36,921 nt of DNA from Dehalococcoidia bacterium (GTDB taxonomy: Bacteria; Chloroflexota; Dehalococcoidia; CAUJGQ01), in contig DATGEL010000019.1 of NCBI GenBank assembly GCA_035310145.1, positions 1-36,921 of the forward strand, written 5' to 3'. A program made the translations under genes and the position numbers. Each line of letters opens with the position of its first letter. Positions within the stretch are counted from its first letter, which is position 1. A model generated the notes under the pieces. The model saw only the letters and a list, made by a program, of their open reading frames with translations, was not told where the DNA came from and did not search any database. Shown here piece after piece: positions 1 through 36,921 of the stretch.

Positions 1-16
1 GAGGCTGTTGAAAAAG
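1..16 (+). repeat. Left terminal inverted repeat of the IS
   Basis: GAGGCTGTTGAAAAAG lies at the very first base. It matches the reverse complement of 2771-2786 at 15 of 16 positions. The window starts exactly at this end, which is what an assembly graph broken at a multicopy IS would give. Confidence 0.8.
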
Positions 17-354
17 GGGGGACAGTAGAGCCCGTAAGGAAGGTACGTTAGCGATGGTACATGCCGGTGGATGTTGCCTGATGCCACGCAATCCTATCGG
101 CTGAACTGGTCCCATCTCGGTTCTCGCTGGTCTGCACATCCTCTTGTTGTCACTACTGAAGCTAACCAAAAATGCTATAGGGTGCTTGATGACCAGTTAT
201 AGGCGTCATAGCCTCGCATCTACGCCGTAAAAAGATTGTTGTACGACATGAACGGATACCACTGCCGAGACACTATGAGCTGTGCATACTGGTGGAAGTT
301 CGTTGTGTTGTGCTCCGTTACTACAGATGATGGTATCCACCTGGAGCACGAGCA
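17..354. other. Non-coding left part of the IS, lower GC
   Basis: No convincing gene is visible. The stretch from about 120 to 260 is clearly richer in A and T than the rest of the window, which suggests a different origin for the passenger segment. The segment ACAGTAGAGCCC near position 19 recurs just upstream of cas3 (14037-14048), in a somewhat similar longer context. A short reading frame at 282-485 is antisense to the passenger gene and has no recognisable content. Confidence 0.5.
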
Positions 355-1038
355 CTAGCCGCGGAGGTACGCGGCGTATGCTGCATACGCTCCCCGGAGC
401 TGGGCCTCAAATTGCTCATCAACACCTCCGGCTGGGTCCGTCACCAACGCCAACCGGCGAGCGATTTCTTGCAGCTCGTGGGTGAGCCGCTGGATGGCTG
501 TAGCGTCTCCGCGCTGCTGTGCGGCCTCGACGCCTTGCTGTAGCCGCTGCTGGCTGTGGGTGAGGCGACGAGCGGTAACGACACTATCGACGCCGGCCAG
601 GAATTCGCCGAGCAGCGCTAAACGCTGGATGGCCGGGTCCATTCCCTCGGCGTTGGCTTGCTCCAAGCGCTGCAGGATGATGTTGAGGCCGCGCCCAACG
701 CGTTCGCTGACGCTCGCATCCGCGGCGGGCCCGACCCACGCCGGCGTGGAGACCACATACGGCGGCATGGGGACCGGGCGCTCCCCCCAGCCGCGAAAGA
801 CGGCCGTCCGACAGAAGTACACGCCATTCGGGACGGGCGGCCCCCCGCACCAGTTCTCGCCCGCCTCCCGATTGGTCACTACCAGACACTGCACATCCGC
901 GCGAGCACGCAGGCCGGTCATGTCCACGGCGCAGACCTCGACCTCCGGAACGTCAGCAAACACAGCCTGCCAACGCTCAGCGAAGCGCGGGTCAGGCTCG
1001 CCGACGAGCAAGTGAATGCGCGACACCGCCTTGGCCAT
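355..1038 (-). CDS. IS passenger protein, weakly macro-domain-like
   Basis: A 227-residue soluble protein of uncertain function. The N-terminal third (RIHLLVGEPDP, then RWQAVFADVPEVEV, then a loop and LVVTN) resembles the opening of the bacterial and phage Appr-1-p-processing (macro) family, where a VDxxP strand is followed by W..AF...P.V.V. The later PPYVVSTPAWVGP could match the 'IVAPTMR' strand of that family. The glycine-rich ligand loop is poorly conserved, so ADP-ribose binding is doubtful. The C-terminal third is helical and Gln/Arg-rich (roughly residues 125-210), possibly a coiled coil. ATG at 1038 is preceded by GAGG six bases upstream. The gene lies inside the IS and diverges from the transposase, which makes it cargo. 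The fold assignment is an inference. Confidence 0.5.
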   Translation of the reverse strand: MAKAVSRIHLLVGEPDPRFAERWQAVFADVPEVEVCAVDMTGLRARADVQCLVVTNREAGENWCGGPPVPNGVYFCRTAVFRGWGERPVPMPPYVVSTPAWVGPAADASVSERVGRGLNIILQRLEQANAEGMDPAIQRLALLGEFLAGVDSVVTARRLTHSQQRLQQGVEAAQQRGDATAIQRLTHELQEIARRLALVTDPAGGVDEQFEAQLRGAYAAYAAYLRG

Positions 1039-1139
1039 CCCTCACCTCGCACGCCGCGCCGCGCACGCGCCACGATTGGTCGTCGGCCCGGCATAATCAG
1101 TCAAGCAGGCCGCCAGCACCCAGGGAGGGAGTGACCGCC

Positions 1140-2747
1140 ATGCTTGGACCACCGAAGACCCCGCGCCGCGATGAGCTGTTTCTGAGCTCGCTGGAGCAGC
1201 GGCTCCCGGCGGACCACTTCTATCGCCGCCTCGATACCAAGCTCGACTTGAGCTTTGTGCGCGACTGGGTCGCCGACAAATACGCCGCCATCGGCCGCCC
1301 GAGCATTGACCCGGTCGTGTTCTTCCGGCTGCAGCTCATCCTGTTCTTCGAAGGCCTCCGCTCCGAGCGCAAGCTCATCGAGGCCGCCGACCTCAACATC
1401 GCGCACCGGTGGTATCTGGGCTACGGCTGGGACGAGCCCCTGCCCGACCACTCTAGCTTGTCCAAAATTCGTGCCCGCTTGGGGCTGGAGGTGTTCGAGC
1501 GGTTCTTCAACCGTGTGGTCGAACTTTGCTGCGAAGCGGGCCTGGTCTGGGGCAAAGAACTGTACTTCGATGGCACGAAGGTGCAAGCCAATGCCGCCCT
1601 CACCTCGCTCCGCACCCGCTGGTCCGTTGCGGCCCGTGACCATCTCGCGGCGCTCTTCACCGAGGAGGAGCCGAGCGGTCCCGCGCCGTATGCGCTGCCG
1701 CCGGACGCGGCGGACGCCCCGGAGGCCACACCGGAGCCGGCCAGCGCGCCAGCGCCCGCCGCCCCTGACCCCGCCGCACCGGAGCGCTTGCCCTTTCCGG
1801 GCACCGCTGAGGCAGAGCAGCAACTCGCCGCCGAGAATCAGGCCCAGTGGAAGCTGCTGGACGAACATCGGCATCCCCCAGACGAGCGGAGTCGCAGCCG
1901 GGGCTATCAGCGCCTCAGCGACGACCAGGTGAGCACCACCGACCCCGATGCGACCCCCATGCGGCGCTTCAGCGGTGACCGGGCCAGCCTCGGCTATCAC
2001 GACCAGTACGTGGTCGACGGTGGCAAGCACCGCATCATTCTCGCGGCGTTCGTCACGCCCGCCGACATCATGGACAACACGCCGATGCTCGACCTGTACC
2101 GGCGCGTCTGCTTCCGCTGGCAGCTCCAACCGGAGCGGGTGGTCGCCGATGCCAAGTTCGGCACGGGGCCCAACCTGGAGGCGCTGCTGGCGGCCGGCAC
2201 GACGCCCTACATCCCCGTGCCGGATTTCGACCAGCGCACGGAGTTTTACGGTCCCTCCCACTTTCGCTATGACCCGGAGCGGGACGAGTACGTTTGCCCG
2301 CAGGGCCAGCCCTTACCCTTCTGGCGGGAGAAGCCCACCGAAGAGGTGCGCGTCTATCGCGCCGACGCGCACACCTGCTGGATTTGTCCGGTGCGCGATG
2401 CCTGCACCGCCAGTGGGGACGGGCGCATCATCCAGCGCTCCTACTACGCGGACGCCATCGAACAGGTGAAGGGCTCTCGCGAGACCGCGGCCTACAAGAA
2501 GGCGATGCGCAAACGCAAGCTCTGGCCCGAGCCATTGTTTGGGGAAGCCAAGCAGTGGCACAACTTACGGCGATTCCGGTTACGCGGCCTGTGGAAAGTG
2601 AATACCGAAGCGTTATTGGTGGCGGCAGGACAAAATCTCAAGCGATGGCTGAAAGCAACGGGTTGGCGCGGGCGAACAGGACCGGCAGGCGGCCTCGCGC
2701 TCGCTGCTTTCGCTTCACTGTGTGCTGTTTTCAGCGAAATCAATTAA
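1140..2747 (+). CDS. IS1182-family DDE transposase
   Basis: A 535-residue transposase with the order typical of IS1182: an N-terminal DUF772-type domain (GRPSIDPVVFFRLQLILFF, then the SLSKIRARLG region), a low-complexity Ala/Pro-rich linker at about residues 180-225, and a DDE_Tnp_1-type catalytic core. The acidic triad is probably D in YFDGTKVQANA, D in VVADAKFGTG, and E in EPLFGEAKQWHNLRRFRLRG. A four-cysteine patch (C near DEYVCPQG, then CWICPVRDAC) fits the zinc-binding loop seen in this family. The start is placed at ATG 1140 because GGGAGGG lies 10 bases upstream; GTG 1131 lies too close to it. No frameshift is visible, so the element may be active. Confidence 0.9.
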   Translation: MLGPPKTPRRDELFLSSLEQRLPADHFYRRLDTKLDLSFVRDWVADKYAAIGRPSIDPVVFFRLQLILFFEGLRSERKLIEAADLNIAHRWYLGYGWDEPLPDHSSLSKIRARLGLEVFERFFNRVVELCCEAGLVWGKELYFDGTKVQANAALTSLRTRWSVAARDHLAALFTEEEPSGPAPYALPPDAADAPEATPEPASAPAPAAPDPAAPERLPFPGTAEAEQQLAAENQAQWKLLDEHRHPPDERSRSRGYQRLSDDQVSTTDPDATPMRRFSGDRASLGYHDQYVVDGGKHRIILAAFVTPADIMDNTPMLDLYRRVCFRWQLQPERVVADAKFGTGPNLEALLAAGTTPYIPVPDFDQRTEFYGPSHFRYDPERDEYVCPQGQPLPFWREKPTEEVRVYRADAHTCWICPVRDACTASGDGRIIQRSYYADAIEQVKGSRETAAYKKAMRKRKLWPEPLFGEAKQWHNLRRFRLRGLWKVNTEALLVAAGQNLKRWLKATGWRGRTGPAGGLALAAFASLCAVFSEIN

Positions 2748-2770
2748 TTCGGTTCCTACAGGAATTCAGA

Positions 2771-2786
2771 CTTTTTCAACACCCTC
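2771..2786 (-). repeat. Right terminal inverted repeat of the IS
   Basis: CTTTTTCAACACCCTC is the inverse of the left end with one mismatch. It starts 24 bases after the transposase stop codon. The neighbouring CCGATGATATCGG (2785-2797) is a small palindrome that straddles the junction and may have been part of the target. Confidence 0.8.
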
Positions 2787-2819
2787 CGATGATATCGGGA
2801 TCGCGCCAGGCGACCATCA

Positions 2820-2833
2820 GTGATCGCGATCAC
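2820..2833. promoter_or_regulatory. CRP/FNR-like palindrome, site 1
   Basis: GTGATCGCGATCAC is a perfect 14-bp palindrome with TGA-N6-TCA spacing as in CRP/FNR-family sites. It lies 63 bases before the flavin reductase start and 33 bases right of the IS end. It belongs to a set of five sites in this window (the others are at 8158, 9107, 9236 and 11080). Confidence 0.6.
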
Positions 2834-2896
2834 CGATGGCGCTACTCCGTACAGCCACCCTTGGAACCGATAGAACGGACTGGAACGGACCGCCGT

Positions 2897-4447
2897 ATGT
2901 CGAAGCTGCCCCGTGAAGCTGAAGCGCGCACTGTCGGTCGCCGCGTAAGGCGCTGGGTGGGACGCGGCCGGGCGGTCAAGACCGAGGAGACGTACGACCT
3001 GGTTGTCATCGGCGGCGGTACCGCGGGCGAAACGGCCGCCCGCGTGGCGAAGCGGAAGCTGGACCGCGTGGCGCTGGTCGAGCGCGAGCGCCTTGGCGGG
3101 GACTGTTTGTGGTACGGCTGCGTGCCGACCAAGGCGATGCTGGCCTCGGCGAAAGCGGCACGAATCGTGCACCAGTGCAGCGATTTTGGCATCGCAGCCG
3201 TAGACGCCCGGCTCGACTTCGCGGCGGTGATGGCGCGCAAGGACCGCATCGTCGCGCGGATTGAGCAGACCGAGTTGCCCGAGACGTTCCGTCGCGAGGG
3301 GATCGACGTGTTGCTGGGGCCTGCGCGGTTCCGCACCACCCACAAGCTGGAGATCGGCGATCAGCCAGTCACGGCGGACCGCTTCGTGATCGCCACGGGC
3401 TCGCGGCCCGCTGTCCCGCCGATCGAGGGGTTGAATACCGCGGGCTACCTCACCAACGTCGACGCAGTCAAGCTCCAGAACCTGCCACAGTCACTTGTTG
3501 TGCTGGGTGGTGGACCGATCGGCTGCGAGTTCGCGCAGATGTTCCGGCGCTTCGGCGTGGCGGTGACGGTCGTAGAGATGGAAGACCGCCTGCTACCGCG
3601 CGAAGACGAGGAGATCAGTGGCCTGCTCGCCGCCTCGCTGGTCGCCGAGGGGATCGCGTTGCGCCTCGGCCAACGGGTGACGCGCGTGGAGCGAACCACC
3701 GAGGGGCGGCGGCTGCACCTCGCACAGCAGAACGGACCGCCCGAAACGGTCACGGCGGAACAGGTGCTGGTCGCGACCGGGCGCACGCCGCGCACCGACC
3801 TGAACCTCGAAGCCGCGGGCGTCGCCTATAACAAAGGCGGCATCAAGACGGATCGGCGGCTGCGCACCACCGCACAGCACATCTGGGCGGCGGGCGATGT
3901 GGTCGGGCCGTACCTCTTCACCCACGTCGCCGCCTATCACGGAGATATCGCCGGCACGAACGCGGCGGGCGGCCGCAAGAAGGTTAGCTACCGAGCCCTG
4001 CCCTGGGCGACCTTTACCGACCCGGAGGTGGCGCGGGCAGGGCTGACAGAGGCCGAGGCACGGCAGCACTACGGCGACCGGGTCACGGTCGTGCGCTGGC
4101 CGCTGGCGGCGGTGGACCGGGCGCTCTGCGAGGGCGAGCCCGCGGGCCTGATCAAGCTGGTACTCACGCCGGGCATCTGGTTCGGCCTCGTCGGAGGTGA
4201 GCTGGTCGGGGCGCATATCATCGGCACTCAGGCGGCCGAGTGGTTACACCAGCTCCTGCTCGTCATGCGCGCCCGGCTGCCCGCCGGGCTCGCGGTCTGG
4301 CCCGTGCATGTCTACCCAACGCTCGCGCTGGGCGTGCAGCAGGCGCTCGGGCAGCTCTTCAAGTACTCCGGGCCCCCCACAGGCGTCCAGGTTCCTGCGG
4401 CGGGCGGTGACCAGGAGCGCGCGGTACACGGCGTGGTGCGGCCATAG
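2897..4447 (+). CDS. FAD-dependent disulfide-reductase-family oxidoreductase (MerA-like)
   Basis: A 516-residue cytosolic flavoprotein of the pyridine nucleotide-disulfide oxidoreductase class I family. In order it shows an FAD-binding GGGTAG (about residues 39-44), the redox pair C70-x4-C75 in GGDCLWYGCVPTK, the NAD(P)-binding LGGGPIGCEFAQMF, the ATGRTPR strand, the AAGDV FAD motif and the C-terminal dimerisation domain. At the usual HxHPTxxE dimer-interface site it reads HVYPTLAL. The catalytic His is therefore replaced by Tyr473 and the Glu by Leu, so it should not be a dihydrolipoamide dehydrogenase. No N-terminal HMA domain or C-terminal CC pair is present, so true mercuric reductase is unproven. 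GTG 2957 is a possible alternative start. A regulon palindrome lies upstream. Confidence 0.85.
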   Translation: MSKLPREAEARTVGRRVRRWVGRGRAVKTEETYDLVVIGGGTAGETAARVAKRKLDRVALVERERLGGDCLWYGCVPTKAMLASAKAARIVHQCSDFGIAAVDARLDFAAVMARKDRIVARIEQTELPETFRREGIDVLLGPARFRTTHKLEIGDQPVTADRFVIATGSRPAVPPIEGLNTAGYLTNVDAVKLQNLPQSLVVLGGGPIGCEFAQMFRRFGVAVTVVEMEDRLLPREDEEISGLLAASLVAEGIALRLGQRVTRVERTTEGRRLHLAQQNGPPETVTAEQVLVATGRTPRTDLNLEAAGVAYNKGGIKTDRRLRTTAQHIWAAGDVVGPYLFTHVAAYHGDIAGTNAAGGRKKVSYRALPWATFTDPEVARAGLTEAEARQHYGDRVTVVRWPLAAVDRALCEGEPAGLIKLVLTPGIWFGLVGGELVGAHIIGTQAAEWLHQLLLVMRARLPAGLAVWPVHVYPTLALGVQQALGQLFKYSGPPTGVQVPAAGGDQERAVHGVVRP

Positions 4448-4555
4448 GCAGAGACATCAGCCGCGATGAGGCGGCCCTCGCCATCGGGGGCCGGATGCAC
4501 ACCACGTCGTGGGGCTCGATCGGCCGGCACGCAGAGCGACCATGGAGCGGCAGCC

Positions 4556-6334
4556 TCAAACCACCTGCACCTGGATGGTGTGCAGCCCCGTGGCGCCGGT
4601 GCTGTATGACAACTTCTTCTGCGCCGTTTGGGGCGTGCCCGCCCCGTCGGTCGCTCGCACCTGCAACGTGTAGTCACCGGCGGACGGGGGAATCCAGCGG
4701 TACGACCACAGCACCCAGGTGAACGGGGAGAGCGGCGGCTTGAGCGAGGCCGGCGACCAGCTCCCGCCGGCGTCGGCGCTGACCTCAACACGCAGGACGC
4801 CCCGATCGCCGGTGAAGGCGATGCCGCCGAGCAGCACGGGCACGCCGGCTGGCACCTGCTCGGGGCGTGTATCGAAGCGCGCCATCGTCTCGACACCTCG
4901 ATCCGGTTTCCAGCCCGAACGCTCCCAGGTTCCGGTAGGCGCCTGCGCTGCCAGCTCGATCCGGTTGAGCCACTTCGGATTCTTCATGCCGTACAGGCCG
5001 GTCGTGAGCAGGCGCAGCGGGAAGCCGTGCTTGTCGGCGATGGGGCTGCCGTTCATGTGGTAGGCGAGCAACGTGTGCGGCTGCCGCGCGGCGTCCAGCG
5101 GCAGGCTCTCCTTGTAGTTGTCCGCCGATGTGAACACCACCCAGGCAGCCTCGTCCTGCACACCCACCTGATCAAGGAGCATGGCCAGCGGCACGCCGGT
5201 CCAGCGCGTATTGCTGATCAGGTTGCCGCCCACGAGATTGCTGATGCATTCGAGCGTCGTGAACTGGTCAGAGGCGGGCAAGCCGAGAAGGTCCTGGTAC
5301 GAGAAGCGGCGGGTCTGGTTCACCATGCCGGCGACGTCGAGCGCCCAGCCGTCGGCGCGCACCACCGGATCGACCAGGTTCTTGGTCACGACATAGAACT
5401 GGTCGTTGGGCGTGATCTCCAGCGAGATGCCGTTCGGCGCCGTGAAGACCGGCGCTGGCGTGGCAGACGCCGGCGGCCGCGTGGCGGCGGCGATGGGCGA
5501 GGCGGCCGCGGGCGTTGCGGGCGCGGTGTCCACGGGAGCGAGCGCGGCGCTTGCCGGCGCCGCCGACCGCGCTGCAGCTTGCGGCGCTTGAGCGCCGGAA
5601 CTCGTTGCCCGGACCGTGGGTGTGCCATGCTCGCCCAGCTGTTGCACGATCCGCCAGAGGGTCGCCCCGGCGAAGGCTGCCGCGCCGCCGGCCATGCACA
5701 CCGCGATCACGTGGCGACGCGAGACGCTGCGCCGCAGTTCCGTGTCCCCGCTGCCCTGGGCTAACGGTCGGGGCGCCAGCAGGCGACGAAAGCCGACGAG
5801 CACCAGCCCGTACAGAACGAACGCGGCCAACGACCAGGCGGCCGAGCGCACGCCTTCGCGCACGGTCACGCCCAGCGGCCCCACGCCGAGCGCGGGCAGC
5901 GCCAGCAGCTCCGTCGCCAGCCAGAACGCGGCGCCAACGATCAGACCGTGCAGCGCAACCAGACCCGGATCCCGGCGAACCCGCCGGCGATCCGCGACGA
6001 CACCCACCAGCACGCCGAGCAGCACGCCGGCGGCCGTTTGCCCGGCCACCCAGCCGACCAGTAGGAACGGCTTGGCTGCGAACTGCAGGTGATCGATCAG
6101 GGAGCCGACCAGCTGACCGGGCAAGATCTCGAGTAACCGATCCTGAACGACCTCGGGCAGCGACGGCACCCCGGTCAGCAGCCTCAGCCCGAGCATCGCG
6201 CCGCTGAGCGTAAGCCCAGCCACCAGTCCGGACAACGCCCAGAGCCAGAGACTGCCGGCAGACGGCGCCGTGGCGCGGCTCCCTGCCGCGTACGGGCCAG
6301 GCGCCGAATGCTCGCCCATCCCACGCCTATCCAC
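4556..6334 (-). CDS. Membrane-anchored sulfite-oxidase-like molybdopterin oxidoreductase
   Basis: A 592-residue protein. Residues about 25-190 hold four hydrophobic segments. A fifth follows a twin-arginine-like SVSRRHVIA at about residue 205, and then a long Ala/Pro/Thr linker. The catalytic half is a sulfite-oxidase/YedY-type molybdopterin domain (EITPNDQFYVVTKN, then TTLECISNLVGGNLISNTRWTG with the Mo-ligand Cys), with GFPLRLLTTGLYGMKNPKWL and a C-terminal Mo-co dimerisation, immunoglobulin-like domain (VEVSADAGGSW, then YTLQVRATDG). The enzyme should face outside the membrane. The substrate is unknown. GTG 6334 overlaps the cupredoxin stop codon; ATG 6319, which follows that stop, is an alternative. 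The upstream cupredoxin is a plausible electron partner. Confidence 0.85.
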   Translation of the reverse strand: MDRRGMGEHSAPGPYAAGSRATAPSAGSLWLWALSGLVAGLTLSGAMLGLRLLTGVPSLPEVVQDRLLEILPGQLVGSLIDHLQFAAKPFLLVGWVAGQTAAGVLLGVLVGVVADRRRVRRDPGLVALHGLIVGAAFWLATELLALPALGVGPLGVTVREGVRSAAWSLAAFVLYGLVLVGFRRLLAPRPLAQGSGDTELRRSVSRRHVIAVCMAGGAAAFAGATLWRIVQQLGEHGTPTVRATSSGAQAPQAAARSAAPASAALAPVDTAPATPAAASPIAAATRPPASATPAPVFTAPNGISLEITPNDQFYVVTKNLVDPVVRADGWALDVAGMVNQTRRFSYQDLLGLPASDQFTTLECISNLVGGNLISNTRWTGVPLAMLLDQVGVQDEAAWVVFTSADNYKESLPLDAARQPHTLLAYHMNGSPIADKHGFPLRLLTTGLYGMKNPKWLNRIELAAQAPTGTWERSGWKPDRGVETMARFDTRPEQVPAGVPVLLGGIAFTGDRGVLRVEVSADAGGSWSPASLKPPLSPFTWVLWSYRWIPPSAGDYTLQVRATDGAGTPQTAQKKLSYSTGATGLHTIQVQVV

Positions 6335-6914
6335 CGACGAGAACGGTGCCTTTCATCCAGCTGTGGAAGGTGCAATGGTAGGGAAACGTGCCCGCTTTTG
6401 CGAACGTAAACGACCAGGCGTCACCGCGCTGAATGGCGCCGGAGTCGAACGACGTGCCGTCGTCGGCCGTCACTGTGTGGGTGGAGATGCCGGTGTTCGT
6501 CCAGGTGACGGTGGCGCCGGCAGTCACCGTGATTGGACGCGGTGCGAAGGTCCAGGTCGTGGGATCGGACTGGCCGCGACTGTCCTTCGGCTCCACGATC
6601 TGGGCCGGGAATGCTGCGCGTGCCGCGGCCTGCGCCGTCGCGGTCGGTGCAGGGGTGGCGGAGGCCGTCGCCGGTCGGACGGTGATGGCGCTCGCCGCCG
6701 CGGTGGCCGTCCCCGCCGGGGCAGCCGTCGTGGCGGCGGGTGAGGCGGCCGCGGCCACCGTCGCAGGTTGGGGCTGCACGGTGGCCGCGGCTCTGGTCGG
6801 CGCCTGCGGCCCGTTCGAGCCGCAGCCGGCAACGAGCGCCGCGATCCCGAGCACGGCGCCGCCGAGCCACGCCCGGCGGCAAGACGCCGCCATGAGCCGG
6901 CGATCGCCCCACAT
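6327..6914 (-). CDS. Plastocyanin-like cupredoxin lipoprotein
   Basis: A 195-residue exported copper protein. A lipoprotein signal ends in LVAGC (C31) and is followed by an 80-residue Ala/Thr/Pro-rich tether. The cupredoxin domain has the type-1 copper ligands His in STHTVT and Cys-x2-His-x2-Met in YHCTFHSWMKG. It is thus suited to one-electron transfer at the outer face of the membrane. ATG 6914 is preferred over ATG 6920 because GGAGGAGG ends six bases before it. The gene is translationally coupled to the Moco enzyme downstream (stop and start overlap), which suggests that the pair forms one electron-transfer unit. Confidence 0.9.
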   Translation of the reverse strand: MWGDRRLMAASCRRAWLGGAVLGIAALVAGCGSNGPQAPTRAAATVQPQPATVAAAASPAATTAAPAGTATAAASAITVRPATASATPAPTATAQAAARAAFPAQIVEPKDSRGQSDPTTWTFAPRPITVTAGATVTWTNTGISTHTVTADDGTSFDSGAIQRGDAWSFTFAKAGTFPYHCTFHSWMKGTVLVGG

Positions 6915-6983
6915 CCGCATCCTCCTCCACCCTCACTCGCCCTGGAAGGCGCCAACCGTGCCGGGCAGCGCGCTCGATCATCG

Positions 6984-7013
6984 ATCGATGAGAGGCGGAT
7001 CGATGAGAGGCGG
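6984..7013. repeat. 15-bp tandem duplication
   Basis: ATCGATGAGAGGCGG occurs twice head to tail in the 146-bp gap between the DUF4399-like gene and the cupredoxin gene. It is preceded by CGATCATCGATCG. It may be a replication-slippage duplication or a paired binding site. Confidence 0.7.
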
Positions 7014-7060
7014 CGCCGCGGGCTGCCCACACCCGCCGCGCCGCACTCTCCGCCTCCGTT

Positions 7061-8074
7061 TCAGGAGCGCAGCCGGCGGCCGAGCACAAGCGCCGCCCCG
7101 GCGGCCGCGAGCAGGATGCCCGCGATCCCGGTCAGCAGCATCGCCGTGCCCAGCGGGCGCGGCCGATCGAGGTTGCCGCCGGAGCCGGTGGCGGGCATGG
7201 CACGCACCGCGGCCTGCCCGGCGGCAGCGGGCGCGGCGGCCGGCGCTGCCGGGTGTCCGCTGCCGGGCGATCCCTGCAGGTTGACGGTGATCATCGCGGG
7301 CTCGGGGCCTTCGATCGCGGTGTGATCGTCGTTGACCAGCTCGACGGTCAGCGTGTGCGGACCGTTCGCCCAGGCGCTCAGATCGACGGGCACCGTGTCG
7401 GCGCAGGGCATCGCGATCATGCCCGCCATGCTCATCATGCCGCCCTGCGCCATGCCGGCCATGTCGAGATCGACGAACACGTGATAGTGGCCGTAGCCCA
7501 CCACGTTGCCTTTACCCTCAAGCGTGCACGACGCCTTGAAGTTTTGCGATTGGATCTTGAGGTCGAACTTCGGCCCCACCGTCGCCTTGTCGGCCGGCGC
7601 GGTGATCGCGACCGAGGGCTTGCCCGCGCCCGTCACGGCGGCGGGCAGGGGCCGCGCCTGCGCCGGCTCATAGTCGAAGTCCACGGTGGTCGGTTCGCCG
7701 ACGTCGTCGTGGGTGTTCCCGGCCAGCACGACGATGAGCTGGTGCTTGCCCGGTTTGAGGCCATCGCCGGAGATGGTGAAACTCGGCTCGCAGTAGAAGT
7801 TCGTCAGCACGGCCATGGTCATGCCGTCGATCATGGCGTGGATGTGGCCCGCCCCCGCCTCGTCGGGCAGGCCCACGTCGGCGCATTGCACCTTGTAGTT
7901 GGCAACGGATGTAGCGACCTTGATGTCGTTGTCGGTGATCTTCTGGCCCGCGGTGGGCGAGGTGACCTTGATGCTCGGCGCGGCCTGCGCCGCGACGGTG
8001 CGGGGTCGTGCGCTGCCGCCGAGCATCATCAGCACGACTCCGCTCACCAGGATGGCGCCGATCGACCGTTTCAT
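7061..8074 (-). CDS. Tandem DUF4399-like surface protein with Met-rich insert and sortase-like tail
   Basis: A 337-residue exported protein with a signal peptide (about residues 1-30) and two related beta domains. Each carries a His/Gly motif, AGHIHAMIDG in the first and YGHYHVFVDLD in the second, as in DUF4399-type proteins. Domain two continues into a Met-rich run (MAGMAQGGMMSMAGMIAMPC) that looks able to bind copper. The C-terminus has MPATG, a hydrophobic helix and RRLRS, which is the layout of an LPxTG-type sortase sorting signal. The start has AGGAGGG about eight bases upstream. It heads the minus-strand operon leading to the cupredoxin and Moco genes, and a regulon palindrome lies about 84 bases upstream. 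Function is unknown; a role in metal handling is an inference. Confidence 0.8.
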   Translation of the reverse strand: MKRSIGAILVSGVVLMMLGGSARPRTVAAQAAPSIKVTSPTAGQKITDNDIKVATSVANYKVQCADVGLPDEAGAGHIHAMIDGMTMAVLTNFYCEPSFTISGDGLKPGKHQLIVVLAGNTHDDVGEPTTVDFDYEPAQARPLPAAVTGAGKPSVAITAPADKATVGPKFDLKIQSQNFKASCTLEGKGNVVGYGHYHVFVDLDMAGMAQGGMMSMAGMIAMPCADTVPVDLSAWANGPHTLTVELVNDDHTAIEGPEPAMITVNLQGSPGSGHPAAPAAAPAAAGQAAVRAMPATGSGGNLDRPRPLGTAMLLTGIAGILLAAAGAALVLGRRLRS

Positions 8075-8157
8075 TGGGCCGGCCCTCCTTCTTCGCTGCC
8101 CTTCGCCGCGGCGGCGGTGGCTGGCCCTCGTTATCGACCACCCGTGTGCAGAGGTCG

Positions 8158-8171
8158 GTGACGGCGATCAC
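8158..8171. promoter_or_regulatory. CRP/FNR-like palindrome, site 2
   Basis: GTGACGGCGATCAC lies 84 bases upstream of the DUF4399-like gene on the minus strand. It is probably the control site of the three-gene minus-strand unit ending at 4556. The rest of the 8075-8264 gap shows no gene. Confidence 0.6.
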
Positions 8172-8264
8172 CGTGCGCCGCGCAAGCCAGCCAGCGAGTG
8201 TGAGGCTCGTCACGCGCAGGCATGAACGATCGCTCGCCGTGCCCTGCCGCACAACGGCGCGACA

Positions 8265-8450
8265 TCAGAGCCGCACGAGCAGTACGCCGATGACGACGGC
8301 CACCACGATGCCGAGCAGCAATGCCGCGGCATTCGGCATGTCCGCAAGCAGCAAGACGACGTTGACGCCGATGCCCAGAAGCACCAGCCAGACCAGCGCC
8401 AGCGGACTGGTGACGCAGACGCATGGCCTGGCTCCCCCACGCCATCGCAC
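8265..8450 (-). CDS. Small two-helix membrane protein
   Basis: A 61-residue peptide with two hydrophobic helices (LALVWLVLLGIGVNVVLLLA and AAALLLGIVVAVVIGVLLVRL) separated by DMPN. GTG 8450 follows the stop of the upstream secreted protein by one base, which suggests coupling. No good ribosome-binding site of its own was seen. No family was recognised. Composition and position support a real gene, but a shadow reading cannot be excluded. Confidence 0.5.
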   Translation of the reverse strand: MRWRGGARPCVCVTSPLALVWLVLLGIGVNVVLLLADMPNAAALLLGIVVAVVIGVLLVRL

Positions 8451-8451
8451 G

Positions 8452-8970
8452 CTAGGCGCGCAACGCAGAGCGACAGGAGCCGCTCGCCATGTTGCTCACG
8501 GGCTCACGCATCGACCGCCAATCCCAGTTCACCACCAGGCCGTAATACGTAACGTCTGGGGTCACGGGCAAGGAGAGGCTGTTACCCGTCACCCAGTCGT
8601 TCTGGGCCGTATCGACCTCGCGGAAGCTGCCGATGCTGAGCCGCGCCCGCTGCGTCGAGACCTGGACGTGGTAGTTTTCAACCTCCGGCAGCGCGGACCA
8701 GCTCCAGGTGAGGGTGCGGCCATCTGCACCGCACACCGGCGGGTACATCGTCACGAAGGCGCCGATCGGCAGCGGCTCAATGGCGTCGCGCTGCCGTCCA
8801 GGCTCAACGCCTGCCGGTGAGGGCTCGATCTGACAGGGAGCCTTCGCGATCGGCCTGCCTCCGATCGGAACGGCGACGATGCTCCAGGCAGCGAGCAGTC
8901 CGGCGACGGGCACGGTGATGGGCTTCCTGACCCGTGGCGGCGATGGACCATGATGCGTTGCGCGCTGCAT
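8452..8970 (-). CDS. Hypothetical secreted protein, fibronectin-III-like
   Basis: A 172-residue protein with a basic N-terminus and a hydrophobic segment (VPVAGLLAAWSIVAVPIGG), which suggests export. The C-terminal half (LTWSWSALPEVENYHVQVST, then VTGNSLSLPVTPDVTYYGLVVNWDW) reads like a single fibronectin type III or similar beta-sandwich, where a W..V....Y.V.V pattern is usual. The start at 8970 is supported by AGAGGAGG seven bases upstream. Longer frames to 9537 lack signal-like content. A regulon palindrome lies 137 bases upstream (9107-9120). Function is unknown. Confidence 0.6.
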   Translation of the reverse strand: MQRATHHGPSPPRVRKPITVPVAGLLAAWSIVAVPIGGRPIAKAPCQIEPSPAGVEPGRQRDAIEPLPIGAFVTMYPPVCGADGRTLTWSWSALPEVENYHVQVSTQRARLSIGSFREVDTAQNDWVTGNSLSLPVTPDVTYYGLVVNWDWRSMREPVSNMASGSCRSALRA

Positions 8971-9106
8971 GCGCGTGCCTCCTCTGCAGGCACGGCGCGT
9001 TTCGCCGCGGCAGAAGGGCGCCGGCACGACCTCGCCGCACGAGCCGCCCACCCGGGGCTGTTCATCCCGGCCGATCCCGATCGGCACCGCTCCGGACCCG
9101 AAGACC

Positions 9107-9120
9107 GTGACGACGATCAC
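9107..9120. promoter_or_regulatory. CRP/FNR-like palindrome, site 3
   Basis: GTGACGACGATCAC lies in the 334-bp divergent gap between the secreted protein (minus strand) and the DUF3179 gene (plus strand), nearer the minus-strand gene. Apart from sites 3 and 4 the gap shows nothing else. Confidence 0.55.
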
Positions 9121-9235
9121 CGGTCCGAACAATTTGGCTCGGCGGGCGCCGGTTGTGTGAACTTCGTCACGCCGGCATCTCTCCGCCATGCCCGAGGGGC
9201 CACGCGCCCGCGCTGAGAACCATGCGCGGCGCAGC

Positions 9236-9249
9236 GTGACTCCGATCAC
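9236..9249. promoter_or_regulatory. CRP/FNR-like palindrome, site 4
   Basis: GTGACTCCGATCAC lies 55 bases upstream of the DUF3179 lipoprotein start. The right half GATCAC is identical in all five sites. Confidence 0.55.
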
Positions 9250-9304
9250 TGAACGGAGGGCGAGTCGTGGGTATGCCTGACGTGCAGAGTCAAGGGGATG
9301 CGCG

Positions 9305-10540
9305 ATGATTGGCTGCTCGCGCCCCGACCACACACCGGCCCGCCTCAGGCTCGGAGCGTTTGCCCTTCTCGCAATGCTGGTGCTGGCTGCCGGCTGCGAC
9401 GGAGCCGTGCGGCACGCTGCCAACGCACGCCCTGCCACGCCCGCGACTCGCGCGACGCAAACCGCAAGTTCGGCGCCGGCCGCGGCGCCCAATGAGCCGG
9501 TCCACTTCAGCAAGGCCGGGTGGAAGACGGACTTCACGCGTCACAGCGTGGACCTGCGGGAGATCGATTCAGGCGGTCCGTCGCGAGACGGCATCCCGCC
9601 GCTGGACAAGCCGTCGTTCCGGCCCGTGCCCGACGGCGACGGCTTTCTCACGGCCGTGGAGCCGGTCATCGCCTTTGAGCATAACGGCGACGCCCGCGCC
9701 TATCCCCTGCAGATCTTGATCTGGCACGAGATCGTCAACGACACGGTCGGCGGCCTCCCCGTCACCGTCACCTTCTGCCCGCTCTGCAACACCGCGATCG
9801 TTTTCGACCGCACGCTCGACGGCCGCGTGCTCGACTTCGGCACCACCGGCAACCTGCTTGACTCGGATCTGGTGATGTACGACCGGCAAACCGAGTCCTG
9901 GTGGCAGCAGTTCGCCGGCGAGGCAATCGTCGGCGAACTCACCGGTAAGCAGCTGACCTACCTGCCGGCCGCGGTCGTCTCCTGGGCGCAGTTCAAGGAG
10001 CGCTACCCGCGGGGCGCGGTGCTTTCGCGTGACACGGGCTACGATCGACCGTACGGCGAGAATCCGTACGCCGGCTACGACAACGCGGCGGACCCGCCCT
10101 TCCTCTACAACGGCAGCATCGACAAGCGCCTGCTGCCGAAGGAGCACGTCGTGACCGTGGCGATCAACGATGAGGCGGTCGCATACCCGTTCCGTGTCCT
10201 GCAGAAGGCCCAGGTGGTGAACGACACGGTCGACAACGAGCCGATCGTGATCTTCTGGCAGAAAGGCACAACGTCGGCGCTCGATGCTGAACAGATCGCG
10301 AAGTCGGTGGACATCGGCAGCGCCACGGCGTTCAGCGCGCTGCTCGACGGCCGGCGCTTAACCTTCCAGGCGGTGAACGGCGGCTTCACGGATGCGGAGA
10401 GCGGCAGCCAGTGGAGTGTGCTGGGCCGCGCCACCGCCGGGCCGCTGCAGGGTCGCCAGTTGCCGGCCATCGTGCACGGCACACCCTTCTGGTTCGCCGC
10501 CGCCGTCGCCTATCCGAAGATTCGAGTGTACGCCCCGTAG
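9305..10540 (+). CDS. DUF3179 family lipoprotein
   Basis: A 411-residue exported protein. The signal ends in a lipobox LAAGC (C31) and is followed by a short Ala/Thr linker. The body is a full DUF3179 domain: PVIAFEHNGDARAYPLQILIWHEIVNDTVGG, then VTFCPLCNTAIVFDR with the conserved C-P-L-C, and a second half repeating the pattern (EAVAYPFRVLQKAQVVNDTV). The family is common near redox and copper genes, but its biochemical role is not established. The CPLC pair could bind a metal or form a disulfide. ATG 9305 has AAGGGG about seven bases upstream. Its 3' end overlaps the convergent bacilliredoxin frame. Confidence 0.9.
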   Translation: MIGCSRPDHTPARLRLGAFALLAMLVLAAGCDGAVRHAANARPATPATRATQTASSAPAAAPNEPVHFSKAGWKTDFTRHSVDLREIDSGGPSRDGIPPLDKPSFRPVPDGDGFLTAVEPVIAFEHNGDARAYPLQILIWHEIVNDTVGGLPVTVTFCPLCNTAIVFDRTLDGRVLDFGTTGNLLDSDLVMYDRQTESWWQQFAGEAIVGELTGKQLTYLPAAVVSWAQFKERYPRGAVLSRDTGYDRPYGENPYAGYDNAADPPFLYNGSIDKRLLPKEHVVTVAINDEAVAYPFRVLQKAQVVNDTVDNEPIVIFWQKGTTSALDAEQIAKSVDIGSATAFSALLDGRRLTFQAVNGGFTDAESGSQWSVLGRATAGPLQGRQLPAIVHGTPFWFAAAVAYPKIRVYAP

Positions 10541-10981
10541 CCGACCGGCATGCGGCGGGCGTGTAGCACGGGGCCACGGGGCGCGATTGCAAGCGGCGAC
10601 CCGCGCAGCGCAGGATAGCTCGTTAACCGTCAGCCGTGCCAGCGCCGCAAGAATCGCCCTCGATGTGATCTTGCCGTGGGAGGCGCTCCAGACCGCTCGT
10701 CCTCCGCGAAAGAGGATGAGCTGCGGCGATGCGTGCTTGATCCCGGTGACCCGCGCGACCGCGCGACCCAGCTCGCTCTTTGCAGCCACATCGATGCGCG
10801 CAACCGCAACGCTGCTCTCCATAACCTGTGCCGCGGCGAAGTTGCTGATCGGGCAGTACGGATCGTCCAGGAACAGGAAGAGCGGACCGTGCGCCGAGAC
10901 GCGCACGAGTTCAGCAAGGTCTTCCTCGCTGGCGACCACACTGAACCCAGCGGCCCTCGTTCTCGACGAAGCGCTCATCAT
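10358..10981 (-). CDS. YtxJ/BrxC-type monothiol bacilliredoxin with long C-terminal extension
   Basis: A 207-residue product. Residues about 12-125 match the bacilliredoxin family: PLFLFLDDPYCPISNFAAAQV with the single active Cys43 in CPIS, a VARIDV strand, GIKHASPQLILFRGGRAVWSASHGKIT with the cis-Pro. The family acts in thiol repair and is normally about 110 residues. Here no stop appears after that domain, and the frame runs on through an Arg/Gly/Ala-rich tail of about 80 residues that is antisense to the last 61 codons of the DUF3179 gene. The tail is probably not structured. Of two adjacent ATG codons (10981 and 10978), both follow GGAGG. A palindrome for this divergent promoter lies at 11080. 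Confidence 0.75.
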   Translation of the reverse strand: MMSASSRTRAAGFSVVASEEDLAELVRVSAHGPLFLFLDDPYCPISNFAAAQVMESSVAVARIDVAAKSELGRAVARVTGIKHASPQLILFRGGRAVWSASHGKITSRAILAALARLTVNELSCAARVAACNRAPWPRATRPPHAGRLRGVHSNLRIGDGGGEPEGCAVHDGRQLATLQRPGGGAAQHTPLAAALRIREAAVHRLEG

Positions 10982-11079
10982 GCGTCCTCCCGCACTCTCC
11001 CGCGCCACTCATCCGGTCGCTGTCCGCGTGACCTGACCCCTGCACGACCAACGTTCTGGTCTTCTCGCACTGGCCGGCG

Positions 11080-11093
11080 GTGATCGCGATCAC
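11080..11093. promoter_or_regulatory. CRP/FNR-like palindrome, site 5
   Basis: GTGATCGCGATCAC is identical to site 1. It lies between the divergent bacilliredoxin (start 10981) and thioredoxin lipoprotein (start 11215) genes, at about 100 and 120 bases from their starts, so it could serve both. Confidence 0.6.
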
Positions 11094-11214
11094 GGATCGC
11101 CCCTGGTACCTGAGCACAATGGCGACAGCAGGTATTCGCGCCAGTGCGGTTGCCGGAGCTGCCACGGAGACGTACGGTACCGCGGAGCGTGTCCCAGAAG
11201 CGCAGGGGAACGAG

Positions 11215-11877
11215 ATGGGAACGGTGTGTTGGCCGGCGATGCGTCGACCACGTTGCGGATCGTGGCGGGCGAGCCGCACCGTCGTGCCCATCGCCGCCGT
11301 CCTGATCGGTATCTTCGCCGCCTGCGGATCGGCCGGTAGCAGGGTCGCGCGGACGGCCGAACCACCCGCCGCGCCGGCGAGCGCACCGGCCGTCGCGTCC
11401 GTGCCGGCACCGCAGGCAACGCGGCGAGCCGCCAGCTTTTCCCTTGTTGCCTATCAGGACCAGGCCACGCTCGGCGGCGACCAGCTGGACTTCAGCCGGC
11501 TGCTGGGACAGGGCAAGCCGGTGGTCCTCAACTTCTGGGCCGGTCTCTGCCCGCCGTGCCGGCAAGAGATGCCCGGCTTCCAACGTGCGTACGATGCGCT
11601 CAACGGCGCCGTCACCCTCGTGGGTGTCGATTTCGGGCCGTTCACCGGGCTGGGCAGCCACGACGACGCTCGCCGGCTGCTCCAGCAGCTCAACATCCGC
11701 TACCCGGCCGGCTACGCACTGACCGCGGAGGTGCTGCGCGCGTTCGACGCGCGCAGCATGCCGACAACCGTGCTGTTCGATGCACATGGCCGCGTGGCCA
11801 CGCGGCACGCCGGCTACTACGCCGAGGACCAGTTGCGCGCCGACATCCAGCGACTGCTGGCCGCAGCCGGCCAGTAG
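11215..11877 (+). CDS. TlpA-type thioredoxin-fold lipoprotein
   Basis: A 220-residue membrane-tethered thiol-disulfide protein. The signal anchor ends in IFAAC (C37), followed by an Ala/Pro-rich linker. The thioredoxin fold has VVLNFWAGLCPPCRQEMP with the active pair C112-PP-C115 and the cis-Pro loop SMPTTVLFDAHG. The family keeps extracytoplasmic cysteines reduced, for example for cytochrome c or copper-centre assembly. Start ATG 11215 has AGGGGA upstream; in-frame starts from 11080 would put 45 non-signal residues in front. It lies 22 bases before the truncated ccdA, its expected electron donor. Confidence 0.85.
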   Translation: MGTVCWPAMRRPRCGSWRASRTVVPIAAVLIGIFAACGSAGSRVARTAEPPAAPASAPAVASVPAPQATRRAASFSLVAYQDQATLGGDQLDFSRLLGQGKPVVLNFWAGLCPPCRQEMPGFQRAYDALNGAVTLVGVDFGPFTGLGSHDDARRLLQQLNIRYPAGYALTAEVLRAFDARSMPTTVLFDAHGRVATRHAGYYAEDQLRADIQRLLAAAGQ

Positions 11878-11899
11878 GTCGGCGCGAGCGGGGGTTGCT

Positions 11900-12740
11900 G
11901 TGCGGCATGAGCTGGCGGAGGACCGTGCAGGGCCGCAACAGCCGTGGCGGTTCGGGCGCCGTCTGCTCCCGATCGGCTTCCCCGCGGCGGCGTTGGCTGC
12001 CGCTGTGATCGGCGCCCTGCTGACTGACGCACATACCGGCGGTGTCACGGGCGGCGTCGAGCGCCTCTCGTCCTCCAGCGGCGGCTACCTTACCAGCCTC
12101 AGCAACCTGCTCCCACTCGGCTACGCCTTCGGCGCCGGCATGGTCTCTGCGGTGCATCCGTGCGGCTTCCCGATGCTGCCCGCGTACCTTGGCTTCTATC
12201 TCGGCGAAAGTGAAGATGGCCCGGCGCGGCCAACGCGCATTCGGCCGCGCCTGGCCCGTGCACTGCTAGTGAGCGCCAGCGTCACCGCCGGGTTCGTGTT
12301 GCTGTTTGCGGGTACAGGGCTGCTGATCAGCGGCGGGGCGCAGGCGCTCTCGACGGCGTTCCCCTGGATCGGTCTCGCCGTCGGCCTCGCGCTCGTCGGG
12401 GCCGGCGCCTGGATGCTGAGCGGTCGGGCCATCTACAGCGCGCTCGGCGCCCGCACGGCCGCTCGCATAGGAGGAACCGGTCAAGCGAACGTGCGTGGCT
12501 ACTTCCTCTTCGGGGTGAGCTACGGTGTCGCCTCGCTTAGCTGCACCTTGCCGATCGTTCTGGCCGCGGCAGGCGGCAGCCTCGCCGTGTCGAACCTGCC
12601 CAGCGCCTTCGCGCAGTTCGTGCTCTACGGCCTGGGCATGGGCGCCGTCATCGCCGCCCTGACGCTGAGCACCGCGGCATGCCAGGCGGCATCGCCGCCG
12701 CCGCTACCCGGCAGTCGCGCGGCCGCCGCCGTCCTTAGCG
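11900..12740 (+). pseudogene. ccdA: Truncated CcdA-type thiol-disulfide transporter
   Basis: From GTG 11900 the product has an N-terminal helix, then typical CcdA features: AVHPCGFPMLPAYLGFYLG with the first transmembrane Cys, SLSCTLPIVLAAAGG with the second, and five or six hydrophobic segments up to about 12690 (GLGMGAVIAALTLSTAA). The last helices expected in CcdA are missing. The frame continues by chance into a Pro/Arg-rich read-through that overlaps the next gene to 13093. Loss of the 3' end coincides with the left boundary of the XRE-CRISPR region, so an insertion or deletion probably removed it. The function (electron transfer from cytosolic thioredoxin to TlpA) is likely impaired. 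The 12740 end is approximate. Confidence 0.7.
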
Positions 12741-12745
12741 GCCCA

Positions 12746-12762
12746 TGTGCGAATTCCGCACA
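12746..12762. promoter_or_regulatory. Operator-like palindrome before XRE gene
   Basis: TGTGCGAATTCCGCACA has 6-bp inverted arms around AATTC. It lies 50 bases upstream of the XRE-family start, where an autoregulatory operator is usual. Confidence 0.4.
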
Positions 12763-12812
12763 CCTTCTGGAATATCCTTGTCAACTCCCTGCGTCACCGC
12801 CATACTGCCGTC

Positions 12813-13910
12813 ATGCACCTCTCCGACTCCGACATAGGCCAGAACATCCAGCGCGCCCGCTACCAGCGCGGCCTCACCCAGGCGGAGCTCGCCACCGCCG
12901 TCGGCCTCGACCGCACCGCCATCAGCCGCATCGAGGCCGGCGCCCGCAGCCTCGCCGCCACCGAGCTGGCCCGCGTCGCCGCCGCCCTCGATGCCGCCGT
13001 CCCCGACCTCCTGCAACCGGCTCCGGTGCGGCCGCACGCCCCCAGCCTGGCACGCATGCTCATGCGCGCGGCCGCCGTCACCGCCAACGATGAACCGCAG
13101 CTCGCCTGGTTCGCCGACCTGATCGAGCAGGCAAGCCCGGCCGCCGCCGCTGCGGCACTCTCCGCGCTTCCCCCGCGCCTGCACCATCTGCCCGCCGCCG
13201 CCGCCGGCGAGTTGGCGGCCCGCTGGGCGCGCCGGCGCATGGCACTCGGCCCGCTCGCCCCGCTGCACGGCCTCTCCGGCGCCCTCGCCCGGCTCGGCAT
13301 CCCCGTCGTCCTCGCCCGCTTTCCCAGCGCCTCGCGCCTCGCCGGCTGCGCCCTCACCCTGCCCGGCGGGCTGTCCGCCGTGCTGGTCAACGCCAATCAT
13401 CCCCCCGCGCGTCGGCGCTTCACCGTCGCGCACGAGCTGGCGCACCTCCTCTTCGACACCGAGAGCCTGGTCAGCGCCTGCGACGCGGGCGAGATCCGTC
13501 CCGGCCCGCGCTCGCGCCCCGAACAGCGCGCCGATGCCTTCGCCGCCGCGTTTCTGCTCCCCAGGCACACGCTCACCCCGCTGGCCGCGCCGCCGCTCGA
13601 CCTGGAACCCCTGCACGCCCTCGAGGCTGCCTACGGCGTCAGCCATGCGGCAGCCGTCCACCGGCTGCACGAGCTGCGCCTGCTCAGCGACGAACAGGCG
13701 CGCGTGCTGCGCACGCTCGGCCGGCGCCCCCGGCCAACCCGCCCTCAGGGGCCACCTGCACGCACCGCAGACACGGCGCCGAAGGCCACGGCGCCGCCCT
13801 TCCGCCTCGCCGGCGAGTCGCTCGCGCGCCTGCTCGGCGATGCCGGCGCCCGCCGCGCCGGCGACCACCACGGCTACGAAGTCGTTGCCGATGCAGAAGT
13901 CGTGCCCTGA
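12813..13910 (+). CDS. XRE-ImmA/IrrE family regulator-protease
   Basis: A 365-residue fusion. Residues about 8-62 form an XRE helix-turn-helix (IQRARYQRGLTQAELATAVGLDRTAISRIEAGAR). After an Ala-rich linker comes an ImmA/IrrE zinc-peptidase domain with RRFTVAHELAHLLFD (H207-E208-x2-H211) and RADAFAAAFLLP, which supplies the third ligand region. In COG2856 proteins such domains cleave or sense repressors, as in ICE and prophage induction. The tail (about 310-365) is Pro/Ala/Arg-rich. The start is placed at ATG 12813 at the beginning of homology; the frame opens at 12747. It lies directly before the cas operon on the same strand, 155 bases away, so control of CRISPR or of a mobile island is possible but unproven. 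Confidence 0.85.
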   Translation: MHLSDSDIGQNIQRARYQRGLTQAELATAVGLDRTAISRIEAGARSLAATELARVAAALDAAVPDLLQPAPVRPHAPSLARMLMRAAAVTANDEPQLAWFADLIEQASPAAAAAALSALPPRLHHLPAAAAGELAARWARRRMALGPLAPLHGLSGALARLGIPVVLARFPSASRLAGCALTLPGGLSAVLVNANHPPARRRFTVAHELAHLLFDTESLVSACDAGEIRPGPRSRPEQRADAFAAAFLLPRHTLTPLAAPPLDLEPLHALEAAYGVSHAAAVHRLHELRLLSDEQARVLRTLGRRPRPTRPQGPPARTADTAPKATAPPFRLAGESLARLLGDAGARRAGDHHGYEVVADAEVVP

Positions 13911-14005
13911 GCCGGCGCCAGGTCCGTCGAACTTCCAAGCGCGGCGAGGAACTCTGATCGAACCGTTGGAATATTGTCAGAACGTCCCACCTTCTGGGAG
14001 GAGGG

Positions 14006-14036
14006 GTCCCTGTCGGAGCGTAGCGACACAGGGGAC
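14006..14036 (+). promoter_or_regulatory. Hairpin in the cas3 upstream region
   Basis: GTCCC plus TGTCG (14006-14015) pair with CGACA (14024-14028) and GGGAC (14032-14036), with a three-base bulge and an 8-base loop. The hairpin ends 29 bases before the cas3 start. It may act as a 5'-UTR control element or be the remnant of a repeat. Most of the 13911-14065 gap is taken up by this hairpin and a TGGAATATTGTCA stretch at 13967-13979. Confidence 0.4.
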
Positions 14037-14065
14037 ACAGTAGAGCCCATAGAGGAAGTGAAGCT

Positions 14066-16969
14066 ATGAGCGCCGCCGACCGCAGTGAGGTCAACCTCTC
14101 AGTGTTTTGGGCGAAGCTCCCCCGCGAGCGTGGCGTGGCACCCGCATTCCACCCGCTCATCTGCCATCTGCTCGACGTGGCGGCCGTGGCCGAGCACATC
14201 TGGAATAAGACGCTGTCCCCATACGCACAGTACCACCTGGCCGCCGGCCTCGGCATGGACGATCTCGATGCCGCCCGCACCTGGGTTGCCGCCCTTGCTG
14301 GCCTGCACGACACGGGCAAAGGCTGCCCCGCCTTCCAGCAGCAGCCCGCGGCAGAGCTGCTGCGCGGCCTGTATGGCGGCGCTCTATTCACGCTGGACGG
14401 ACCGGAAGCTTTGCCGCCGCGCACGCCCCACGGTGTCGTCACCGCCGTCACGCTCGGCGAAATCCTGCGCGATCAGTGTGGAATTGACGGCAAGGTGAGC
14501 CGGCGCCTCGCGCAGGTGGTCGGCGGCCACCACGGCTTCTTTCCTTCAATGAAGGAGCGGAACGAGCTAGGACGCGATCGGGCGAAGGTATTCCCTGTGC
14601 GCGTCGGCAACTGTGCCTGGGAGGACGTGCGCGTGGGCGTCGTGCGGCTCATAGGCGATGCGGTCGGGCTCGACAGCCTGCCGGTGCCAAAGCGGCTGGA
14701 GGATGCGGCGATCATGGCGCTGGCCGAGATTGCCTGCGTCGCCGACTGGATCGGCTCCAACACGCGATTCTTCCCCTTCCTTGCCGATCCGCCGCCGCCA
14801 GCCCCGCCGGTGCTCGATGCGCCTGCCGCCCGCGCATACCTGGATCGTGCCCGCGAGAACGCGCGCCGGGCCCTGCACCGCCTGCACTGGAGCGGCTGGC
14901 GCGCGGCCGCGCAACCCATATCGTTCCGTGGGCTCTTTCCGAGCATCGCGCGACCCTGCGACCTCCAGTCCCGCATGGAGGAGCTGGCGGGCACACTCGC
15001 CGCTCAACTTCCAGCGCTGGTGATCGTCGAGGCGCCGATGGGAGAAGGGAAGACCGAAGCCGCACTCTATGCCGCCGACCGCTGGGGCGTGGCGCCGGGG
15101 CCGAGCGGCGCCTATGTGGCGATGCCGACACAGGCAACGAGCAACCAGATGTTCTCCCGCGTGCGCGAGTTTTTGGAGCGGCGCTTCCGCGGTCAAACGG
15201 TGACGCTGCAGTTGCTGCACGGCCACAGCGCCCTCTCCGCCGAGCTGCAGGCGATGCTGCGCGACAACCCCGACGATCTGGTACCCAATGACGTCTGCGA
15301 CGAGAGTCTGCAAAGCGACGCACAAACGCGCCAGCAGGCCGACGTGATCGCTGGCGAGTGGTTCACCGCCCGCAAGCGCGGCCTGCTGGCGCCCTTCGGC
15401 GTCGGCACCGTAGACCAGGCGCTGCTGGCCGTGCTGCCCACGAAGCATCAGTTTGTGCGCCTCGGCGCCCTCGCCGGCAAGGTCGTGATCTTCGACGAGG
15501 TGCATGCCTACGACGCCTACATGTCGATCATCCTGGAGTGCCTGCTCACCTGGCTGGCCGCACTCGGCTCGCCCGTGCTGCTGCTCTCGGCCACGCTGCC
15601 GCGCTCGCGGCGCGACGCGCTGCTGCGTGCCTACGCACGCGGCCTGCGGCTCGATCTGCCCAAGCCGATCGCGTGCGAGCCGTATCCGCGCCTCTCCTGG
15701 ATCACGGCGACCGGCGCCGGCTCCGCCCCGATCGCCGCATCGGAGCGCAGCACGCGCAGTCTCAGCGTCGACTTCGTAGACGGTGCGATCCCGGTCGATG
15801 GCGGCGAGTTCGCGCTGGGCCGGGCGCTCCAAACGGCGCTGGAACACGGCGGCTGCGCTGCGGTGGTCTCCAACACGGTGCGGCGTGCCCGCGACGTCTA
15901 CGAGGCGTTACGGCCGTTCTTCCCAGCCAAGGACGCGGGCGACGGCCGCCCCGAACTGGAACTGTTTCACGCCCGCTTCCGCTTTCGCGAGCGCGACGCG
16001 CTGGAGAAGCGCACGCTGCTGCGCTTCGGCCGGCCGGAGGGCGAGGTCGAGTTTGAGGACGGGCGCAGGGAGCCGGTGCGGCGTCCTCATCGCGCGGTGC
16101 TCGTCGCCACACAGGTGATCGAGCAGAGCCTCGACTTGGACTTCGACCTGATGGTCAGCGACATGGCGCCGGTCGACCTGCTGCTGCAGCGCTCCGGCCG
16201 CGAGCACCGGCACCCGCGGCCCTCTCGTCCGCCGGGGCTGGAGACGCCGAAACTCTGGATCTGCCGGCCGCAGGGCGAGCGGGAGGGCGTGCCGGTGTTC
16301 GAGGACGGAACGCGCATCATCTACGACGCCCACATCCTGCTGCGCTCCTGGCTGGCGCTGCGAGGGCGCGATCAGATCGCCGTGCCGGGCGATGTCGAGG
16401 CGTTGATCGAGGCGGTGTACGGCCGGGGCGAGCCGCCCGCGGAACTGAGCGACGCGCTGCGCCGCGCCTGGACGGCGACACGAGCCGCGTTCGACAAAGA
16501 CACCGCCGTGGCCGAGTTCGAGGCCGAGCAGGCGCGCATCTGGCCGCCCTTCCATGACGGCAGCGACCTGCTGGACGCGGACCGCCCCGAGCGCAAGGAG
16601 GATTCACCCGATCAGCCCGATGCCTTTCAGGCCCGCACGCGCCTGGGTGACTCGCCCATCATGTTCATCGTGCTGCGACCCGATGAATGGGATGAATACT
16701 GGCGCTTGCCGAAGGCGCGCACACCGACGATCGAGCAGCTCCGCTACCTGTTGGAGCGCTCGGTGGGGCTCACAAACTGGCGGGTGAAGAGGCACCCCGA
16801 CGCCTTCGACCTGGTGCCCGGCGCCTCGCGCTCCGCCACGCTTCGCGGCACACGCTTGGCACGGCTGGACGAGAACAACATCGCGATGCCGAATGGGCAG
16901 GAATATCGCATCAGGCTGGACGAACGGATGGGGGTCGTCGTGGAAGACGCGAACGGAGGCAGCGAGTGA
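14066..16969 (+). CDS. cas3: CRISPR-associated nuclease-helicase Cas3 (type I-E)
   Basis: A 967-residue protein that degrades DNA recruited by Cascade. The N-terminal HD nuclease shows H34, H81-D82 (LAGLHDTGK), H122 and the H155-H156 pair (GGHHGFFP). The SF2 helicase follows: Walker A APMGEGKTEAAL (about 325), MPTQATSNQMF, DEVH (FDEVHAYD, about 478), SATLP (about 505), ATQVIEQSLDLDFD and motif VI LLQRSGREHRH (about 708). A Cas3 C-terminal domain ends the protein. All key residues are present. ATG 14066 has AGAGGAAG about five bases upstream. It is the first gene of the eight-gene cas operon and overlaps cse1 by one base in TGATG. Confidence 0.97.
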   Translation: MSAADRSEVNLSVFWAKLPRERGVAPAFHPLICHLLDVAAVAEHIWNKTLSPYAQYHLAAGLGMDDLDAARTWVAALAGLHDTGKGCPAFQQQPAAELLRGLYGGALFTLDGPEALPPRTPHGVVTAVTLGEILRDQCGIDGKVSRRLAQVVGGHHGFFPSMKERNELGRDRAKVFPVRVGNCAWEDVRVGVVRLIGDAVGLDSLPVPKRLEDAAIMALAEIACVADWIGSNTRFFPFLADPPPPAPPVLDAPAARAYLDRARENARRALHRLHWSGWRAAAQPISFRGLFPSIARPCDLQSRMEELAGTLAAQLPALVIVEAPMGEGKTEAALYAADRWGVAPGPSGAYVAMPTQATSNQMFSRVREFLERRFRGQTVTLQLLHGHSALSAELQAMLRDNPDDLVPNDVCDESLQSDAQTRQQADVIAGEWFTARKRGLLAPFGVGTVDQALLAVLPTKHQFVRLGALAGKVVIFDEVHAYDAYMSIILECLLTWLAALGSPVLLLSATLPRSRRDALLRAYARGLRLDLPKPIACEPYPRLSWITATGAGSAPIAASERSTRSLSVDFVDGAIPVDGGEFALGRALQTALEHGGCAAVVSNTVRRARDVYEALRPFFPAKDAGDGRPELELFHARFRFRERDALEKRTLLRFGRPEGEVEFEDGRREPVRRPHRAVLVATQVIEQSLDLDFDLMVSDMAPVDLLLQRSGREHRHPRPSRPPGLETPKLWICRPQGEREGVPVFEDGTRIIYDAHILLRSWLALRGRDQIAVPGDVEALIEAVYGRGEPPAELSDALRRAWTATRAAFDKDTAVAEFEAEQARIWPPFHDGSDLLDADRPERKEDSPDQPDAFQARTRLGDSPIMFIVLRPDEWDEYWRLPKARTPTIEQLRYLLERSVGLTNWRVKRHPDAFDLVPGASRSATLRGTRLARLDENNIAMPNGQEYRIRLDERMGVVVEDANGGSE

Positions 16970-18597
16970 TGCCTGGCTTCAATCTGCTGGAGGAGCCCTG
17001 GGTTCCGGTGCTGCTGCCCGACGGTGCGCCGGCCGAGCTGCCGCTAGGCGAGACCCTGCTGCGAGCGCACGAGCTGAGCGAGGTCAGCGACGAGTCGCCC
17101 CTGGTCACCGCCTCGCTGCACCGGCTGCTGCTGGCTCTGCTGCACGCGGTGTTCCGCGGCCCGGCCTCGCCCTCCGCCTGGGCCGCGCTCTGGTCCGCCG
17201 GCCGCTTCGATCCGGCGACGCTGGGGCGCTACTTCGCGCAGTGGCGGCCACGGTTCGAACTGTTCGATGCCGAGCGGCCGTTCTACCAGCGTACCGACAT
17301 GGAGACCGTCACCAACGCGTCCTCCGCCCTGCGCCTGGTGCACGACCGCGCGGCCGCAAACAGCAACCGCTTTTGGGACAAGACCGACGACGATGCCGGC
17401 CTAACGCCGGCCGCCGCGGCGCGGGCGCTGATCACGACGCAGGGTTACGCCTTCGCGGGCGGCGTCAGCTTCCCGCTGCGCTTCTACGACGCGCCAAACA
17501 TGCGCGGCTATACGGCGCTGGTGCGCGGCGAGACCCTGTTCCAGACGCTGGCGCTCAACCTGGTGGTCTACAACGCGCAGGAGCCCTTTGCCCGCACCGG
17601 CGCGGATCTGCCGGCTTGGGAGCAGGAGACCTTCGCCGTGCCCGACAAGGACGGCACGAAGCCCGCGGGTTACCTCGACCTGCTCACCTTTCAGGCGCGG
17701 GCGGTGCGGCTGTTGCGCGACGAAGACGGGCAGGTGCGGCGCTGTCTCTTCCGCATGAACATCGTGCTGGACGATCGCCAGGCGCTCGACCCATTCAAGT
17801 CCTACCGCCATGACGAGAAGCTCGGCTGGCGGCCGCGTACGCTGACCCAGGGCCGCGCGGTCTGGCGCGACAGCCATGCCCTCTTCGCGGCGTCTGAGGC
17901 AGGCCGCCGGCCGCGGGTGCTTGACTACGTCGCCCAGATCCCCCAAGCGCTGGACGACGAGGGCTGGAAGGGTGCGCTGCCGCCGCAGCAGCCCAACCTC
18001 GACGTGCTGGGCCTCTGCTCCGAGCCGGGCAAGGCGATCGTGCACTACTGGCGTCAAGAGCGGCTGCCCATGCCGCTCGCCTATCTGGACGACCGGGCGC
18101 TGCAAGACCGGCTGCAGCAGGCGCTGCAGGCCGCCGAAAACGGCTACTCCGCACTCGCGTCGGCGGTGTACACCCTGGCGCGGCTGATCCTGCAGCCGGA
18201 CGGCCGCAAGGGCGACGAGAAGGCGATCCGCGCCCTGGCGGACAGCATGGGCGCCGACGTGCGCTATTGGCGTGCGCTCGACCTCGCCTTCGACGGCTTC
18301 CTGCCCGCGTTGGCCGACGACTGGCAGCCCGTCGGCCCGGCGAAGACCTACGGCGCGCACGCGCTTCCCGCCTGGGGCAAAGAGATACAGCGGGCGGCGC
18401 AAACGTCGTTCCGAGCGGCGGCAGATATGCAGGGCGAATCGGCGCGGGCGCTGCGCGCTGCCGCCGAGGCGGAGCAGGGGCTGCGCATGCGGCTGTCCGA
18501 TCCGCTGCGGCAGCGGCCGCGCGGCGGCGAGCCCGCGAAGCAAACGGAGCCGGCGAGCGCGGGACGCGCTCTTGGAGACAAAGGAGGAGCAGCGTGA
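16969..18597 (+). CDS. cse1: Cascade large subunit Cse1/CasA (type I-E)
   Basis: A 542-residue Cascade large subunit (Cas8e), which recognises the PAM and recruits Cas3. The N-terminus FNLLEEPWVPVLLPDG is the family signature. Typical central features are PFYQR, the AITTQGYAFAGG-like segment and the helical-bundle C-terminus. ATG 16969 overlaps the cas3 stop (TGATG) and has GGAGG nine bases before it; GTG 16966 is an alternative. The C-terminal 40 residues are Arg/Ala-rich and probably unstructured. Confidence 0.96.
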   Translation: MPGFNLLEEPWVPVLLPDGAPAELPLGETLLRAHELSEVSDESPLVTASLHRLLLALLHAVFRGPASPSAWAALWSAGRFDPATLGRYFAQWRPRFELFDAERPFYQRTDMETVTNASSALRLVHDRAAANSNRFWDKTDDDAGLTPAAAARALITTQGYAFAGGVSFPLRFYDAPNMRGYTALVRGETLFQTLALNLVVYNAQEPFARTGADLPAWEQETFAVPDKDGTKPAGYLDLLTFQARAVRLLRDEDGQVRRCLFRMNIVLDDRQALDPFKSYRHDEKLGWRPRTLTQGRAVWRDSHALFAASEAGRRPRVLDYVAQIPQALDDEGWKGALPPQQPNLDVLGLCSEPGKAIVHYWRQERLPMPLAYLDDRALQDRLQQALQAAENGYSALASAVYTLARLILQPDGRKGDEKAIRALADSMGADVRYWRALDLAFDGFLPALADDWQPVGPAKTYGAHALPAWGKEIQRAAQTSFRAAADMQGESARALRAAAEAEQGLRMRLSDPLRQRPRGGEPAKQTEPASAGRALGDKGGAA

Positions 18598-19229
18598 CTA
18601 CAGACACGGCGCCGGCACAGCCGCCGGCAGCGGCGCCACGGCTGGACCCGCAGGCGCGGGGACTGATCGAGCAGCTTGTCGCGCTCGTGGGGAAGGAGGA
18701 CCGCGGCGCCCTGGCGCAGCTCCGGCGCTCCGCGGGCAAGGAGCCCGGCGAGGCGGCGGGCGTCTTTCAGTACGTCGTGCCATACGTGCCCGGGCGGACG
18801 CCCCACCGCACCGATGACCGGAGCGATTGGATCGAGACCTGCCGCTACCTCGTGGCAGGGCTGTTCGCACTGCACCCGCCCGCGCTGCTGCCGAACCGCA
18901 CGGTGGCGCCGATGCCAAGCGACTCGCTGGGCGCCGCCTTCAACCGCATGGCGCCCAGGGGCGCGGGCAACCGCGAGGCGATGGAGCGCCGCTTCTCGCA
19001 ACTGCTGGTGGCCGACGCTGAAGAGCTGCCCGACCGCCTGCGCCAGGCGATCTCGCTGCTGCGCGCTGCCGATCAAGCGGTGGATTGGCGCTGGCTGCTT
19101 GCCGACCTGGAGCGCTGGCGAGCGCGCGACCGCCTGGTGCAGCGCCGCTGGGCGCAGGACTTCTGGCGCCTGCCCGAGCGTGAGCGAGACGAGGACGAAC
19201 CGACGGCAAACAAGACGCCTGGCGAATGA
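18594..19229 (+). CDS. cse2: Cascade small subunit Cse2/CasB (type I-E)
   Basis: A 211-residue small subunit that stabilises the crRNA and the non-target strand. Recognised by its position and by the Cse2 pattern ALAQLRRSAGK, then DWIETCRYLVAGLFALHP, GAAFNRM, ERRFSQLLVADAEELPDRLRQAISLL and the C-terminal WAQDFWRL. GTG 18594 overlaps the cse1 stop as GTGA and follows AAGGAGGAG by about four to five bases. A Pro/Ala-rich N-terminal stretch of about 18 residues precedes the domain. The stop is followed by 76 bases before cas7, the largest gap in the operon. Confidence 0.95.
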   Translation: MTTDTAPAQPPAAAPRLDPQARGLIEQLVALVGKEDRGALAQLRRSAGKEPGEAAGVFQYVVPYVPGRTPHRTDDRSDWIETCRYLVAGLFALHPPALLPNRTVAPMPSDSLGAAFNRMAPRGAGNREAMERRFSQLLVADAEELPDRLRQAISLLRAADQAVDWRWLLADLERWRARDRLVQRRWAQDFWRLPERERDEDEPTANKTPGE

Positions 19230-19305
19230 CAGAAAACGGATAACCATAGCGCGGCTGAGCGCCGCCCCTCGAGTGCGGTACGCGCTCTTGAGATGGAGTG
19301 GAAAC

Positions 19306-20514
19306 GTGTTCGTAGAGCTGCATATTCTGCAGAACTTCGCCCCCAGCAACCTGAACCGCGACGACACCGGCGCCCCCAAGAGCAGCACCTTCGGCGGCAT
19401 CTCCCGCGCCCGTATCTCCAGCCAATCGCTCAAGCGCCGCGTGCGCGAATTCGTGAAGGAGTACGGCCTGCTTTCCAAGCAGAACCTGGCCGAGCGCACG
19501 CTGCGCCTGGTCGACGCGGTGACGCGGCAGCTGGTCGATTTGGGTCGCGAGGAGCCAGCGGCCCGTGCCGCCGTGATCACGGCGCTGGACAAGCTCGGCT
19601 TCAAAACCGAACCGACGGACGGCGACCACACGCAGTACCTGCTCTTTCTTGGCAATGACGAGATCGGGCGGCTGGCCGAGGCGGTGCACGACCACTTCGA
19701 CGCTCTGACCGCCGCTCAGCCTGCAGCCGAGGCCACCGCCGTGCCCGCGGCCGGTGGCCGGCAGCGCAAGGTGCAGAGCGGCGCCAGGGATGTGCCGGAA
19801 GAGGTGCGAAAGGCGCTGGACGCCGTGCTGACTACGGCGAGCTCGGCCGCGGACCTGGCGATGTACGGCCGCATGCTGGCGAACGTGCCGGCGAAGAACA
19901 TCGACGCTGCCTCGCAGGTGGCGCACGCGATCAGCACGCACCGCGTCAGCCCTGAGTTCGACTACTTCACCGCCGTGGACGACCTGAAGCGGCGGGAGGA
20001 GGACGCCGGCGCCGGCATGATCGGCAGCGTCGAGTTCAACTCCGCCTGCTACTACCGCTACAGCAACGTGGACGTTGACCAGCTCGTCCGCAACCTCGAC
20101 GGCGACGCGGAGCTGGCGCGCCGCGCCCTGCGCGCCTTCATCGAGGCAACGATCCTCGCCATGCCCGACGCGAAGCAGAACAGCTTCGCCGCGCAGAACG
20201 CGCCCGGCTTTGTGCTGGCGGTAGTGCGCGACCGCCGGCAGCCCGTCTCGCTGGCCAACGCCTTCGAGGCGCCCGTGCTGCCGCGGGCTGGCGAATCGCT
20301 GACCGGCCTCTCTGTCATGCGACTGGCACGCGCTTTCGAGCAGCACGAGCGCATGTACGCCGGCTACAGCGGCCTGGTGGCGCACTGGGCCTGCGGCGCC
20401 GCCTTCGAGGAGCCGGAGTATCTGCAGAGCCTCACCCCGGCCGCCGTGCCTTCCGTGCACGATCTGGTCCAGCGCACGAACGCGGCCGCCTTCGCGGAGG
20501 GAGCCGTCGCATGA
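19306..20514 (+). CDS. cas7: Cascade backbone subunit Cas7/CasC (Cse4)
   Basis: A 402-residue backbone subunit that coats the crRNA spacer. The N-terminus FVELHILQNFAPSNLNRDD and KSSTFGGISRARISSQSLKRRVRE are hallmarks of type I-E Cas7. Later, MYGRMLANVPAKNIDAASQVAHAISTH and GAGMIGSVEFNSACYYRYSNVDVDQL are equally typical. The start is GTG 19306 with GGAG about seven bases upstream; ATG 19293 lies in another frame. Residues about 140-165 (Ala/Gln/Arg-rich linker) vary in the family. It overlaps cas5 by four bases (ATGA). Confidence 0.96.
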   Translation: MFVELHILQNFAPSNLNRDDTGAPKSSTFGGISRARISSQSLKRRVREFVKEYGLLSKQNLAERTLRLVDAVTRQLVDLGREEPAARAAVITALDKLGFKTEPTDGDHTQYLLFLGNDEIGRLAEAVHDHFDALTAAQPAAEATAVPAAGGRQRKVQSGARDVPEEVRKALDAVLTTASSAADLAMYGRMLANVPAKNIDAASQVAHAISTHRVSPEFDYFTAVDDLKRREEDAGAGMIGSVEFNSACYYRYSNVDVDQLVRNLDGDAELARRALRAFIEATILAMPDAKQNSFAAQNAPGFVLAVVRDRRQPVSLANAFEAPVLPRAGESLTGLSVMRLARAFEQHERMYAGYSGLVAHWACGAAFEEPEYLQSLTPAAVPSVHDLVQRTNAAAFAEGAVA

Positions 20515-21194
20515 CCTCGTTGCTGCTGCGGCTGGACGGCCCCATGCAGGCCTGGGGAATCGCGAGTCGCTTCGGCACACGCGACACCGGCCGCGAACCA
20601 TCCAAGTCTGGCGTCATCGGCCTGCTCTGTGCGGCGCTGGGCAAGCCGCGCGTCGAGCGGCCGGACGACGGCTTCCCCACCCTGGCCGCACTCTCGCGCC
20701 TGCGCATGGGTGTACGTGTGGATCGCGAGGGGATCGTGCAGCGCGACTTTCATACCGTGGGCGGCTCAGCGGGAAGCGGCGGCGCCGACGTGGTTTCATC
20801 TCGCTTCTACCTCGCGGACGCGCGCTTTCTCGTATGCCTGGAAGGTGATGATACGGCGCTGCTGCACCGGCTCGATGCGGCGCTGGCACAACCCGTCTGG
20901 CAGCTCTGCCTCGGCCGGAAGGCGTTCGCGCCCGCCGCGCCGGTGTGGCTGGCCGGCGGGCTCTCCGAAGCGCAGCTCGTGGAGGCGCTGCGTGGCTACC
21001 CGCCGCTGGCCGGTCGGCGCGAGCCTGCCGGGCTGCTGCGATTCGTGATCGAGGATGCCGCGGGCGAGGCGGTGCGCCAGGACGTGCCGCTCTCGTTCAA
21101 CCCGGCCACCCGGCGTTTCGCCCTGCGCCGGGTGCGGACGGAGTTGCTGGAGCCGGCGGCCGCTGGCGTGGCGGCTGGCGAACAGGAGGAGTAG
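20511..21194 (+). CDS. cas5: Cascade subunit Cas5e/CasD
   Basis: A 227-residue subunit that binds the 5' handle of crRNA at the base of Cascade. The signature N-terminus LLLRLDGPMQAWGIASRFGTRDTGREPSKSG is complete. ATG 20511 sits in the ATGA overlap with cas7. Its own stop precedes cas6e by two bases, with the cas6e ribosome-binding site inside its last codons. No catalytic role is expected in type I-E. Confidence 0.96.
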   Translation: MTSLLLRLDGPMQAWGIASRFGTRDTGREPSKSGVIGLLCAALGKPRVERPDDGFPTLAALSRLRMGVRVDREGIVQRDFHTVGGSAGSGGADVVSSRFYLADARFLVCLEGDDTALLHRLDAALAQPVWQLCLGRKAFAPAAPVWLAGGLSEAQLVEALRGYPPLAGRREPAGLLRFVIEDAAGEAVRQDVPLSFNPATRRFALRRVRTELLEPAAAGVAAGEQEE

Positions 21195-21196
21195 CT

Positions 21197-21901
21197 GTGT
21201 ATCTCTCCAGGCTGCTGCTGAACGCGCGCGACTACCAGGTGCGGTGCGACCTGGCCAACTGCCAGGAACTGCACCGCACCTTGCTCTCGGCCTTTCCGAC
21301 CGCGGGCGGCAGCCGCGCCGAGGCGGGGCTGCTCTTTCGGCTTGAGGAGGGCGAGCGATCGGCGCCGCTGGTGATCGCGCAGTCGCGCGGCCGGCCGGAC
21401 TGGGAGCGACTGCGCGTGCGCTCGCCGGCCTACCTGCTCGGCGTTCCCCCGCTCGGCTGGGACTGCAAGGACGTGGCGAGCGCATACGCGTCCGTTCAAA
21501 CGGGGATGCAGTTGCGCTTCCGGCTGCGGGCCAATCCGACGCGCAAGGTCGATACGAAGAGCGGACCCGACGGAGCGCGCCGCAACGGCCGGCGCACCGT
21601 GCTTACGGGTGCGGACCAGAAGCTCGACTGGCTGCGGCGCAAAGCGGAGGCCGGCGGCTTTCGCCTGTGCAGCGTGCACAGCAGCGACGCGGGCGTGCCG
21701 GCCGTCGATGTGCGCCCGCAGGACGATGTATTGGGCTGGCGCTCCGCCGGTGAGCAGCGGAATCGGCTGGTGTTCGGCGCCGTCCTCTTCGAAGGCGTAC
21801 TCGAAGTCACCGACGCCGAGCGCTTCCGCGAAGCGCTGCGCGATGGCATCGGCTCGGGTAAGGCCTACGGCTTCGGTCTGCTCTCTATCGCACCCGCGTA
21901 G
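21197..21901 (+). CDS. cas6e: crRNA-processing endonuclease Cas6e/CasE
   Basis: A 234-residue endoribonuclease that cuts pre-crRNA at the base of the repeat hairpin. The catalytic His is at H26 (CQELHRTLLSAFP), the position known in type I-E enzymes. The C-terminal Gly-rich RNA-binding loop reads IGSGKAYGFGLLSI. GTG 21197 starts two bases after the cas5 stop, with AGGAGGA six bases upstream. The repeat it would process has a 6-bp stem and leaves an eight-base GUGAACCG handle. Confidence 0.96.
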   Translation: MYLSRLLLNARDYQVRCDLANCQELHRTLLSAFPTAGGSRAEAGLLFRLEEGERSAPLVIAQSRGRPDWERLRVRSPAYLLGVPPLGWDCKDVASAYASVQTGMQLRFRLRANPTRKVDTKSGPDGARRNGRRTVLTGADQKLDWLRRKAEAGGFRLCSVHSSDAGVPAVDVRPQDDVLGWRSAGEQRNRLVFGAVLFEGVLEVTDAERFREALRDGIGSGKAYGFGLLSIAPA

Positions 21902-21927
21902 TGCGCAGCGGTTCAGGGGAACTTGCG

Positions 21928-22875
21928 ATGAAAGACCTGCACACCCTGCCCAAAGTGCGCGACAGCTGGAGCTACCTCTACGTCGAGCACTGCCGCATCG
22001 ACCAGGAGGCGAAGGCCATCGCCCTGCACGACAAGCACGGTGTCGTGCCCGTGCCCTGCGCTACGCTCACCACCCTCATGCTCGGTCCCGGCACCACGAT
22101 CACCCACGCCGCCGTGCGGGCGCTCGCCGACAACGGCTGTCTCATCGTCTGGACGGGTGAAGAAGGGGTCCGCCTCTACGCGCAGGGGCTGGGCGAAACA
22201 CGCTCGGCGCGACGCTTTCTCTGGCAGGCGCGCCTTTGCTCCGATCCGCCCTTGCGCCTGCGTGTCGTGCGCCGGCTCTACGAGATGCGCTTTGCAGAGC
22301 CGCTGGATCCCGATCAGACGCTTCAGCAACTGCGCGGGCGCGAAGGCGTCCGCGTGCGCGAGGCGTACGCACGGGCCAGTCGCGAGACCGGCGTGCCCTG
22401 GAGTGGCCGTGCCTTCCGGCGGGACAATTGGGGTGCGTCCGATCCGGTGAATCGGGCGCTGTCGGCGGCGAACTCCTGTCTCTACGGCGTCTGCCAGGCG
22501 GCGATCCTCTCCGGCGGCTACTCGCCGGCACTGGGCTTCATCCATACCGGCAAGATGCTGAGCTTTGTCTACGACGTCGCCGACCTTTACAAGGCTGATG
22601 TTACGATTCCGCTCGCCTTCCAGACAGCCGGCGCGGCGGCAGCCGGGGTCGAGACCTCGGTGCGCAAAGCCTGCCGCGACGCGTTCAAGTCCTCGCGCCT
22701 GCTGCAGCGCATCCTGCCCGACATCGACCGTGTCCTCGGCGTCGAGGAAGCGGAGGAGTCTGCATTCGACGCCGACGAAGCATTGCCCGGCGGTCTCTGG
22801 GATCCGGAGCAGGGCGAAGTCGCCGGCGGCGTGAACTGGGACGATGAGGGCGCTGCGGCGCCGCCGACGGGTTGA
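21928..22875 (+). CDS. cas1: CRISPR integrase Cas1 (type I-E)
   Basis: A 315-residue metal-dependent integrase for spacer acquisition. Catalytic residues are present: E139 (GREGVRVR), H206 (GFIHTGK) and D216/D219 (SFVYDVADLYK). The N-terminus (KVRDSWSYLYVEHCRID) is typical of Cas1e. ATG 21928 has AGGGGA about seven bases upstream; an in-frame GTG at 21901 lies too far from a ribosome-binding site. The C-terminal 40 residues are acidic (VEEAEESAFDADEA, then GGVNWDDEG), an extension often seen in actinobacterial and chloroflexal Cas1e. Confidence 0.97.
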   Translation: MKDLHTLPKVRDSWSYLYVEHCRIDQEAKAIALHDKHGVVPVPCATLTTLMLGPGTTITHAAVRALADNGCLIVWTGEEGVRLYAQGLGETRSARRFLWQARLCSDPPLRLRVVRRLYEMRFAEPLDPDQTLQQLRGREGVRVREAYARASRETGVPWSGRAFRRDNWGASDPVNRALSAANSCLYGVCQAAILSGGYSPALGFIHTGKMLSFVYDVADLYKADVTIPLAFQTAGAAAAGVETSVRKACRDAFKSSRLLQRILPDIDRVLGVEEAEESAFDADEALPGGLWDPEQGEVAGGVNWDDEGAAAPPTG

Positions 22876-22885
22876 GGTGGGGGCG

Positions 22886-23158
22886 ATGATGGTCTTAATC
22901 CTGGAACGGGTGCCGGTGTCCCTGCGCGGCGAGCTGACGCGTTGGCTGCTGGAAGTGCGGGCTGGCGTCTTTGTCGGCGATGTTTCGGCGCTGGTGCGCG
23001 AGAAGCTGTGGGAGCTCGTCGAACAGCGCGCGCGTGAGGGCGCCGCCGTGCTGGTGCATAACGCCGACAGCGAGCAAAGCTTTGCCCTGCGCCTGCACGG
23101 CGAGCCTTCGCGAGACATCGCCGAGTACGACGGCCTCTACCTCGTCCGCAAGCGGTAA
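22886..23158 (+). CDS. cas2: Cas2 (type I-E, CT1978-like)
   Basis: A 90-residue partner of Cas1 in the integrase complex. MMVLILERVPVSLRGELTRW with EVRAGVFVGDVSALVREKLWELV is the Cas2e pattern. There are two adjacent ATG codons (22886 and 22889); GAGGTGG lies five to eight bases upstream. The usual C-terminal strand (SFALRLHGEPSRDI) is complete. Its stop lies only 19 bases before the first CRISPR repeat. Confidence 0.96.
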   Translation: MMVLILERVPVSLRGELTRWLLEVRAGVFVGDVSALVREKLWELVEQRAREGAAVLVHNADSEQSFALRLHGEPSRDIAEYDGLYLVRKR

Positions 23159-23177
23159 AAGCTCGCGAATTCGAAGC

Positions 23178-24731
23178 GTGGTCCCCACGCACGTGGGGGT
23201 GAACCGCCGGGGGGCCGCCGGCCGGCAGCGGCGCGCGGGTGGTCCCCACGCACGTGGGGGTGAACCGATCGGCGTACATTCCGCGCGATGCACCGTGCCG
23301 TGGTCCCCACGCACGTGGGGGTGAACCGAACAAGTGGGTGACGGGCAAAACCCCCTACAAGTGGTCCCCACGCACGTGGGGGTGAACCGCTGAGCGCGTA
23401 GCGCGGATTCACCAGGGGAATGTGGTCCCCACGCACGTGGGGGTGAACCGGATCGCGCCAGCATCAACGACCTGATCCTGCGGTGGTCCCCACGCACGTG
23501 GGGGTGAACCGTATTTGGCGGCGCTGGGGCGTGACCCGCAAGCGTGGTCCCCACGCACGTGGGGGTGAACCGTTGCCGTCGAAGTCCACCAGCGCGCGGA
23601 TCTTGTGGTCCCCACGCACGTGGGGGTGAACCGGCCGGCGAGCGCCGCGGCCTTCGCCCCGGCGTGTGGTCCCCACGCACGTGGGGGTGAACCGGCGTTG
23701 CTCGTGGCGCACTGTCTGGTCGGCCCGTGGTCCCCACGCACGTGGGGGTGAACCGACCAGTCAGCCGGCCGCGGACACGTTCAAACCGTGGTCCCCACGC
23801 ACGTGGGGGTGAACCGACCGCGTTCGACCAGGGGCCGGGCAAACTCTGGTGGTCCCCACGCACGTGGGGGTGAACCGTGGGCGTGGATTGCGACGCCGGT
23901 GCAGTACGAGTGGTCCCCACGCACGTGGGGGTGAACCGGACACGGCGGCGGCGCAGGATAAAATCACGGTGTGGTCCCCACGCACGTGGGGGTGAACCGC
24001 AGCGGCATACGCGCACGTTTCGGCCTGGATCGTGGTCCCCACGCACGTGGGGGTGAACCGGAGTTCCACCATCTGACGGCACGGGGTCTCATGTGGTCCC
24101 CACGCACGTGGGGGTGAACCGGCGTCTTCGTGGAACGTCAGATAGGCGCCGCCGTGGTCCCCACGCACGTGGGGGTGAACCGCCGCGGCGGGCGGCACTG
24201 GGGGCGCGGGCGCGGTGGTCCCCACGCACGTGGGGGTGAACCGGAGGGCGTCAAGGCGGCCTCGGCGCCGTTCGCGTGGTCCCCACGCACGTGGGGGTGA
24301 ACCGGTGAAGCGTGGCGGCAGCAACCCGCCGGCGAAGTGGTCCCCACGCACGTGGGGGTGAACCGCGCGGGTAGCCCGGCTTCTGGCCCGCTTTGACGTG
24401 GTCCCCACGCACGTGGGGGTGAACCGCGGCCCCGCCGCGCGCGAGCCGCCCCCGGTCGGTGGTCCCCACGCACGTGGGGGTGAACCGCTGGAGCAGCCGA
24501 TCGTGCTGCGCGCCGCGGGGTGGTCCCCACGCACGTGGGGGTGAACCGCCTTGTCCAATCCTGCGCCAGCGTCGCCAGCAGTGGTCCCCACGCACGTGGG
24601 GGTGGACCGGCGCGACTCGGCGGCCGGATTGCCGCGCAGCAGTGGTCCCCACGCACGTGGGGGTGAACCTCGACGCCGCGGCCCTCTCCGAGGGCCTCTT
24701 GCGTGGTCCCCACGCACGTGGGGGTGAACCC
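23178..24731 (+). CRISPR. Type I-E CRISPR array, 26 repeats, 25 spacers
   Basis: Twenty-six 29-nt repeats start every 61 bases from 23178 to 24703, so all 25 spacers are exactly 32 nt. The repeat opens GTGGTCCCCAC, closes GTGGGGGTGAACCG, and folds into a CCCCAC/GTGGGG stem with a GCAC loop. The eight-base 3' end GTGAACCG is the crRNA 5' handle expected for type I-E, so transcription is on the plus strand from the cas2 side. The first 23 repeats look identical. Repeat 24 (24581) has A to G near its end, and repeats 25 and 26 end in T and C instead of G, which marks the old, trailer end. Spacers are GC-rich and none was seen to recur. Confidence 0.99.
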
Positions 24732-25022
24732 GTGTCGCCGATCTCACGGTAATTGGCTCTCTCGCCCTCCCGATGACGATGGACTCAGGACTCCCGCAGA
24801 GCACCCGCGGGCCGGCACGCTGAGCCGGCAACCCGACCGCCGAAAACGGTACCGCCCCCGATAAGCACGGCCGCTCCCATTCGCGACCCGCTTCATCGAA
24901 AACGCGGGAGAGCCAGGATGATTTTGCGAGATGCCGAGCGCGGCGCCCGAACTGCAGCGACAGGATGGACCGTCCTGCGTCCGCCTGGCCCGACGCGGAG
25001 ACTTGCAACTTTGATTCGTTTC
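24732..25022. other. Non-coding region after the CRISPR array
   Basis: No gene was seen. GCCGGC at 24811-24816 and 24824-24829 could form a short hairpin just after the array, but no T-run follows, so a terminator is not supported. The last part (from about 25000) becomes AT-richer and leads into the promoter of the GbsR-type regulator. Confidence 0.5.
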
Positions 25023-25048
25023 GTTCGTTCAGTCTTTACTGAATGAAC
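25023..25048. promoter_or_regulatory. 26-bp operator palindrome before GbsR-type gene
   Basis: GTTCGTTCAGT and ACTGAATGAAC are inverted arms (10 of 11 match) around CTTT. The site ends 34 bases before the regulator start and lies in a locally AT-rich promoter region. Such a position is usual for autoregulation by MarR/GbsR- or TetR-type proteins. Confidence 0.6.
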
Positions 25049-25082
25049 CGTTGACCGTACACTCAGATGCATGGAGGGTGGG

Positions 25083-25631
25083 ATGAGCGACGACGACCCC
25101 CGCGTGCCGGCCAGCCTGGGTCGCTTCGTCGAGCGGGTGGGGCTGTACTTCGAGGAGTTCGGCCTGCCCCGCATCGCCGGCCGCCTCTTCGGGCTGCTGC
25201 TGGTGGCCGACGAACCGCTTTCGCTCGAACAGGCCGCCACCATGCTGCACGTCAGCCGCGCCTCCGTCAGCACCAACGCCCGGCTGGTGGTGAGGAGCGG
25301 CCTGGTCGAACGGGTCAGCCTGCCCGGCGACCGCCGCGACTACTACGTGTTCGGCGACCGTAGCTGGGAGGCCTTCATCGAAACCGATATGAAGGCGGCC
25401 GTGACGCTGCGCGAGTTCGCCGATGACGCCCTCGCCGGCCTCGGCCCGGCCGAGGCGCCGGCAAAGGCGCGCCTGGAGGCCGTCGCCGGCTTCTTTGACT
25501 TCTACAACGCCGAGCTCACCGCGATTCTCGAGCACTGGCGCGCCCGCGCCGCCGGGCAGCAGGCGCGGCAGGCGCCGCCAAACGGGCGACGCGGCCGATC
25601 GACACAGCCCGCAACGCGCGTCGACCGCTGA
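25083..25631 (+). CDS. GbsR/MarR-family transcriptional regulator
   Basis: A 182-residue winged-helix regulator. FVERVGLYFEEFGLPRIAGRLFGLLLVADEPLSLEQAATMLHVSRASVSTNARLVVRSGLVERVSLPGDRRDYY matches the GbsR-type DNA-binding domain, with the wing at GDRRDYYVF. The C-terminal part (LEAVAGFFDFYNAELTAILEHW) is a dimerisation helix, and a basic Gln/Arg tail follows. ATG 25083 is chosen over 25071 because GGAGGG lies about four bases before it. It lies 17 bases upstream of an ABC exporter pair, so it probably represses that operon through the adjacent palindrome. Confidence 0.85.
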   Translation: MSDDDPRVPASLGRFVERVGLYFEEFGLPRIAGRLFGLLLVADEPLSLEQAATMLHVSRASVSTNARLVVRSGLVERVSLPGDRRDYYVFGDRSWEAFIETDMKAAVTLREFADDALAGLGPAEAPAKARLEAVAGFFDFYNAELTAILEHWRARAAGQQARQAPPNGRRGRSTQPATRVDR

Positions 25632-25648
25632 AAGCGTTGGAGAGAACC

Positions 25649-26621
<973 letters not shown>

Positions 26622-26638
<17 letters not shown>

Positions 26639-28211
26639 GGCGCTCGCCCGGCGCGCCTTCGCCGACGCGCGCGTGCGCCTGCTCAGCTTCGCCCTGATCT
26701 TCTTCGCCTACCCGCTGGCCACGATCGCCGGCTACAAGAAGACCTACCCGACGGCCGCGGACCGGCTCAGCTTCGCCCGCAGCTTTGGCGACAACCCCGC
26801 CGTGAAGCTGTTCTACGGCACGCCGCACCACCTGGAAACACTCGGCGGCTACGCGAGCTGGCGCGCCGGCGGCATCCTGGCGCTGGGCGCCGCCTTCTTC
26901 GGCGCCTTCGCCGCCGTGCGCGCCCTGCGCAGCGAGGAGGAGAGCGGCCGCTTTGAGATCACCGCCAGCGGCGCGATCACCCGCGGCGGCGCCTACGCCG
27001 CGCGCCTCGTCGCGATCGGCGCCCTGCTCGCCGCGCTCTGGCTGGCTTGCTGGCTCGGCGTGATGGCGGGCGGGCTGCCGTCGGGCGGCTCGGCCTACCA
27101 GGCGCTGGTCGTGATCGGCGTCGCGGCCGTGTATGTCGGCGTCGGCGCGGTTGCGAGCCAGTTGATCCCCACCGGCCGCGGCGCCCTCGAACTGGCCGGC
27201 GCCGTGCTCGGCCTCGACTTCCTGCTGCGCGTCGTCGCCGACACGTCCGGACCTCTCGCGCTGCACTGGCTCATGCCCCTCGGCTGGGCGGAGGAGCTGC
27301 GCGCCTTCACCGGGGCGCGGCCGGCGGTGCTGCTGCTGCCGCTGCTTGCCGCGACGGCGCTGCTGCTGCTCGCCGGCGCCTGCGAACGCCGCCGTGATAT
27401 CGGCGTCGCCGTGTTTGCCCCGCACGACACGGTGCGCCGGCCGCGCCTGCGCCTGCTGCACGCACCGGCGGCGCTGGCGCTGCGCGCCCAGTCGCTGAGC
27501 CTGGCGGTGTGGGCGGCGGCGGTGGGCGGCATCGGCATCGTGCTGGGCTCCGTGGCCGGCAGTGTCGCCTCGGGGCTCTCAGAAGACCTGCGCAGGCGGC
27601 TCGGCAAGTTTGGCGGCGGCAGCTTCGGGGACGCCTCCAGCGTGATCGGCCTCTACTTCCTCTTCTTCGTGCTGTTCATCGCCCTCTTCTGCTGCAGCCA
27701 GATCGGCGCCGCGCGCGATGAGGAGGCAGAAGGGCGGCTGGAGACGCTGTTCGCCCTGCCGCAGGGCCGCGTCGCCTGGCTGGCGGGCCGGCTGGGGCTG
27801 GCAGTCGCGGGCGCGGCGCTGATCGCGGTTGTCGCCGGCCTGGGCACGGCGATCGGCGGCGCGGCGTCGGGGGCCGATGTCTCGCTTACCACCCTGATCG
27901 GCGCCGGGCTCAATACCCTGCCCGCGAGCCTGCTCTTTCTCGGCCTGGGCGCCCTGCTGATCGCCGTGGCGCCGCGCCTTGGCACGGGCGTCGCCTACGG
28001 GCTGGTCAGCCTCGCCTTTCTCTGGGAGCTGGTCGGCGGGCTGCTGGGCGTGCCGGGCTGGCTGCTCGGCGTCTCGCCCTTCCACCAGATCGGGCTGGTG
28101 CCGGCGCAGGACTTCCGCGCCGGCCCGGCCGCGATCATGCTGGCGATCGGTTGCTGCGCCGCGGCCGTCGCGCTGGTGCGTTTCCGCACCCGCGACCTCG
28201 TCGGCGCCTGA
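26622..28211 (+). CDS. ABC-2 exporter permease, COG3559-like
   Basis: A 529-residue membrane protein with about twelve hydrophobic segments in two similar halves (about 1-250 and 285-529). Each half contains a cytosolic loop with a RSEEESGRFEIT / RDEEAEGRLETLFALP motif. This is the layout of the exporter-of-polyketide-antibiotics permease group (TnrB3-like). It lies within the ATPase operon (17-bp overlap, start ATG in the end of the upstream gene) and should form the transport channel. The substrate is unknown; hydrophobic antibiotics are the usual guess. Confidence 0.88.
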
Positions 28212-28220
28212 GCGCCGCGC

Positions 28221-29219
28221 CTACACCTGCTGGCCGCGGGCCAGCGCCAGGATGCGATCCATCGCCGCAGCGGGCAGTGCGCCGCGCTCGGCCCAGCGCA
28301 ACGCGTCCTCGAGCTGGCCGAAGTCGGAGTAGCCGACGAGCGCGGTGGAGATGCCCGGTTGTGTGAGGGCGAAGCGCAGGGCCAGCTCCGGCACGCCCTC
28401 GCAGCCGGACTGCAGGGCGAGCGGCTGCAGCGCCTGCGCCCGCGCCAGGTCGGTGGCGTAGTCGCTGCCGCGGGCGAGCGAGCCGCCGGGTGAACCGGCA
28501 TTGGCGGGCCGCTCCGCCGTGCCGCCGAGCGCCCCGGCCGCCAGCACGCGGATGGCGATCACGCCCAGCCCGGCGCCGGCGCAGCTCTCGAGCAGGCCGG
28601 TGAAGTCCTGCCCGCCGCCGCTGGCGCCGGCGTAGGCGCTGCTGGGGTTGAGCAGGTTGAAGTAGGACTGCACCGTTTCCAGCCCGGCGGCGGGCAACTG
28701 GCTGAGCGCGGCCACCTCACCCAGTCCCGTGAAGCCGGCGTGGCGCGCCAGCCCGGCCCGCACCGCTTCCTTCAGGCCGGCGGCCACGGGGCCGCGCGCC
28801 GTGGCCAGGCTCAACGCGTCGCCGTCCTCCGGTCCCGGCTCGCGCTCGATCACGGGGTTGTGCAGTTGCAGCAGATCGACGTGGTCGCGGCCGAGCCGGC
28901 GCAGGCTCTGCTCGATCGAGCGGCGCACGGCCGCCAGCGGCGCGGCCAGGTCGTCGCGCGAGAGCCGTACCTTGGTCCCGATCACCACGCGATCGCCGGC
29001 GCCAAGCTCGCCCAGCACGCGGCCCAGGTTTTCTTCGGAGCGGCCGTTGCCGTAGAGCGGCGCCGTGTCGAAGTAGTTGATGCCCGCTTCGATCGCCCGC
29101 GCCACGGCGCGGCGTTGCTCGTCCGGATCGCCGCGCACCATCAGCCCGCCCACGGCGCCGCAGCCGTAGCCCAGCGCCGAGACGCGCAGTCCGGTGAGGC
29201 CGAGATCGCGCTGCTCCAT
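28221..29219 (-). CDS. Aldo/keto reductase family oxidoreductase
   Basis: A 332-residue NADPH-dependent reductase with a TIM-barrel. The catalytic tetrad is visible: Asp and Tyr in NYFDTAPLYGNGRSEENLG, Lys in VVIGTKVRL, and His in DLLQLHNPV. The C-terminal cofactor loop reads ALVGYSDFGQLEDAL. The start is ATG 29219 (MEQRDLGLTGLRVSALGYG), the usual N-terminus; the longer frame upstream is chance. It converges on the ABC permease, with nine bases between the stops. The substrate is unknown. Confidence 0.9.
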   Translation of the reverse strand: MEQRDLGLTGLRVSALGYGCGAVGGLMVRGDPDEQRRAVARAIEAGINYFDTAPLYGNGRSEENLGRVLGELGAGDRVVIGTKVRLSRDDLAAPLAAVRRSIEQSLRRLGRDHVDLLQLHNPVIEREPGPEDGDALSLATARGPVAAGLKEAVRAGLARHAGFTGLGEVAALSQLPAAGLETVQSYFNLLNPSSAYAGASGGGQDFTGLLESCAGAGLGVIAIRVLAAGALGGTAERPANAGSPGGSLARGSDYATDLARAQALQPLALQSGCEGVPELALRFALTQPGISTALVGYSDFGQLEDALRWAERGALPAAAMDRILALARGQQV

Positions 29220-29223
29220 GCGC

Positions 29224-29340
29224 CCCCGCACCAGGAAACAGGAACGAGGAACGAGATAGTCGGGGCGTCCGCTGTTTCCCGGTTTCTGTCTCCTGGTTCC
29301 TATTTCCTGTTGTCTATTTCCTGGTTCCCGTGGCCCGTTC
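29224..29340. repeat. Low-complexity intergenic repeat
   Basis: The gap is built from variants of CCAGGAAACAGGAACGAGG and of its complement (CCTGGTTCCTATTTCCTG, ATTTCCTGGTTCCCG), so it holds both direct and inverted copies of a word like GGAACCAGGAA. It spaces the aldo/keto reductase from the acyl-CoA dehydrogenase on the same strand. No gene was seen. Confidence 0.6.
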
Positions 29341-29341
29341 C

Positions 29342-30526
29342 CTAGCCCCTGGGCAGGCCCAGGCCGCGGCCGGCGATGATGCCGCGCTGGATCTCGCTCG
29401 TGCCGGCGGCGATCGTGGCCGAGACGGCAGACTCGTAGGCGTCGGCCATGCGGCCCTTGAGCTTCGCCCACTTCGAGCCCGGCTTCAGCGAGCCGAACTG
29501 CCCCAGCAGCTGAATGCCGGTAAGCGCGATGCGCTGCGACAGCTCGCTGCCGTACAGCTTGGACATGCTCGCCTCGTGGTTCGGGATCTTCCCCTGGGAC
29601 TGCATCCAGGGGATGCGGTAGGCGAGCTGCGTGCCCACGTTCAGCTCCACGGCGCGGTCGGCCAGCTTCAGGCGCAGGCCGGGATCGCGCCGGGTGGTCT
29701 CCGGGTTCTCTTTGGCGAATTCGGCCAGCGTCTCCAGCGTCCGGCGGCCGTTGGCGTAGGCGGCGATGCCGGAGCGCTCGAAGTCCAGCGCCACGGCGAC
29801 CTGGTACCAGCCGCGGTTCTGCTCGCCGACGAGGTAGTCCTTGGGAATACGCACGTTCTCGAAGAAGACCTCGTTGAAGCCGTGATGGCCGGCGATGTTG
29901 ATCAGCGGCCGGATCGAGACGCCGGGCGCGTCCATCGGCACGACGAAGGTGCTGATGCCCTTGTGCTTGGGCGCGTCGGGATCGGTGCGCGCCGCCAGCC
30001 AGCCCCAGTTGGAGCGGTGGGCGCCGCTGGTCCAGATCTTCTGGCCGTTGATCACGAAATCGTCGCCGTCGGCCACGGCGCGCGTCTGCAGCGCGGCGAG
30101 GTCGGAGCCGGCGCCCGGCTCGCTGTAGAGCGTGCACCAGACGTCTTCGCCGCTGGTGATGCGGGGAAGGAAGCGTTGCTTTTGCGCGTCGGTGCCGTAG
30201 AGCATGATCGCGGGGCCGACCCAGGCCACGCCCATGCCGCCGCCGCCCGGGGCGGAGCGGTAGGCCATCTCCTCGTTGTAGATCAGCTGTTGCATGTGTG
30301 GGGCTTCGAGGCCGCCATACGCCTTCGGCCAGGCCATCGCCAGCCACTGGCTCGCGGCCAGCTTGTGGGTGAAGCCGCGCGAGAACGCCCAGAGCGCGTC
30401 GTTCGCCGGGCCGGGCTGCTCGCTGCCGTCGAACCGCGCGTCCCAGCCGGCGGGCAGCTCGCGGTCGAGAAAGCCGCGCACTTCGCCGCGAAACGCCTCT
30501 TCGTCCCTGGTGAACTGAAAGTCCAT
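29342..30526 (-). CDS. Acyl-CoA dehydrogenase family protein
   Basis: A 394-residue FAD enzyme for alpha,beta-desaturation of an acyl-CoA. MDFQFTRDEEAFRGEVRGFL starts the N-terminal helical domain. The FAD/substrate motifs YSEPGAGSDLA and KIWTSGAHRS are present, and the C-terminal signature AGTSEIQRGIIAGRGLGLPRG is complete. ATG 30526 has GGCGGAG about four bases before it. It lies close to an aldo/keto reductase, a TetR regulator and a CoA-transferase subunit, so a catabolic role for a branched or cyclic acyl-CoA is plausible but not shown. Confidence 0.95.
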   Translation of the reverse strand: MDFQFTRDEEAFRGEVRGFLDRELPAGWDARFDGSEQPGPANDALWAFSRGFTHKLAASQWLAMAWPKAYGGLEAPHMQQLIYNEEMAYRSAPGGGGMGVAWVGPAIMLYGTDAQKQRFLPRITSGEDVWCTLYSEPGAGSDLAALQTRAVADGDDFVINGQKIWTSGAHRSNWGWLAARTDPDAPKHKGISTFVVPMDAPGVSIRPLINIAGHHGFNEVFFENVRIPKDYLVGEQNRGWYQVAVALDFERSGIAAYANGRRTLETLAEFAKENPETTRRDPGLRLKLADRAVELNVGTQLAYRIPWMQSQGKIPNHEASMSKLYGSELSQRIALTGIQLLGQFGSLKPGSKWAKLKGRMADAYESAVSATIAAGTSEIQRGIIAGRGLGLPRG

Positions 30527-30602
30527 CGTTCTCCGCCTTCGTGTCCGCCGGCCGTGCGCCGGTCGATCCTCTGACGCCCCGCATGGTAGCACGGGGAAGG
30601 GT

Positions 30603-30656
30603 GTAGGGCGTGGGGCGTAGGGCGTAGGTGACAGGTGACAGGTGACAGGTGACAGG
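30603..30656. repeat. Intergenic tandem repeats
   Basis: GTAGGGCGT-like units occur three times and are followed by four perfect copies of the 7-mer AGGTGAC (30626-30653). The repeats lie between the acyl-CoA dehydrogenase start and the TetR stop. Copy number may vary between strains. Confidence 0.8.
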
Positions 30657-30707
30657 AGGTCGGTGACCTTTCACCTCATGGGAGGGTGGAAGCGGGCGCG
30701 GGCGCGG

Positions 30708-31340
30708 CTACGCGTGCCCGTCAGCCGGCGGCGTCAGCAGGCTGCGGGTCAGCGCCTCGAGGTCTTCGAGCACCGTGGCAGGGTCGCCGGCGTCGCGCCA
30801 GATGCCGAGGCGCAGCGCCGCCCAGGTGTAGGTGCTGAGCAGCGAGCGGGCCGCGGTTTCCACGGGCACCGGCGCCACCTCGCCGCGCTCCTGGCCGCGG
30901 CGCAGATGCCGCACCAGCGTGCCGAACAGGTCCTGCTGATTAGGCTGGCGCACGGTGGGCCGCGAGGTGTCGATCGCCGTCAGCGCCAGCGACATGCGGC
31001 GGTTGGCGTCGAGGTATTCCCAGACCTGGCGCAGCAGCAGACAGATGCGGTCGAGCGAGCCGTGCACCCGGCGCAGCTCCTCGGCGCCGCGCGCCGCCGC
31101 CGCATCGCGCCGGGCGGAGAGCGCCGTGCGCAGCAGATCTTCTTTGGAGACGAAGTAGCCGTAGAGCGTGCCGAGCCCGATCTCGGCCCGCGTGGCGATG
31201 TCCTGCATCGTCGTGGCGGCGTAGCCGGGATCGTCGAACAGGCGCTCGGCCGCGTCGAGAATCGCCGCGCGCGTGCGCTGCTTGCGCACCGCGAGCTTGC
31301 CCTGAACGGGATGCTGCTCGTTCTGGTCCATTTCGGCCAC
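30708..31340 (-). CDS. TetR-family transcriptional regulator
   Basis: A 210-residue repressor. The helix-turn-helix covers about residues 22-68: KQRTRAAILDAAERLFDDPGYAATTMQDIATRAEIGLGTLYGYFVSKEDLL. The helical ligand domain follows. GTG 31340 has GGGAG six bases upstream; ATG 31331 is three codons inside. Divergent from a small secreted protein and a CoA transferase, and co-directional with the acyl-CoA dehydrogenase, it could control either side. No clear palindrome was recognised in the 166-bp divergent gap. Confidence 0.88.
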   Translation of the reverse strand: MAEMDQNEQHPVQGKLAVRKQRTRAAILDAAERLFDDPGYAATTMQDIATRAEIGLGTLYGYFVSKEDLLRTALSARRDAAAARGAEELRRVHGSLDRICLLLRQVWEYLDANRRMSLALTAIDTSRPTVRQPNQQDLFGTLVRHLRRGQERGEVAPVPVETAARSLLSTYTWAALRLGIWRDAGDPATVLEDLEALTRSLLTPPADGHA

Positions 31341-31506
31341 GTAACGCTCCCGCCATCACTGCTCACAGGATTGTAGCAAAACTGCGCCGCTCGTCTTGCT
31401 GCAACCAGGTCGACCGCCGCGCAATGGCCCGGCGCACAGCCGCGACCGCCGGCAGGCGCGAGCAGGAGTACAGCATTCAAGCACACGAGCAAGAGGAGGC
31501 ACAACC

Positions 31507-31869
31507 TTGAACAGTCGGAACAGTCGGAACAGGCGGAACAGGCGGACCATGCGCAGTCTGCTGTATCGCAAGAGCATCGCCGCCGCGGCGACGGTGCTGG
31601 GGCTGGTCTCGGTTTCGGCCGCGTTCGCCGGGGGCCCGACCCGGCCGCCGGTGCCGCATCCCGCGCCGGCCGCCATCGATCCCGTCGTTCTCGCCTCCGC
31701 GCAGCCGGACCTGACCGCGGTGCGCGACGGCTGCGACTGCACCACGACCTGCGAGGAACAGAGGCAGGGACGAGGGAATAGAAGCGGCCGCGGACGGCTT
31801 CGCGTTGTGGCGGGCACGGCGCGGTGCTACGGTGGGGGCGAGGTGTCTTGCTGCTTCGCGGGGGCGTGA
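31507..31869 (+). CDS. Small secreted Cys-containing protein, unknown
   Basis: A 120-residue product. The start is placed at TTG 31507 because AAGAGGAGG lies seven bases before it; ATG 31549 is in frame but has no such signal. The first 14 codons contain four copies of a 9-bp repeat and give an Asn/Arg/Ser-rich lead, followed by a signal peptide (RSLLYRKSIAAAATVLGLVSVSAAFA). The mature part is Pro-rich and then CDCTTTCEEQ. The last 40 residues (Gly/Arg-rich) may be read-through. The stop lies one base before the CoA-transferase start, so the two may be coupled. No family was recognised. Confidence 0.5.
   Translation: MNSRNSRNRRNRRTMRSLLYRKSIAAAATVLGLVSVSAAFAGGPTRPPVPHPAPAAIDPVVLASAQPDLTAVRDGCDCTTTCEEQRQGRGNRSGRGRLRVVAGTARCYGGGEVSCCFAGA
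31509..31544 (+). repeat. 9-bp tandem repeat inside a gene start
   Basis: Four head-to-tail copies of GAACAGKCG (two with T, then two with G) directly follow the TTG start. The unit is nine bases, so copy changes keep the reading frame (Arg/Asn/Ser-rich tripeptides). Confidence 0.9.
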
Positions 31870-31870
31870 G

Positions 31871-32707
31871 ATGGCGCAGCGCAAGGTGATCGATCTGCAA
31901 GCGGCGGCGGCGCTGGTGCGCGACGGCGAAACGCTGGCGCTGGGCGGCAACCTGCTGCACCGGGCGCCGAACGCCTTCGCCCGCGAGCTGGCGCGGCAGG
32001 GGCGGCGGGGCCTGCACCTGATCAAGACGGCCGGCGCCTACGACGTGGATCTGCTCTGCGCCGCCGGCTGCGCGAGCGCCGTTTCGGCGGGCTTCATCGG
32101 CTTCGAGAACGAGTTCGGCCTGGCGCCGAACTATCGCCGCGCCGTGGAGCAGGGCCGCGTGGAGGCGCGCGAGCACGCCTGCTACACCGCGATCATGTCG
32201 CTGCGGGCGGCGGCGTTTGGCGTGCCCTTTCTGCCCGTCGCCGGCTTTGCGGGCAGCGATCTGCCCGCAGCGCGCGGCTTCAAGACCGTGACCGATCCGT
32301 ACAGCGGCGAGCGGATCCTGACCGTGCCGTGCATTCAGCCCGACTGGGCGGTGCTGCACGTGCCGCTGGCCGACGCGCGCGGCAACGCCCGCATCGAGGG
32401 CACGGAGTTCGAGGACGTGCTGATGAGCCGCGCGGCCCGCGGCGTGATCGTCACGGCCGAGCGTATCGCCGAGCCGGGCGAGCTGGAGCAGCGGCCGGAA
32501 TTGCAGAAGGTTCCCGGCTTCCTCGTCACTGCCGTGGCGCTGGCGCCGCGCGGCGCCTGGCCGGGGACGTGCTATCCGCTCTATGACTACGAACCGGATG
32601 CCGTGCGCGACTACCTCTCCCGCAGCGGCGACGCCGCCACGCTCGCCGCCTACCTGGAAGAGACCACCGCGCGCGACCATGGGCTGGCGGCGGCGAGCCT
32701 CGCCTGA
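31871..32707 (+). CDS. CoA-transferase family I alpha-type subunit (GctA/IpdA-like)
   Basis: A 278-residue protein of the CoA-transferase alpha fold. LVRDGETLALGGNLLHRAPNAFARELARQG, then LIKTAGAYDVDLLCAAG, GFIGFENEFGLAPNYRRAVE and PDWAVLHVPLADARGNARIEG match glutaconate CoA-transferase alpha and IpdA-type subunits. Those work as alpha-beta pairs. No beta subunit follows here; the next gene is an F420-type oxidoreductase. Either the partner lies elsewhere or the protein acts differently. ATG 31871 is chosen from the family N-terminus (AQRKVIDLQAAAALV). Confidence 0.85.
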   Translation: MAQRKVIDLQAAAALVRDGETLALGGNLLHRAPNAFARELARQGRRGLHLIKTAGAYDVDLLCAAGCASAVSAGFIGFENEFGLAPNYRRAVEQGRVEAREHACYTAIMSLRAAAFGVPFLPVAGFAGSDLPAARGFKTVTDPYSGERILTVPCIQPDWAVLHVPLADARGNARIEGTEFEDVLMSRAARGVIVTAERIAEPGELEQRPELQKVPGFLVTAVALAPRGAWPGTCYPLYDYEPDAVRDYLSRSGDAATLAAYLEETTARDHGLAAASLA

Positions 32708-32861
32708 ATCCTGCAGCAATGCTCTGCTGGAGCCCCGCGAGCTTCCGTCCGAGTACGGCGAGCGCTTCGCGCTCGTGCTCCCAGCGCGGGCTTACGTTCG
32801 GTGAGCATTGGTCCCAGCATGTCGCCGTGCAGGTTTGCCGAGCGACGAAGGGAGGCGATCG

Positions 32862-33701
32862 GTGAAGTTCGGTATTCGCATGTGTCCCACGGACTACGCG
32901 ATCGACGTCGTCGACCTCGCCCGCGCCGTCGAGGAGCGCGGCTTCGAGTCGCTCTGGCTGCCGGAGCACACGCACATCCCGCTCGACTCTGAGGGCCCGT
33001 TCGCCGGCGGCGCGGTGCCCGATGAGTACAAGCACGCGCTCGACCCCTTCGTCGCGCTCGCCGCGGCCGCGGCGGCAACAACCACGCTCAAGCTCGGCAC
33101 CGGCGTCTGCCTGGTGATGGAACGCGACCCGATCGAGCTTGCGAAGCAGGTGACAAGCCTCGATCTGCTCTCGCGCGGCCGCTTCCTCTTCGGTATCGGC
33201 GGCGGCTGGAACCTGGCCGAGATGCGCAACCACGGCGCCGACCCGGAGCATCGCTGGAAGCTGGTGCGCGAACGGGTGCAGGCCATGCGCCGCATCTGGA
33301 CGCAGGACGCCGCCGAATTCCACGGGCAGTACGTGAACTTCGACCCGATCTGGAGCTGGCCGAAGCCAGTGCAGAAGCCGCACCCGCCGGTGATCGTCGG
33401 CGGCGACGCGCCGGGCACGCTGCGGCGCGTACTCGACTACGGCGACGAGTGGATGCCGATCACGCCGAAGCCGACCGAACGGCTCGCCGTGCGCGTGGCC
33501 GAGCTGCAACGGCTCGCCGCCGCGCGCGGGCGCGCGGTGCTTCCGGTAACGGCCTACTGGGCCAGCCCCGAGCCGGGCGACCTCGCCGTCTACGCCGCCG
33601 CCGGCGTCTCGCGCTGCGTCTTCAGCGTGCCCGCGGCGCCCGCCGCCGAGGTGCTGCCCCTGCTCGACGGGCTGGCGAAGCGCGTGCTCGCGCTCGCCTG
33701 A
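32862..33701 (+). CDS. LLM class F420-dependent oxidoreductase (1)
   Basis: A 279-residue luciferase-like TIM-barrel enzyme. KFGIRMCPTDYAIDVVDLARAVEERGFESLWLPEHTHIP is the usual N-terminus of the F420-dependent, mycobacterial-type LLM families. TTLKLGTGVCLVMERDPIELAKQVTSLDLLSRGRFLFGIGGGWN and HPPVIVGGDAPGTLRRV follow. The start is GTG 32862 with AAGGGAGG about seven bases upstream. The 154-bp gap before it has no gene. The substrate is unknown; use of F420 rather than FMN is inferred from the family. Confidence 0.9.
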   Translation: MKFGIRMCPTDYAIDVVDLARAVEERGFESLWLPEHTHIPLDSEGPFAGGAVPDEYKHALDPFVALAAAAAATTTLKLGTGVCLVMERDPIELAKQVTSLDLLSRGRFLFGIGGGWNLAEMRNHGADPEHRWKLVRERVQAMRRIWTQDAAEFHGQYVNFDPIWSWPKPVQKPHPPVIVGGDAPGTLRRVLDYGDEWMPITPKPTERLAVRVAELQRLAAARGRAVLPVTAYWASPEPGDLAVYAAAGVSRCVFSVPAAPAAEVLPLLDGLAKRVLALA

Positions 33702-33714
33702 TTGCGCTGCGCTG

Positions 33715-33861
33715 CTACCGCCGGCGGTAGTAGCCGCCGCCGGTGAACAGGGCAAGAACGAGCGCGACCAGGCAGATGATCAGCAGCCACTTGGCCACGA
33801 ACAGGCCAAGCCCGCCGAAGATCAGAAAGAGCAGGATCAGGAGGATAAGCAGGGCCAACAT
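33715..33861 (-). CDS. 48-aa hydrophobic membrane peptide
   Basis: Almost entirely two hydrophobic helices (LALLILLILLFLIFGGLGLF and WLLIICLVALVLALFTGG) with a GGYYRRR end. ATG 33861 has GGAGG about ten bases upstream. Peptides of this kind are frequent in Actinobacteria and Chloroflexota as unnamed small membrane proteins. It converges on the F420-type oxidoreductase with 13 bases between the stops. Confidence 0.6.
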   Translation of the reverse strand: MLALLILLILLFLIFGGLGLFVAKWLLIICLVALVLALFTGGGYYRRR

Positions 33862-34133
33862 CGCGATCGAACCTCCGCTGGTAGCCGCCTCGCCCCCGCT
33901 TCGCCGTGCAGTTCGGCGGGCGGCCCGTCCGGCGGAAGCGAGATGGTCATGGCTGCGCGGGTGCGTCGCTTTGCACGGTACGGAGCCGCGGCGGACGCGG
34001 CATCCTTCCTTCGGCTCCGCAAACATAATTCTTTATCGCAAATCATCGGCGCGGGCCAGGCGCCACCGGCCCGCGGGCAAGCGCGTCTGCCTGCTTGCTG
34101 CCCTGCTTGCGTGGCAGCGCACCAGCATCTAGT
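33862..34133. other. Non-coding region before the toxin-antitoxin pair
   Basis: No gene is supported here. From about 34020 the sequence turns AT-rich in patches (CATAATTCTTTATCGCAAATC), which suggests promoter DNA, perhaps for the antitoxin. Confidence 0.4.
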
Positions 34134-34155
34134 ATTACTGTACACATTGAGTAAT
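34134..34155. promoter_or_regulatory. Operator-like inverted repeat before the antitoxin
   Basis: ATTACT and AGTAAT are inverted arms ten bases apart, overlapping TGTACA (34139-34144). The site ends 17 bases before the AbrB-type antitoxin start, as expected for toxin-antitoxin autoregulation. Confidence 0.45.
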
Positions 34156-34172
34156 GCATCTTATCCGAGGCA

Positions 34173-34457
34173 ATGAAGCGTGAGGGTGAGACCGTGCGTG
34201 AGTATCAAACCGCCGTCACCAGCAAAGGGCAGGCGACCGTGCCCAGCGAGGTCCGGCGCTTGCTGGGATTAAAGCCGCATGACAAGCTCGCGTTCATCGT
34301 TGAAGACGGCGGCGTGCGGATCGAGCGTGCGCGCAGCGTCGTGGAGCGGACGGCGGGACTGCTGCGGTCGGACGGGCCGCCGCTGAGTGCTGAAGGGCTG
34401 CGGGATCTCGCTGAGCGCGCGATCGCCGACGACGTGCGCGATCGGACACGGGAGTAA
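34173..34457 (+). CDS. vapB: AbrB/MazE-type antitoxin
   Basis: A 94-residue protein with a swapped-hairpin AbrB domain near residues 8-52: YQTAVTSKGQATVPSEVRRLLGLKPHDKLAFIVEDGGVRIERA. It binds its own promoter and, through its C-terminal tail (LRDLAERAIADDVRDRTRE), the PIN toxin. The start is ATG 34173, with GTG 34194 as an alternative close to the domain start. Its stop TAA overlaps the toxin ATG by one base (TAATG). Confidence 0.9.
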   Translation: MKREGETVREYQTAVTSKGQATVPSEVRRLLGLKPHDKLAFIVEDGGVRIERARSVVERTAGLLRSDGPPLSAEGLRDLAERAIADDVRDRTRE

Positions 34458-34864
34458 TGGCCCGACAGTTCGTCGACACGAATATCTTCCTGCGCCATAT
34501 CCTTCGCGATCACCCGGATCATTCTCCACGTTCTACGGCCTATCTCTTGCGCATCGAGCGGGGGCTCGTGCAGGGGTACTCCACCGATACGGTGGTGTTC
34601 GAGACCGTGTTTACGCTCCAGCGCGGCTACGGTCATACCCGCGGCGAGATCCGCGACGCGCTGCTCCCGCTCCTGGAGCTGGCGGGACTCGCCCTGCCGC
34701 ACAAGCGCATGATGCGACGCGTGTTCGACCTGTACACCGGCAGCAACCTCTCGTTCGCGGATGCCTATCATGCGGTGCTGGCGCTGCAGGTGGGCATCAG
34801 CGAGATCGTCTCCTTCGACGGCGGCTTCGACCGCGTGCCCGGCGTCACGCGCGTCGAGCCGTGA
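34457..34864 (+). CDS. vapC: VapC-type PIN-domain toxin
   Basis: A 135-residue ribonuclease toxin. The PIN acidic residues are present: D7 (FVDTNIFLR), E49 (VFETVFTL), D102 (SFADAYHAVLA) and D121 (VSFDGGFDRV). The protein has normal length and no damage, and the pair with the upstream AbrB-type antitoxin is translationally coupled. Targets of VapC proteins are usually tRNA or rRNA; the target here is not known. Confidence 0.92.
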   Translation: MARQFVDTNIFLRHILRDHPDHSPRSTAYLLRIERGLVQGYSTDTVVFETVFTLQRGYGHTRGEIRDALLPLLELAGLALPHKRMMRRVFDLYTGSNLSFADAYHAVLALQVGISEIVSFDGGFDRVPGVTRVEP

Positions 34865-34876
34865 GGCGCGGCGGGT

Positions 34877-35129
34877 GGCCCTCATCCTCTCCCCCGTCCC
34901 CTCTCCTTCTCCCAATACTGGGAGAAGGAGAGGGGCGATCCCGGGTTGCAGCGATCCAGAGGGCGTCGGGTTGGCCGGTTATTGTGCATCGCGCCGGTTG
35001 GCGCGAGGAGTGCTCGATGTGCGCCGCTGGAAGTGGCCACCGGAGCCACGCCTTCAGCCACCATTCCTCCCGCGTACAAGCTCCCCTCGCCCAGGATTGG
35101 GACCGTGAGATTGACCGGGGGTGAGGGCC
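34877..35129. mobile_element. MITE-like element A
   Basis: A 253-bp non-coding unit with inverted ends: it begins GGCCCTCATCCTC and closes GGTGAGGGCC (partly diverged). Close to the left end is a 17-bp perfect hairpin, CCCCTCTCCTTCTCCCA (34898-34914) with its inverse at 34919-34935. A second, decayed inverse copy sits near the right end (CCCAGGATTGGGA, about 35093). The core shares GGCGTCGGG followed by GGCCGGTT with element B. No reading frame is supported, so it would need a transposase in trans. Confidence 0.6.
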
Positions 35130-35214
35130 CGCTGCCCCGCACGCCGCCGATCGGCTAGACTCGACGCGGTTCGACACGGACACGGTTGCCAAACCGGCGC
35201 ACGGGGGGAACGGC

Positions 35215-36219
35215 ATGGCGGAACAGCAGCGCTGGGGCTTCTCCCTGCCGCTCGAAGGGCTGAGCCTGGCCGAGCAGCGCACGGCGATTCAAGAGGCCGA
35301 GCGCATCGGCTATACCGACGCCTGGTCGCTCGAAGTCGACGGCATCGACTGCTTCACGCCGCTGGCCGCAACGGCAGCCTGGAGCGAGGGGCTGACCGTC
35401 GGCACGGCGATCGCCAACGTCTACACGCGCACGCCCTCCGTGCTCGCCATGCAGGCCGCGGCGCTCTCTGAGCTTGCGCCCGGCCGCGTTGTGCTCGGCA
35501 TCGGCTCCTCCTCGCCGGCGATCGTGGACGACTGGGGCGGTCTGCCCTTCTCCGACCCCTACCGCCAGGTGCGCGACGCGACGAAGATCCTGCGCGGCCT
35601 GCTGGCGGGCGAGCGCCTCAGCTTCGAGTCCGGCCGCTTCCGCGTGCGCAACTTCCGCCTCTCGCGCCCGCCGGCGCAGTCGGTGCCGATCTACATCGCC
35701 GCCCTGCGCGAGGGGATGCTGCGCCTGGCCGGGCGGCTGGGCGACGGCGCGATCATCAACTGGCTCTCGGCCGAAGACGTGAAGAAGGTTGTGCCGATCG
35801 CCAAAGCCGCGGCGAAGGAGGCGGGCAAAGACCCGGCGCGCTTCGAGATCGGCTGCCGCATCTTCGTCTGCGTCACGGACGACGCGGCCTACACGCGCCA
35901 GCAGGCGAAGCGGCTGATCACGACCTATCTGACCACGCCCGTCTACGCTGCCTTCCACGAGTGGCTGGGGCGCGGCCCGGCGCTGCGCCCGATGCTCGAC
36001 GCCTGGGCCGCCGGCGACCGGCGCGGCGCCCTGGCCGCGGTGAGCGACGCGCTGCTGGACGAGCTGGTGCTGGTTGGCAGCGCCGCCGCCTGCCGCGAGC
36101 GCGTGCAGCAGTACGTGGACGCCGGCGTGACGATCCCGATCCTCTACTTCGCGCCCTTCGCTCCCAGCGGCACGCCCGGCGAGCAGAGCCTCAGGGCATT
36201 GCAGGAGCTTCGGCCCTGA
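35215..36219 (+). CDS. LLM class F420-dependent oxidoreductase (2)
   Basis: A 334-residue luciferase-like monooxygenase family protein. WGFSLPLEGLSLAEQRTAIQEAERIGYTDAWSLEVDGIDCFTPLAA is the N-terminal barrel. VGTAIANVYTRTPSVLAMQAAALSELAPGRVVLGIGSSSPAIVDDW and PIYIAALREGMLRLAGRLGDGAIINWLS are typical cofactor-site strands. It is related in fold to, but clearly different in sequence from, the enzyme at 32862. ATG 35215 has GGGGGAA about five bases upstream. It is flanked on both sides by MITE-like elements. The substrate is unknown. Confidence 0.9.
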   Translation: MAEQQRWGFSLPLEGLSLAEQRTAIQEAERIGYTDAWSLEVDGIDCFTPLAATAAWSEGLTVGTAIANVYTRTPSVLAMQAAALSELAPGRVVLGIGSSSPAIVDDWGGLPFSDPYRQVRDATKILRGLLAGERLSFESGRFRVRNFRLSRPPAQSVPIYIAALREGMLRLAGRLGDGAIINWLSAEDVKKVVPIAKAAAKEAGKDPARFEIGCRIFVCVTDDAAYTRQQAKRLITTYLTTPVYAAFHEWLGRGPALRPMLDAWAAGDRRGALAAVSDALLDELVLVGSAAACRERVQQYVDAGVTIPILYFAPFAPSGTPGEQSLRALQELRP

Positions 36220-36230
36220 TCGGCCCGCTC

Positions 36231-36520
36231 GGCCCTCATCCTCACCCCCTTCCCCTCTCCTTCTCCCAATCCTGGGAGAAGGAGAGGGGCGATCCTGGGG
36301 AGGAAGTTCCGTAGCGGCGTCGGGCTAGCGAGGCCGGTTTCGGCAGGCTCGACATAGCAGCCGGTTGCCGCCTGCAAGTCATGCATCTTTCGATGCTGGC
36401 GAGGTCGATTACGGCAGGCTCGTCGCAGCAGGGTTAGCCGCAAGCCGGTCGGAACGCTCACGGCTGGATCGTCTCCTTCCCTCCAGGATTGGGGGAAGGA
36501 GACAGGAGAGGATGAGGGCC
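36231..36520. mobile_element. MITE-like element B
   Basis: A 290-bp non-coding unit with clear inverted ends GGCCCTCATCCTC and GAGGATGAGGGCC. Near the left end is a 17-bp perfect hairpin with arms identical to element A (36252-36268 and 36273-36289). Near the right end an inverted, partly decayed copy (GTCTCCTTCC with GGAAGGAGAC, 36471-36503) repeats the pattern. The core also carries GGCAGGCTCG twice (36343 and 36413). No gene was seen. Confidence 0.65.
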
Positions 36521-36553
36521 GACCGCCGACCGCCGACCACCCCGCAAATCCGC

Positions 36554-36559
36554 TATACT
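36554..36559 (+). promoter_or_regulatory. Possible -10 box of the methyltransferase gene
   Basis: TATACT stands out in GC-rich DNA 51 bases before the start codon. No good -35 box was seen about 17 bases upstream, where GCCGACC-type repeats lie instead. Confidence 0.35.
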
Positions 36560-36610
36560 CGCCCTGCCAAACCCTATTCCGTCTCATTCTTACCCGTACG
36601 GTGCCCGCCA

Positions 36611-36921
36611 ATGACCTCGCCCTACACCCACACCGAGCTCGTTTGGGCCAACAAGCGCACCCACGTGGACCGCATCGCCCTGCCGTTCCAGCGCGTGGAG
36701 ACGGTGAACGCCCCGCGCGGCGGCGACCTGTTCACGGCGCTGGCGGGCGGCGACGGCCCGCGCAATAAGCTGATCTGGGGCGACAACAAGCTGGTGATGG
36801 CCTCGCTGTTGCAGGGCGACGCGGCCGCGGGGATCGAGCCGCTGGCGGGCACGGTCGACCTGATCTACATCGACCCGCCCTTCGACACCGGCGCCGACTT
36901 CAGCTTCCGCACGCAGATCGG
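36611..36921 (+). CDS. Site-specific adenine DNA methyltransferase, type III Mod-like (partial)
   Basis: The first 103 codons of a gene cut by the window edge. KLIWGDNKLVMASLL at about 53-67 and DLIYIDPPFDTGADFSF with the amino-methyltransferase motif IV DPPF (88-91) are typical of type III restriction-modification Mod subunits and related beta-class N6-adenine methyltransferases. The first 50 residues match the usual lead of this family. No clear ribosome-binding site precedes ATG 36611. A restriction subunit (res) downstream is expected but not visible. Confidence 0.85.
   Translation, partial: MTSPYTHTELVWANKRTHVDRIALPFQRVETVNAPRGGDLFTALAGGDGPRNKLIWGDNKLVMASLLQGDAAAGIEPLAGTVDLIYIDPPFDTGADFSFRTQI

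Follow-up and report, generated by a model that had tools for sequence, protein, structure and literature searches.

The type I-E leader of the locus studied here probably overlaps the 3' end of cas2, with its distal element embedded in the cas2 coding sequence. This reading, drawn from comparison of DNA sequences, is well supported for a group of related loci and fairly supported for the locus in the window (the whole 36,921-nt stretch of DNA that was analysed). The original prediction offered two alternatives, a leader located within cas2 or an array transcribed together with the cas operon. A fixed spacing to the array, codon-independent conservation and a noncoding counterpart of the same element all argue for the first; against it, the window itself is without the consensus motif of its relatives.

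A complete type I-E locus with a 19-nt gap

The type I-E operon of the window is complete. Matches to NCBIfam and Pfam profiles identified cas3, cse1, cse2, cas7, cas5, cas6e and cas1 as one block on the + strand (14066..22875), together with cas2e. The cas2e core ORF encodes 90 aa from the homologous Met (22886..23158, + strand), whereas the longest ORF starts at 22844, and its product is a full-length type I-E Cas2 covering positions 1-87 of 87 in the profile TIGR01873 and 1-86 of 86 in PF09707. The distance of 19 bp first noted between cas2 and the first repeat was borne out: the TAA stop codon occupies 23156-23158, repeat 1 (29 nt, GTGGTCCCCACGCACGTGGGGGTGAACCG, + strand) extends from 23178 to 23206, and the gap between them is exactly 19 nt (23159..23177, + strand), annotated as the stretch of putative leader that is noncoding and includes the leader-repeat junction.

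The CRISPR array (23178..24731, + strand) comprises 26 repeats and 25 spacers with a period of 61 bp. Repeats 1 to 23 match one another fully; one mismatch each makes the last three (24581, 24642 and 24703) degenerate. Since mismatches are confined to these last three repeats, decay lies at the far end and the leader end lies at cas2; the repeat orientation is that of Escherichia coli K-12, and the placement of the leader on the cas2 side, as first proposed, is upheld. The repeat is of the type I-E kind (28-29 nt, a predicted hairpin, a GTGAACCG 3' part and a period of about 61 bp), the predicted hairpin having a fold energy z of -1.05, which is not beyond that of shuffles. No second array with the window repeat (up to 3 mismatches) was found in the 148-contig genome. 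The GC content is 60-65% in 60-nt segments from 23100 to 23199, and a noncoding AT-rich leader of at least about 60 bp is absent. A simple scan of 22600-23300 for sigma-70 type promoters, with other promoter types outside its scope, gave no match.

The locus was compared within a set of 150 cas2e loci that comprised the window itself, members of its class and phylum, members of a second phylum, and loci of named genomes. Because similarity to the window Cas2 and to the type I-E Cas2 model guided the sampling, the counts cannot be read as frequencies across type I-E systems as a whole. We kept 136 distinct loci, each with an array after cas2, and dropped L029 (without match), L188 (without the motif column), seven exact duplicates, and L070, L053, L201, L095 and L013, in which no array was found. 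Matches in the phylum of genome G398 were places already known from the window's phylum and were left out, and the viral contigs scanned for cas2e-array loci gave no usable locus. Across the 136 loci, the gap between cas2e and repeat 1 has a median of 44 nt and is below 50 nt in 77; it is 24 nt or less in 41, and a short gap is thus common among the surveyed relatives rather than a local accident. In L017 and L018, from the window's taxonomic class, the gap is only 1 nt and the spacing described below is as in the window, and L167 and L198, which lie near the window in the Cas1 tree, both have the -55 spacing. The case named at the outset as telling against the prediction, a deletion confined to this locus while its relatives keep normal leaders, was not seen, as these four loci share the spacing.

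Trans arrays with leaders of their own were also considered (among the matches listed for 32 genomes; 6 of these re-searched; 9 regions) and set aside. Most second arrays in the six re-searched genomes start where a contig ends and appear to be the distal parts of the same arrays. Being further cas2 loci, L162 and L155 were added to the locus set; genome G402, that of L052, holds at least these two further cas2-array loci, with different repeats.

Fixed spacing and conserved codons across related loci

Spacing here denotes the distance to repeat 1 from the Asp codon in the D-[FYL]-[DE]-G motif of Cas2; in the window this residue is Glu, its codon lies at 23123 and the spacing is 55 nt. The spacing is 53-57 nt in 30 of the 136 loci and 77-78 nt in 12. 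Cas2 tail length trades off against gap, the spacing being held while the stop codon shifts: the 55 group contains 12 different gap/tail pairs (gap range 1-22 nt), and the 77 group contains 6. Among the 48 loci with a gap of at most 45 nt and a tail of at most 60 nt, 27 have a spacing of 54-56, whereas permutation of the gaps placed a mean of 9.6 and a maximum of 18 loci at 54-56, none of 20,000 permutations reaching as high a count. The signal stays when relatives are thinned at 80, 70 and 65% Cas2 identity (102, 77 and 57 representatives, 0/5,000 each). Moreover, cyanobacterial plasmid loci collected only once the rule had been fixed, from Acaryochloris marina (54) and Synechococcus elongatus (56), agree with it; elsewhere in the later-fetched set, no array was found in L236 and L248, L241 and L246 are without the motif column, and L235 and L247 repeat L060 and L063. 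Short-gap loci off both spacings are L231 (84) and L234 (92) from Streptomyces, L244 (104) and L245 (95).

A Cas1 tree was built for 74 of the 136 loci (Cas1 of at least 200 aa, distance of at most 128, Cas2 below 140 aa). On this tree, the 77 label needs seven changes, at least three of them on starred branches. The step from 55 to 77-78 amounts to 22-23 bp and is no exact multiple of 10.5. In the 77 group, the same word, placed 22-23 bp further out at roughly two helical turns, may still serve.

Conservation at the DNA level was assessed with a codon test that took each locus's own codon use as background, for 42 cluster loci versus 87 control loci. In the cluster loci, the third base before the Asp codon is A in 34 of 42 (10.6 expected, z 9.2) and the third base of the Asp codon itself is C in 38 of 42 (21.7 expected, z 5.6). 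These two positions rank first and second among the Cas2 columns of the cluster loci, and neither is among the top columns listed for the 87 control loci. The codon-independent conservation at the cas2 3' end that the original prediction looked for is thus present in related loci. When only loci sharing the D-F residues are compared, an exact AGACTTC occurs in 26 of 32 cluster loci versus 4 of 38 others; four non-cluster loci carry AGACTTC at other distances (67, 111, 119 and 119). The shorter word AGAC occurs in 33 of the 42 cluster loci and is missing from the other nine. At the leader-repeat junction, the 33 loci of the 45-58 display group have A at -3 in 32 cases and G at -2 in all 33.

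A noncoding counterpart exists in L174, L175, L178 and L191, where Cas2 reads QVEG or QIEG, the gap is 65 nt and GACTTC is found outside the coding sequence, at exactly -55. Three of these loci are in the Cas1 tree and form one clade nested in the branch to which most loci of the 55 group belong; hence, the noncoding GACTTC counts as one event.

In the window, the slot inside cas2 from -56 to -50 (23122..23128, + strand), the proposed upstream Cas1-Cas2 recognition element, reads CGAGTAC and codes for part of A-E-Y; the relatives' consensus there is AGACTTC, and the spacing of 55 is kept. The classmate L017 reads CGAGAAG at the slot, with the E variant as in the window and the same spacing. 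No match to PF00216 (HU/IHF) was found in the window genome (G000, contig C19; 99.8% complete), while 9 of 14 control genomes gave a match in the same search, which makes E. coli-style bending by IHF/HU unlikely. The window Cas1 is 43% identical to that of E. coli and keeps the positions that we take to be catalytic.

The E. coli leader and the Streptomyces loci

According to the review PMC10011333, IHF binds the E. coli leader from -9 to -35, and the DNA at -50 to -55, which is needed, is bent onto Cas1-Cas2. Leaders are usually described as noncoding DNA, as in PMC12638026. CRISPR-1 of E. coli K-12 resembles the window locus in subtype, in the order cas1-cas2-leader-array, in repeat orientation and in the place of the proposed distal element. 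It differs by a gap of 105 nt instead of 19, by a noncoding TTGGTGG at the slot and by the presence of IHF, whereas the slot of the window lies inside the cas2 coding sequence. E. coli reads GTTGGTGGG at -57 to -49. In 35 long-gap loci, selected on Cas2 motif and gap length with E. coli among them, the strongest conserved block outside the junction is noncoding and lies at -56 to -52; Thermus and some other long-gap members are without it. The AGACTTC embedded in cas2 of the 55 group spans -56 to -50, and this coincidence of place, though not of letters, argues that AGACTTC occupies the functional slot of the E. coli leader. As neither a fully noncoding leader nor an IHF match was found, the window locus appears to carry a variant, rather than a standard example, of the E. 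coli type I-E leader.

The cas2 3' end of E. coli K-12 (L222) shares a 12-mer, TTAAGGTTGGTG, with the CRISPR-1 leader, where it spans -62 to -51 and overlaps the upstream element (p 0.012); as the best of 63 tests, it is kept only as a lead. The idea that long-gap leaders generally contain a copy of the cas2 end was rejected, since 2 of the 63 sets (62 loci and E. coli) gave p <0.05 and none gave p <0.01. Santiago-Frangos et al. 2021 reportedly deals with distal leader motifs phased to the repeat, and a set distance from the repeat is likewise seen for the element proposed here. In the literature searched, which lay mostly outside subscription papers and did not include the most relevant leader-motif survey, no description of a leader inside cas2 was found.

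Plasmid type I-E loci of Streptomyces and Kitasatospora are like the window in their short gaps (16-20 nt) but unlike the 55 group in both the word and its position. Seven of nine loci (L231, L234, L279-L282 and L284) carry GCAAA within the 3' end of cas2 at -32/-33, and the word is kept in two reading frames, which suggests that it may be another embedded element. The word is not shown at the cas2 end of L283 and L285, and the conservation table for these genera leaves out both.

Proposed model and alternative explanations

We propose a model in which the leader-repeat junction would fall in the 19-nt gap and the distal element, corresponding to the bent DNA of E. coli, would fall on the Cas2 codons around D/E-[FYL]-[DE]-G. 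Cas1-Cas2 would thereby read cas2 coding sequence at the slot. Selection would hold the distance from the element to repeat 1 at ~55 bp (~77 bp in the second group), leaving the stop codon free to move between them. In the window genome, DNA bending would presumably depend on some factor that is not a recognisable HU/IHF protein.

Shared descent could produce a similar picture if the rarity of short indels had kept the distance constant and the codons had been inherited, with no function at the DNA level. Many of the loci are indeed related, the 55 spacing covers much of one Cas1 branch, and the phylogenetically independent pairs test was underpowered, with only four usable pairs on starred branches. 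Nevertheless, we consider descent alone unlikely, since the spacing pattern outlasts thinning to 65% identity, just two codon columns stand out so strongly, GACTTC is also found in noncoding DNA at -55 and the 77-78 spacing recurs on separate branches. That the cas2-embedded element is a promoter or another transcription signal for the array, and not an integration signal, seems very unlikely: neither a spacing to the repeat kept within +/-2 nt nor a jump of 22-23 bp is expected of such a signal, and the sigma-70 scan, limited to that promoter type, found no match, although E. coli transcription starts near the same place, about 50 nt upstream of repeat 1 (PMC10011333).

The window locus itself calls for one more alternative, namely a decayed leader that has preserved the spacing but lost the recognition letters, leaving adaptation weak or absent. 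The slot reading CGAGTAC instead of the consensus and the lack of an HU/IHF match are what such decay would leave behind, but the 23 identical leader-proximal repeats, the intact-looking operon, the resemblance of Cas1 to that of E. coli with its presumed catalytic positions kept and the E variant shared with L017 at the same spacing make it rather unlikely. A leader that overlaps cas2 remains our preferred reading, with fair support for the window and good support for its relatives.

On a broader scale, we tentatively put forward that, across a large type I-E branch, cas2 could be bifunctional DNA that encodes Cas2 and provides the integration address, the adaptation module thus carrying its own target to every place it moves to. 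The noncoding leaders of L174, L175, L178 and L191 could then be later copies out of cas2, so that the direction of evolution would run from the embedded to the noncoding element, and Actinobacteria could have embedded a different element independently.

If the leader lies partly in cas2 codons, tools that seek noncoding AT-rich leaders would miss such an element, and a cas2 recoded for expression could abolish acquisition in cis. Moreover, a spacing set at 55 or 77-78 would offer a direct way to study how Cas1-Cas2 gauges distance and bends target DNA in an organism where no IHF is detectable.
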